DNA from: an uncultured Nitrospiraceae bacterium
GTDB lineage: Bacteria > Nitrospirota > Thermodesulfovibrionia > Thermodesulfovibrionales > Thermodesulfovibrionaceae
Direction of reading: 5' to 3'
Assembly: GCA_937139565.1 (NCBI GenBank)
Contig: CAKZQH010000015.1
Coordinates: forward strand, 1 to 45,021
Length of the DNA: 45,021 nt
This document shows positions 1-45,021 of the stretch, piece by piece. The notes under the pieces were generated by a model. That model did not search any database and was not told where the DNA came from. It saw only the letters and a program-made list of their open reading frames with translations. Positions within the stretch are counted from its first letter, which is position 1. Each line of letters starts with the position of its first letter. The translations under genes and the position numbers were made by a program.

Positions 1-448
1 ATTCAGGCTGGTTGTGCAGAGGTGGAAGAAAGAGCAGATAGATTTATTTGATAGCGAGCCTTATTGTTACCATGTGATAGCAACTGACAGAGAAAGTTCA
101 GCAGAAGAAGTTGTATGGGAGTATAACAAGCGGGGGCAGATGGAGAATATCATTAAGGAATTAAAGAACGGGATAGGGATGGAGAGTTTACCCAGCGGAG
201 AATTTGGGGGAAATGCGATGTGGTTTTGTCTTGGAGTGCTTGCATATAATGTTTTTGTTTTGAAGAGGGAGCTTATTTTACCGCAAGAGTATAAGAACAA
301 GACTATAAGCACAATAAGGTGGTTTTTTATAGAGATAGCAGGGAAAATGGTAAAACATGGCAGAAGGCTATGGCTTCATGTATCAACCACAGTTGAGAAA
401 TTTAATCTTCTACTTCATATAAGAAAAAAAATAATGGCATTTGTATAA
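1..448 (+). mobile_element. IS1380-type transposase, C-terminal part (cut by window edge)
   Basis: The reading frame is open from base 2, so the protein enters from the left of the window; the GTG at 14 is just an internal codon. The visible ~148 residues resemble the end of an IS1380/IS4-type DDE transposase: a YNKRGQMENIIKELK segment (Tyr, Arg, Glu and Lys of the last catalytic block) and a following hydrophobic stretch (GGNAMWFCLGVLAYNVF), and a basic tail. Such enzymes cut and paste their own element. The final catalytic Glu is present (MEN). The stop at 446-448 is followed by an AT-rich gap before aroE; I could not find the element's terminal inverted repeat, so its right boundary is unknown. 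Whether the copy is intact cannot be judged here. Family assignment is from recognised motif pattern only. Confidence 0.72.
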
Positions 449-742
449 GAAGAGTATTTGCAAGATAAAATGATAAAAAAATAGAGCAATAAAAAACAAA
501 CACGGGTGAATATTGTCTAAAAAGGCAAGTTTGAGGTTAATTAATAGGTGAAAATTATAAAAAAGAGAGAAAAAAATAGGGAAAATTATTACGAAAAGGA
601 AGAAATAGGAGGACATAGAGGATAATTTTAATAAAAAATTGTCTTGAAAAGGGTTAAAATAAATCTGTCAGTTTTCTATCTCTATTTTTGGGGCAAGTCT
701 GAAGCTTGAGATAACGAAGAGTCGTTTGTTAGAATACTTGCC
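449..742. other. AT-rich intergenic region between IS tail and aroE
   Basis: No convincing gene. The two short minus-strand reading frames here are AT-rich and have no ribosome-binding site or family resemblance. The right end of the IS probably lies in the first 100-200 bases. The only functional signal I support is the aroE promoter at its right end (706-735). Confidence 0.5.
706..735 (+). promoter_or_regulatory. aroE promoter, predicted leaderless
   Basis: TTGAGA (706-711), an 18-base spacer, then TAGAAT (730-735) preceded by TGT, making an extended -10. Only 7 bases separate the -10 from the aroE ATG at 743, so transcription should start on or next to the start codon. No Shine-Dalgarno site is visible. 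Confidence 0.6.
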
Positions 743-1561
743 ATGATAACAGGAAAAACAAAAATAATAGGAATTTTTGGTGATCCAATTGAACATACCC
801 TTTCTCCGCTTATTCACAATGAAGCTTTTAGATGTCTCGAGCTTGATTACTGCTATGTGCCTTTTCATGTAAAGAGAGAAAATTTAAAGATAGCAGTTGA
901 GGCAATTAAAGCCCTTAATATAAAGGGAGTTAACATTACTGTACCTCATAAAGAGACAGTGATTTCCTATCTTGACGAACTCTCTGAAGAGGCAAAGGTA
1001 ATAGGCGCAGTAAATACCGTCTTAAATGAAGAGGGTAAGTTGAAAGGATTTAATACAGATGTGAAAGGATTCCTTTTGTCTTTAAAGGAAGAAGGAATTT
1101 CTGTTAGGAATAAAAATGTGCTTGTTATCGGTGCAGGTGGAGCTTCAAAGGCAGTTGTGTATGGACTTCTTAAAGAAGGAGGAAAAGTTTACATTTATAA
1201 TAGAACGAAATCAAAAGCTTTAGCCATAAAAGAGCAAATGAATAAATACGGATTTATTGAAGTTTTAAATAAGATTGAAGAGAATTTAAGCGATAAAGTT
1301 CAAATAATTATAAATGCCACATCGCTGGGTCTAAAAAAGGAAGATCCATTGCCCTTTGACCCTGAGATTTTAGATAGTAAACATGTTTACTACGATATAG
1401 TATATCCTGAAACTAAAATGATTAAAGAAGCCTCTAAGAGAGGTTGCAAGGCCATTGGTGGACTTGGGATGCTTATTTGGCAGGCTGCTTATGCCTTTGA
1501 AATATGGACGCAAATTAAAGCTCCTCTTGAAGCTATGAAAAAATTTTTAAATACCTATTGA
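743..1561 (+). CDS. aroE: Shikimate dehydrogenase
   Basis: Reduces 3-dehydroshikimate to shikimate with NADPH in the cytoplasmic chorismate pathway. The 272 residues match the usual AroE length. Visible motifs: the substrate loop SPLIHN (about 21-26), catalytic Lys70 in VPHKE, Asp106 in FNTDVKG, the nucleotide-binding GAGGAS (130-135), the NADP-specificity NRTKSK (153-158), and the C-terminal [10 protein letters not shown] that closes the active site. The ATG at 743 is chosen because it begins the standard [10 protein letters not shown] fold. It stands alone between an IS remnant and the pilus operon, and the pilM promoter overlaps its stop codon. Products feed aromatic amino acids, consistent with trpBA elsewhere in the window. 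Confidence 0.95.
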
Positions 1562-1586
1562 CAAAATATTAATTTTTTGATACAAA
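1558..1586 (+). promoter_or_regulatory. pilM operon promoter, predicted near-leaderless
   Basis: A perfect TTGACA (1558-1563) overlapping the aroE stop, a 17-base spacer, and TACAAA (1581-1586) preceded by TGA as an extended -10. The pilM ATG at 1596 is 9 bases after the -10. This separates the pilus operon from aroE transcription. A start-stop pair ATG-TAA sits at 1591-1596, directly before the pilM start. Confidence 0.65.
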
Positions 1587-1595
1587 ACAGATGTA

Positions 1596-2534
1596 ATGAT
1601 TTTTGGTATTGAAATAGAAACATCATCAATTAAGATAGCTCAGGTAGGTAAAAAATATGAGCTTCTAAATTGGGAAATCATCGATGTTCCAGAGGGAGTA
1701 TTATCAACAGAAGGCGTTCTTGACATTGATGCTCTTGTAAAAAATATTTCAAAGATTCTAGTTAAGTTTGAAGTAAAAAATCCTCAGGTAGCATTTGCAG
1801 TTTCAGGTCCAACAGATACAGCGGTCAGAATTTTAAAGCTTCCCTACATTGGTAGAGATGAGATTGAAACAAATCTTCCATTTGAACTTGACAAATATAT
1901 TCCTTTCAACGTTAAAGAAGTTTATTACGATTTTCACATATTGAATCAATCAAAGGAGAAAGGGTTTTCAGAGATTCTTGTAGCTGTAGCAACAAAAAAA
2001 ATAATAGATGAATATACTACTATTTTTGAAAAAGCAGGAATGTCTCCTGTTTTGGTTGACATTTCAGCTTTAGCGCTTTATAATTTGTATGAACTAAATT
2101 ATTTAGATCATCATGCTGTTGTAGTTATCAATATTGGAGAAAATTTCATTAATTTTGCAATAGCTAAAAAAAATATGCCCCTTTACATTAGAGATAGCAC
2201 AAATGCTTTTGATATGAAGATGTTCAAGGATAATGAGAATGAGATAAGAAATTTTGCTGATGAAGTGGCTTCAGAAATATATAGACAGATTGAATACTTT
2301 AAAAGCTTCATGGCAGAAGAAAATGTCAAAAAGATATATATTACTGGGTATCCTACAATTTATCCTGTTTTCATCTCCTCTTTGCAAGAAAGACTTGATC
2401 AGGAAATTTTACTCTTCGATCCCTTTAGAAAAATTAAAATAAACAAAAAAATAGAAGCAAAAATGCAAAAATATGCTCACCTATCAGCTGTCTCTATTGG
2501 TTTATCCCTAAGAGGAACGGAGAAGATAAAATGA
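1596..2534 (+). CDS. pilM: Type IV pilus assembly ATPase-like protein PilM
   Basis: Cytoplasmic actin-fold protein that binds the N-terminal tail of PilN and couples the inner-membrane platform to the assembly motor. The 312 residues open with FGIEIETSSIKIAQV, the phosphate-1 strand typical of PilM, and contain the second actin-like domain segment with VVVINIGENFINFAIA (about 170-185). The length is slightly below the usual ~350. The start is the ATG just after the strong promoter. It overlaps pilN by 4 bases (ATGA), indicating translational coupling. It is first of the conserved pilM-N-O-P-Q order, which makes the assignment firm. Confidence 0.93.
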   Translation: MIFGIEIETSSIKIAQVGKKYELLNWEIIDVPEGVLSTEGVLDIDALVKNISKILVKFEVKNPQVAFAVSGPTDTAVRILKLPYIGRDEIETNLPFELDKYIPFNVKEVYYDFHILNQSKEKGFSEILVAVATKKIIDEYTTIFEKAGMSPVLVDISALALYNLYELNYLDHHAVVVINIGENFINFAIAKKNMPLYIRDSTNAFDMKMFKDNENEIRNFADEVASEIYRQIEYFKSFMAEENVKKIYITGYPTIYPVFISSLQERLDQEILLFDPFRKIKINKKIEAKMQKYAHLSAVSIGLSLRGTEKIK

Positions 2535-3151
2535 TAAAGATAAATCTTCTTCCCAAAAAAGATACTAAAAGGTCAGCCTCAAGAGATGCTGGGGTTGAAA
2601 TTTCAAAAGAGAGTTTTATTAAATTAGCATTGCCTTTGTCAATAACTTTACTCTTAATTTTAGCAGTTTTTGCTTACATAGAAATAAGTAAGAAGCAACT
2701 TAAAAATGAAATAGAAAGAAATAAAAAAACCTTTATAGAACTTCAAGATAAAATTGAGCAGGTAAAAAACTTTGAATCAATGAACAAGGAGATTGAGACT
2801 AAAACCAAGCTTATCGAGAACCTAAAAAATAAGCAACAGGTACCCCTTATAATTCTTGTCTCAGTAGCTAAAAATTTACCTGATGGTGTTTGGCTAACAG
2901 AATTGTCTTTTGGTATGCCTGATAAAAGCCAATCTGGAAGATCTTCTGACAAGGAAACAGAGAAGTTAGCAGAGAAAAATGTAATAACTGTAAAGGGTTT
3001 TGGTTTTTCTAATTTGAATATTGTCTCTTTCATTGAATCTTTAAAGAAAGTTTCTGAATTTACCGATATTAATCTTGTAGAAACTCTGCAAGCTGAATAT
3101 GAGAAGGTGCCGGTATATAGATTTGTTTTAAATTTCAAAATAAGGGATTAA
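2531..3151 (+). CDS. pilN: Type IV pilus inner-membrane protein PilN
   Basis: Bitopic inner-membrane protein of the alignment complex. The N-terminus MIKINLLPKK carries the conserved INLLP motif that docks into PilM. One membrane helix follows at about 31-52, then a charged coiled coil (about 55-90) and a small periplasmic ferredoxin-like domain up to residue 206. Length and layout are standard for PilN. It overlaps pilM by 4 bases and is one base from pilO, so the three are probably made in stoichiometric amounts. Confidence 0.92.
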   Translation: MIKINLLPKKDTKRSASRDAGVEISKESFIKLALPLSITLLLILAVFAYIEISKKQLKNEIERNKKTFIELQDKIEQVKNFESMNKEIETKTKLIENLKNKQQVPLIILVSVAKNLPDGVWLTELSFGMPDKSQSGRSSDKETEKLAEKNVITVKGFGFSNLNIVSFIESLKKVSEFTDINLVETLQAEYEKVPVYRFVLNFKIRD

Positions 3152-3152
3152 A

Positions 3153-3779
3153 ATGGAGATTGGTAGTATTTCAAAGAGAAATAGAATTTTATTGATGATA
3201 GTTTTACCGCTGGCACTAATCATGGTTTTTTATTCGTTTTATTTTAATGATAATTTTGAATCTTTAAACAAATTAAAAAATGAAGCTCAGACCATCAAAA
3301 ATGATATAAATAGAGCAAATCAAATTATAGCAAAGTATGAACAAATAAAAGCTGCTAATATTGAATTGCAAAGAAAGATGGAATACTTAAAAACCCTATT
3401 GCCAATGGAAACAGAAGTTTCATACGTATTAAGAAAAGTGTCAGAACAGGGTATTCAGAAAGGATTACAAGTTACACTTTGGAGGCCTAAGGGTAAAATT
3501 GTTCATGAATCTATGGAAATTTACGAGATACCTGTAGAAGTTAGAATGAAAGGTAAATATCAGACGTTTGGGTCATTTTTCGCTGAAATAGCAAAAATTG
3601 AAAGAATAGTTAACATTAACAGTATCCATTTAAAGGCAGGAAATATCGATGACAGAGGTGAAATTAAGTTAGTAGGAGATCCTACGAATCTTAATGCTGA
3701 GTTGGTAGTTACTACTTACTCATTAATACCTGAGGAAGAAAAGAAGAAATTAAAAGAGGAGAAAGCGAAGAAACAATAG
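3153..3779 (+). CDS. pilO: Type IV pilus inner-membrane protein PilO
   Basis: Partner of PilN in the periplasmic alignment complex. It has a single membrane helix at about 12-31 (ILLMIVLPLALIMVFYSFYF), a coiled coil at about 38-80 and a C-terminal ferredoxin-like domain (about 85-190) that ends in a very lysine/glutamate-rich tail. At 208 residues it is normal for PilO. It abuts pilP with no gap: the stop ends at 3779 and the pilP ATG starts at 3780. Confidence 0.92.
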   Translation: MEIGSISKRNRILLMIVLPLALIMVFYSFYFNDNFESLNKLKNEAQTIKNDINRANQIIAKYEQIKAANIELQRKMEYLKTLLPMETEVSYVLRKVSEQGIQKGLQVTLWRPKGKIVHESMEIYEIPVEVRMKGKYQTFGSFFAEIAKIERIVNINSIHLKAGNIDDRGEIKLVGDPTNLNAELVVTTYSLIPEEEKKKLKEEKAKKQ

Positions 3780-4286
3780 ATGGATAAGAAGAAAATTTAT
3801 TTATTAATATTTTTGTGTGCGGTTTTAATATTTTATGTACTATATAATCTTACTCTGAAGCAGAGCTATGTTGAAAAGAAAGATGTAATTACCCAAAAAA
3901 CTGTTCTGCCTTCAAAATTGGAAAAAAGTACTAAAGAGGGACCTCAGGAAAAATTTTCTATTTATGAATTAGTGAATTTAAAAGATCCATTTCAACCACA
4001 AATAATAAGAAAAGAGCTTAATAAAGGTTTATCACCACTTGAGAGTTATGATATTGAGGAGCTTAAGCTTATGGGTATTGTAAGAGATAATAGAGGCTTC
4101 AGCGCTTTAATTAAAACACCTGATGGACGACACTTTGTTGTGAGAGAGAAAGATAAAATAGGATTACATGGAGGACATGTGAGTAGAATATCTAACGATA
4201 ATATAGAAATTAAAGAATATACTAAATCATATACGGGTGAAGTTTTACTAACAAAAAAGATTTTGAAATTAAGATCGGAGGAGTAA
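3780..4286 (+). CDS. pilP: Type IV pilus assembly protein PilP
   Basis: Links the PilN/PilO complex to the PilQ secretin across the periplasm. The 168 residues have an N-terminal hydrophobic segment (about 5-25), a flexible region with the LKDPFQP motif typical of PilP (about 72-78), and a C-terminal HR-type beta domain (LKLMGIVRDNRGFSALI onward). Classic PilP is a lipoprotein; here the only early Cys (residue 13) is preceded by Leu rather than a small residue, so a lipobox is not convincing and the protein may stay anchored by its helix. Order and motifs make the call secure. Confidence 0.9.
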   Translation: MDKKKIYLLIFLCAVLIFYVLYNLTLKQSYVEKKDVITQKTVLPSKLEKSTKEGPQEKFSIYELVNLKDPFQPQIIRKELNKGLSPLESYDIEELKLMGIVRDNRGFSALIKTPDGRHFVVREKDKIGLHGGHVSRISNDNIEIKEYTKSYTGEVLLTKKILKLRSEE

Positions 4287-4288
4287 CT

Positions 4289-6442
4289 ATGATAAAAAAG
4301 AGTATTGTTTTAAACGTCTTCATTTGGATATTTTCATTGATCTTATTTACCTCATATTTAGAAGCTGGAGAGATAACTTCAGTTGATTTAGAAGGTTACA
4401 ATCTTAAGATAAAAATTTCAGAAAAATTTGAATATAAAATCATCCCTCAAGAAGACCCATTTAAAATTAAAATTGAACTTTATAACACTGAGCCTGGAAT
4501 TCTCAAGAAAAAAATGCTTTTTCATGAAGGAATTGTAAGTGAAGTCTCTGCTCATTTAATGGATAAATTATGCATGATAGAAATTTTATTATCTGAGCCT
4601 ATTGAAGCAGAGATAACTTCTGAAGGAGAAAATTTGGTTATTTCATTTGATTCAGATAAAAAAGCAGATAATAAAATAACGGCCGATAAAAGGGAGTCAA
4701 AAATAATAGACATTCTCATGGAAAAATCTGAATCCGGATATGAGATATCAATTTTAGGAGATGGTGATATTCCTGAACCAAAGGTTGTGAAAGATGAAGG
4801 ATTGGTGAATTTGATATTTTCAGATGTAGTGATAGATACAGAGCCATCAAAGGATATACCAGTTTTCTTTAAAAAAGAAGGTAACAAATTGCTCCTTAGC
4901 TTTCAAATAGAAAAAGGAGCAGAAGCAGATGTAATGTATTTCGGAGATGAAATCCTTTTGAAGGTTAATAAGCAAGATACATCAGATAAAAAGAAAAATT
5001 TAAAAATAGAAGCTTTAGATAAAAAAATAGAATTAACCTCAGAAAATCCAGCGCCTAAAGAGAAAACAATATCTCTTGACCTGCAAGATGCTGACCTCGT
5101 AGGTGCTTTCAGGTTGCTTGCTGATGCAGGAGGATACAATTTAGTAGTTCATCCAAATGTACGCGGTAAGGTTACCTTAAAACTTAAAAACATACCTATA
5201 TTGAAAGCTTTTGATATAATTTGCAGAAATTACAATCTTATTCAACTTGAAGATGAAAATTTTATTAGAATAATTCCAGCTGATGCCTATCTTATTGAGC
5301 TTGTACTTGAAAAAAGAGTAACGAAAATTTACAAGCTCAAGCATGTTAGACCTTCAGAGATTATTAAGAGAACAGAGGAAATAAGAACTGTACTTGCTGA
5401 TGCGAGAATATTTCAATTTTTCAATATTGAGACAATACAATTACAGGAGCAAAAAGATAAGTTAGATGTTCTATTTCCTTATAAGGTTACAGAAATTAAA
5501 GAAAAAACCGAGACAGAAAGAAGTATAAGATATAAAACTGCCACTGAGGAGAGAGAGGAAAAATATGTTAAGATCATTGGTATAGCTATAGATGAAAGAA
5601 CTGGTTCCCTTGTTATAAATGCTCCTGTCTCAATGCACAAAATCATAGAAGATGTTATAGCTAAAATAGATGTTCCACAAAAACAAGTTTTATTTGAAGC
5701 AAGGATTATAGAAGTAAGTAGTTCCTTTTCTAAAAGTTTGGGATTTGAATGGGGAATTAGATGGTCTCCACCGGATTCAAGAACAACAATAGTAGGTTCC
5801 CAAGCTGGAACTATAGCAGGCGGAACAACACCGGTTGCCATTAATTTACCTGCCTCCACTGGAAATGTTAGCACTTCATCTTCAGCTTTCACCTTAGGCT
5901 ATATAAATGCTTCAGGAACATTTGCACTTGATTTAAGAATTTCAGCTTTACAGCAATCAGGTAAAGGAAAGGTCGTAGCAAATCCTAAAATAATTGTGAT
6001 GGATAACCAAATAGCAAGAATTACACAGGGAGAAACAGTTCCCTATGCAGAAAAGGTTTTAACAGAAACAGGATATGATATAGCAACTTCTTTTAAAGAT
6101 ATTGGGATAGCTCTTTCTTTAACTCCAAGAATAATAGATGAGGAAAATTTAAATGTTTATCTGTATTTTGAAAAGGAAGAATTAATTGGTTTTAGAGAAA
6201 TTGCCACAAATATTTTAGCACCACAAACTGTTAAACTTTCTGGTAGCACTGAGGTTAAAGTAAAAGATGGAGAAACTCTTGTCTTAGGCGGAATTTATAA
6301 AAAAATAGATAATATTACAGATTCAAGGGTTCCCGGGCTGGGAGATATTCCATTAGTTGGAGAGCTTTTTAAGAAGACTGGAAGAGATGAGAATATTTAC
6401 GAGGTATTAATTTTTATTACTCCAAGAATTCTTAAAAATTAA
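4289..6442 (+). CDS. pilQ: Type IV pilus secretin PilQ
   Basis: Outer-membrane pore for the pilus fibre. The 717 residues begin with a signal peptide (to about residue 26), then two AMIN-like beta domains (about 28-110 and 140-220) that bind peptidoglycan, an STN/N0 domain (about 262-320, ISLDLQDADLVGAFRLLAD), an N1 domain with an unusual charged insertion (about 370-430), and the secretin core (about 460-715) ending with VPGLGDIPLVGELFK and a terminal FITPRILKN. Its Shine-Dalgarno site GGAGG lies just upstream at the pilP stop. This is the last gene of the pilMNOPQ set. Confidence 0.95.
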   Translation: MIKKSIVLNVFIWIFSLILFTSYLEAGEITSVDLEGYNLKIKISEKFEYKIIPQEDPFKIKIELYNTEPGILKKKMLFHEGIVSEVSAHLMDKLCMIEILLSEPIEAEITSEGENLVISFDSDKKADNKITADKRESKIIDILMEKSESGYEISILGDGDIPEPKVVKDEGLVNLIFSDVVIDTEPSKDIPVFFKKEGNKLLLSFQIEKGAEADVMYFGDEILLKVNKQDTSDKKKNLKIEALDKKIELTSENPAPKEKTISLDLQDADLVGAFRLLADAGGYNLVVHPNVRGKVTLKLKNIPILKAFDIICRNYNLIQLEDENFIRIIPADAYLIELVLEKRVTKIYKLKHVRPSEIIKRTEEIRTVLADARIFQFFNIETIQLQEQKDKLDVLFPYKVTEIKEKTETERSIRYKTATEEREEKYVKIIGIAIDERTGSLVINAPVSMHKIIEDVIAKIDVPQKQVLFEARIIEVSSSFSKSLGFEWGIRWSPPDSRTTIVGSQAGTIAGGTTPVAINLPASTGNVSTSSSAFTLGYINASGTFALDLRISALQQSGKGKVVANPKIIVMDNQIARITQGETVPYAEKVLTETGYDIATSFKDIGIALSLTPRIIDEENLNVYLYFEKEELIGFREIATNILAPQTVKLSGSTEVKVKDGETLVLGGIYKKIDNITDSRVPGLGDIPLVGELFKKTGRDENIYEVLIFITPRILKN

Positions 6443-6451
6443 AATTCTTAT

Positions 6452-7096
6452 ATGCGCATTCTCCTCATAGAGGATGACCGAATTTTAGGTGAAACTCTAA
6501 AAGATTACCTATCACTAAACGGTATAGATACTGTCTGGATATGGGATGAAAGAGAACTTCCAAAAATAATAAAAAAATATGAATTCGATGTATTAGTTAT
6601 CGACCTTATTTTAAAATTTACCTCTGGAGAGAACATAATTTCAGCCCTAAGAAACTCAGGAATTCAAGATCCTATCATTGTAATTACTGCGAAGAGAGGA
6701 ATAAATGATAAAGAAAATTGTTTTTTAAGGGGAGCTGATGACTATCTTACCAAACCATTTGATTTAAAGGAATTCCTTTTAAGACTAAAAGCTTTAAGTA
6801 AGAGAAAACATTTAGAAAGCATAATAAAAATAGGTGATATTGTGATCAATCTTGATGCTAAGACCGTGCACCGAGGAGATAAAGAGATTAAACTTTCAAA
6901 AAATGCCTGGGAGTTACTGTCACTATTAATTAAAAAAAGAGGAGAGGTGGTTGATTCTGAAACTATTCTTAATTATATTTGGCCTGATAGAGAGGTCGGA
7001 GAAGAGATTGTAAGGGCATATATAAAAGAATTACGCAAGATACTTCCATCGGACAGTATAAAAACCTATCCTGGTAGAGGTTATAGATTAATTTGA
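6452..7096 (+). CDS. OmpR/PhoB-family response regulator
   Basis: DNA-binding regulator of a two-component pair. Receiver domain (about 1-115): acidic pocket Asp8/Asp9, phospho-acceptor Asp51 (VIDL), Thr79 and Lys101 (LTKPF) are all present, so it should be phosphorylated. A winged-helix domain (about 125-214) ends in the characteristic YPGRGYRLI. The gene starts 9 bases after pilQ and overlaps the kinase by 4 bases (TTGA). Its position between pilQ and pilA suggests, without proof, that it controls pilin expression or twitching. This differs from the NtrC-type PilR known in Pseudomonas and Geobacter relatives. Confidence 0.9.
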   Translation: MRILLIEDDRILGETLKDYLSLNGIDTVWIWDERELPKIIKKYEFDVLVIDLILKFTSGENIISALRNSGIQDPIIVITAKRGINDKENCFLRGADDYLTKPFDLKEFLLRLKALSKRKHLESIIKIGDIVINLDAKTVHRGDKEIKLSKNAWELLSLLIKKRGEVVDSETILNYIWPDREVGEEIVRAYIKELRKILPSDSIKTYPGRGYRLI

Positions 7097-7932
7097 AGTT
7101 TCAAGTTAAAATCATTCTTGCATTTACACTTGTAATGAGTGTAATTCTCTTTTATATGAATATAACCATAATAAATTTTGTTTCAGAAATAAAAGCTGAT
7201 ATTATCATTGAAAAAAAGAATAGTCCTAATCTAGAAGAATTTTTAGAGTTGCAATTTGATGAATATTTAAAGAATATGATTTTATGGGAACTACTCTTGG
7301 TATTAACACTAATGCTAATTCTTCACAAAATTGTTGATTACATGACTAAAAGAGAAAATCAGTATAAAGATTTTTTAGAACTTGTCCTTCTAATAGTATC
7401 TCATAGGTTCGGAAATTTTCTTGCTGCACAAAGGGGCAATATTGATATTCTGAAAACAAAACATGATCAAAGGGCTCTTGATAGACTTGAGAAAAGTTAT
7501 AATTTTCTTCATGATGACATAAATAGAATCATGGATAATATAAATCGTTTTAAAGAGTTTTCCCCAATTAAGGAAAAAATCAACCTCAAACATATACTCG
7601 AAAAAGTTTTAAATGTTATGACCATATCTAGACCGCTGAAAATATTCTCAGAAAATGTGACGATTTATGGAAATTCTCAGATAATTGAAAACATAATTCT
7701 CTCGTTATTTGAAAATGCCGTTAAGTATTCTAAGGAAAGCATTAAAATAAGACTTACCACGAGTTACTTAGCCATCAGAAATGATGTATCCCCTTCGGAT
7801 GTATCATATTCACATAAAAAAGGTTCAGGAATAGGTCTTAAAATTGCTGAAGCTCTGGCAAATAAAGAAGGATACAAAATTAAATACCGATTAAAAAACG
7901 ATCATTTCATCGTTCTGTTTAAATTTAGATAA
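7093..7932 (+). CDS. Membrane histidine kinase, atypical H-box
   Basis: Sensor kinase partner of the preceding regulator. The start is a TTG overlapping the regulator stop. It has two membrane helices (about 7-30 and 62-80) enclosing a short ~30-residue periplasmic segment, so no real sensor domain. The probable phospho-acceptor is His104 in VSHRFGNFLA, which lacks the usual E-x-R-x-P after the His. The ATPase domain has an N-box with Asn208 (LFENAVKYS) and a G-box GSGIGL (244-249), while the Asp-rich G1 box is replaced by RNDVSPSD. At 279 residues it is short. Likely a kinase, but of an uncommon subgroup. Confidence 0.85.
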   Translation: MKFQVKIILAFTLVMSVILFYMNITIINFVSEIKADIIIEKKNSPNLEEFLELQFDEYLKNMILWELLLVLTLMLILHKIVDYMTKRENQYKDFLELVLLIVSHRFGNFLAAQRGNIDILKTKHDQRALDRLEKSYNFLHDDINRIMDNINRFKEFSPIKEKINLKHILEKVLNVMTISRPLKIFSENVTIYGNSQIIENIILSLFENAVKYSKESIKIRLTTSYLAIRNDVSPSDVSYSHKKGSGIGLKIAEALANKEGYKIKYRLKNDHFIVLFKFR

Positions 7933-8257
7933 ACTATGCTTACCTTTTTTTGTTTACCCTAAATTTCAACTAAAGTTTTATTTATGTGTATGGAGAGATA
8001 TTTCAGATCTTGCTTTTCAATCCAAGGTTTTTTTGGGGCTAATTGGTTAGAGTTAGAGCTTTTATTACTTCTACGATTTAAATATCCCAATCAGTCTTTT
8101 ATTTTTCTTTTATTATGCCCCTTAATTTTTATTATAATTTTAACTTTTCACGAAATTTTCACAACCTTTTGGATTATTTTTTATAAAATTTTATTAAGAA
8201 AATTTATGCTAAAAGTGGCTTCCTTTGGAAGCTCTAATTAAAAGAGGAGGTTTAAAG
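7933..8257 (+). other. pilA upstream region with 5' leader hairpin
   Basis: AT-rich gap before pilA. An 85-codon frame at 7984-8241 is rejected as a gene: it is hydrophobic by composition only and has no ribosome-binding site. The region holds the pilA promoter (8158-8187), a second possible -10 TATAAT at 8133-8138, and a GCTTCC-TTT-GGAAGC hairpin at 8218-8232 that would sit in the mRNA leader just ahead of the ribosome-binding site. Confidence 0.5.
8158..8187 (+). promoter_or_regulatory. Candidate pilA promoter
   Basis: TTCACA (8158-8163), an 18-base spacer and TATAAA (8182-8187); five of six bases match the consensus in each box. It would give a leader of about 60 bases containing the hairpin at 8218-8232. 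I see no -24/-12 sigma-54 site, which controls pilA in several other bacteria. Confidence 0.5.
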
Positions 8258-8650
8258 ATGAAAAGATTATTCATTCGGGAGCAGAAAGGATTTACCCTAA
8301 TCGAACTACTCATTGTTGTAGCTATCATCGCAATTCTTGCAGCCATAGCTATTCCTCAATTTGGTAAGTACAGAAAAAGAGCTGCAGCTGATCAGGTTTT
8401 ATCTGATGCAAGAAACTGTGTCACAGAAGTTGTTGCCGAAATAACCAGGGCTCAAATGGCTGGTCAAAACCCCACCACATTTTCATTCAACAATACTTCT
8501 CCAAATACTTCTACCTGCACCATTACAGCTGAAGCACCATATGATACTGTAACTTGTGCTTGCACAGGACAAAATGCAGCTGCAGGAGTTACATGCACAG
8601 TTACCCAAACAACTACTGGCTCAAGTGCTAAATGTACAGGAGTTGATTAA
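8258..8650 (+). CDS. pilA: Major type IV pilin PilA
   Basis: Structural subunit of the pilus. I start at ATG 8258, which has an ideal GAGGAGG (8244-8250) seven bases upstream, rather than the in-frame TTG at 8225. The product is 130 residues: an 11-residue basic leader ending KG, cleavage before [22 protein letters not shown], Glu5 of the mature protein present, then a short globular domain rich in Thr, Asn and Ala with several Cys that can form disulfides. A strong terminator follows at once. Size and the single long N-terminal helix fit the short class of bacterial pilins. Confidence 0.93.
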
Positions 8651-8680
8651 AAAAAGGAGGGCGAATGCCCTCCTTTTTTT
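8649..8680 (+). terminator. Strong intrinsic terminator after pilA
   Basis: Perfect 14-base stem: ascending arm 8649-8662, loop GAAT (8663-8666), descending arm 8667-8680 ending in seven T. It starts inside the pilA stop codon and ends 9 bases before the next pilin gene, so it should limit read-through from pilA into the minor pilins. Because the A-run and T-run also pair, it could work in both directions. Confidence 0.9.
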
Positions 8681-8689
8681 AATAATAAA

Positions 8690-9151
8690 ATGGTAAACAA
8701 AAGATTTGATAATGGTTTTTCACTTGTTGAATTACTTGTTGTTATAGGATTGATTGCTATTTTAGCATCAGCGGCAATTCCTCCTATAACTAAATATTTC
8801 AGAACATACAAGTATATTGAGTATGCAACTTCAATGGAAAATCTTGTCCGCTGGGCAAGGCTTACAGCAATTGAAAGAACAGTTAATGTTGGTTTATGCA
8901 TACAGGGGAATACTCTCCAGATTATTAATATGGGAGCTAACAGAACAAATATATGCTCAGGAAGCGTGATTAATTCACTACAGATAACCCATAATTTTGT
9001 CAGCCTTTCTGGTGCTGGCGCTGCTTTTGACCCGAAAGGATTTGCAATTTTTGATGGTAATGTCTGCGTAACAAATAATTCAGAATTTTATAGGGTTAGA
9101 ATAAGTAGGTTTGGAGCAATAAGAACAGAAAAAGGAACGGGTGGTTGTTAG
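8690..9151 (+). CDS. Minor pilin, FimT/GspH-like
   Basis: Type IV pilin-like protein of 153 residues: a 9-residue leader ending NG, cleavage before FSLVELLVVIGLIAILASAAIP, mature Glu5 present, then a beta-rich domain. The pattern (an early helix, a segment like YATSMENLVRWARLTAIERTVNVGLC, and a C-terminal RISRFGAIRTEKGTGGC) matches the FimT/GspH class of initiating minor pilins. No Shine-Dalgarno site precedes it because the terminator arm occupies that place; translation may be weak or use read-through mRNA. It overlaps the next gene. Confidence 0.88.
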   Translation: MVNKRFDNGFSLVELLVVIGLIAILASAAIPPITKYFRTYKYIEYATSMENLVRWARLTAIERTVNVGLCIQGNTLQIINMGANRTNICSGSVINSLQITHNFVSLSGAGAAFDPKGFAIFDGNVCVTNNSEFYRVRISRFGAIRTEKGTGGC

Positions 9152-9539
9152 CTTGAGATATAGAAATTATTTTATTAATGAAGAAGGCTTTTCCTTGGTA
9201 GAAGCAATAATTTCCGTTCTCTTAGTCGCTCTATTAGCAATGGGAATTGCTGGAATGGTAGGAACTTTTGCGAGAACTACTCAGGAAGATTTAATTAATG
9301 TGTGCTTAGTTCAGGCAGCCATCTCAGGAATTGAAGCAAAAAGAGCAAATATTTTCTTGAATTCTTTAAATGTATCCTGCGGAGCATATACGGTGAATGT
9401 AGCATTGAGTGGAAATCCTCCTGCCAACCCTCCAGATACTGGGTCAGGAGTAAGTGCTTGTGTTACTGTGACAGCCACAGCAACAATTGGAAGCAGAAGT
9501 ATGATAATAAGGGATAAAATATGCAATCTACCAGCTTAA
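9141..9539 (+). CDS. Minor pilin, PilV-like
   Basis: Small pilin-like protein (132 residues from GTG 9141; 128 from the alternative TTG 9153). The leader ends EEG, cleavage before FSLVEAIISVLLVALLAMGIAG with Glu5 present. The sequence after the helix (TFARTTQEDLINVCLVQAAISGIEAKRAN) resembles the PilV/PulI class. GTG 9141 has AAGGA four to five bases upstream, so I keep it, though the choice is open. It overlaps the preceding pilin by 11 bases and the next by 19 bases. Probably part of the priming complex with its neighbours. Confidence 0.85.
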   Translation: MVVSLRYRNYFINEEGFSLVEAIISVLLVALLAMGIAGMVGTFARTTQEDLINVCLVQAAISGIEAKRANIFLNSLNVSCGAYTVNVALSGNPPANPPDTGSGVSACVTVTATATIGSRSMIIRDKICNLPA

Positions 9540-10480
9540 GAAGAAAATTAAATAGCTTTCATAAATTATATAATTCATCAAAAGGTCTTACTTTAGCTGA
9601 GATAATGATAGCTATTGCAATAAGCATAATTATTCTTGCTGCAGTAACATCACTTTACTATACCAGTGATAGAGTATTCAAGAGAACAAAATCTTCGGCA
9701 GATGTAAAGGAGATATTAAAACAGGGCATGGCAGGCCTTGAATGGATTTTCCAGAGATGGGGAACTGCTACTCCCTGTAATGATCCAACTGGTAACAATC
9801 AGTGTTCAGTAATAAGAGACTGTAGGATAGCTGGAAGTTATAATTATCCTCCACCAAGTAGTATGTGCTTGACAATAATAAATGGTAATCCATGTGATGA
9901 AGTTATTTTTTATGGTAGCCTTTATGGTAATGGTTTTGTTGATAGGGTATCTGGCCCAACTTCTGTAGCTCTTATGAGTTGTAGACTTTCGACAGAGACA
10001 AATCAAAATTGTTACCATTTAAAAAGAGGAGGGCAATTTATTAGAGATACTCAAAACAATAATGTAGTGTTAATATTTAGCATATCTGGATTGGGTTCAA
10101 ATAATCTTGAATGTATTAATGTGAATGGTTCTTCAAATACATCGGCAAGTAGAGTTGTTACTGCATTGAATGGTAATTTAAGAGATGCAAATAATAATTT
10201 AACTCCTTTTATGAATCTTGAAGGTGGAGATCTTTTATTACGAGTACCTCATCTAATAAGGCTATTCTGTCAGTTTAACCCTCAAGACGGTAATACTCTT
10301 TGGTTATACATGCAGGCAACTGATATGTCAGAAGATTGCAATGCTAATGAAAATCCACAACCAATCATGCCTGTTAATTCTTTTATTGCTGAACAATTTG
10401 GACAGGGGATAAGAATAACTACTCAAGTAAGAGGTCCTGATAACAATTTTATGACTGTTCAGAGATATTTTGGGAGATAA
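9521..10480 (+). CDS. Minor pilin, PilW-like
   Basis: Larger minor pilin (319 residues). A 22-residue leader ends SKG, cleavage before LTLAEIMIAIAISIIILAAVTSLYY with Glu5 present. Like PilW/GspJ proteins, a long beta-rich, Cys-containing domain follows the N-terminal helix. There are many Asn and paired Cys, suggesting disulfide-stabilised loops exposed outside the cell. It overlaps the PilV-like gene by 19 bases and is 3 bases before the PilX-like gene. The order FimT-PilV-PilW-PilX is the conserved minor-pilin order. Confidence 0.87.
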   Translation: MQSTSLRRKLNSFHKLYNSSKGLTLAEIMIAIAISIIILAAVTSLYYTSDRVFKRTKSSADVKEILKQGMAGLEWIFQRWGTATPCNDPTGNNQCSVIRDCRIAGSYNYPPPSSMCLTIINGNPCDEVIFYGSLYGNGFVDRVSGPTSVALMSCRLSTETNQNCYHLKRGGQFIRDTQNNNVVLIFSISGLGSNNLECINVNGSSNTSASRVVTALNGNLRDANNNLTPFMNLEGGDLLLRVPHLIRLFCQFNPQDGNTLWLYMQATDMSEDCNANENPQPIMPVNSFIAEQFGQGIRITTQVRGPDNNFMTVQRYFGR

Positions 10481-10483
10481 GGT

Positions 10484-12313
10484 ATGAACAACAGAGGATA
10501 TTCTTTGGCAACAGTTCTTGTTCTTTCAATGATTATATTTGTTATAGGAGGAGCAGGGTTATACATCGCTACTACAAATCTTAAAACAACGGCTGCAGAT
10601 GTCAGATTCAATTTCGCAGATAAAGCATCAAATTTTGGAATTCTTACTGCAGTAGATGATATTAATAGAATAGGCTTTTGTGCTAATACAACAAATTCAG
10701 GAACAGTTGGGAATGCAAGTTATACAACAAATATAAGAAGAAGTGGAAGAATTTGCTTTGTAAGGTCGACAGGCACAATGAATAATGCAAGGGTTGTTAA
10801 AACCTCTATAATTCAGTCTTACTATGGATTGGGACTTTACACCGTTAGAGGAAATGTAAATGCCACATTGGGAGGAACGGGTGTTAGACTCTCAGGATGT
10901 GATAGAAGTATTACACCCACCTGTTTTATGCCTGCTTTTATAGCCTCTGGTAACATTACAACAACAATTCAGCAGAGAGCATGTGGAAATGATACAGGAA
11001 GTACAGGGCTTTATGGAAACCCAGCTGTTTTACCAAATGTAATTTTCGATGACCTTATTCCCTTGTTTTTCAATGTGAACTGTTTTAATAAATATGCACC
11101 TACAAATAGTTGCACAAGTCCAAGCGATGTATCTCTTCTTGAGATATTTCGAGATGAATTCACAAGAATCAATTCGCTTACAAATTCTCGAGAAGCAACA
11201 TTTAACAACGCTCAAGGAATTCCTGTGCTTGACATGACAAATATTATAACTCAGGCTCAGAGCCGAGAAAACAATGTTTCTACATCCTGTCGCTATGGAA
11301 CCCAACCAGCCCAGACAACCTTGAATCTGTCAAATCAATTAACAAACTGTAGTGAAATCAGAATTGAAAGTGCTACTACAACAATTACAGGTACAAGAAG
11401 TGGTGCTCCTGTTACAATTTATGCTTTTAGAGGAACAGGGGGGTTAAATTTTAATAATACTGGTATTAATCCTCAATGGGTTACAATATATACTAATAGA
11501 CAGCTAACCGTATCTAATGCTTCTAATTTCACCTTATATACTAATAATACTTCAACTCTTAACAATAATATTGGAGAGAGTGATAGTAATAATCCAGCAA
11601 CTGTAAGTTTTAGGGTTCTCTCAACAAATACTGTTACTACAGGTGCAGGTGTGGTTTTAAGGAACGGCACTATTATAATTGCTCCTACCGATGTTAACGC
11701 TACAAATTCAAATACTGCACCTCAAAATCTTGTAGCTAGTGGTAATATTACCTTAGATGATGTAGCTCTTTTTACCAGGAGAATTGCCTTCTCTGCGAAT
11801 AGCACGGCTAATTTATGGAATTCTGTCATATATGTATACGCCTATGCTTGCCCTAATTGTTCACGAACATCAAGTACTTCTTCATTAAATGCATGTGATT
11901 CAGATCAAGGATGGTGCGGCTGGACAGGAAGCGGAATTACCCTTAATCTAGGTAGAAATCCTTCTGATGTCAATATAGAACAACCTACTATTTTTATTTC
12001 AAATAATACAACTGTTAGAACAGATAGTCCTGCAGCCACATACATATGGGGTGCATGGGTAGGAGAGGATGTAACTTATTTAAGATGGACTGGGACTACA
12101 ACTACTCAAAATTTTAGAGGTTTTCTTATAAGGAATTTTCCAACCAATCTCACTCTTACCATAAACATAAGTAGTAATTTCAATATGGAATTTAAAAAAT
12201 CTCTACTTGATAAACTTTCTCAAAAATATTGGTGGTTCAGGAAAGTGGACTGTGTATTAGATGATATGTCTCCATTAACCCAATTAATTCAAACTCGAAT
12301 GTCAGCTTATTGA
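10484..12313 (+). CDS. Large PilX-like minor pilin, possible tip adhesin
   Basis: A 609-residue protein with a class III-like start: 5-residue leader ending RG, then YSLATVLVLSMIIFVIGGAGLYIA. Mature residue 5 is Thr rather than Glu, as in PilX/GspK-type pilins that need no Glu5. The remainder is a very long extracellular part rich in Thr, Asn and Ser with many Cys, including a CPNC pair (about 458-461) and CDSDQGWCGW. It ends with QKYWWFRKVDCV, like the closing strand of PilX-family proteins. Usual PilX is about 200 residues, so this is about three times longer. With no pilY1 nearby, it could serve as the tip adhesin; that is inference. Confidence 0.83.
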   Translation: MNNRGYSLATVLVLSMIIFVIGGAGLYIATTNLKTTAADVRFNFADKASNFGILTAVDDINRIGFCANTTNSGTVGNASYTTNIRRSGRICFVRSTGTMNNARVVKTSIIQSYYGLGLYTVRGNVNATLGGTGVRLSGCDRSITPTCFMPAFIASGNITTTIQQRACGNDTGSTGLYGNPAVLPNVIFDDLIPLFFNVNCFNKYAPTNSCTSPSDVSLLEIFRDEFTRINSLTNSREATFNNAQGIPVLDMTNIITQAQSRENNVSTSCRYGTQPAQTTLNLSNQLTNCSEIRIESATTTITGTRSGAPVTIYAFRGTGGLNFNNTGINPQWVTIYTNRQLTVSNASNFTLYTNNTSTLNNNIGESDSNNPATVSFRVLSTNTVTTGAGVVLRNGTIIIAPTDVNATNSNTAPQNLVASGNITLDDVALFTRRIAFSANSTANLWNSVIYVYAYACPNCSRTSSTSSLNACDSDQGWCGWTGSGITLNLGRNPSDVNIEQPTIFISNNTTVRTDSPAATYIWGAWVGEDVTYLRWTGTTTTQNFRGFLIRNFPTNLTLTINISSNFNMEFKKSLLDKLSQKYWWFRKVDCVLDDMSPLTQLIQTRMSAY

Positions 12314-12733
12314 TTATTTTTTATTTCTAAGGGTCAGTTTAAAGTTATAATCTCCGTGTTCATCCTTTTTCTTTATTAGAAGCCATTCTGTTTCTTTACC
12401 TTTGAGTTTTAAAAGCACAAAAGTTCCTTTTAATTTTTCACCTTTAAGAAAAAACTCCCATTGTCCCTCTTCAGGCGAACCTTTGATGGTATGATATTCT
12501 CCTTTGTCCCATATGTAAACTTTGCCAGCACCGTAATGTCCCTCAGGAATTGTGCCTTCAAAGTTACCGTATTCAAGTGCATGGTCTTCAACCATAATTG
12601 CAAGTCTTTTATCCTTTGGATTCATGGATGGTCCCTTAGGAATAGCCCAAGACTTAAGTACTCCGTCTTTTTCAAGTCTAAAATCAAAGTGTAGTTGCTT
12701 GGCATGGTGTTCGTGCACTACAAAATATGGCAA
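12314..12733 (-). CDS. Stand-alone LigD-type 3'-phosphoesterase
   Basis: 139-residue homologue of the N-terminal end-healing domain of bacterial DNA ligase D. It removes 3'-phosphates and terminal ribonucleotides at DNA ends in a Mn-dependent way. The six catalytic residues described for the Pseudomonas LigD domain can be placed with identical spacing: His9, His15, Asp17, Arg19 (LHFDFRLE), His51 and Tyr55 (VEDHALEY). The ligase and polymerase domains are absent and no Ku gene is in the window. It ends directly against the pilX-like stop (no bases between) and starts 3 bases after truD, so both are probably co-transcribed. Confidence 0.9.
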   Translation of the reverse strand: MPYFVVHEHHAKQLHFDFRLEKDGVLKSWAIPKGPSMNPKDKRLAIMVEDHALEYGNFEGTIPEGHYGAGKVYIWDKGEYHTIKGSPEEGQWEFFLKGEKLKGTFVLLKLKGKETEWLLIKKKDEHGDYNFKLTLRNKK

Positions 12734-12736
12734 CTT

Positions 12737-13924
12737 TCACTCCTTTTTGATTTTCTTAGCAAATATTCTCTTAATAAGCATTGTAGCATAGGAGCCTCTT
12801 GGAAGTATAAATGCTAAAATAAGTTTTTTCTTTCCTTCATAAATTTCATCGTTTTCAAATCTGTACATAAAAGATTCAGGAATTACAAGCACAGCTCTTT
12901 CAACAGACTTGAAAAATGCATGCCTGATTTCTCGCAGATTAAACTTAGAAGGAGTTATTTCACGCTCATTCAAGATTTCTCGGTAAATTCTATCTGTAGT
13001 ATCATCAGGCATCTTTGCTTTTGAAGAAGGGGTTGGAACTTTAGTATTTTTCAGATATTCAATCAGCTTTCTATCAGCATCCATTACAAAAATATATTCT
13101 CCAGCAATTCCCCGATGAACAAGAAGATTATCTCTATCTACCTGCTTTTCAATAAGCCTTCTTACCAGTTCATTCCAGATATAACTTTGATAGGCAGAGA
13201 AAAAAAGAGACATTTCTTCTTTTGGAATTTTTCTTAAAAGGGTAAGAAATTCCTTTCCCTTAGAGATAAGATGAGTGAAAGCCATTTTTTCAAAATTTGT
13301 TTTAGCCCTTGAAAGACATAGCTCCCAGTTGCTCCAATTTTCAAAGAAAAACCTTTTTCTTTCCTTTTCTTCTTTTTTATCTTCTGGATAGACATGGGTT
13401 AGATATATTTTAAGTGCACCGTTTAGATGACCTTTGAGAATTTTCTCTCCAATAAATCCCTGTTTTGGGTCATATGACCCAAATCTCTGGTCATCAAAAT
13501 AGTTGATAAAGCCCTGCTCTTTTATCTTTTCAAGATGAAAAACAATAGCATCTGCTTTGCTTTCTGATAGGTCTCTCACAGCTATCTTAAATACATTTCC
13601 CATAATTAATCGGGGTTCCATAGGAGTAGATGAAAAACCTATCAGTTTTAAAGAGTAGTTTTCATCTGCAAATGAGATATCCTTTTTAAGGTCTTTTATG
13701 GAGATGAATTGTTCGGTTGTTGCATGTCTGTCCTTTTTACCACCATAGGATATATTTTCCAGTGGAATTCGGAATTTTTGAGAGATTTTTTTAATGGCAT
13801 CCAATGTGTTCCATCCTCTTTTTTTAAGAATAAAGATTCCGTAAGGCCCCTTTTGTTTAAGTTCCACAGAGGCCATCTCTCTCACAAAAAAATCCTCAGG
13901 TTTTACTTTTATCTTGTATGACAT
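12737..13924 (-). CDS. truD: tRNA pseudouridine synthase D
   Basis: Makes pseudouridine 13 in tRNA-Glu. The 395-residue length fits TruD. The catalytic Asp65 lies in GGKKDRHATT, the family signature; the insertion (TRUD) domain follows between about 150 and 290. N-terminal VKPEDFFVRE and the C-terminal LPRGSYATMLIKRI are typical. The ATG at 13924 lies 6 bases downstream of a perfect extended -10, implying a leaderless transcript. Divergent ridA starts only 17 bases away. The phosphoesterase gene follows it. Confidence 0.93.
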   Translation of the reverse strand: MSYKIKVKPEDFFVREMASVELKQKGPYGIFILKKRGWNTLDAIKKISQKFRIPLENISYGGKKDRHATTEQFISIKDLKKDISFADENYSLKLIGFSSTPMEPRLIMGNVFKIAVRDLSESKADAIVFHLEKIKEQGFINYFDDQRFGSYDPKQGFIGEKILKGHLNGALKIYLTHVYPEDKKEEKERKRFFFENWSNWELCLSRAKTNFEKMAFTHLISKGKEFLTLLRKIPKEEMSLFFSAYQSYIWNELVRRLIEKQVDRDNLLVHRGIAGEYIFVMDADRKLIEYLKNTKVPTPSSKAKMPDDTTDRIYREILNEREITPSKFNLREIRHAFFKSVERAVLVIPESFMYRFENDEIYEGKKKLILAFILPRGSYATMLIKRIFAKKIKKE

Positions 13925-13930
13925 GGTAAA

Positions 13931-13939
13931 ATTATAACA
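13931..13939 (-). promoter_or_regulatory. truD promoter, extended -10, predicted leaderless
   Basis: On the minus strand TGTTATAAT ends 6 bases before the truD ATG. A -35 match is weak (TTAGTT, 13955-13960, 18-base spacer), as expected for an extended -10 promoter. On the plus strand the same bases read TATAAC (13933-13938), 3 bases before the ridA ATG, so the two promoters may overlap. Confidence 0.55.
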
Positions 13940-13941
13940 CT

Positions 13942-14400
13942 ATGGTTGAAGAAAAACTAAGACAGTTAGGTATTAATCTTCCCGCTTCTTCGAAACCTCT
14001 TGGTTTTTATGTTCCGCTGCACAGAGTTGGTAATTTAATTTTTTTAAGCGGAATACTTCCCTTAAGAGAAGGAGGAGTTTTAGAGAAAAAGGGCAAGGTA
14101 GGTCGAGATATAACTTTAGATGAGGCAGCTTTAGAGGCAAAGCAGGTGGTCATAAATGCTCTTTCAATTGTAAAGGAAAATTTTGGTAGTCTTGACTGCA
14201 TAAAAAAGTGCGTAAGGATTACAGGGTACATTTCTGCTACTGAGGATTTCACCGAGCATCCTAAGGTTTTAAATCCAGCCTCTGAACTCTTGTTTCAGAT
14301 TTTTGGAGAAAAGGGAAAACATTGCAGAGTGGCAGTTGGTGTTTGCAGTCTTCCTTTCAATGCAGTAGTTGAGATGGATTTTATCTTTGAGGTTGATTAA
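13942..14400 (+). CDS. RidA-family (YjgF/YER057c) protein
   Basis: 152-residue member of the RidA superfamily, trimeric enzymes that hydrolyse reactive enamine/imine intermediates from PLP enzymes; some subgroups have other roles. Seen: the N-terminal GFYVPLHRVGNLIFLSGILP strand and the C-terminal HCRVAVGVCSLPFNAVVEMDFIFEV, which contains the conserved Arg of the deaminase active site. It is longer than classic RidA (~128) and closer to the YjgF-like subgroup seen in many bacteria, whose substrate is unknown. Its last 20 bases overlap the 3' end of convergent rluB. Confidence 0.85.
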   Translation: MVEEKLRQLGINLPASSKPLGFYVPLHRVGNLIFLSGILPLREGGVLEKKGKVGRDITLDEAALEAKQVVINALSIVKENFGSLDCIKKCVRITGYISATEDFTEHPKVLNPASELLFQIFGEKGKHCRVAVGVCSLPFNAVVEMDFIFEVD

Positions 14401-15142
14401 TCCTTTTATCTCTTTCTTTTTTTTCTGGGAAGGCTTTCTTTTTAAGGGTTTCAATTTCTTCTGTGGTAAGTGGTCTTATCTGTCCGGGCTTTAGTTCGCC
14501 GAGTTTTACCCCATCTATGGAAATTCTTATAAGCCTTATAACAGGATGTCCTACTATCTGGAGCATTTTTCTAATCTGTCTTTTTCTTCCCTCATGGAGG
14601 GTAATTTTAAGCCAAGAATTCGCTTTCAATTTTCTTGCTAAGGAGACATTTACGGGTATGGCAAGTTTACCTTCAATTTTTACACCTTTTCTAAGCTTTT
14701 CAATTGTCTCGGGCTCTACTAAACCATCAACTTTAACAAGATAGGTCTTTTCAATATTTGAGCTAGGATGCATAATCCGATAAGCAAGTTCTCCATCATT
14801 TGTAAGAAGCAGTAAACCCTCTGAGTCATAATCGAGTCTTCCTACGGGATATATCCTTATTTTTATCCCCCTAAGGTAGTCCTTTACTGTTTGCCTGCCC
14901 TGAGGGTCGATAAGTGAGGTTATAACTTTACGAGGTTTGTAGAATGCAAAGTAACCCTTTGGTTGAGGCTTAATGAGAAGTTTACCGTCCACTTTGATAT
15001 AATCTACTTCAGGATCAGCCTTCTGACCTATTACAGCGATATGTCCGTTTACTGTTACTCTTCCCTCTTTAATGAGAATTTCTGCGGTCCTTCTTGAGGC
15101 AATTCCGTAATCTGCTAATATTTTCTGCAATCTCTCAAGCAT
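14381..15142 (-). CDS. rluB: Pseudouridine synthase of the RluB/RsuA family
   Basis: Modifies ribosomal RNA; the family members RluB, RluE, RluF and RsuA are hard to separate by eye, and RluB (23S position 2605) is the likeliest given the N-terminal S4 domain and length of 253. S4 domain about 1-50 (LQKILADYGIASRRTAE), catalytic domain from about 60 with Asp104 in GRLDYDSEGLLLLTNDG, and the RQIRKML motif near 190. The C-terminal tail is basic. Last gene of the long minus-strand run; 3 bases after surA. It overlaps ridA by 20 bases tail to tail. Confidence 0.9.
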   Translation of the reverse strand: MLERLQKILADYGIASRRTAEILIKEGRVTVNGHIAVIGQKADPEVDYIKVDGKLLIKPQPKGYFAFYKPRKVITSLIDPQGRQTVKDYLRGIKIRIYPVGRLDYDSEGLLLLTNDGELAYRIMHPSSNIEKTYLVKVDGLVEPETIEKLRKGVKIEGKLAIPVNVSLARKLKANSWLKITLHEGRKRQIRKMLQIVGHPVIRLIRISIDGVKLGELKPGQIRPLTTEEIETLKKKAFPEKKERDKRINQPQR

Positions 15143-15145
15143 AAC

Positions 15146-16117
15146 TTATTCCATGATTTCAATGTAGGAATTTTGCCTAAGCCCTCTAACCCAGAGCCTG
15201 TAGTTACGCTTAAAAATTTCCTCCTCTAAGAGGGTTCTGACATAGTTTCTAAGGGCTTCTGAACCCCTCTTAAAGCATATTCCATCAAGTCTAAAAAGAT
15301 AAACACCACTTTCTGTAACCATTGGTTCACTTATTTCACCAGGTGTCATTTTTGAGAAAACATTTAAAAGGGACTGTGAAATTTCTCCTCTTTTTAGAAG
15401 GCCGATTGCTCCTCCTGTTTTAGCAGAGGCATCTTCGCTGAATCGGGATGCCACTTTGCTAAAGGATTCTCCTTGAATTAGGCGCTTTATAATTTCATTA
15501 ACTTTTTCCTTTACTTCGTCTTGATTTTCCCTGTGTTTTACAAAAATCTGACTAACATAATAGGCTTCTTCATCACAGGATAGCTCAGGATGGACATTAA
15601 TGTAGCTATTAATATCACCTTCTGACACGACAATTTTACTCCTTACAAGAGAATTCACTACTCTTCCAATTAATATTTGCTCTTTCATCATCTTTTTATA
15701 ATCGCTTAGTGTCATGCCTTCTTTCCTTAGATTCTCCTCAAAAGCCTGGTCAGTAAGGCCATATTTTTTCTTTATATCGTTAATTGCCATATCTACTTCA
15801 TTATCTGAAACAAAAATTCCGTATTTTTCTGCCTCACTCATCTGAAGTTTGGTGTCAATGAGTTTTTCTAAAAATTCTTCTTCTTTTTTCTTGAAATAAT
15901 TAAATTTCTCATCGGGATTCATGCCTTTAACTTCGTCTCTTGAGATAAACTCCATATACTTATAAAGTTCACTCCATGTGATTACTTCTTTGTTAACAAC
16001 TGCAACAACTCTATCAACGAAGAATCTATTACTCTCCGCACATGAATTTTCCAATACTCCAAAAAGCATAAACTGAAGGGAAAAGATAATAGTTAAAATT
16101 TTAATAAATCCTCTCAT
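15146..16117 (-). CDS. SurA-like periplasmic peptidyl-prolyl isomerase/chaperone
   Basis: Periplasmic folding factor for outer-membrane proteins. I start at the second Met (16117) because AAAGGAG (16124-16130) lies six bases upstream; the earlier ATG at 16135 overlaps the hypE stop and would spoil the signal sequence. From 16117 the product is 323 residues: signal peptide to about residue 28 (cleavage near CAE), a SurA N-terminal helical domain (about 30-160), and one parvulin domain (about 185-270, with FSEDASAKTGGAIGLLKRGEI). SurA of E. coli has two parvulin domains; this has one. Fits with lptD upstream in the same operon, since LptD is a classic client. Confidence 0.88.
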   Translation of the reverse strand: MRGFIKILTIIFSLQFMLFGVLENSCAESNRFFVDRVVAVVNKEVITWSELYKYMEFISRDEVKGMNPDEKFNYFKKKEEEFLEKLIDTKLQMSEAEKYGIFVSDNEVDMAINDIKKKYGLTDQAFEENLRKEGMTLSDYKKMMKEQILIGRVVNSLVRSKIVVSEGDINSYINVHPELSCDEEAYYVSQIFVKHRENQDEVKEKVNEIIKRLIQGESFSKVASRFSEDASAKTGGAIGLLKRGEISQSLLNVFSKMTPGEISEPMVTESGVYLFRLDGICFKRGSEALRNYVRTLLEEEIFKRNYRLWVRGLRQNSYIEIME

Positions 16118-16128
16118 AACTAACTCCT

Positions 16129-17127
16129 TTAACATATTCTTGGTAACTGCTCACCTGGAAGCATGTCAACCATTCTTGTGCCTCCAATTGAGGTTTTGAG
16201 TAATACTCTGCCTCCCATAGATTTTACCTCTCCAATTATAGCAGATTCTTTCCCAAAGGGATGAGACTTCATAATGGTAAGAATTTTTTCCGCATCCTCA
16301 GCCTTTACTATTCCAACAAATATACCCTCATTAGCCACATAAAGAGGGTCAAGTCCGAGTAATTCGCAGGCACCTCTAACAGTGTCGTGTAAAGGAATGG
16401 AGTTTTCATAAATTAAAATATCTCTGTTTGATTCAAGGGCAAGCTCTTTAAGGGTTGTTGCCAATCCTCCACGAGTTGGATCTCTCATTACTCTGACGGA
16501 AGTAGGATAGGCTTTAAGTATTTCTGCGATGATTCCATTAAGAGGTCTTGTATCACTTAAAACAGGAGGGTCAAAGGTAAAGCCATTTCTTTCGCTCATA
16601 ACAGCAATTCCATGATTTCCTATTGAACCACTTATGATGACTTTATCGCCTTCTTCAATCTTTAAGGGTGATAAATCTATTTCATCGGGTATAACACCAA
16701 TCCCTGAGGTGTTTATGAATATTCCATCACCCTTTCCTTTATCAACTACTTTTGTATCTCCTGCAACAATTTTAACCTTAGCCTGTTTTGTTGCTAAGGT
16801 AATGCTTTTAAGTATGCGCTCAAAGTCTGAAATTGGAAATCCCTCTTCAAGTATAAAACCTACCGTTAGGTAAAGGGGCTTTGCGCCTACAACCGCAAGA
16901 TCATTTACTGTCCCGTTAATTGCAAGGTCTCCTATGTCACCACCGGGAAAAAAGATAGGTGAAACAGTGTAAGAGTCGGTGGTGATGGCTATTTTACCGT
17001 TATGATTTAAAGATACTATCGCTGAATCCATAAGTGATGGTAGTTCAAAAACAGGAGCAATGTATTTTTTTATTAGTTCATGCATTAACTTACCACCACT
17101 TCCATGACCAAGAAGAATCTTACTCAT
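16129..17127 (-). CDS. hypE: Hydrogenase maturation factor HypE
   Basis: Carbamoyl dehydratase that makes the cyanide ligand of the NiFe-hydrogenase iron from carbamoyl-HypF. PurM-like ATP-binding fold: LLGHGSGGKLMHELI at the start, the GDIGDLAINGTVNDLAVVGA motif (about 65-85), and MRDPTRGGLATTL (about 215-227). The C-terminus ends PRIC, the invariant Cys that carries the thiocarboxamide. 332 residues is normal. The start has GGAGG six bases upstream, inside the end of the upstream lipoprotein gene (8-base overlap). No other hyp or hydrogenase gene is in the window. SelD and ThiL have the same fold but not this tail. Confidence 0.93.
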   Translation of the reverse strand: MSKILLGHGSGGKLMHELIKKYIAPVFELPSLMDSAIVSLNHNGKIAITTDSYTVSPIFFPGGDIGDLAINGTVNDLAVVGAKPLYLTVGFILEEGFPISDFERILKSITLATKQAKVKIVAGDTKVVDKGKGDGIFINTSGIGVIPDEIDLSPLKIEEGDKVIISGSIGNHGIAVMSERNGFTFDPPVLSDTRPLNGIIAEILKAYPTSVRVMRDPTRGGLATTLKELALESNRDILIYENSIPLHDTVRGACELLGLDPLYVANEGIFVGIVKAEDAEKILTIMKSHPFGKESAIIGEVKSMGGRVLLKTSIGGTRMVDMLPGEQLPRIC

Positions 17128-18067
17128 TCATTGCCTCCACTTTAATTTCAAAGGCTTCACTGTCCCTTAAGGGACCCTGAGTAGAAATTCGGTAATAAAC
17201 AGGCTTTTGTATATTATTAATATTATAGTCGTCATCAAAAAACAAGGGAATTTTGGTTGTTCCAATTAGCTGAAAGTTTGCCTCCTTAGAGTATTTCCTG
17301 TAAATTTTATAACCTATTATCCATTTCTCAGGTACTTCTTTCCAGGAAATATATGCTCCATACTCATTGATTGTCCAAAAAATTTCTTCAGGCTTAGAAG
17401 GTATAAACTGATCTATAGAAACATTTATCTCCTTTGCTTTTCCCTCTATGTAGGCAGATTCATCTCTTAGGGCAGGAGTTATTTGATAGGTTATATATGA
17501 TTTTGAGCTTTCCAATAGTTCAATAATATTTGAAGGTAAAATTTCATCTAAAAAGAGATTTTTTTCAGAAAAGCCTATTTTTTTTCTCTGCCCTTGCCTA
17601 TCAAGTCTGTAAATGTTGTAACTTAAAGACTGATTCTTCTCCCATGAAAGCAAAACTCCTTCAGGTGTAATTTTATATTCAAGATTCACTACATCGGGCA
17701 ATTTCTTTGGTGTTATTGAGGCTTCTATCGGTTTGCTGTATACTCCCTTTGCACTTATTGCAAAAATCCGATAGGTATAGGTTTCTCCAAAGATAAAATC
17801 CCTATCTTCAAGGGAATTAATATCTTTGCCATAATAACCTAGTTCCTTTTTTTCTCCTTTGTTTACCCTTTCAATCAAAAAGCTTTCTACCTTCCCTTTT
17901 GCCTTTTCAGGATGATTCCAAGAAATTATAATCTTTTCAGTGTCAGAACTAAGGCTTATACTTTGTATCTCATCTGGTGGAAGATAATCATCAAGAGTAG
18001 GATCCAATTTTCTTCCACAACCTGTAAGAAGAATTAGAGATAATAAAGCTATAGCAATAAATCTCAT
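17120..18067 (-). CDS. Lipoprotein with fibronectin type III domains
   Basis: 315-residue exported lipoprotein: signal peptide with lipobox LTGC (Cys at about 17), then probably two or three FN3 modules: about 35-125 (SWNHPEKAKGKVESFLIERV), 130-225 (LLSWEKNQSLSYNIYRL) and 230-312 (ISWKEVPEKWIIGYKIYRKY). FN3 domains bind proteins or carbohydrates; no enzymatic motif is visible. It is probably anchored in the outer or inner membrane facing the periplasm. It overlaps argH by 4 bases upstream and hypE by 8 bases downstream, so co-translated. Function is unknown; the Trp/Tyr pattern (W..P..., Y.IYR) supports FN3. Confidence 0.82.
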   Translation of the reverse strand: MRFIAIALLSLILLTGCGRKLDPTLDDYLPPDEIQSISLSSDTEKIIISWNHPEKAKGKVESFLIERVNKGEKKELGYYGKDINSLEDRDFIFGETYTYRIFAISAKGVYSKPIEASITPKKLPDVVNLEYKITPEGVLLSWEKNQSLSYNIYRLDRQGQRKKIGFSEKNLFLDEILPSNIIELLESSKSYITYQITPALRDESAYIEGKAKEINVSIDQFIPSKPEEIFWTINEYGAYISWKEVPEKWIIGYKIYRKYSKEANFQLIGTTKIPLFFDDDYNINNIQKPVYYRISTQGPLRDSEAFEIKVEAMNE

Positions 18068-19440
18068 TTTTTTAAAGCCTTTTTCAAGAGATTTATCTGT
18101 TTTTTAACCATTTCCTTAGAGGTGCTTCCAAAGGATTTTTTCTCCTCTAAAGAACCTTTTGCATTAAGAATTTTATAAATATCGTTTTCTATTAAATTTG
18201 AAAATTTCTTGAATTCTTTAAGAGAAAGTTCATTAAGGTTTTTTCCTTTTTCAATACAGTAAAGTACTATTTTACCAGTGATTTCATGGGCTTCTCTGAA
18301 GGGTATGCCTTTTTTAACCAGATATTCAGCAAGGTCTGTGGCGGTAGTAAAGCCTTTTTCTGCCGATTCCTTCATTTTCTCCCTATTAAACTTTATCTCA
18401 GGAAGCATTTCAGTTATTAGTTTTAAAGAAATACTCACTGTATCTATCGTATCAAAAACACATTCTTTGTCTTCCTGCATATCTCTGTTATAGGTAAGAG
18501 GTAGGGCCTTCAGGGTTGTAAGAAGACAGACGAGGTTTCCATAAACTCTTCCTGTTTTACCTCTTATGAGTTCGGCCGGGTCAGGATTTTTTTTCTGAGG
18601 CATCATGCTTGAGCCAGTTGAATAACGGTCCGGAAGCTCTATAAATTTAAACTCATCGGTGGACCAAAGAATTATTTCTTCAGCAAGTCTGCTTAGATGC
18701 ATCATTATCATGGCTCCACAGTATAGCACATCGCATACAAAGTCTCTGTCTGAGACAGCGTCCATACTGTTGGGAATGACACTACTAAATCCAAGCTCCT
18801 TTGCTGTAAACTCTCTATCTATAGGAAGAGTGGTGCCTGCAATAGCACAGGCACCTAAGGGAGACTGGTTTGTTCTCCTGAATGTCTCTTTTAACCTTTC
18901 TCTATCTCTTTCAAACATCCATGCATAAGCAAGAAGATGATGGGCAAGTAAAACAGGTTGGGCCTTCTGCAGGTGAGTGTAGCCAGGCATTATTGTATCC
19001 ATATGCTTCTTAGCAATTTCTAATAAAACCTTCTCGAGATTGCAAAGCATGTTGTTTAACTCTTCAATTCTTTTTCTAAGAAATAGTCTTAAATCTGTTG
19101 CAACCTGGTCATTTCTTGAACGAGCAGTGTGAAGGCGAGCTCCAGCAGAGCCTGTTTTTTCAATCAATGCTTTTTCAATATTCATATGGATGTCTTCAAG
19201 TTCTTCCTTGAAGACAAACTTGCCCTCTTCAATTTCTCTTTCAATTTCATCCAATCCTTTGAGAATCTTCTTTAAATCTTCATTGCTAATAAGTCCAACC
19301 TCTTTAAGCATTTTTGCATGAGCTCTACTTCCCTCTATATCCTCTCTCCAGAGTCTCTGATCAAAAGAGATTGACTGAGAAAACTCTTCTAAGGTTTTGG
19401 CTGTTTTTTCCTTAAATCTACCACTCCAGGGTTTTTTCAT
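18064..19440 (-). CDS. argH: Argininosuccinate lyase
   Basis: Last step of arginine synthesis: splits argininosuccinate into arginine and fumarate. 458 residues, normal. The superfamily signature GSSMMPQKKNPD (about 276-287) includes the catalytic Ser; the N-terminal KPWSGRF and the ARLHTARSRNDQVATDLRLF block and the HLQKAQPVLLAHH His region are also present. Its ATG overlaps the stop of the EF-G-like gene by one base and its stop overlaps the lipoprotein start. Together with argC (41799-42839) it shows arginine genes scattered rather than clustered. Confidence 0.95.
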   Translation of the reverse strand: MKKPWSGRFKEKTAKTLEEFSQSISFDQRLWREDIEGSRAHAKMLKEVGLISNEDLKKILKGLDEIEREIEEGKFVFKEELEDIHMNIEKALIEKTGSAGARLHTARSRNDQVATDLRLFLRKRIEELNNMLCNLEKVLLEIAKKHMDTIMPGYTHLQKAQPVLLAHHLLAYAWMFERDRERLKETFRRTNQSPLGACAIAGTTLPIDREFTAKELGFSSVIPNSMDAVSDRDFVCDVLYCGAMIMMHLSRLAEEIILWSTDEFKFIELPDRYSTGSSMMPQKKNPDPAELIRGKTGRVYGNLVCLLTTLKALPLTYNRDMQEDKECVFDTIDTVSISLKLITEMLPEIKFNREKMKESAEKGFTTATDLAEYLVKKGIPFREAHEITGKIVLYCIEKGKNLNELSLKEFKKFSNLIENDIYKILNAKGSLEEKKSFGSTSKEMVKKQINLLKKALKK

Positions 19441-21536
19441 TATTCCTCTGCCTTTGTCTGTCTTTCTTTTTGCCTTTGCTCAATTATTTTTTGAGCAATG
19501 TGAGAAGGTACTTCTTCATAGTGGGAAAATTCCATTGAGTAAATTCCTCTTCCAGATGTCATTGAATGAAGCTGGTTGGCATAGGTGAGCATTTCAGCCA
19601 TAGGAACAAGGGCAATAATTTTTTGGTTTCCACCAGCCTGAGGTTCAACCCCCTGAACTTTGCCTCTTCGAGAATTTAAGTCTCCTATTATTGTTCCAAG
19701 TGTCTCGTCTGGAACAATTATTTCTGCTTTCATAATAGGCTCAAGTAACACTGGTTTTGCATCCATAAAGGCTTTTTTAAGAGCAAGAGAACCCGCAATT
19801 TTAAAGGCCATTTCTGAAGAGTCAACAGGATGATAGGAGCCATCATAAAGCGTAACCTTCATGTCAATTATAGGATAATATGCAAGGATTCCTTCCTTCA
19901 TTGTTTCAACAATTCCCTTTTCAACAGCAGGTCGATATTGCTGAGGAATAACTCCACCTACAATTTTATCTACAAATTCATAGCCTCCACCTCTTGGAAG
20001 GGGCTCTATCTGAATCCAGCAGTCACCATATTGGCCTCTACCTCCAGACTGTTTTTTATATTTACCCTGTGCAGATGCAGTGGCTCTTATGGTTTCTCTG
20101 TAAGGAACCTTTGGAGCCATTAATACAACCTCTACGCCAAATTTTCTTTTCAGTTTTTCAAGAGCAACTTCTATGTGAACCTGTCCCATACCACTTAAAA
20201 GCATGTCCTTTGACTCTTCATCACGAGAAAATTTTAGAGTAGGGTCTTCTTCAAGAAGTTTATGTAATCCTGCACTTACTTTTTCCTCATCACCTCTTGT
20301 TTTAGGTGCTATAGCATAGGAGATAATAGGTTCTGAAAATTTAACTTCCGGCAAAATTATTGGATTGTTTTCATCAGAAAGGGTATGACCTGTAAGAGTA
20401 TCTTTAAGTTTAACGGTTGCAACAATATCTCCTGGTTCTGCTTTCTGGCAGGGACTCTGAGCTTTTCCTAAGATATAGTAAATCTGGCCTATTCTTTCTT
20501 TTGTGCCTGTGGTTGTATTTAAAACCATTGAATCAGCCTTAAGAGTTCCAGAAAAGACCCTTATATATGAAATTTTTCCAGCAAATGGGTCAATGGTTGT
20601 TTTAAACACATAGGCAGCGAGCGGCTCTGAAGAAGAAGGCTGTCTTGTAACTTCAGCTCCATCCTTTGGATTTATTCCTTTTATCGGATAAATGTTTGCT
20701 CTTTCCTTTGGATCTGGTAGAGTAAGTATTATACTATCAAGCAGTGATTCAACTCCTATTCCAAGTAAAGCTGAACCAGCAAGCACTGGAATAAATCTTC
20801 TTGCTAAAGATGCATCGTGAAGACCCTTTCTTAGTTCTTCTTCTGTTAGTTCTCCTCCCTCAAGATATTTTTCAAGAAGGCTGTCATCAAGTTCAGCGAT
20901 TTTTTCAACAAACTTTTTTCTGTACTCCTCTACTTTACCCATCAATTCTGAAGGGATAGCAACTTCCTTTTGATTTTTACCGTCCTGCATAAAGGCTTTA
21001 AGTGAGATTATGTCAACGATACCTTTAAGTTCAGGCCCTTCTCCAATGGGAAAAGTAAGAGGTATAGCCTCTGAGCCGAATACCTTTTCAATTTCAGCAA
21101 CGGCTCTGTCAAAAGAGGCATTTTCTTTATCGAGCTTATTAACAAATACCAGTCTTGGTAGGTCATAATCATCGCAGAATTTCCAAATTCTTTCTGTTTC
21201 TGCTTTTACACCTGAGATGGCACTTACAATAACCACTGCTCCATCAGATACTCTAAGAGCATTCTTTGTATCTTCGAGAAAGTTAACAAAACCTGGTGTA
21301 TCTATAATATTAATTCTATGGTCCTTGTAATCACAGTAAGCAATCTTACAGCTAAGAGTCATATTTCGAGAGATTTCTTCTGGTTCATAGTCAATAACCT
21401 TTCCTGTAGATTCTCCGGTTACAACCCGGTCTATTTGACCGGTTTTAAAAAGTATTTGTTCGGCAAGCTTGGTGTTTCCTGCTCCTGCATGAGCTACGAT
21501 TGCAATGTTTCTGATTTTAGTGATATCTCTGCTCAT
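19440..21536 (-). CDS. Elongation factor G-like protein with degenerate P-loop
   Basis: 698-residue EF-G paralogue with all five domains: G domain (1-280), domain 2 (about 300-385), domains 3-5 (about 400-690). Key GTPase residues differ: the P-loop reads AHAGAGNT, with Asn21 where Lys is expected (bases 21474-21476 read GTT, i.e. AAC), G3 is DTPGF so the catalytic His is Phe83, while G4 NKLD (133-136) is intact. The Shine-Dalgarno site GAGGAGG precedes the ATG. This is not the main translocase; EF-G-like paralogues act in ribosome recycling or under stress. Possibly impaired in nucleotide binding. It sits between purB and argH and overlaps the argH start by one base. Confidence 0.88.
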   Translation of the reverse strand: MSRDITKIRNIAIVAHAGAGNTKLAEQILFKTGQIDRVVTGESTGKVIDYEPEEISRNMTLSCKIAYCDYKDHRINIIDTPGFVNFLEDTKNALRVSDGAVVIVSAISGVKAETERIWKFCDDYDLPRLVFVNKLDKENASFDRAVAEIEKVFGSEAIPLTFPIGEGPELKGIVDIISLKAFMQDGKNQKEVAIPSELMGKVEEYRKKFVEKIAELDDSLLEKYLEGGELTEEELRKGLHDASLARRFIPVLAGSALLGIGVESLLDSIILTLPDPKERANIYPIKGINPKDGAEVTRQPSSSEPLAAYVFKTTIDPFAGKISYIRVFSGTLKADSMVLNTTTGTKERIGQIYYILGKAQSPCQKAEPGDIVATVKLKDTLTGHTLSDENNPIILPEVKFSEPIISYAIAPKTRGDEEKVSAGLHKLLEEDPTLKFSRDEESKDMLLSGMGQVHIEVALEKLKRKFGVEVVLMAPKVPYRETIRATASAQGKYKKQSGGRGQYGDCWIQIEPLPRGGGYEFVDKIVGGVIPQQYRPAVEKGIVETMKEGILAYYPIIDMKVTLYDGSYHPVDSSEMAFKIAGSLALKKAFMDAKPVLLEPIMKAEIIVPDETLGTIIGDLNSRRGKVQGVEPQAGGNQKIIALVPMAEMLTYANQLHSMTSGRGIYSMEFSHYEEVPSHIAQKIIEQRQKERQTKAEE

Positions 21537-21562
21537 AAAAATCCTCCTCGCTTTTTAATTTT

Positions 21563-22855
21563 TTATCCAAAAACTCTTTTAAATATATAGTCAATGTTTC
21601 GTGTGTAATAGTTTAATTCAAAGATGTCTTTTATTTCATCGTCAGTTAAATATTTTTTTATCCCTTCATCTTTTAGGAGAAGATCCATAAAAGAGATGCC
21701 CTCACGCCAACTTTCCATTGCCTTTGCCTGAACAAGACCGTATGCTTCTTCACGGGTTAAGCCTTTGTCCACAAGGGCAAGCATCACTCTCTGAGAGTTA
21801 TACAGTCCATAACTTCTTTCTATGTTTTTCAGCATTCTTTCTGGATAAACTCTTAGGTCTTTAATGATACCACACAGCCTGTTTAACATGTAATCAACAA
21901 GAATGCAGTTATCTGGGATTATTACTCTTTCAACCGATGAGTGAGAAATGTCTCTGTCGTGCCAAAGAGATATGTTTTCGAAACTTGCAAAGGCATTAGA
22001 GCGAACAAGCCTTGCAAGACCTGAAAGGTTTTCACAGCCAACTGGATTTCTTTTATGGGGCATGGCAGATGACCCTTTCTGACCCTCTGTAAAAGGTTCC
22101 TCTGCTTCAAGCACTTCTGTTCTCTGAAGGTGTCTTATTTCAACTGCAACTTTTTCAATAAGCGCAGCAATTAGAGCAAGAACGCTTAAAAATTCTGCGT
22201 GTCTATCTCTCTGCACTACCTGGGTTGCCACAGGCTCGGGTTTTAAGTTTAATTTTTGAAGGGCTATTTCCTCTATTTCTGGTGGAATGTTTGAAAAAGT
22301 TCCAACAGCTCCAGAGATTTTACCCACCGAAATTCGCTCAATTGCCCCTTTGAGTCTCTCGATGTTTCTCTTTGTCTCTTCATACCAAAGAGCAAAGCGA
22401 AGTCCAAAGGATGTTGGCTCAGCATGAACACCATGACTTCTGCCCATACATATGGTATTTTTATGCTCAAATGCCTTTTCCTTGAAAATATCCTTTAATT
22501 TCTGAAGATCATTCATTATCAATGCACCAGCCTCTCTAATTTGAAGGGCAAGGGCTGTATCAACCACATCTGATGAGGTAAGACCCATGTGAATATAACG
22601 AGAGGAAGGACCTACTTTTTCAGCAACAGCCGTTAAAAAGGCAATTACATCGTGTTTTACCTTTTCCTCTATTTCATCAATCCTGTGAATATCAAAATCT
22701 GCCTTTTCTTTTATCTCTTTCAGTGCATCCAGTGGAATTTTTCCAAGTTCTGCCCATGCTTCGCATACAGCTATTTCAACTTCAAGCCACTTTCTAAATT
22801 TATTCTCCATGCTCCATATATCACCCATCTGTTTTCTTGTGTATCTTGCTATCAT
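21563..22855 (-). CDS. purB: Adenylosuccinate lyase
   Basis: Catalyses two fumarate-releasing steps in AMP synthesis: SAICAR to AICAR and adenylosuccinate to AMP. 430 residues. The signature SSAMPHKRNP at about 263-272 holds the catalytic Ser; MGLTSSDVVDTA (about 90-101) and SHGVHAEPTSFG (about 139-150) supply the His/Asp residues. An ideal Shine-Dalgarno site (GGGGAGG) precedes the ATG at 22855. The gene is 22 bases from truB and 26 from the EF-G-like gene, the largest gaps in this run, so extra internal promoters cannot be excluded. Confidence 0.95.
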   Translation of the reverse strand: MIARYTRKQMGDIWSMENKFRKWLEVEIAVCEAWAELGKIPLDALKEIKEKADFDIHRIDEIEEKVKHDVIAFLTAVAEKVGPSSRYIHMGLTSSDVVDTALALQIREAGALIMNDLQKLKDIFKEKAFEHKNTICMGRSHGVHAEPTSFGLRFALWYEETKRNIERLKGAIERISVGKISGAVGTFSNIPPEIEEIALQKLNLKPEPVATQVVQRDRHAEFLSVLALIAALIEKVAVEIRHLQRTEVLEAEEPFTEGQKGSSAMPHKRNPVGCENLSGLARLVRSNAFASFENISLWHDRDISHSSVERVIIPDNCILVDYMLNRLCGIIKDLRVYPERMLKNIERSYGLYNSQRVMLALVDKGLTREEAYGLVQAKAMESWREGISFMDLLLKDEGIKKYLTDDEIKDIFELNYYTRNIDYIFKRVFG

Positions 22856-22877
22856 CTTTTTACCTCCCCTTTATAAT

Positions 22878-23750
22878 TTAATTTTCCCATATTATTCTTT
22901 CAGGCTTTATTGTTACGCCATTTCCAAATCCAATTCCAAGAATTTTACCTTCCCTATTTTTCACTTTTACCCAGCCTGCTGGAACTATTCCAGATTGAAT
23001 TTTTACGGGATTACCGTTTAAGAATCTTTGAACAAGAGATTCCTGAAGTGTTATTGAAGGAATAAAGTATAGAGCCCTGTCTATGGAAATTAATTTTTCC
23101 TTTGCTCTTTCTATGTCTTTTAAAGTATCAAAATTAACAGCCATATCAATTGAAAATTCTCCAATCTTTGTTCTTGATAATTCTACCACATGAGCTCCCA
23201 TGCCGAGATGTTCACCTATATCATGGCAGAGAGACCTAACATAGGTTCCTTTACCACATCTTACTCTAAATGTTGCAAAGGGATATTGAAAGTCTTCTAT
23301 TTCTATCGAAGAGATATAAACTTTTTTCGGTTTCCTCTCTATTTCTATTCCCTTTCTTGCAAGCCTGTGAAGGGCCTCTCCTTTTACTTTTACCGCTGAA
23401 TACATGGGTGGAATTTGTAGTATCTCTCCTTTAAATTTTTCAATAGTCTTTAAAAGCGTTTCCCTGTCAAGTTGAAAGTTTTCTACCACCTTAACAGTCT
23501 TTCCTTCGGCATCATATGTGTCAGTAGAGATTCCAAATCTTGCCTTGAAAAGATACTCTTTTTCAAGTTCCATGAGAAAGGGTGCAATTTTTGTTCCTTC
23601 ATCAAGGCAAACAAGCAAAATTCCTGTTGCCATTGGGTCAAGAGTACCTGCATGTCCTGCTTTTTTTACATTAAGCAGTTTTTTTACCTTAAAAGAAGCA
23701 CTATGACTTGTAAGTCCCTTTGGCTTATTAAGAACTACTACTGCGTTCAT
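22878..23750 (-). CDS. truB: tRNA pseudouridine-55 synthase
   Basis: Makes the universal pseudouridine 55 in the T loop of tRNAs. 290 residues. Catalytic Asp38 is in GHAGTLDPMATG; VVVLNKPKGLTSH begins the protein as in other TruB. IPPMYSAVKVKGEALHRLARKG (about 115) and RCGKGTYVRSL (about 164) supply substrate contacts; a C-terminal PUA-like tail is short. It overlaps the end of lptD by 23 bases. One of three pseudouridine synthases in the window with truD and rluB. Confidence 0.95.
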   Translation of the reverse strand: MNAVVVLNKPKGLTSHSASFKVKKLLNVKKAGHAGTLDPMATGILLVCLDEGTKIAPFLMELEKEYLFKARFGISTDTYDAEGKTVKVVENFQLDRETLLKTIEKFKGEILQIPPMYSAVKVKGEALHRLARKGIEIERKPKKVYISSIEIEDFQYPFATFRVRCGKGTYVRSLCHDIGEHLGMGAHVVELSRTKIGEFSIDMAVNFDTLKDIERAKEKLISIDRALYFIPSITLQESLVQRFLNGNPVKIQSGIVPAGWVKVKNREGKILGIGFGNGVTIKPERIIWEN

Positions 23751-25803
23751 AAACTCTAATAGGACCTATTCCCTTTAATTCAAATATTAAAAGCATACTA
23801 AATTCAGAGGTCTGTCTTCCCTCGATTTCCACGGGTCTTCTCTTTAAATATATATTTGCTGCCCAGCATTTTTCACTGTATCTGATGTTTAAATAGCTGT
23901 CTCTAAGCCCTTCTCCGTTTGCATTATAGTTAAGATTAGCAGTAAGGGACCACTTTTCAGAAAGCTTTTTAACTAAAGTTAATGCATAGGTTTTTATGCC
24001 ATTTTGGCTCTCTTTTAATGTGTATTGTTCTCTGCGGGTTGGAGACCATAAATAGGCAGGACTTAATGCATTTTCTCTTGTATAGCGCTGGCTAAAAGAA
24101 ATTGAAGTGTTTTCATCAGGTGAAAAGCCTATGCCTGTATTAAGGCTTTCCATTCTTTTCTTTTTTATGTTCTGGTAAGTATCAAAGTAAAAACTTAATT
24201 TACCCCATGAGAGCCTTCCCTCAAGTAAAATAGGATAAAGCTTATCCCATTCATTTTTTGCACGGAAGTCATAGGTCTCAGTCAATCGGGTTTCAAATGA
24301 AAGGTTTTTAAAGTTAAGCTTATTGTAAACCCCCACTCTAAGAATGGCTGTATCATCAATGATTTCTCTTTCTTTTAATATCGGCGGTTTACCATTCACA
24401 CCAATAAAAACTCCTTCTATGAATGGCTCAATTAAATGGGTGAAGGACTCATTTCTTTTATAAAGCCTTGTAAAAACCTTTGCATTGTAATGAAGCATTT
24501 CCCTGTGAGAGGTATCCTCATAGGGTGATGTTTTTTCAAGATTATAGAAAATCTGACTGTAGGTTAAAGTTTGGGTTAAGTTGATGCTATCTCCTAAGGT
24601 GTGACTTATTTGAGGGGTTATTTCAAATCTCTGTCCTTTAAGTCCGTCTTCTTTATAAAACTCTGCTAAATTGGTGGCAAAATTTGCAGTAAAATTTCCA
24701 ATCTTGTAAGGATTAACCACATAACCTAACTCTAAACTTACAGGTGGACTGGTTCCATCATTTTTTAGATCCTTCCAACCCTGACCAAGAAGATAAAATC
24801 TTGAGCCTACTGCTGGAACTGAAACTTCCACCGAAGATTGAAGAAATCTGTCGTATCTTCCAGTAAGGTCCTTCCAGTAATCTTTAAACAGGTAAGTGCT
24901 TGAAGAGGAACGAATATCTCCATATTCCCTGTAGAAGTCATTTTTGTTGACATAATTTATATCGATTAAAAGGTTAAAGTGGCTTAGCTTTTGAAGATGA
25001 ATTCCTCTTAGCTCCAGATAATTTTTATCAAGCTCTTTATCTTTAATTTGATAGCCAAACCACATGCCTTTTGTATCAAAGTCCATGTATCTATATTCAA
25101 TTCCTTTACCAACTCCTATCTTTGAGAAATAATCCACATAGAAAGTTGCATCCTTGTTACTATCAATAACAAGATAATAGGCAGGACTTAGTCGTAATCC
25201 CATTCTATTAGAATTACCAAATTTTAAGGGTAAAAAACCTGATTTCTTCTTGCTTCCTCCAGGTCCCCAGAATACGGGAGAAAAGAGAATTGGTACATTT
25301 TTAACTTTAAAGGTAGTTATTTTTGAAAAAAGAGTTTCATCAACCACTAAGTCAACAAACTCTCCTGTAAAACACCACGGTTGAGCACTATCTTCTTCTG
25401 GCTCACAGGTGGAGAATGTGGCTTTTTTTGCCTTGTATCTGATCTCGCTCAAGCGTTCAACCTCTTCAGCTTTAATCCACATGTCTTCTTTTTTTATGTG
25501 CACGAGGGCATTTTTCATTCGTCCTGTTTTTTTCTCAGCATTAAAATTACCTTCATCAGCCCAAGCTGTCATATCCTCATCATCATAATAAACATCGCCA
25601 TATGCCTCTATGTCTGAGGTTTTTTCGAAGTAGATAACCTTTTTTGCTTTAAGATTATAGTTCGGCTCATTTATCTGCACATCTCCAGTAGCAATAAGTT
25701 TACCTTCTTCCTCAAATCTTTCTAATTTTTCAGAGGTTATTTCAACTCCATAGATAATTGAAGGTAAGATTAATAGGATGAATATCAATATTAGAGCTCT
25801 CAT
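23728..25803 (-). CDS. lptD: LPS-assembly protein LptD
   Basis: Outer-membrane translocon that inserts lipopolysaccharide. 691 residues: signal peptide (to about 20, cleavage after YG), an OstA jellyroll domain (about 22-130; KLERFEEEGKLIATGDVQINEPNYNLKA), then a long beta barrel ending in FELKGIGPIRVYERSSSS. The inner Cys content is low; Cys pairs at about 132 and 144 (FSTCEPEEDSAQPWC) may take the role of the E. coli disulfides. Presence implies LPS. It overlaps folC by 4 bases and truB by 23. SurA-like chaperone is downstream in the same run. Confidence 0.92.
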   Translation of the reverse strand: MRALILIFILLILPSIIYGVEITSEKLERFEEEGKLIATGDVQINEPNYNLKAKKVIYFEKTSDIEAYGDVYYDDEDMTAWADEGNFNAEKKTGRMKNALVHIKKEDMWIKAEEVERLSEIRYKAKKATFSTCEPEEDSAQPWCFTGEFVDLVVDETLFSKITTFKVKNVPILFSPVFWGPGGSKKKSGFLPLKFGNSNRMGLRLSPAYYLVIDSNKDATFYVDYFSKIGVGKGIEYRYMDFDTKGMWFGYQIKDKELDKNYLELRGIHLQKLSHFNLLIDINYVNKNDFYREYGDIRSSSSTYLFKDYWKDLTGRYDRFLQSSVEVSVPAVGSRFYLLGQGWKDLKNDGTSPPVSLELGYVVNPYKIGNFTANFATNLAEFYKEDGLKGQRFEITPQISHTLGDSINLTQTLTYSQIFYNLEKTSPYEDTSHREMLHYNAKVFTRLYKRNESFTHLIEPFIEGVFIGVNGKPPILKEREIIDDTAILRVGVYNKLNFKNLSFETRLTETYDFRAKNEWDKLYPILLEGRLSWGKLSFYFDTYQNIKKKRMESLNTGIGFSPDENTSISFSQRYTRENALSPAYLWSPTRREQYTLKESQNGIKTYALTLVKKLSEKWSLTANLNYNANGEGLRDSYLNIRYSEKCWAANIYLKRRPVEIEGRQTSEFSMLLIFELKGIGPIRVYERSSSS

Positions 25804-27098
25804 AGGAGTTCTCCTAAAGTCCTATGCAAGGTCCTTTCTCCAAGAAATTCTTTTATCTCTCCAATAAGATAAGCTGAACCAGTGCAAAGGATAAAGAGAG
25901 CAGGATTTTCTTTACATAGAAATAGAGCCTCTTTAAAAGCTGTTAATGTGTCTTTTTTGGGATTTATTTTCTTTGAAAATCCATTTAGCCTCTCACATAC
26001 TTCTTCATATGTGATGGCTCTTTCGTATTTAGGAGAGGTGAAAAGGATTTTTTCTGCGTAATTTTCAAAGGATTTTAAAATATTCTTCACATCTTTATCT
26101 TTCATAACACCAAATACCAAAATGGGTTTTTTCTCAGTAAGGATTCTTAAAGAATTAACCAAAGCCTCTGCTGCCTGAGGATTATGGGCTATATCGAAAA
26201 CTATTAGAGGATTCTCTGATATTACTTCGAGTCTTCCTGGCATTTTGACACTCTTTAATGCCGCTCTTATGGATGATTCATTCCATCCCGGATAGGCTGT
26301 CATGAAAGCTTTTAAGGCTATAGAGGCGTTCTCTAACTGATGGATACCAGTAAGTGAAAGTTCGAGATTGGAAAGAACTTCTGCTTCGTGTGACGGATAA
26401 AAGTCAAAGTCTATTCCGTATAGACTAATAGAATTAAGCTCTCCTTTAAAGTCTCTACCGTAAATATAATTAGAAGAATGAGATTCTTCTGAAGTTTTTA
26501 AAATTTCTTCTTCAGCTTCTTTTTCCTGTGATGCTGAGATAACAGGAATCCCTTTTTTTATGATTCCTGCTTTTTCACGGGCAATTTCCCGGAGTGTGGA
26601 ACCTAAAAACTCCTGATGATCATAACCTATTTTTGTAATCACGCTTACTAAGGGATTAACCACATTAGTTGCATCTAACCTTCCACCCATTCCTGTTTCT
26701 AACACAGCGTAATCTACACCCTTTTCCTTAAAGTATATAAAAGCCATTAGGGTTACACACTCAAAAAATGTAAGCTCCTCTGAAAGAGGTTTTATCTTTT
26801 GGATAAGTCTAATCACATCCTCTTCTGAGATTTCAATGTCATTTACAACTATTCGCTCTGTAAATCTCGTAAGATGAGGAGAGGTAAACAATCCGACATT
26901 AAAGCCGTGGGCTTTAAGTAAAGAATAAATTATTTTCGAAACCGAACCTTTTCCATTTGTTCCTGCTATGTGAATTGAAGGATAGCTAAGGTGAGGATTG
27001 TTTAGTTTTTGTAAAACCGAGTTCATTCGCTCAAGACCGAGTTTTATTCCCTTCGTCCTTCTGCTATAAAGCTCTATTATTAATTCCTCGTACTTCAT
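25800..27098 (-). CDS. folC: Dihydrofolate/folylpolyglutamate synthase
   Basis: Adds glutamate to dihydropteroate and to folates using ATP; Mur-ligase family. 432 residues. P-loop GTNGKGSVS (46-54), the Mg-binding MAFIYFKEKGVDYAVLETGMGGRLDATN segment (about 119-146), and the central DHQEFLG. The C-terminal domain has FDIAHNPQAAEALV (about 305). Organisation accD-folC-lptD with 4-base overlaps at each side shows translational coupling. The accD-folC pair is common in bacteria. Confidence 0.94.
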   Translation of the reverse strand: MKYEELIIELYSRRTKGIKLGLERMNSVLQKLNNPHLSYPSIHIAGTNGKGSVSKIIYSLLKAHGFNVGLFTSPHLTRFTERIVVNDIEISEEDVIRLIQKIKPLSEELTFFECVTLMAFIYFKEKGVDYAVLETGMGGRLDATNVVNPLVSVITKIGYDHQEFLGSTLREIAREKAGIIKKGIPVISASQEKEAEEEILKTSEESHSSNYIYGRDFKGELNSISLYGIDFDFYPSHEAEVLSNLELSLTGIHQLENASIALKAFMTAYPGWNESSIRAALKSVKMPGRLEVISENPLIVFDIAHNPQAAEALVNSLRILTEKKPILVFGVMKDKDVKNILKSFENYAEKILFTSPKYERAITYEEVCERLNGFSKKINPKKDTLTAFKEALFLCKENPALFILCTGSAYLIGEIKEFLGERTLHRTLGELL

Positions 27099-27967
27099 TT
27101 TTCCATTGTTGAAGAGGATAAACTATTTTCTGGGAAAGTGGTAGTTATTTCAATTATTTTCGATATGGTATTTTTCAAATCCTTTCTTTCTGCAACTATA
27201 TCTACCATACCGTGTTCAAGAAGAAATTCGGCTCTTTGAAACCCCTCGGGTAGTTGCTGCTTTATAGTTTCTTGAATAACCCTGGGACCTGCAAATCCTA
27301 TAAGACTTCGAGGTTCAGCGATAATTATATCACCGAGCATAGCAAAGGAGGCTGTTACACCTCCAAAGGTTGGGTCTGCGAGAACAGATATGTATAAAAG
27401 GCCTGCTTGTTTGAGTCTTCCAATCGCCTGAGAGGTTTTAGTCATCTGCATCAAAGAAAACATTCCTTCTTGCATCCTTGCTCCTCCTGAGGAAGAAACA
27501 ACAATTAGAGGCACTCTTTTTTCCACAGCCCTCTCAGCTGCCCGAGTTACCTTCTCTCCAACAACTGTTCCCATGCTTCCGCCCATAAAGGCAAAGTCAA
27601 GAACAGCTATTACTACATCCCTACCATTTATCTTTGCATCTCCATAAATAGCCGATTCCTTTAAGCCTGTTTTTTTCTCATTCTCAGCGAGTCTTTCCTT
27701 ATAGGTTATGGTATCTTTAAATTCTAAGGGATCAGTGCTTGATAATTCAGCATCAAGCTCTACAAAGCTGCCACTGTCGGTAAGAAGGACAATTCGTTCT
27801 TTTGCAGATATTCTAAAATGGTATTTACATTTTGGGCAGACTTTTAAGTTATTTTCTAATTCCTTACGGTAAATTATTTCTTTACAGTTTTCGCACTTTA
27901 CCCATAATCCTTCAGGAATTTTAACTTTTTTTTCTATTTTTGGTTCTTTTCTTTTAAACCAAGCCAT
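27095..27967 (-). CDS. accD: Acetyl-CoA carboxylase carboxyltransferase beta subunit
   Basis: With AccA, transfers CO2 from carboxybiotin to acetyl-CoA, forming malonyl-CoA. 290 residues. The N-terminal zinc ribbon Cys25, Cys28, Cys44, Cys47 is intact; the crotonase-type carboxyltransferase core follows, with SSSGGARMQEGMFSLMQM (about 158-175) and FAGPRVIQETI. accA is not in the window. It overlaps trpA by one base and folC by 4. Confidence 0.95.
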   Translation of the reverse strand: MAWFKRKEPKIEKKVKIPEGLWVKCENCKEIIYRKELENNLKVCPKCKYHFRISAKERIVLLTDSGSFVELDAELSSTDPLEFKDTITYKERLAENEKKTGLKESAIYGDAKINGRDVVIAVLDFAFMGGSMGTVVGEKVTRAAERAVEKRVPLIVVSSSGGARMQEGMFSLMQMTKTSQAIGRLKQAGLLYISVLADPTFGGVTASFAMLGDIIIAEPRSLIGFAGPRVIQETIKQQLPEGFQRAEFLLEHGMVDIVAERKDLKNTISKIIEITTTFPENSLSSSTMEK

Positions 27968-28743
27968 TATATCGCCTCTCTAAGGGATTTTATAAACTCT
28001 ATTGCTCTCTCGGGATTTTCATGAAAAATCTTTACAATAGCACTTCCTACTATCACTCCATCGGCAAATTGAGAAACATACTTTGCTTCTTCTGCACTGC
28101 TTACTCCAAAACCAACGCATACTGGTTTTTTAAAGCTTTTTACGAAATTAATGTGGTCTTTGAATGTATCATCAAGCCTTAATGAAGAGCCAGTAATGCC
28201 AGTAATTGATACATAATAAACAAATCCTGTGCAAGCTTGAACAATTTTTTTTATTCTATTTGGTGTTGATGTGGGAGCAACTAAAAAAATTGTGTCAATC
28301 TGATATTTTTGTGCAAGTACACGATAAGGAAGTGATTCTTCAAAGGTTAAATCGGGAAAGATCACTCCTGCCACATTTGCCTCTTTTGCATCAGCAAAAA
28401 ATCTTTCAATTCCATAGCAATAAACTGGATTAAGATAGGTCATTAATACTATAGGGCAATCTAAGGAGCCTTTTAAATCCTTTAAAAAATTAAGTATTTT
28501 TCTTAAATTTACTCCACCTTTAAGAGCTCTTTCTGATGCTCTCTGGATGGTTGGTCCATCAGCAAGGGGGTCTGTGAAAGGAACTCCTAATTCAATTATA
28601 TCTGCTCCACCTTCACTCAGGATTCTTAACCTTTTTTCGGTCTCCCGAAAATCTGGATCTCCTGCCATTATATATGGAATAAAAGCTCTTTCACTTCTAT
28701 TCTTTATTTCATCTAGTCTTTTTCTTATCGAAAAACCTTTCAT
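27967..28743 (-). CDS. trpA: Tryptophan synthase alpha subunit
   Basis: Cleaves indole-3-glycerol phosphate to indole and glyceraldehyde 3-phosphate. 258 residues, TIM barrel. Catalytic Glu51 ([11 protein letters not shown]) and Asp62 (LADGPTIQ) are present, as is the phosphate-binding VGFGVSS (about 209-215). It overlaps trpB by 4 bases. Unlike most bacteria, no other trp gene is adjacent; trpBA instead heads a mixed housekeeping run. Confidence 0.95.
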
Positions 28744-29927
28744 ATGAATTTACCCTTTATTCTTGCTACTTCCTGCACATCCTTGTCTCCTCTTCCTGAG
28801 AGGTTTACAACAATTATTGAATCTTTTGGCATGGTAGGTGCAATCTTTATACATTCAGCAACAGCATGGGCAGATTCAAGGGCTGGAATAATGCCTTCAA
28901 GCCTGCTGAGAAGCTCAAAGGCTTCAAGAGCTTCTTCATCTGTTGCATAGGTATATTTTACCCTTTTTATGTCGTGGAGATAAGCATGTTCTGGACCTAC
29001 AGAGGCATAATCAAGACCTGCAGAAACTGAATGGGTTTGAAGAATGTTTCCGTCCCTGTCCTCAAGAACATAGCTAAAACATCCCTGAAAAATTCCCTTT
29101 GCAGCATGAGCAAATCTTGCAGCATGCTTCCCAGAGTTTATTCCAAAACCACCTGCTTCAACTCCTATCATTTGAACATCCCTATCATTTAAAAAGGCAC
29201 TAAAGAGTCCGATAGAGTTACTTCCTCCTCCAACGCAAGCAATAAGAACAGAGGGAAGTTTACCTTCCTTTTTAAGAATCTGTTTTCTTGCCTCTCTACC
29301 AATAATGCTTTGGAAAAATCTAACAAGGGATGGATAAGGATGGGGACCGAAGACTGTTCCCATTACATAATGGGTGGTTCTTACATTTGTAGTCCAGTCT
29401 CTGAGGGCTTCATTTATTGCATCTTTAAGGGTTTTTGAACCTGTATCAACAGGAACAACCCTTGCGCCTAAAAGATTCATACGAAACACATTGAGAGCCT
29501 GCCTTCTTATATCTTCTGTGCCCATATAGATTTCGCAATTTAAACCTGTAAGAGAAGCAGCTGTGGCTGTAGCAACTCCATGCTGACCAGCGCCTGTCTC
29601 TGCAATAATTCTCTCCTTCTTCATTAGTCTGCTTGCAAGAAGTGCCTGACCAAGAGCATTGTTTATTTTATGAGCACCTGTATGAGCAAGGTCCTCTCTT
29701 TTGAGATAAATCTTCGCTCCTTTGAAATATTCGGTAAGTCTTCTTGCAAAGTAAAGAGGGGTAGGACGACCTACATAATCCTTAAGGAGTGATTCAAATT
29801 CATTTATAAAATCTTTATCGACTTTTGCCCTTCCAAAGGCTCTTTCAAGTTCCTCAAGGGCAGGCATGAGAGTTTCAGGGACAAATCGTCCTCCATAATC
29901 GCCAAAGTATCCCCTTTTTCTGCCCAT
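28740..29927 (-). CDS. trpB: Tryptophan synthase beta subunit
   Basis: PLP enzyme that condenses indole with serine. 395 residues. PLP Lys87 sits in [13 protein letters not shown], the invariant motif; Glu/Gly-rich GGGSNSIG (about 235-242) binds the phosphate. This is the short TrpB1 type that works with TrpA. The ATG at 29927 is 7 bases after an extended -10, so the mRNA should be leaderless and there is no room for a trp attenuator or T-box. First gene of a 13-gene run. Confidence 0.96.
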
Positions 29928-29934
29928 GAAAAGT

Positions 29935-29943
29935 ATTATAGCA
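29935..29943 (-). promoter_or_regulatory. trpB operon promoter, extended -10, predicted leaderless
   Basis: Minus strand TGCTATAAT, followed by 7 bases and the trpB ATG. No good -35 at 16-18 bases (CCAAAA). The divergent ubiB-like promoter is 80 bases away on the other strand. Confidence 0.6.
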
Positions 29944-30015
29944 TAATGGCTTTTTTCTTTTGGATTTTGCTATTTAATATCCACGAGCTATAATGCACCT
30001 TGCTCTTTTAGCTTT

Positions 30016-30024
30016 TGTTATAAT
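30016..30024 (+). promoter_or_regulatory. ubiB-like gene promoter, extended -10
   Basis: TGTTATAAT ends 9 bases before the ATG at 30034, giving a leader of about 0-3 bases. No convincing -35. Confidence 0.55.
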
Positions 30025-30033
30025 AAAACCTAA

Positions 30034-31731
30034 ATGGACATTTTTAAAATAAAAAAGACCTACCTTTCTGCCCGAAGGCTACAAGAGATTATAAATGTCT
30101 TTATAAAGCATGGATTTGGTCAATTTATAGACCAGATTCATCTGGGTAAATTTGTCCCTTTTAAAAGGAGACTTAAAATTTTTGGCAAATGGCCAACAAT
30201 CCACGTCCCATCAACAGCAGAAAGACTTCGGATAGCTTTTGAAGAGCTTGGTCCAACATTTATAAAATTAGGACAACTTCTTGCATCTCGTCAAGATCTT
30301 TTAGGTGATTTATATATAAAGGAGTTTAAAAAGCTTCAGGACAAAGTGGCTGCCTTTGAAATATCTAAGGTTTATGAAATAATCGAAAAGGAGCTTGGGG
30401 TTTCACCCGATAAGATATTTAAATTTTTTAATCCCCATCCTATTGGCTCAGCCTCCATAGCTCAGGTTCATGAAGCAGTTCTTGTTAATGGTGAAGAAGT
30501 GATCGTAAAAATTAGACGTCCTGGAATCAGGGAACAGATTGCTGTTGACCTTAATATACTCAAAATGATCGCTAGACTTATTGAAAAAAACATTCCAGAA
30601 AGTAAAATTTTTGATCCTAGCGGCATCATAAATGAATTTTCAAGATCCATCAATCGAGAACTGGATTTCAGAAGAGAAGCAAAGAATGCGATAATTTTCA
30701 GGGAGCAGTTTAAAGAAGATGAATCTGTACACATCCCTTATATTTATCGGCAGTTTACAACCGAGAAGGTTTTAATAATGGAAAAAGTGCATGGAATAAG
30801 GATTGATAATTTAAAGGATCTACATCAAAATGCCTTAGATATAAGAGAGATACTAAATAAAGTGCTTGATATGTATTTTAAGCAGATTTTTGTTCACGGC
30901 TTTTTTCATGGAGATCCCCATCCAGGAAACATTCTTATTACTAAGGCAGGTAAAATCGCATTAGTTGACTTCGGGATAGTAGGTAGGATTGATGAGCAAT
31001 TTAAAGAAGCCTATGCTAATATAGCTCTTGCTATCATAAATTACAATACGGACCTTTTGATTGAGGAGTATTTAAAACTTGGTGTGATTCCTGATGACAT
31101 GGATATAGATAGATTAAAACGAGAACTCAAAGAAGATATTGATGAAATTCTTTATCCCCTTTATTTTTACCCATTACAGGAGATCAAGCTCTCAGAATTA
31201 ATAGAATCGGTTATGAAGGTAGCGTTGAAAAATAGACTCAGATTTCCACCTGAGCTTTTCTTGATAGACAAAGTTTTAATCATGTTAGATGGACTTGTTA
31301 GAGAACTATGTCCCAAGGCATCGATTATTGAGCTTATAAAACCCTATGCAGAGGTTATAATTGCAGAAAAGTTGAAACCAGACTATCATTTGAAAAAGGC
31401 AAATAGAGCAATTGAAGAATTTAAGTCAGCCTTAGAGAATATTCCCTTTCAGTTAAAGACAATTCTAAAAAAATTAGTTGCCGATAGAATGACAGTAAGA
31501 ATGTATCATGTCAATCTACCCGAGTTTTTAAAGGATATTGATAGGGCAAGTAATAAAATATCCTTTAGTCTTATCGTAAGTGCTATGATTCTGTCCTCTG
31601 CTATAATGCATGCAAGCTCAGTTAAACCTCTTGTGTACGGTGTTTCACTATTTGCTCTTATCACTGGCCTTGTTGCCTTTTTTTTAGGAATCTGGTTGAT
31701 TATATCCATAATTCGTTCAGGAAGATTATAA
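30034..31731 (+). CDS. ABC1/UbiB-family atypical kinase
   Basis: 565-residue membrane-associated ADCK/UbiB protein, needed for isoprenoid-quinone synthesis in several bacteria, where it may act as an ATPase that extracts lipid intermediates. Seen: the KxGQ motif (FIKLGQLLASRQDLL, about 77-91), the Ala-rich loop GSASIAQVHEAV (about 138-149), the VIVKIRRPG lysine, the catalytic HGFFHGDPHPGNILI, and VDFGIVG. Two C-terminal membrane helices (about 510-530 and 540-562) finish it. Monocistronic by spacing; the next gene has its own strong promoter. The organism is probably a menaquinone user, but that is inference. Confidence 0.9.
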   Translation: MDIFKIKKTYLSARRLQEIINVFIKHGFGQFIDQIHLGKFVPFKRRLKIFGKWPTIHVPSTAERLRIAFEELGPTFIKLGQLLASRQDLLGDLYIKEFKKLQDKVAAFEISKVYEIIEKELGVSPDKIFKFFNPHPIGSASIAQVHEAVLVNGEEVIVKIRRPGIREQIAVDLNILKMIARLIEKNIPESKIFDPSGIINEFSRSINRELDFRREAKNAIIFREQFKEDESVHIPYIYRQFTTEKVLIMEKVHGIRIDNLKDLHQNALDIREILNKVLDMYFKQIFVHGFFHGDPHPGNILITKAGKIALVDFGIVGRIDEQFKEAYANIALAIINYNTDLLIEEYLKLGVIPDDMDIDRLKRELKEDIDEILYPLYFYPLQEIKLSELIESVMKVALKNRLRFPPELFLIDKVLIMLDGLVRELCPKASIIELIKPYAEVIIAEKLKPDYHLKKANRAIEEFKSALENIPFQLKTILKKLVADRMTVRMYHVNLPEFLKDIDRASNKISFSLIVSAMILSSAIMHASSVKPLVYGVSLFALITGLVAFFLGIWLIISIIRSGRL

Positions 31732-31743
31732 ACAGCTTAAGTT

Positions 31744-31772
31744 TTGCACGGTTTGCTTTATTTTGCTATAAT
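31744..31772 (+). promoter_or_regulatory. slt-nadA-midA promoter, predicted leaderless
   Basis: TTGCAC (31744-31749), a 17-base spacer, TATAAT (31767-31772) with TGC extension. The ATG at 31778 is 5 bases after the -10, so the transcript should begin at or just inside the start codon. This is the best-formed leaderless-type promoter in the window. Confidence 0.7.
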
Positions 31773-31777
31773 TGAAT

Positions 31778-32479
31778 ATGTTTACCCTTAAAATTGTCTT
31801 TATTTTACTAATTTTTGCCGCTTATTTGCATGCAGAACCTATATGTGTTCAGATTGTTGAAGGAGAAAAAGTTTACACTAATTTGTGCGGAAAAAAGTCT
31901 AAAAAGGAAGTAAGCAAAAAAATCTCCTCGACAGTCATCAATCCAACCTCAAATTCTAATAATTACGCAAGGCCTGAGCTTGAAAAAATAGTAGAGGAAA
32001 AAAGCAATCTTTACGGAGTATCGCCAAAACTTATAAAGGAAATGATAAGACAGGAGTCTGGTTGGAATGTATATGCGGTTTCTCCAAAAGGAGCTATGGG
32101 AATAATGCAGCTTATGCCTTCAACCGCAATGCTTATGGGTGTAAAAAATCCTTTCGATCCTGTTGAGAACATAGATGGCGGTATAAGATATATGAGATAT
32201 TTACTTGACAGGTTTAATGGTGACATGTCCTTAGCTCTTGCAGCTTACAATGCAGGGCCCAATCTCGTTGCATCTTTGGGAAGAATTCCTAACATTGCTG
32301 AGACAATAAACTATGTAAATTCAATTTCTGCCAGATATTACGGTACGAACTATGTCTATTCAAAACAAAAGACTTATTCAGCCATAAAGAGTTCTCCAAT
32401 AAAGGCAGTTAAACTTGCAGATGGCTCAATTTTATACACAAACAGAGGGGATTTTTACCTATGGACAAAGGAATACTGA
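31778..32479 (+). CDS. Lytic transglycosylase (SLT domain)
   Basis: Periplasmic enzyme that cleaves peptidoglycan glycan strands with anhydro-muramyl ends. I choose ATG 31778, giving 233 residues, because the upstream TTG (31772) is part of the -10 box. Signal peptide to about residue 19 (cleavage after LHA), a Cys pair (23 and 37) in a small N-terminal module, then the SLT domain (about 65-190) with catalytic Glu93 in RQESGWN, GAMGIMQLMPSTA and LALAAYNAGPNLV. Overlaps nadA by 19 bases. It may open the wall for pili, but context gives no direct link. Confidence 0.92.
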   Translation: MFTLKIVFILLIFAAYLHAEPICVQIVEGEKVYTNLCGKKSKKEVSKKISSTVINPTSNSNNYARPELEKIVEEKSNLYGVSPKLIKEMIRQESGWNVYAVSPKGAMGIMQLMPSTAMLMGVKNPFDPVENIDGGIRYMRYLLDRFNGDMSLALAAYNAGPNLVASLGRIPNIAETINYVNSISARYYGTNYVYSKQKTYSAIKSSPIKAVKLADGSILYTNRGDFYLWTKEY

Positions 32480-33372
32480 GGGAAATAGAGAATCTTAAAA
32501 AGCAGCGAAATGCTATTATCTTAGCCCACAATTATCAAAGAGAAGAGATTCAGGATATTGCTGATTTTGTAGGAGACTCTCTTGAACTGAGTAGAAAGGC
32601 AGTGAATTTAGATTGTGATGTTATTGTTTTTTGCGGAGTCCATTTCATGGCTGAAACAGCAGCTATTCTTAATCCTAATAAAACAGTTCTTCTTCCTGAA
32701 AAAGATGCAGGATGTCCAATGGCAGATACGGTGGATGTAAATCAGCTCAAGGAATGGATTAAAAAATATCCAAATTCACCAGTAGTTTCCTATGTAAATA
32801 CAACTGCTGAGGTTAAGGCATTAAGTTATGCCTGTTGTACTTCTGCCAATGCACCTCAGATTGTAAGGGCTGTTCCTTTTAATTCTATTATTTTTGTGCC
32901 TGATAAAAATTTAGCCCATTGGGTAAAAAAGCAGGTTCCAGAGAAAGAATTGATAATCTGGGATGGATTTTGTCCAACCCATCATATGATTAAGAGGGAA
33001 GATGTAATAAAGGCAAAGGAAATGCATCCCGATGCTCTTGTTGTTGTTCATCCCGAATGTATTCCTGAAGTCATAGAAATGGCTGATCATGTAGCATCAA
33101 CTTCTGGAATGGTAAGATTTGCCAAATCCTCCCCTGCAAAGGAGTTCATAATTGGCACAGAGGTAGGCCTTCTGCACAGACTAAAAAAGGAAAATCCAGA
33201 AAAGCATTTTTATCCCCTCAAAAAGACAATGCTCTGTCCTAATATGAAAATAACCACTCTTCATAGCGTTCTTTCTGCTCTAAAAGAAAATAAACATGTG
33301 ATAAAAGTTCCTGAAGAAATAAGGATAAAAGCTAAGGAAGCAGTTGATAGAATGCTTCATCTTGTCTCCTAA
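32461..33372 (+). CDS. nadA: Quinolinate synthase A
   Basis: Condenses iminoaspartate with dihydroxyacetone phosphate to quinolinate in NAD synthesis; uses an oxygen-sensitive 4Fe-4S cluster. 303 residues, the compact type. AILAHNYQREEIQDIADFVGDSLELS at the N-terminus, FCGVHFMAETA (about 58-68), and conserved Cys in YACCTSAN, in HPECIPEV and in MLCPNMK are the likely cluster ligands. ATG 32461 lies within the end of the slt gene, and its stop overlaps the midA start by one base. nadB and nadC are not here. Confidence 0.95.
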   Translation: MDKGILREIENLKKQRNAIILAHNYQREEIQDIADFVGDSLELSRKAVNLDCDVIVFCGVHFMAETAAILNPNKTVLLPEKDAGCPMADTVDVNQLKEWIKKYPNSPVVSYVNTTAEVKALSYACCTSANAPQIVRAVPFNSIIFVPDKNLAHWVKKQVPEKELIIWDGFCPTHHMIKREDVIKAKEMHPDALVVVHPECIPEVIEMADHVASTSGMVRFAKSSPAKEFIIGTEVGLLHRLKKENPEKHFYPLKKTMLCPNMKITTLHSVLSALKENKHVIKVPEEIRIKAKEAVDRMLHLVS

Positions 33373-34412
33373 TGGAGTTAGAAGAAATAATAAAAAAAAG
33401 AATAATCACTGAAGGTCCGATTTCCTTTGAAGATTTCATGGAAATGGCTCTCTATTATCCTAATTTAGGCTATTACACAAATAAGCATATAAAAATTGGG
33501 CGAGAGGGAGATTTTTTTACCTCTTCCCATCTTGGTGAAGCTTTTGGTATTTTGCTGTCAAGGGCTATAGAGAATTTTTATAGGGATTTTAAAGGCAAAG
33601 ATAATTTTACTGTTACTGAAATAGGTCCTGGGATGGGCTATTTAGCCTATGATATTCTTTGCAACCTTAAAATTCCAATTGAATACAATCTTGTAGAAAC
33701 AAATCCCTTTCTTATTGATATTCAAAAACAAAGGTTAACTCAGCACATAGAGAAGATAAGATGGTATCCATCAATTGATGATTTACCATATCTTAGAGGA
33801 GTCATCATCTGTAATGAAATTTTTGATGCTTTGCCTGTAAGAATTTTTGAAATGAGAGAAAATCTATTGGAAGTTTATGTAACAATTAAGGATGAAAATT
33901 TATGTGAGATACTTTTACCCTCCAGGATTGAAACCCAATGTTATATTGAGGAATTTGCTCCGTGGGTTCTATCTTTCAGAAACTACCGATCAGAAGTCTG
34001 TCTAAGTGGCAGGAGTTTTTTAAAAAAACTATCAGATAGGCTTAAAGAAGGCTTTCTATTTATCTTTGACTATGGCTATACTTCAGAGGAATATTATGCT
34101 CCTTATAGGAATCGAGGCACTTTACTTTGTTATCATAGGCATAGAACCAATGAAAATCCCTTTTTGAACATTGGCAAACAGGACATAACAGCCCATGTAA
34201 ATTTTACTGCTATTGAAAGATGGGCAGAAGAATTTGGTTTTAATAGAGAAAAATTTTCTTCCCAGGGTAGTTATCTTATTTCTCTTTGCAATGAGAGGGT
34301 GTTAAGGATGTTTGAAGAAAAGAATCTGATTCAAAAGTTTAAAAGACTTGTGCTACCTCAAGGAATGGGAGAAACTCACAGAGTAATGATTCTTTCAAAG
34401 ATTATTCAGTAA
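33372..34412 (+). CDS. MidA/NDUFAF7-family SAM-dependent methyltransferase
   Basis: 346-residue class I methyltransferase of the DUF185 family. In mitochondria NDUFAF7 dimethylates an arginine of complex I; the bacterial role is not settled. Seen: ISFEDFMEMALYYPNLGYY at the N-terminus, GREGDFFTSSHLGEAFG (about 38-54), the SAM-binding EIGPGMGYLAYDIL (about 79-92), and CNEIFDALPVRIFE. Co-translated with nadA (1-base overlap). It converges on the CAP gene with a 7-base overlap. Confidence 0.9.
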   Translation: MELEEIIKKRIITEGPISFEDFMEMALYYPNLGYYTNKHIKIGREGDFFTSSHLGEAFGILLSRAIENFYRDFKGKDNFTVTEIGPGMGYLAYDILCNLKIPIEYNLVETNPFLIDIQKQRLTQHIEKIRWYPSIDDLPYLRGVIICNEIFDALPVRIFEMRENLLEVYVTIKDENLCEILLPSRIETQCYIEEFAPWVLSFRNYRSEVCLSGRSFLKKLSDRLKEGFLFIFDYGYTSEEYYAPYRNRGTLLCYHRHRTNENPFLNIGKQDITAHVNFTAIERWAEEFGFNREKFSSQGSYLISLCNERVLRMFEEKNLIQKFKRLVLPQGMGETHRVMILSKIIQ

Positions 34413-34924
34413 GGTCTTCTGTTTGATATATTTCCTGCAGGCCTATAATTACAAACCCATATTTCTTCACCATTTCTGCATAAGGCTTTTCCACAACCAA
34501 CTTCTTCAGTAGTTCTCCAAACAATCTGGGTATAGTGACCGCATTTTTTATTCTCCCTGCAACTATTATTTTGATAATCGTAGTAATGCCTTTCATTAGC
34601 CCAATAATTTACTACCTCTTTAGGACTAACCCGATAATTAGCCCAGAAAATATTTTCACCAAGATTGTGGTCACTGTGAACCATTTTACAGGTATAACTA
34701 AGGTGATATGCCCAATTTTTTGCAATTCTCTCAAGCTCTGTTGACCATTTTAAGTCAGGAACCCCAACCTGTCTTCTCCATTTATTATGTTCCCAGAGGA
34801 GTTCATCCTTTTCTCTGTATGTTAAGTCAGCCGTATATTGTTGCTTGGTGAGTTGAAAAGCGGTACACCCAAAGATAAGAGAAATGAATAATAGGGAAAG
34901 GATATATATTTTTTTGTGTTTCAC
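34406..34924 (-). CDS. CAP/SCP-domain secreted lipoprotein
   Basis: 172-residue exported protein of the CAP (CRISP, antigen 5, PR-1) superfamily. I start at GTG 34924, which has AAAGGA (34931-34936) six bases upstream and gives a clean signal peptide MKHKKIYILSLLFISLIFGC with a lipobox FGC; the ATG at 34951 has no such site. The CAP fold motifs are clear: HSDHNLGENIFWA, GHYTQIVWR and VCNYRPAGN, with the His/Glu cavity residues. Two to three disulfide pairs are likely. The form is strikingly like plant PR-1 and eukaryotic proteins. Function in bacteria is unclear. Confidence 0.9.
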   Translation of the reverse strand: MKHKKIYILSLLFISLIFGCTAFQLTKQQYTADLTYREKDELLWEHNKWRRQVGVPDLKWSTELERIAKNWAYHLSYTCKMVHSDHNLGENIFWANYRVSPKEVVNYWANERHYYDYQNNSCRENKKCGHYTQIVWRTTEEVGCGKALCRNGEEIWVCNYRPAGNISNRRPY

Positions 34925-34945
34925 ATTTTTTCCTTTAAATAGGGA

Positions 34946-34988
34946 TATCATTGCAAGGCATAAAAAACTCTCAAGCCTTGCAATGATA
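34946..34988. repeat. Perfect 14-base inverted repeat (hairpin)
   Basis: TATCATTGCAAGGC (34946-34959) and its exact reverse complement (34975-34988) around a 15-base loop, between the acyl-CoA dehydrogenase stop and the CAP gene. On the plus strand it is followed by ATTTTTATA. Its half-sites (TCATTGCAAG) match one unit of the tandem array at 44929, so it may be an excised palindromic form of the same dispersed repeat, doubling as the dehydrogenase operon terminator. Confidence 0.75.
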
Positions 34989-34997
34989 ATTTTTATA

Positions 34998-36158
34998 CTA
35001 TTTCATCGATTTTGTAAGTTCTTTTATTATTTCCTGCCCAATTACATTTCGTTGGATCTGATTAGTACCTTCATAGATTTGAAGGATTTTAGCATCTCTC
35101 ATCATTTTCTCAACGGGATATTCTTTCATGTAACCCGAGCCTCCCATTACTTGCACTGCATCGCAGGTTACTTTCATAGCCACATCTGTGGCAAAGGTTT
35201 TAGCCATAGCAGATGGCTTTGTGATGTCTTTTGCACCACTGTCAATGTATCTTGCAACCGAATAAACAAGCGCTCTTGCTGCCTCAATCTGAATTGCCAT
35301 ATCTGCAAGCATATGTTGAACAGCCTGAAAGCTTATTACTGGCTGTCCAAATTGAACTCTCTGTTTGGCAAAACGAGCAGCTTCTTCAAAGGCTCCCTGC
35401 GCAACACCGAGTCCCTGTGCTCCTACTCCAACTCTGGATTGATCGAGGGTTTTCATAGCTACAATAAAGCCCATACCTTCTCTTCCTAAGAGATTTTCCT
35501 TTGGAATTCTGCAATCTTCAAAGATTAACTCTCGAGTTGCTGAAGCTCTGATACCCATTTTATTTTCTTTCTTGCCAAAGCTAAATCCTGGAGTTCCTTT
35601 CTCTACAATAAATGCTGAAGCACCCCTTGCACCCTTTGTTTTATCTGTAAGAGCTATTACAGTATATATTTCTGCTTCTCCTCCATTGGTAATCCACTGC
35701 TTTCTTCCATTTAATACATAGTAGTCACCATCCTTTGTAGCAGTTGTCTGAATTCCGCCAGCATCGGAACCTGCATTGGGTTCGGTTAGTGCAAAGGCTA
35801 CGAGTCGCTTTCCATCTGCTATGTCAGGCAGATATTTACTTTTTTGTTCCTCAGTGCCAAAAAGAAGAATAGGATATGTTCCAAGAGCATTTGCTGCATA
35901 GGTTGTTGATATACCAAGACATACCCTTGACAGCTCCTCAACTACAAGACAGAGCTCTAAAGAACCAGTTCCAAGACCACCGTATTGCTCGGGTATAAAA
36001 ACTCTGAACATATCTGACTGAGCTAAAATTTTCATTATCTCCCATGGAAACTCTTCTGTCTCATCAAGTTCAGCTCTAACAGGTTTTACATGTTCCTCGG
36101 CAATTTGTCTTGCCAAATCTTTTATCATTTTTTGTTCTTCAGTTAAAAAGTAATCCAC
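34998..36158 (-). CDS. Acyl-CoA dehydrogenase
   Basis: FAD enzyme that oxidises acyl-CoA to trans-2-enoyl-CoA. 386 residues, the length of short/medium-chain enzymes such as butyryl-CoA dehydrogenase. The catalytic Glu363 lies in IYEGTNQIQRN; FALTEPNAGSDAGGI (about 126-140) and YVLNGRKQWITNGG (about 147-160) are FAD and substrate contacts. GTG start at 36158 with AGGAGG six bases upstream. No electron-transfer flavoprotein genes nearby. Last gene of the hpt-queD-pmbA run. Chain length specificity cannot be told. Confidence 0.94.
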   Translation of the reverse strand: MDYFLTEEQKMIKDLARQIAEEHVKPVRAELDETEEFPWEIMKILAQSDMFRVFIPEQYGGLGTGSLELCLVVEELSRVCLGISTTYAANALGTYPILLFGTEEQKSKYLPDIADGKRLVAFALTEPNAGSDAGGIQTTATKDGDYYVLNGRKQWITNGGEAEIYTVIALTDKTKGARGASAFIVEKGTPGFSFGKKENKMGIRASATRELIFEDCRIPKENLLGREGMGFIVAMKTLDQSRVGVGAQGLGVAQGAFEEAARFAKQRVQFGQPVISFQAVQHMLADMAIQIEAARALVYSVARYIDSGAKDITKPSAMAKTFATDVAMKVTCDAVQVMGGSGYMKEYPVEKMMRDAKILQIYEGTNQIQRNVIGQEIIKELTKSMK

Positions 36159-36169
36159 TGCTTTCCTCC

Positions 36170-37495
36170 TTAGCCTGATATATCTATTCCCTCCACAAGA
36201 AGGGTTGGTGATCCTATGTTTCCGTAAAAATGAAGGTCTGTTCCTAAGGCTACAATATTTTGAAAAAGCTGAAGAAGATTGCCTGAAATCACTGTTTCGC
36301 GAACTGGATATTTCATTTCTCCCTTTTCAATGTAAATACCTGAAATGCCAACTGAAAAATCGCCACTTACCGGGTTTGCAGTATGCATTCCCATAACCTC
36401 TATTACATATATCCCTCGCTCAATCTCTCTGATTAATTCATCAGGAGGCAATTTTGCCTCTTCTGTGTCAATATAGAGATTTGTGGGTCCCACAGTAATT
36501 CCTCTTTCAGTTCTTACAGCATTACCAGTAGAGATCATTTTTGTTCTGTTTGCTGTGTATGTATTATGCATAATCAGACTCAATCTGCCCTTTTGGATCA
36601 AAATTTTTTTAGAAGTAGGAACACCTTCAGCATCAAAAGGAGTTGACCCAAATCTTTCAGGTATTGTTCCATCATCAAGAATATCTAATTTTTCGTTAAT
36701 AACTTTTTCTCCCATTTTCCCTGAAAAAATTGACCTTCCTAAGAGATAGTTTTCTCCAGAAAGGGACTGCGAAATTAGTTCAACAAACTCTCCTGCTACA
36801 TAAGGATCAAAAAGTACCATTCCTTTAAAAGATTTAATTTTCTTAGAATTTAAAAGACGAATAGCCTTGCTTGCTGCCTCTTTACCTATGTTTTCAACTT
36901 GAAGATTTTTTAAAAATCTCTCCGAAGTATAAGCCCATCCCATCTGTTGATCCTCATCTTCAGCAATAGCAATCATATGAGCGCTAATAGAAGTAAAGGG
37001 TTGGGAGCAAAGCAATCCTTCCGAATTTAGAATAGCCTTTTCATCTACGGTTATAGTTATCTCTGCATTTCTCAGTTTTTTAACTCTCTTATCATAAAAG
37101 GCTGCCCTCTGCATATTAATCAATAAATCAGGAAGAAAAGTAGCGATAGAGCACAGGTTTTCATCAAAAACCTTGACAGACTGTGTCTGAGATGGTAATG
37201 GCAGGCTAAGACATTCATCTGGCTCAGTTATCTCAGCTATGTTTAATGCCTTTTGAAAGGCTTCAGGAATTTGTTCAATTTGTGAACAGGTGGATGTTCC
37301 AGCCCTATGGTTTTTAATTACCCTTATGGCAAAAAAATCCTTTAGAGCGTTTTTCTCTCTATTGACTTTTAAATCTTTTCCTTCCACTGCATATACTTTT
37401 CTTCTTAAAGCGAATATTTCCCACTTTGCATTAGTAGCTGGAATTTTTTGAGAAATTGATCCTACAAACTCATTCATAGTAGGTGGCTGAGGCAT
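36170..37495 (-). CDS. PmbA/TldE-family peptidase-complex subunit
   Basis: 441-residue member of the TldD/PmbA family, which forms a heterodimeric metalloprotease that trims unfolded or modified peptides (microcin B17, CcdA, PQQ precursors). The HExxxH zinc motif of TldD is absent here, so it is the non-catalytic PmbA/TldE type. C-terminal NPVSGDFSVGISGIYIEKGE is the family signature; LFDPYVAGEFVELI is central. No tldD is in the window. The start at 37495 overlaps queD by 26 bases; the Met at 37477 is an alternative. Confidence 0.85.
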   Translation of the reverse strand: MPQPPTMNEFVGSISQKIPATNAKWEIFALRRKVYAVEGKDLKVNREKNALKDFFAIRVIKNHRAGTSTCSQIEQIPEAFQKALNIAEITEPDECLSLPLPSQTQSVKVFDENLCSIATFLPDLLINMQRAAFYDKRVKKLRNAEITITVDEKAILNSEGLLCSQPFTSISAHMIAIAEDEDQQMGWAYTSERFLKNLQVENIGKEAASKAIRLLNSKKIKSFKGMVLFDPYVAGEFVELISQSLSGENYLLGRSIFSGKMGEKVINEKLDILDDGTIPERFGSTPFDAEGVPTSKKILIQKGRLSLIMHNTYTANRTKMISTGNAVRTERGITVGPTNLYIDTEEAKLPPDELIREIERGIYVIEVMGMHTANPVSGDFSVGISGIYIEKGEMKYPVRETVISGNLLQLFQNIVALGTDLHFYGNIGSPTLLVEGIDISG

Positions 37496-37838
37496 AATCA
37501 GACTCCCATACAGTTACACTTTCAAGTCTTACTCCATACTCCAAAATCTTTTCCTTAAGTTGCATATATATCCATCTTGCAATGTTTTCACTGGATGGAT
37601 TGATTTCATTAAAGGGAGGAACCTGGTTTAGAAAGGAGTGGTCAAGCACAGAAATTGTATCTTCGGTAAGTCTTTTTAAGTCTTTAAAATCAATTGCTAA
37701 TCCTATTTCATTTAAATCGTTTGATAAAATTGTAACCTCTACTTTCCAGTTATGACCATGGAGATTTTCGCATTTGCCTCTATAGCCTCTTAATTGATGG
37801 GCAGCATCGAAGTCTGTAAGGATTTTCAGCCTATACAT
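37470..37838 (-). CDS. queD: 6-carboxytetrahydropterin synthase
   Basis: 122-residue QueD/PTPS enzyme of the queuosine (7-deazaguanine) pathway. Zinc ligands His14, His27 and His29 (AAHQL, LHGHNW), catalytic Cys23, and the LDHSFLN and SVTVWES motifs are present. Alternative roles for this fold (PTPS-III in folate synthesis) have different active sites. It overlaps hpt by 8 bases. Other queuosine genes are not seen in the window. Confidence 0.92.
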   Translation of the reverse strand: MYRLKILTDFDAAHQLRGYRGKCENLHGHNWKVEVTILSNDLNEIGLAIDFKDLKRLTEDTISVLDHSFLNQVPPFNEINPSSENIARWIYMQLKEKILEYGVRLESVTVWESDYASATYYE

Positions 37839-38361
37839 GCTTTAATTCTTTTTTGAAAATAGTAATGTAGGGTATATTTCTGAACATTTCATTGTAATCA
37901 AGACCATAACCTACAATGAATTTATTCGGAATACTAAATCCTACATAATCCAAAGGAACATCTATAACTCGTCTTTCCTTTTTATCAAGAAGCACGCATA
38001 TTTTAAGAGAGGAAGGATTCATGGAGAGAATCTTTTCTTTTATAGCTTGCAGTGAAATTCCTGTATCAATAATATCCTCAACAAGAAGGATATCTTTGTT
38101 TTTTAGTTCCTCTCTGGGAAAATAATGAATAGTTACTTCTCCTGAGGATTTATCTTTCTGATAGCTTGATGCTATGACAAAATCAATTTTTAAAGGAGTG
38201 TTAATGTGCCTTATGAGATCTGAAAAAAACATAAAAGAACCTTTAAGAATTCCGATTACAAGGAGATCTTTATTTGCATAGTCACGGGTTATTTTATAGG
38301 CAAGCTCTCTTACCTTTTTCTGAATTTGCTCTTCGGATATAAGAGGTGTTCCAATAAACAT
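37831..38361 (-). CDS. hpt: Hypoxanthine phosphoribosyltransferase
   Basis: Purine salvage: converts hypoxanthine or guanine plus PRPP to IMP or GMP. 176 residues, standard. The PRPP-binding motif LLVEDIIDTGISLQAI (about 94-109) is unmistakable; GILKGSFMFFSDLIR is the N-terminal pyrophosphate loop and DYVGFSIPNKFIVGYGLDY (about 137-155) the base-binding segment. The ATG at 38361 is 8 bases after an extended -10. First gene of the minus-strand hpt-queD-pmbA-acyl-CoA dehydrogenase run. Confidence 0.95.
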   Translation of the reverse strand: MFIGTPLISEEQIQKKVRELAYKITRDYANKDLLVIGILKGSFMFFSDLIRHINTPLKIDFVIASSYQKDKSSGEVTIHYFPREELKNKDILLVEDIIDTGISLQAIKEKILSMNPSSLKICVLLDKKERRVIDVPLDYVGFSIPNKFIVGYGLDYNEMFRNIPYITIFKKELKHV

Positions 38362-38369
38362 GACTTACT

Positions 38370-38378
38370 ATTATACCA
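38370..38378 (-). promoter_or_regulatory. hpt promoter, extended -10, predicted leaderless
   Basis: Minus strand TGGTATAAT, 8 bases before the hpt ATG. The -35 (TTTTAA at 17) is weak. Confidence 0.6.
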
Positions 38379-38494
38379 AAAAAACAAAACGTTTAAAAAA
38401 CACTCATGAATTCGGCCATAAATATGTATATTAATTTTTTAGTAATGGTATTTTCATAAGCTTGCAAATGAATTAAATTATATGCCATGAGAAT

Positions 38495-38503
38495 TGCTAT
38501 AAT
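38495..38503 (+). promoter_or_regulatory. trxB-like gene promoter, extended -10
   Basis: TGCTATAAT with a poor -35. Here the start codon is 26 bases further on and a good Shine-Dalgarno site intervenes, so this is a normal leadered transcript. Confidence 0.55.
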
Positions 38504-38529
38504 AAATTATAAAAAGTGGAGGTTTGTTT

Positions 38530-39468
38530 ATGGCTGAAGTATATGACTTAATTATCATTGGAGGAGGACCTGCAGGAGCCACTGCTGCCATATATGCAAG
38601 AAGAGCTAATCTTAACACTCTTATTATCAACAAATCAAAAACCGCTGGTGCAATTGCCTATGCTTCTATCATTGAGAATTTTCCAGGGTTTACCCGAATA
38701 TCTGGTAAGGAACTCCTTGAAAAAATGCTCAATCAGGCAATTTCTCTTGGAACTTCTTACAAAGAAGAGCAAGTGGTAGGAGTTAGCTTAGGTGAAGACA
38801 TCAAAGAGGTGATAACCATGCAGAACTCCTATACAGCTCATGCACTAATTATTGCTACTGGTTCTATGGGAAGAAAACCTTCTATTGCCGGTGAGGGAGA
38901 ATTGCTTGGTAGAGGAGTTAGTTACTGTGCTGTTTGTGATGCTCCTTTTTTTAGAGGTAAGACAGTTGCAGTACTTGGAGATAGCGAAGAGGCAGCAAAA
39001 GAGGCTTTTTATCTTACTCAGTTTGTTGAAAAATGCTATTTAATTACATCTTCATCGCGCCTAAAGGTTAATGAAGACCATCCAATTTTCATTGAACCAA
39101 AAATTGAGATTATAAAAGAGCATTCTGTCAAAGAGATTTTGGGTAAAAATTTTGTAGAAGGCGTAGTTCTTAAAGATAGAGAAGGGAAAAAGAAAAGCCT
39201 TTCTGTTGATGGAGTGTTTGTTTTTATGGCTGGAACTCAACCAATTACTGACTTCTTAGGTGAGACAATTAAACTCGATGAGCGAGGATTTATTATAACA
39301 GATGCTTTTATGCAAACGAGTCAGCCCGGTGTATTTGCAGCTGGAGATGTGGCTTCTCCCCATTTAAGACAGGTAGTAATTGCCTGTGCTCAGGGTGCAA
39401 TAGCTGCACTATCGGCAGAGAAATACATTAGAGGTGGACAAAAAATAAAATCCGATTGGCATAGGTGA
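38530..39468 (+). CDS. Thioredoxin reductase-like flavoprotein
   Basis: 312-residue FAD-dependent reductase. I start at ATG 38530 with GGAGG (38518-38522) seven bases upstream, not at the in-frame TTG 38524. FAD-binding GGGPAGATAA near the N-terminus, redox pair Cys133/Cys136 (SYCAVCDAPFF) and ATGSMGRKP and GVFAAGDV are clear. The NAD(P)H domain is degenerate: the GGGxxA motif reads LGDSEEA and the HRRxxxR NADPH-binding motif reads ITSSSRLK. It may thus use NADH, ferredoxin or another donor. No thioredoxin gene is next to it. First of four plus-strand genes. Confidence 0.88.
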   Translation: MAEVYDLIIIGGGPAGATAAIYARRANLNTLIINKSKTAGAIAYASIIENFPGFTRISGKELLEKMLNQAISLGTSYKEEQVVGVSLGEDIKEVITMQNSYTAHALIIATGSMGRKPSIAGEGELLGRGVSYCAVCDAPFFRGKTVAVLGDSEEAAKEAFYLTQFVEKCYLITSSSRLKVNEDHPIFIEPKIEIIKEHSVKEILGKNFVEGVVLKDREGKKKSLSVDGVFVFMAGTQPITDFLGETIKLDERGFIITDAFMQTSQPGVFAAGDVASPHLRQVVIACAQGAIAALSAEKYIRGGQKIKSDWHR

Positions 39469-39472
39469 TAAT

Positions 39473-39880
39473 ATGAATGGAAACGGTGGGAATTGGGATG
39501 GTCAAGGCTTTGAAGAGATGCTTTTTGATTATCTCGATAATGGATATTTGGAAAATATCGTTACTTTTTTTGAACATGAACAAAAGGAACTTCCTCTTAT
39601 TGCAAAAATGTTAAAAGATGAAAGACTTCGTGTAAGAGTCGGAGCTATTGCAATACTTGAAAGCCTAAAGGAAAAGCATCCGGAAAAACTAAAAGAGTTA
39701 TCTCCATTGATCGTGGAATTGCTAAATTCAGATGAGAGAAACATCCGCGGAGACGCAGCCTATGCGCTTGAGATAATCGCTGATCCTTCTACTAAGCAGG
39801 CTCTTGAGGATGCATTTGAAAGAGAAGAAGATGAGCAGGTAAAAGAGTTTATTGCAGATGCTCTAAGGAGTTTGTTGTGA
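39473..39880 (+). CDS. HEAT-repeat protein
   Basis: 135-residue protein made of about three HEAT-like helical pairs from about residue 40 (e.g. LIAKMLKDERLRVRVGAIAILESLKE and LIVELLNSDERNIRGDAAYALEIIAD), with an acidic N-terminus rich in Gly and Asn. Such repeats mediate protein binding; no catalytic motif. It is 4 bases after the reductase gene and overlaps archease by 4 bases (GTGA), so the products may be functionally related. Function unknown. Confidence 0.85.
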   Translation: MNGNGGNWDGQGFEEMLFDYLDNGYLENIVTFFEHEQKELPLIAKMLKDERLRVRVGAIAILESLKEKHPEKLKELSPLIVELLNSDERNIRGDAAYALEIIADPSTKQALEDAFEREEDEQVKEFIADALRSLL

Positions 39881-40287
39881 GTTATGAAATTATTGATGTA
39901 GCTGGTGATGTGGGTTTGAGTGTAAAGGGTAAAAGCCTTGAGGAATGTTTTTTTAATGCTGCTCAAGGACTTTACAGTCTTATTACAGACCCTGCAAGCG
40001 TTGATACAGGCGAAAAAAAAACCTTAGAGATCGAAGGGGATAACGTTGAGGAACTTTTAATAAGATTTCTGAATGAATTAATTTTTCTCTTTGATGCATA
40101 TGGTTTTATAGGAAAAACAGTGAGTGTTCAGCTTAATAATGGGAAATTGGAGGCTCAAATAGATGGTGAATTTTTTGATCCTGAAAAACACGAAAGAAGA
40201 CTTTTAGTTAAAGCTGCTACCTACCATAACCTTGAGATATTGCAGGAGGAGGGTAGGTATGTGGTTAAGATAGTATTCGATATTTAG
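39877..40287 (+). CDS. Archease
   Basis: 136-residue SHS2-domain protein, the activator of RtcB RNA ligase, which speeds guanylylation. Start GTG overlapping the HEAT gene stop. Visible: DVAGDVGLSVKGKSLEECFFNAAQGLYSLI at the N-terminus, the KAATYHNLEI block (about 109-118), and the C-terminal Phe-Asp-Ile, whose Asp binds metal in the archaeal protein. The usual DHTAD motif is DVAGD here. No rtcB is in the window, which is unusual because the two are often neighbours. Confidence 0.88.
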   Translation: MSYEIIDVAGDVGLSVKGKSLEECFFNAAQGLYSLITDPASVDTGEKKTLEIEGDNVEELLIRFLNELIFLFDAYGFIGKTVSVQLNNGKLEAQIDGEFFDPEKHERRLLVKAATYHNLEILQEEGRYVVKIVFDI

Positions 40288-40298
40288 AGGAGTATTCT

Positions 40299-40667
40299 AT
40301 GGATATCTTTCAAAAAATTGCTGAGGAAAAAATTAGAGAGGCCATAGAGGAAGGACTTTTCGATGATCTTCCAAATAAAGGAAAACCTTTGAAATTAGAA
40401 GATTACAGCTGGGTTCCTGAAGATTTAAGACTTGCCTATAAAATATTAAAAAATGCTGGATGTATCCCTCCGGAAATGGAGACAAGGAAGGAGATAATAG
40501 ACTTAAAGGAACTCTTAAAGACAATAGATGATGATGAGGAAAGATTAAAACGGATTAGAGAACTTAACTTTAAACTTCTTAAGTTTAACATAGGTCGGAA
40601 AAGACCATTTTACATAGAAGATTTTCCCGAATACGAGGACAAGATTATCAAAAAATTCATTGGGTAA
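40299..40667 (+). CDS. DUF1992 (DnaJ-homologue subfamily C28-like) protein
   Basis: 122-residue protein of the DUF1992 family: an N-terminal IFQKIAEEKIREAIEEGLFDDLPNKGKPL, the family signature, and a helical middle part with EDLRLAYKILKNAGCIPPEMETRKEI. The molecular function is not known to me. It follows archease by 11 bases and ends one base before the 3' end of the tRNA-Ser gene on the other strand. Confidence 0.88.
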   Translation: MDIFQKIAEEKIREAIEEGLFDDLPNKGKPLKLEDYSWVPEDLRLAYKILKNAGCIPPEMETRKEIIDLKELLKTIDDDEERLKRIRELNFKLLKFNIGRKRPFYIEDFPEYEDKIIKKFIG

Positions 40668-40754
40668 CGGAGAGGGAGGGATTCGAACCCCCGGTGGGCT
40701 TACACCCACAGCGGTTTTCGAGACCGCCCCAATCGTCCACTCTGGCACCTCTCC
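40668..40754 (-). tRNA. tRNA-Ser (anticodon CGA)
   Basis: 87-base type II tRNA. Acceptor GGAGAGG (5' end at 40754) pairs with CCTCTCC (40669-40675); the anticodon stem GCGGT/ACCGC encloses loop CTCGAAA with anticodon CGA, reading UCG; a long variable arm GTGGGTGTAAGCCCAC is characteristic of Ser; T loop GTTCGAATC. The discriminator is G (base 40668 on the minus strand). The CCA end is not encoded, so it must be added by a nucleotidyltransferase. Confidence 0.96.
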
Positions 40755-40774
40755 ATTACTTTATTTTGTAATAT

Positions 40775-40783
40775 ATTATATCA
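40775..40783 (-). promoter_or_regulatory. tRNA-Ser promoter
   Basis: Minus strand TGATATAAT, an extended -10 ending 20 bases before the tRNA 5' end, predicting a 5' leader of about 13 bases for RNase P removal. It overlaps the mnmA upstream region, so the two divergent genes share a 44-base control region. Confidence 0.6.
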
Positions 40784-40798
40784 CTGGGAAAGATTAAT

Positions 40799-41824
40799 AT
40801 GGAAAAAGTTTTAGTTGCAATGAGTGGTGGTATTGATTCATCAGTTGCTGCCTATCTGCTTAAATCAAAAGACATTGAAGTAAAAGGCGTTTTTTTTCTC
40901 CTTTACGAAGATGCGCAAAAGCTTGATCTGGTGCAAAAAACCGCTCAATTTTTAGATATAAAACTTCAAATTGAAGATGTAAGAGATTTTTTTAAACATA
41001 CGGTGGTTGAGCCTTTTTTTGAAGAGTATAAAAAAGGAAATACTCCTAATCCCTGTGTGCAATGTAATAAACTGGTAAAGTTTCCCTTGTTAGAAAAAGT
41101 AGCCGCTGAAGTTGGTGCCAATTGGTTTGCTACAGGTCATTATGTGAGAATTATTCACGAAAACTCACCCTGTCTCTTGCGAGGTATTGACCCATTAAAG
41201 GATCAGTCCTATTTTTTATATGCAGTGTCCTCTAAGATTTTAAAAAAAGCTCTTTTCCCTCTTGGAGATTTTACAAAATTAGAAGTAAAGAAATTAGCTG
41301 AGGATTTACAAATTCCATCAAGATTAGCCGAAGAAAGCGCAGAGGTTTGTTTTTTGAAAAATAAGCGATATTATGATTTTATTAGAAACTCAGAGGAGGG
41401 TCCTATTATTGAGATTTCAACGGGAAAAATAATTGGTAAACATAGAGGTATTCATCTTTATACCTTAGGGCAGAGAAAAAGACTGGGAATATCCTATTCC
41501 TATCCTCTTTATGTGGTTAAAATAGAACCTCTTTCGAATTCCATATATGTGGGAACGAGACAAGATGCATTTAGGAGAGAGTTTTTAGTGCATGAATTAA
41601 ATTGGCTTTGGACAACTAAGGAGAAAGAGTTTGAGTGCGAGGTAAAAATACGCTACTCTATGAAACCCGAAAGGGCTATTGTTTCTATAATTGAGCCTAC
41701 AATAGCAAAGGTAAGATTTAAAGAACCTCAGTTTGCACCCACGCCTGGTCAGAGTGCGGTTTTTTATGAAAATGACAGATTATTAGGTGGTGGAGTTATT
41801 AAGGAGTTAGTGCAAGAGACTTAA
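40799..41824 (+). CDS. mnmA: tRNA-specific 2-thiouridylase MnmA
   Basis: Puts sulfur on the wobble uridine of tRNA-Lys, -Glu and -Gln. 341 residues. PP-loop SGGIDSSVAA (9-18), catalytic Cys86 in NPCVQCN and Cys183 in EVCFL, the same 97-residue spacing as in E. coli. C-terminal OB-like domain ends PTPGQSAVFYENDRLLGGGVI. A weak Shine-Dalgarno site (GGGAAAG) is present. Adjacent to a tRNA gene and convergent with argC, overlapping it by 26 bases. Confidence 0.95.
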   Translation: MEKVLVAMSGGIDSSVAAYLLKSKDIEVKGVFFLLYEDAQKLDLVQKTAQFLDIKLQIEDVRDFFKHTVVEPFFEEYKKGNTPNPCVQCNKLVKFPLLEKVAAEVGANWFATGHYVRIIHENSPCLLRGIDPLKDQSYFLYAVSSKILKKALFPLGDFTKLEVKKLAEDLQIPSRLAEESAEVCFLKNKRYYDFIRNSEEGPIIEISTGKIIGKHRGIHLYTLGQRKRLGISYSYPLYVVKIEPLSNSIYVGTRQDAFRREFLVHELNWLWTTKEKEFECEVKIRYSMKPERAIVSIIEPTIAKVRFKEPQFAPTPGQSAVFYENDRLLGGGVIKELVQET

Positions 41825-42839
41825 GAGCTTTTGTTTCCTCTATTCCACATATTATGTTCATATTTTGAATAGCCTGCCCTGAGGCTCCTTTTACAAGATT
41901 GTCTATTGTAGAGATGAGAATTAATCGATCAGTTCTTTCATTTACAACAGCGCCTATATAGCAGTAGTTTGTGCCTTTTACGTACTTTAAAGAAGGCACC
42001 TGTCCTTCGTCCATTACTTTTACAAAAGGTTCATTTTCATAAGTCTCTTTTAATATCTCAAGAGCTTCTTTAGTTGAAATTTTCTTTTTAAGCTTTGCGT
42101 AAATTGTAGAAAGAATGCCTCTATTTACAGGAAGCAAATGGGTTGTAAAATCGATAGTAATAAAACCACCAAATGCAAAACTCAATTCTTGTTCAATCTC
42201 AGGTGTGTGTCTGTGTTTTGCCACATTATAGGCCCTAAAGTCTTCATTAACTTCGCAGTAGTTAAGAGTTACCTCAGCCTTTCTCCCTGCTCCAGATGTT
42301 CCTGATTTTGAATCTACAACTATTGAGTCTATTTCGATTATTCTTTTTTTTATAAAAGGATAGAGGGGAAGAATAACACTGGTAGGATAGCAGCCAGGAT
42401 TAGCAATTAAGCTTGCATTTTTTATTTTCTCTCTATAAATTTCTGGTAATCCATACACAGCATCATTTAAAAGAGAAGGGAATAAATGGGGCGTTTTATA
42501 CCATTTTTCATAACAAGAGGCATCTTTAATTCGAAAATCTGCCGAAAGGTCTATTACCTTTTTCCCAGCCTCTAAAAGAGAGGCTGCAATTTTTTGAGAT
42601 TTACCGTGAGGAAGAGCAAGAAAATAAATATCGGCTTTCTTTTTAATTTTATCAATATCCAAATTTTCAAATTTGAGATGACTATATATAAAAAAAGCAG
42701 GGAATAGCTCATTTACTGCCATCCCTGCCGATTTTTCGCTTGTAACTCCTGTTATTTCTATTTCGTCATGTAAAGCAAGAATTCGTAATAGTTCACTTCC
42801 AGTATAACCACTTCCTCCACAGATAAAGACTTTGAACAT
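41799..42839 (-). CDS. argC: N-acetyl-gamma-glutamyl-phosphate reductase
   Basis: Third enzyme of arginine synthesis (NADPH-dependent reduction of acetylglutamyl phosphate to the semialdehyde). 346 residues. Nucleotide-binding ICGGSGYTGSELLRIL (6-21), catalytic Cys150 in NPGCYPTS, and a His of HRHTPEIEQEL (about 205-215). It follows rpsI with one base between, so it is co-transcribed with ribosomal-protein genes, an unusual home for argC. It overlaps mnmA by 26 bases tail to tail. Confidence 0.95.
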   Translation of the reverse strand: MFKVFICGGSGYTGSELLRILALHDEIEITGVTSEKSAGMAVNELFPAFFIYSHLKFENLDIDKIKKKADIYFLALPHGKSQKIAASLLEAGKKVIDLSADFRIKDASCYEKWYKTPHLFPSLLNDAVYGLPEIYREKIKNASLIANPGCYPTSVILPLYPFIKKRIIEIDSIVVDSKSGTSGAGRKAEVTLNYCEVNEDFRAYNVAKHRHTPEIEQELSFAFGGFITIDFTTHLLPVNRGILSTIYAKLKKKISTKEALEILKETYENEPFVKVMDEGQVPSLKYVKGTNYCYIGAVVNERTDRLILISTIDNLVKGASGQAIQNMNIICGIEETKALKSLALTP

Positions 42840-42840
42840 T

Positions 42841-43230
42841 TTATCTTTTGGAGAACTGGAATCTCTTTCTTGCCTTTGGCTGTCCGTATTTCTTCCTTTC
42901 TACTTCTCTTGGGTCTCTGGTAAGAAGGCCTTCTTTCTTAAGTTTTAACTTGAGATCAGGATTTAAATTTACAAGTGCCCGAGCAATTCCATGCCTTATA
43001 GCACTTGCCTGCCCGCTTAAACCACCTCCATCTACATTAACAATAGCATCATATTTGCCTGCAACTCCTGCTACTTGAAAGGGTTGTAATAGAATCATCC
43101 TTAAGGTTTCTCTTGGAAAATATTCTTCAATTGATTTGTCATTAACAGTTACTTTTCCTGAACCAGGGATTAAAATAACTCTTGCCCTTGATCTTTTTCT
43201 TCTACCTGTTGCCAGATATTCAATAGCCAT
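42841..43230 (-). CDS. rpsI: Ribosomal protein S9 (uS9)
   Basis: 129-residue small-subunit protein. Family hallmarks: [21 protein letters not shown] at the start and a basic C-terminus [17 protein letters not shown], whose final Arg contacts the P-site tRNA; the terminal residue here is Arg after KR, as expected. Shine-Dalgarno GAGGTGA precedes the ATG. It lies 18 bases after rplM in the universal L13-S9 pair. Confidence 0.97.
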
Positions 43231-43248
43231 AGCCTTTCACCTCAACTT

Positions 43249-43680
43249 TTAACTTAATTGAATTGGCTCTGGATTTTGAGCTTTGTGCGGATGCTCAGAG
43301 CCTTTGTAAATTTTAAGTTTTTTTATCATCTTTCTGCCAAGTCTTGTTTTTGGAATCATTCCCCAGACTGCATCAAAAATAACTTCTTCGGGTTTCTTTT
43401 CAAGTCTTTCTTTGAGCGTTTCTGCTTTGAGACCTCCAATATAGCCAGTGTGATGATAATAGACTTTATCTGTGAGTTTTTTACCGGTTACTCTAATTTT
43501 TTCAGCATTTATAACCACTACGAAATCGCCATTGTCCACATTGGGAGTGTAAGTTGGTTTGTGCTTGCCCATAAGAATTTTGGCAACCCTTGAAGCAAAT
43601 CTTCCAAGTGTCTGGCCGGAAGCATCAGCAATAAACCATTTTTTTGATGTTTCTTCCTTTTTTACAAAAGCTGTCTTCAT
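43249..43680 (-). CDS. rplM: Ribosomal protein L13 (uL13)
   Basis: 143-residue large-subunit protein. [22 protein letters not shown] (about 15-36), [19 protein letters not shown] and the [34 protein letters not shown] motif are diagnostic. Shine-Dalgarno GAGGTGAGG ahead of the ATG, which is a leadered mRNA unlike many neighbours. The leader contains a small hairpin TTTTTAT-CTGAC-ATAAAAA (43704-43722). First of rplM-rpsI-argC. Confidence 0.97.
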
Positions 43681-43724
43681 TTTTATACCTCACCTCAAGT
43701 AATTTTTATGTCAGATAAAAATAT

Positions 43725-43754
43725 AAATTACCTTAAAATTTAATACTTTGTCAA
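43725..43754 (-). promoter_or_regulatory. Candidate rplM operon promoter
   Basis: Minus strand TTGACA (43749-43754) with an 18-base spacer to TAATTT (43725-43730). The -35 is perfect, the -10 poor, so the exact -10 is uncertain. It would leave about 38 bases of leader carrying the small hairpin. Confidence 0.4.
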
Positions 43755-43779
43755 ATATGATTGGGAATCAATAAAAATT

Positions 43780-44520
43780 TTAAGGAATACTATCTATAAA
43801 TGCGTACTTGGGTTCATGGAGAGGTATAACAACAGATGTCATATCTTTAACTTTTAGAAGAATATCGTATGCTTCATAAGAATTAGTAAGTGTTCCAGGA
43901 GGAATAACTTCCATACCCATACCTATTACCTTTGGTGGTGGATTAAGATTTTCTTCAATAATGCAAAAACCAGTTATCAATACAGAGCCTTTTTCTGTGT
44001 CTATGAGAACAGACATTCCACCAGGCGTATGGGCAGGTGTATGAATCATTTTTATTCCGGGTATGATTTCTTTATCTTCCGTCAAAGGCACAATTTGACC
44101 GTTATTTTCTATCTCTATAATAAAATCCTCGTTGTATCTGAAATCCAAGGGATGGGGATTATGAATCTGTTGTAATTCTCTCTCATGGACATAAAATACA
44201 GCATTTGAACATTTTGAATCGTTCTCACAGTGATCATTATGTAAATGAGTGTGAAGTACTATATCAATATCCTCGGGTGTTAACCCGTATTTTGAAAGTC
44301 CCTCTTCAAAAGAATATACCTTCCCTATGGCTCTCTCAATTTCGGTGGAAGTTCTTGGTCTTAACTCTCCGGTGTCGATGAGAATGGTTTTTTCGCCACC
44401 CTCTATATACCATGAAAATATAGGAATTATAAAGGGTTTACCGTAATCATACTGGTAAGTCATCATGCCCTTATCAAAGATTTTTGCACCCATTACAATT
44501 GGATGGATTTTGTAAATCAT
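43780..44520 (-). CDS. Metallo-beta-lactamase-fold hydrolase
   Basis: 246 residues from ATG 44520. The longer frame to 44574 is rejected because a consensus promoter lies inside it. The metal site HTHLHNDH (His92, His94, Asp96, His97) is complete, with HTPAHTPGGMSVLI and the final HEP (about 239). The layout resembles N-acyl-homoserine-lactone lactonases and the AttM/GloII relatives, but substrate cannot be told; could equally be a glyoxalase II-like or lactonase enzyme. No signal peptide. No neighbour suggests a pathway. It precedes rplM by about 99 bases. Confidence 0.87.
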   Translation of the reverse strand: MIYKIHPIVMGAKIFDKGMMTYQYDYGKPFIIPIFSWYIEGGEKTILIDTGELRPRTSTEIERAIGKVYSFEEGLSKYGLTPEDIDIVLHTHLHNDHCENDSKCSNAVFYVHERELQQIHNPHPLDFRYNEDFIIEIENNGQIVPLTEDKEIIPGIKMIHTPAHTPGGMSVLIDTEKGSVLITGFCIIEENLNPPPKVIGMGMEVIPPGTLTNSYEAYDILLKVKDMTSVVIPLHEPKYAFIDSIP

Positions 44521-44527
44521 TATTACA

Positions 44528-44556
44528 ATGATAGACATTTTATCGAAAGTTGTCAA
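44528..44556 (-). promoter_or_regulatory. Hydrolase promoter, near-consensus, predicted leaderless
   Basis: Minus strand TTGACA (44551-44556), a 17-base spacer, TATCAT (44528-44533), then 7 bases to the ATG at 44520. This fixes the start codon of the metallo-hydrolase at MIYKIHP. Confidence 0.7.
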
Positions 44557-44784
44557 TATCTCGAAATTCCTCAAAAATAATCTAAACGAAATTTTATTTT
44601 TTCCTGAAAATTTACAAAAACTTAAACCGCTTAAATTTTAAACACCCCCTAAAAGAAGATTAAGGAAATGGTTGTCAAAATACCAAAAAGAATATCCAAC
44701 ATGAAAAAAATATTTCATCGTAAATCACAACCAATAGCTGAGGGAAAGGCAAATGTCTGAAGATTGATTTCATAGGAAGAGACT

Positions 44785-44811
44785 ACTTCGAGCACTTCGT
44801 GGTCTCGAAGT
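44785..44811. repeat. Inverted repeat before the tandem array
   Basis: ACTTCGAG (44785-44792) and CTCGAAGT (44804-44811) around an 11-base centre that itself has CAC-TTC-GTG, so the whole can fold as one longer hairpin with a two-base bulge. It directly precedes the array and has the same GC-richer, TTCG-rich character, unlike the AT-rich flanks. Confidence 0.6.
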
Positions 44812-44825
44812 TCCATCCCCGCTCT

Positions 44826-44979
44826 GTCATTCCGAGCTTTTTTCGTTATTACGAGCCTTCTTTCTTCATTCCGAGCCTTCTTTCGTTATTGCGAACCTTC
44901 TTTTTCTTCATTCCGAACCTTCTTTTTCGTCATTGCAAGCCTTCTTTCGTCATTACGAGCGTAAGCGAGGAATCTCCTC
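44826..44979. repeat. Degenerate tandem repeat array, about 7 units of 19-22 bases
   Basis: Units start at 44826, 44845, 44865, 44885, 44907, 44929 and 44949. Core: GTCATTnCGAGCCTTCTTT with variants (TTATTAC, TCATTCC, TTATTGC, TCATTGC). The last unit continues as GTCATTACGAGCGTAAGCG followed by a GAGGA-ATC-TCCTC hairpin (44967-44979), like the widespread bacterial dispersed repeat of the type TCATTGCGAGCG...AATCTC that I recall from many genomes. Not coding and not a CRISPR: there are no unique spacers. Confidence 0.85.
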
Positions 44980-45021
44980 TCCTATTTAAGAAGCTCATAT
45001 ATAAAAGGAAGAAATTCTATG

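Follow-up and report, generated by a model that had tools for sequence, protein, structure and literature searches.

A predicted OmpR-type two-component system controlling type IV pilin genes in Thermodesulfovibrio through a TTCAC direct repeat

The control of pilin genes is mostly explained by the PilS-PilR two-component system together with sigma-54. In the window, i.e. the whole stretch of 45,021 nucleotides analysed here, which comes from the heat-loving genus Thermodesulfovibrio, a two-component pair of the OmpR type is instead situated between pilQ and a candidate major pilin gene, pilA (Table 1). This raises the question of which regulator acts on pilA, and from what kind of promoter. 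On the basis of the sequence comparisons reported below we consider it probable (roughly 0.78) that the pair constitutes a dedicated local switch for type IV pilin expression, operating via a TTCAC repeat and a sigma-70 -10 box.

Table 1. Annotated and predicted features around the two-component pair (positions in the window)
Feature	Position	Strand	Support
pilM-pilN-pilO-pilP-pilQ, pilus assembly genes	1596..6442	+	Pfam PilM_2, PilN, PilO, PilP and Secretin over cut-off; same order in genus loci
OmpR/PhoB-type response regulator (RR)	6452..7096	+	Pfam Response_reg and Trans_reg_C; genus conservation
Histidine kinase (HK), two transmembrane (TM) segments, TTG start	7093..7932	+	HATPase_c weak; fold and motif comparison
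pilA, candidate major type IV pilin, predicted target gene	8258..8650	+	Pfam N_methyl; kept beside the kinase in 10/12 other genus loci
Minor pilin genes, FimT/GspH-, PilV-, PilW- and PilX-like; possibly co-regulated	8690..12313	+	
Predicted operator: TTCAC-N6-TTCAC as a direct repeat with a period of 11 bp	8147..8162	+	Exact in 11/11 HK-pilA intergenic regions
Predicted -10 box TAAAAT, 37 bp after repeat start, no -35	8184..8189	+	
Conserved pilA-leader hairpin of the GGYTTCCTTYGGAARCC type	8217..8233	+	In 11/11 leaders, at a distance of 25-29 nt from the pilA start

Both genes of the pair are real and lie where the initial annotation had placed them. Across the 12 other genus loci that were fetched the RR identity is 68-79% and the HK identity 46-53%, and the two are therefore not chance open reading frames. 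The kinase was detected in 13 of 16 genus genomes (own genome counted), the three without a detected kinase being 56-68% complete. The distribution of the pilQ-RR-HK order, proposed earlier as a check, turned out to be genus-wide: pilMNOPQ is followed by RR and then HK in 12/12 other loci, although in L042 the contig ends within pilM. By search the aroE gene precedes in 10 of the 12, the exceptions lying at contig ends, and it is visible in every locus except L042, as a piece in L037. Directly after the kinase comes pilA in 10/12 of these loci; the exceptions are L039, with a YajC-like gene, and L042, with an unrelated gene. Kinase starts were picked by rule, as the start codon nearest the alignment start, and with these the TTG start of the kinase overlaps the RR stop (TTGA) in 13/13 genus loci, which suggests translational coupling at a low level. 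The pilA start codon is the ATG at 8258, following AGGAGG, and the regulatory stretch is hence 7933-8257. At the start of the window (14-448) a C-terminal remnant of a transposase-like gene was seen by eye.

The regulator is of the winged-helix type, as had been claimed: both its Pfam matches, to Response_reg at 65.5 bits and to Trans_reg_C at 59.5 bits, score over cut-off, which places it in the OmpR/PhoB family, and the receiver carries E7, D8, D9, D51, T79 and K101 ahead of the winged-helix C-terminus. The Sigma54_activat domain of PilR-type regulators is absent by Pfam. A tandem direct-repeat operator is expected of the OmpR/PhoB family, and a conserved repeat of this kind, our predicted operator, is present before pilA.

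Specifically, TTCAC-N6-TTCAC is exact in 11/11 loci where pilA follows the kinase and is absent after the kinase in the two loci without pilA there. In approximately 5 of the 11 loci the kinase gene reaches into the first TTCAC box, and there coding constraint alone could preserve part of the box. The stretch 8100-8250, guessed earlier as a region for footprinting, contains the repeat. A CRP/FNR-like reading of TTCAC/TGTGA was rejected; CRP sites are inverted repeats and the repeat here is direct. In the own genome the only exact match to the 17-position pattern is the repeat before pilA. Scanning the genus with YTCACRNNNYTTTCACR gave 21 matches, compared to 2 for the reversed pattern (own genome, 1), distributed as 13 before pilA, four at the PilY1 operon, two at the minor pilin operon (one of these in opposite orientation), one unrelated and one at a contig edge. 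Seventeen of the pilus-linked matches were already known before the scan and shaped the pattern, and four matches were new. Among the new ones, the sites in G005 and G001 are the two decisive ones: in these genomes pilA lies away from the kinase, and the repeat is found upstream of the relocated pilA (L099 and L107). Moreover, G009 carries a separate repeat upstream of its minor pilin operon.

At 18 of 20 sites the distance from the start of the first TTCAC to that of the best -10 hexamer is 37 or 38 bp. Within this set of 20, two sites (second pilin and mannosyltransferase, see below) have one repeat mismatch, three PilY1 sites start with CTCAC, and the spacing had already been fixed when the mannosyltransferase site was detected. 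Matches to TTGACA 17 bp upstream of the -10 box reach at most 3 of 6 bases, and a promoter scan of this strand found no complete sigma-70 promoter. Judged from these features, the promoter layout is that of a class II activator overlapping the -35 region, PhoB-like and of sigma-70 rather than sigma-54 type. PhoB at the pho box is an OmpR-type regulator bound to an 11-bp head-to-tail repeat that replaces the -35 element. The predicted system resembles PhoR-PhoB in these respects and differs from it in the half-site, TTCAC, in its targets and in its divergent kinase.

Two further structures may act after initiation. In the pilA-leader hairpin the left arm, CUUCCUU, is complementary to the Shine-Dalgarno sequence, and alternative pairing with the latter might provide a translational switch. 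Just after pilA (8656-8680) there is a strong GC hairpin with flanking A- and T-runs, terminator-like by eye, which could set the ratio of pilA to minor pilins; it was not called by the terminator scan because its T-run pairs with the A-run. No Rfam family scored over the gathering threshold in 6000-9200.

Is pilA nevertheless under the control of a canonical PilS-PilR system with sigma-54, the OmpR-type pair serving some other purpose? Such control operates in many bacteria, as described in PMC6058289, and the own genome encodes 12 strong sigma-54 activators (at least 197 bits). The promoter argues against it: none of 13 intergenic regions scanned has a conserved GG-N10-GC (-24/-12) element before pilA, in agreement with what had been noted from the window alone, and a conserved sigma-70-type -10 box lies instead at a fixed distance from the repeat. 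The best match to the 12-position sigma-54 pattern in the window (9/12) overlaps the repeat and is without the GG, and 9 of 200 shuffles reached it; in L037 the best match again falls on the repeat, and 0 of 200 shuffles reached it. Sigma-54 control of pilA was rejected on the grounds that the 13 regions are without a conserved site. A canonical pilSR elsewhere acting on pilA, which by the initial annotation would have spoken against its reading, was not found: no sigma-54 activator is present on the window contig (C15), on the pilB contigs (C13 and C48) or on that of the second pilin (C17). The genome does hold the 12 activators, one of them on C11 approximately 29 kb from pilT. Taken together we regard PilSR control of pilA as very improbable, and an OmpR-type rather than an NtrC/sigma-54 regulator likely controls pilA.

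The pair thus predicted to control the major pilin gene is in this sense like PilS-PilR of Pseudomonas aeruginosa and others. According to PMC6058289, PilS is a kinase with six TM segments and PilR binds together with sigma-54, in contrast to the two TM segments, winged-helix regulator and sigma-70-type promoter here. The Thermodesulfovibrio pair works like PilSR and is not a member of it, because it has neither the sigma-54 domain, nor the sigma-54 promoter, nor a six-TM kinase.

The predicted regulon in the own genome extends beyond the locus. A second pilin (contig C17, L164:4606-5040), selected through its Pfam N_methyl match, which by eye lies upstream of CRISPR-cas-like genes, is preceded by a repeat with one mismatch and has TATAAT at +37. 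The one-mismatch pattern without a -10 box was uninformative in the own genome (24 matches vs 30 for the control). With the -10 box added, the own genome gave 4 matches vs 0 for the control, i.e. pilA, the second pilin, a mannosyltransferase and one unrelated place, and the genus gave 19 vs 1, of which 13 are pilus-linked promoters and six are unrelated to pili. This third target encodes a 423-residue PF11028 TMEM260-like putative protein O-mannosyltransferase (contig C105), and it is the only pilus-linked site among the seven new matches of the genus scan with the -10 box. A PF11028 protein is encoded directly after pilA in G010 (L110), and PF11028-like N-termini were recognised by eye after pilA, or after a following second pilin, in L095, L098, L102, L107, L108, L109 and L113.

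It could be argued that the repeat is a real pilus operator bound by another regulator, and that the adjacent pair is merely co-inherited. Binding by the RR is inferred from co-occurrence, and the own genome has 43 receiver domains. The order-wide control speaks against this: when the same pattern was run against 81 genomes of the order, 24 matches fell outside the genus (three of which had no locus), and 0 of the 21 inspected contexts were at pilin or PilY1 genes, while it is pilus promoters that the repeat marks in genomes encoding a kinase of this family. In addition, an 11-bp direct repeat suits an OmpR-type dimer. We therefore consider another regulator unlikely, though less so than PilSR.

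The kinase is unusual. Its Pfam HATPase_c match is weak (17.8 bits, below the 26.4 cut-off), and the window kinase has no Pfam HisKA match; HisKA was matched in 3 of 23 relatives, with a best E-value of 0.016. An AlphaFold model (mean pLDDT 80, pTM 0.55) matches the DHp-CA part of CpxA in the PDB (Foldseek E-value 1.8e-11). H104 aligns with the CpxA H-box histidine, and an N-box (207-213) and a G2 box (244-249) are present. CpxA and AdeS, both HisKA-type, share this fold, but here the H-box is H-[RK]-x-G-N and not H-E-L-R-T, and at the G1 Asp position every one of the 23 aligned sequences has Asn (N230 in the window kinase). Relative to CpxA and AdeS, approximately 20 residues of the F-box/ATP lid and the G1 glycines, and thereby the DxGxG motif, are likewise missing. 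The uncommon H-box HRFGN of the initial annotation is borne out; the window kinase reads SHRFGN, with K instead of R in the 22 other aligned sequences. Also the near lack of a periplasmic part was correctly perceived, since only about 26-35 residues separate the two hydrophobic segments (1-31 and 58-82).

The residues at H+1, H+4 and G1 have roles in kinase and phosphatase activity. Given the weak motifs, kinase activity appears uncertain and a phosphatase bias is possible. The protein might accordingly be mainly a phosphatase, or degenerate, with the RR phosphorylated elsewhere or active unphosphorylated. The change of the acidic H+1 residue to R/K, Asn at H+4, N230, and the ATP lid about 20 residues shorter than that of CpxA (model confidence below 50 at 236-242) favour this, as against the retention of H104, N208 and the G2 glycines 246 and 248 and of a kinase gene that is kept and coupled to the RR in 13/13 genus loci. 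We judge it a real possibility, with the odds against it, and it is compatible with the pair being the local pilin switch.

As to what the kinase senses, the initial annotation suggested the membrane or the pilus platform itself. All 23 rows of the alignment share N23 and E66, two polar residues located within or close to the TM helices, which fits with sensing in the membrane. PilS contacts PilA in the membrane, according to PMC6058289. By analogy with PilS, the most plausible signal may be the state of the pilin pool or of the pilus platform in the inner membrane, a speculative suggestion to which we give rather low odds.

The pair also has a sister. Eight genus genomes encode a paralogous kinase with 31-37% identity to the window kinase, and the regulators paired with these kinases share 58-65% identity with the window RR; the own genome gave one kinase match only. 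In six of the eight stretches (L043, L045-L049) the sister pair precedes genes for a small secreted protein, a PilY1-like protein of approximately 1245 residues (Pfam T4P_PilY1, checked for L047) and minor pilins, and in five of these six, not L046, the gene directly upstream is groEL, as recognised from its sequence. L044 (T. sp. N1, G008) has the paralogous regulator split in two frames (7182-7821) and no PilY1 in the stretch, possibly a decayed copy, and the L050 stretch is cut by a contig end. Allowing one mismatch, no site was found in four of the eight paralogue loci, one of these being cut by a contig end. The small secreted protein directly before PilY1 in L048 (5025-5315) has no Pfam match, and similar small proteins precede PilY1 in operons of Desulfurellales and Syntrophobacterales.

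With the kinase sequence alone no relative was found; an alignment-based search gave 25 loci and extended the range of the kinase to Aquificota, Desulfurellales, Syntrophobacterales, a deltaproteobacterial MAG and Ca. Magnetobacterium-like Nitrospirota. The pair adjoins pilins in L071, L074 and L075, the last being near PilY1 too. In 13 other kinase-bearing genomes a looser pattern gave 14 matches vs 7 for the reversed control, so that single matches are weak; 8 of the 14 are at pilin, PilY1 or PilY1-position promoters (six of these new) and 6 are not pilus promoters. G303 and G305 each have one site before an operon of the small protein-PilY1 kind, and G310 has two; in G313 sites precede two large secreted proteins and one minor-pilin operon, and in G311 a pilin. 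PilY1 is confirmed by Pfam for L191 (G305) and L075 (G310); the protein in G303 and both large ones in G313 gave no PilY1 match and are named only by position and similarity. PilY1/minor-pilin operons in Desulfurellales and Syntrophobacterales are thus preceded by similar sites. A good TTCAC repeat also lies in L123 (G305:C72) ahead of two genes, by eye a small PqqD-like one and another of uncertain type.

Before pilins in seven other genomes, a same-strand search found 0 matches in 30 upstream regions, and a second look at both strands of the same regions found four, in Aquificota only. In each case the pilin with the best score is preceded by a repeat in reverse orientation, which is exact in G307-G309, a group of close relatives to be counted as one event, and carries a single mismatch in G302. 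Over the 30 regions approximately 0.03 exact matches in this orientation are expected. G304, G306 and G314 carry the kinase and have no such site at the pilins examined, showing that the operator rule is not universal; many genomes with the kinase have no such site.

We propose that the kinase, anchored in the inner membrane by two helices, would set the phosphorylation of the RR at D51, and that a phosphorylated RR dimer would bind the two TTCAC boxes head-to-tail, the repeat replacing the -35 element. The bound RR would then recruit sigma-70 RNA polymerase to the -10 box located 37-38 bp from the repeat start, in a PhoB-like manner. In the own genome the predicted targets are pilA, the second pilin and the TMEM260-like O-mannosyltransferase, and in many relatives a sister pair would serve the PilY1/minor-pilin operon. 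The latter recalls FimS(AlgZ)-AlgR, in which AlgR is a LytTR-type regulator. In PMC5979040 and PMC8787478 this system is described as controlling the fimU-pilVWXY1Y2E minor-pilin/PilY1 operon. As there, a separate two-component system is predicted for the PilY1/minor-pilin operon; the difference is that here both systems are sister OmpR-type pairs with the same operator type. Hence Thermodesulfovibrio seems to do the jobs of both PilSR and FimS-AlgR with sister OmpR-type pairs. Our literature search, with subscription papers mostly beyond its scope, returned nothing on this pair or operator.

More tentatively, and with the balance of probability against it, pilus control of this kind may have evolved independently and extend over several phyla: one sister OmpR-type pair for pilA and pilin glycosylation, the other for the PilY1/minor-pilin operon, both with the same TTCAC direct-repeat class II promoter, and a nearly lid-less two-TM kinase that reads the pilin pool via polar membrane-helix residues. 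For experiments, the analysis offers a DNA site short enough to be tested directly, together with a minimal two-TM kinase whose ATP-site motifs are unusual. If true, a second wiring of this kind across Nitrospirota, Desulfurellales, Aquificota and deltaproteobacterial MAGs, with its predicted operator, regulon and kinase family, would mean that pilin homeostasis evolved more than once.
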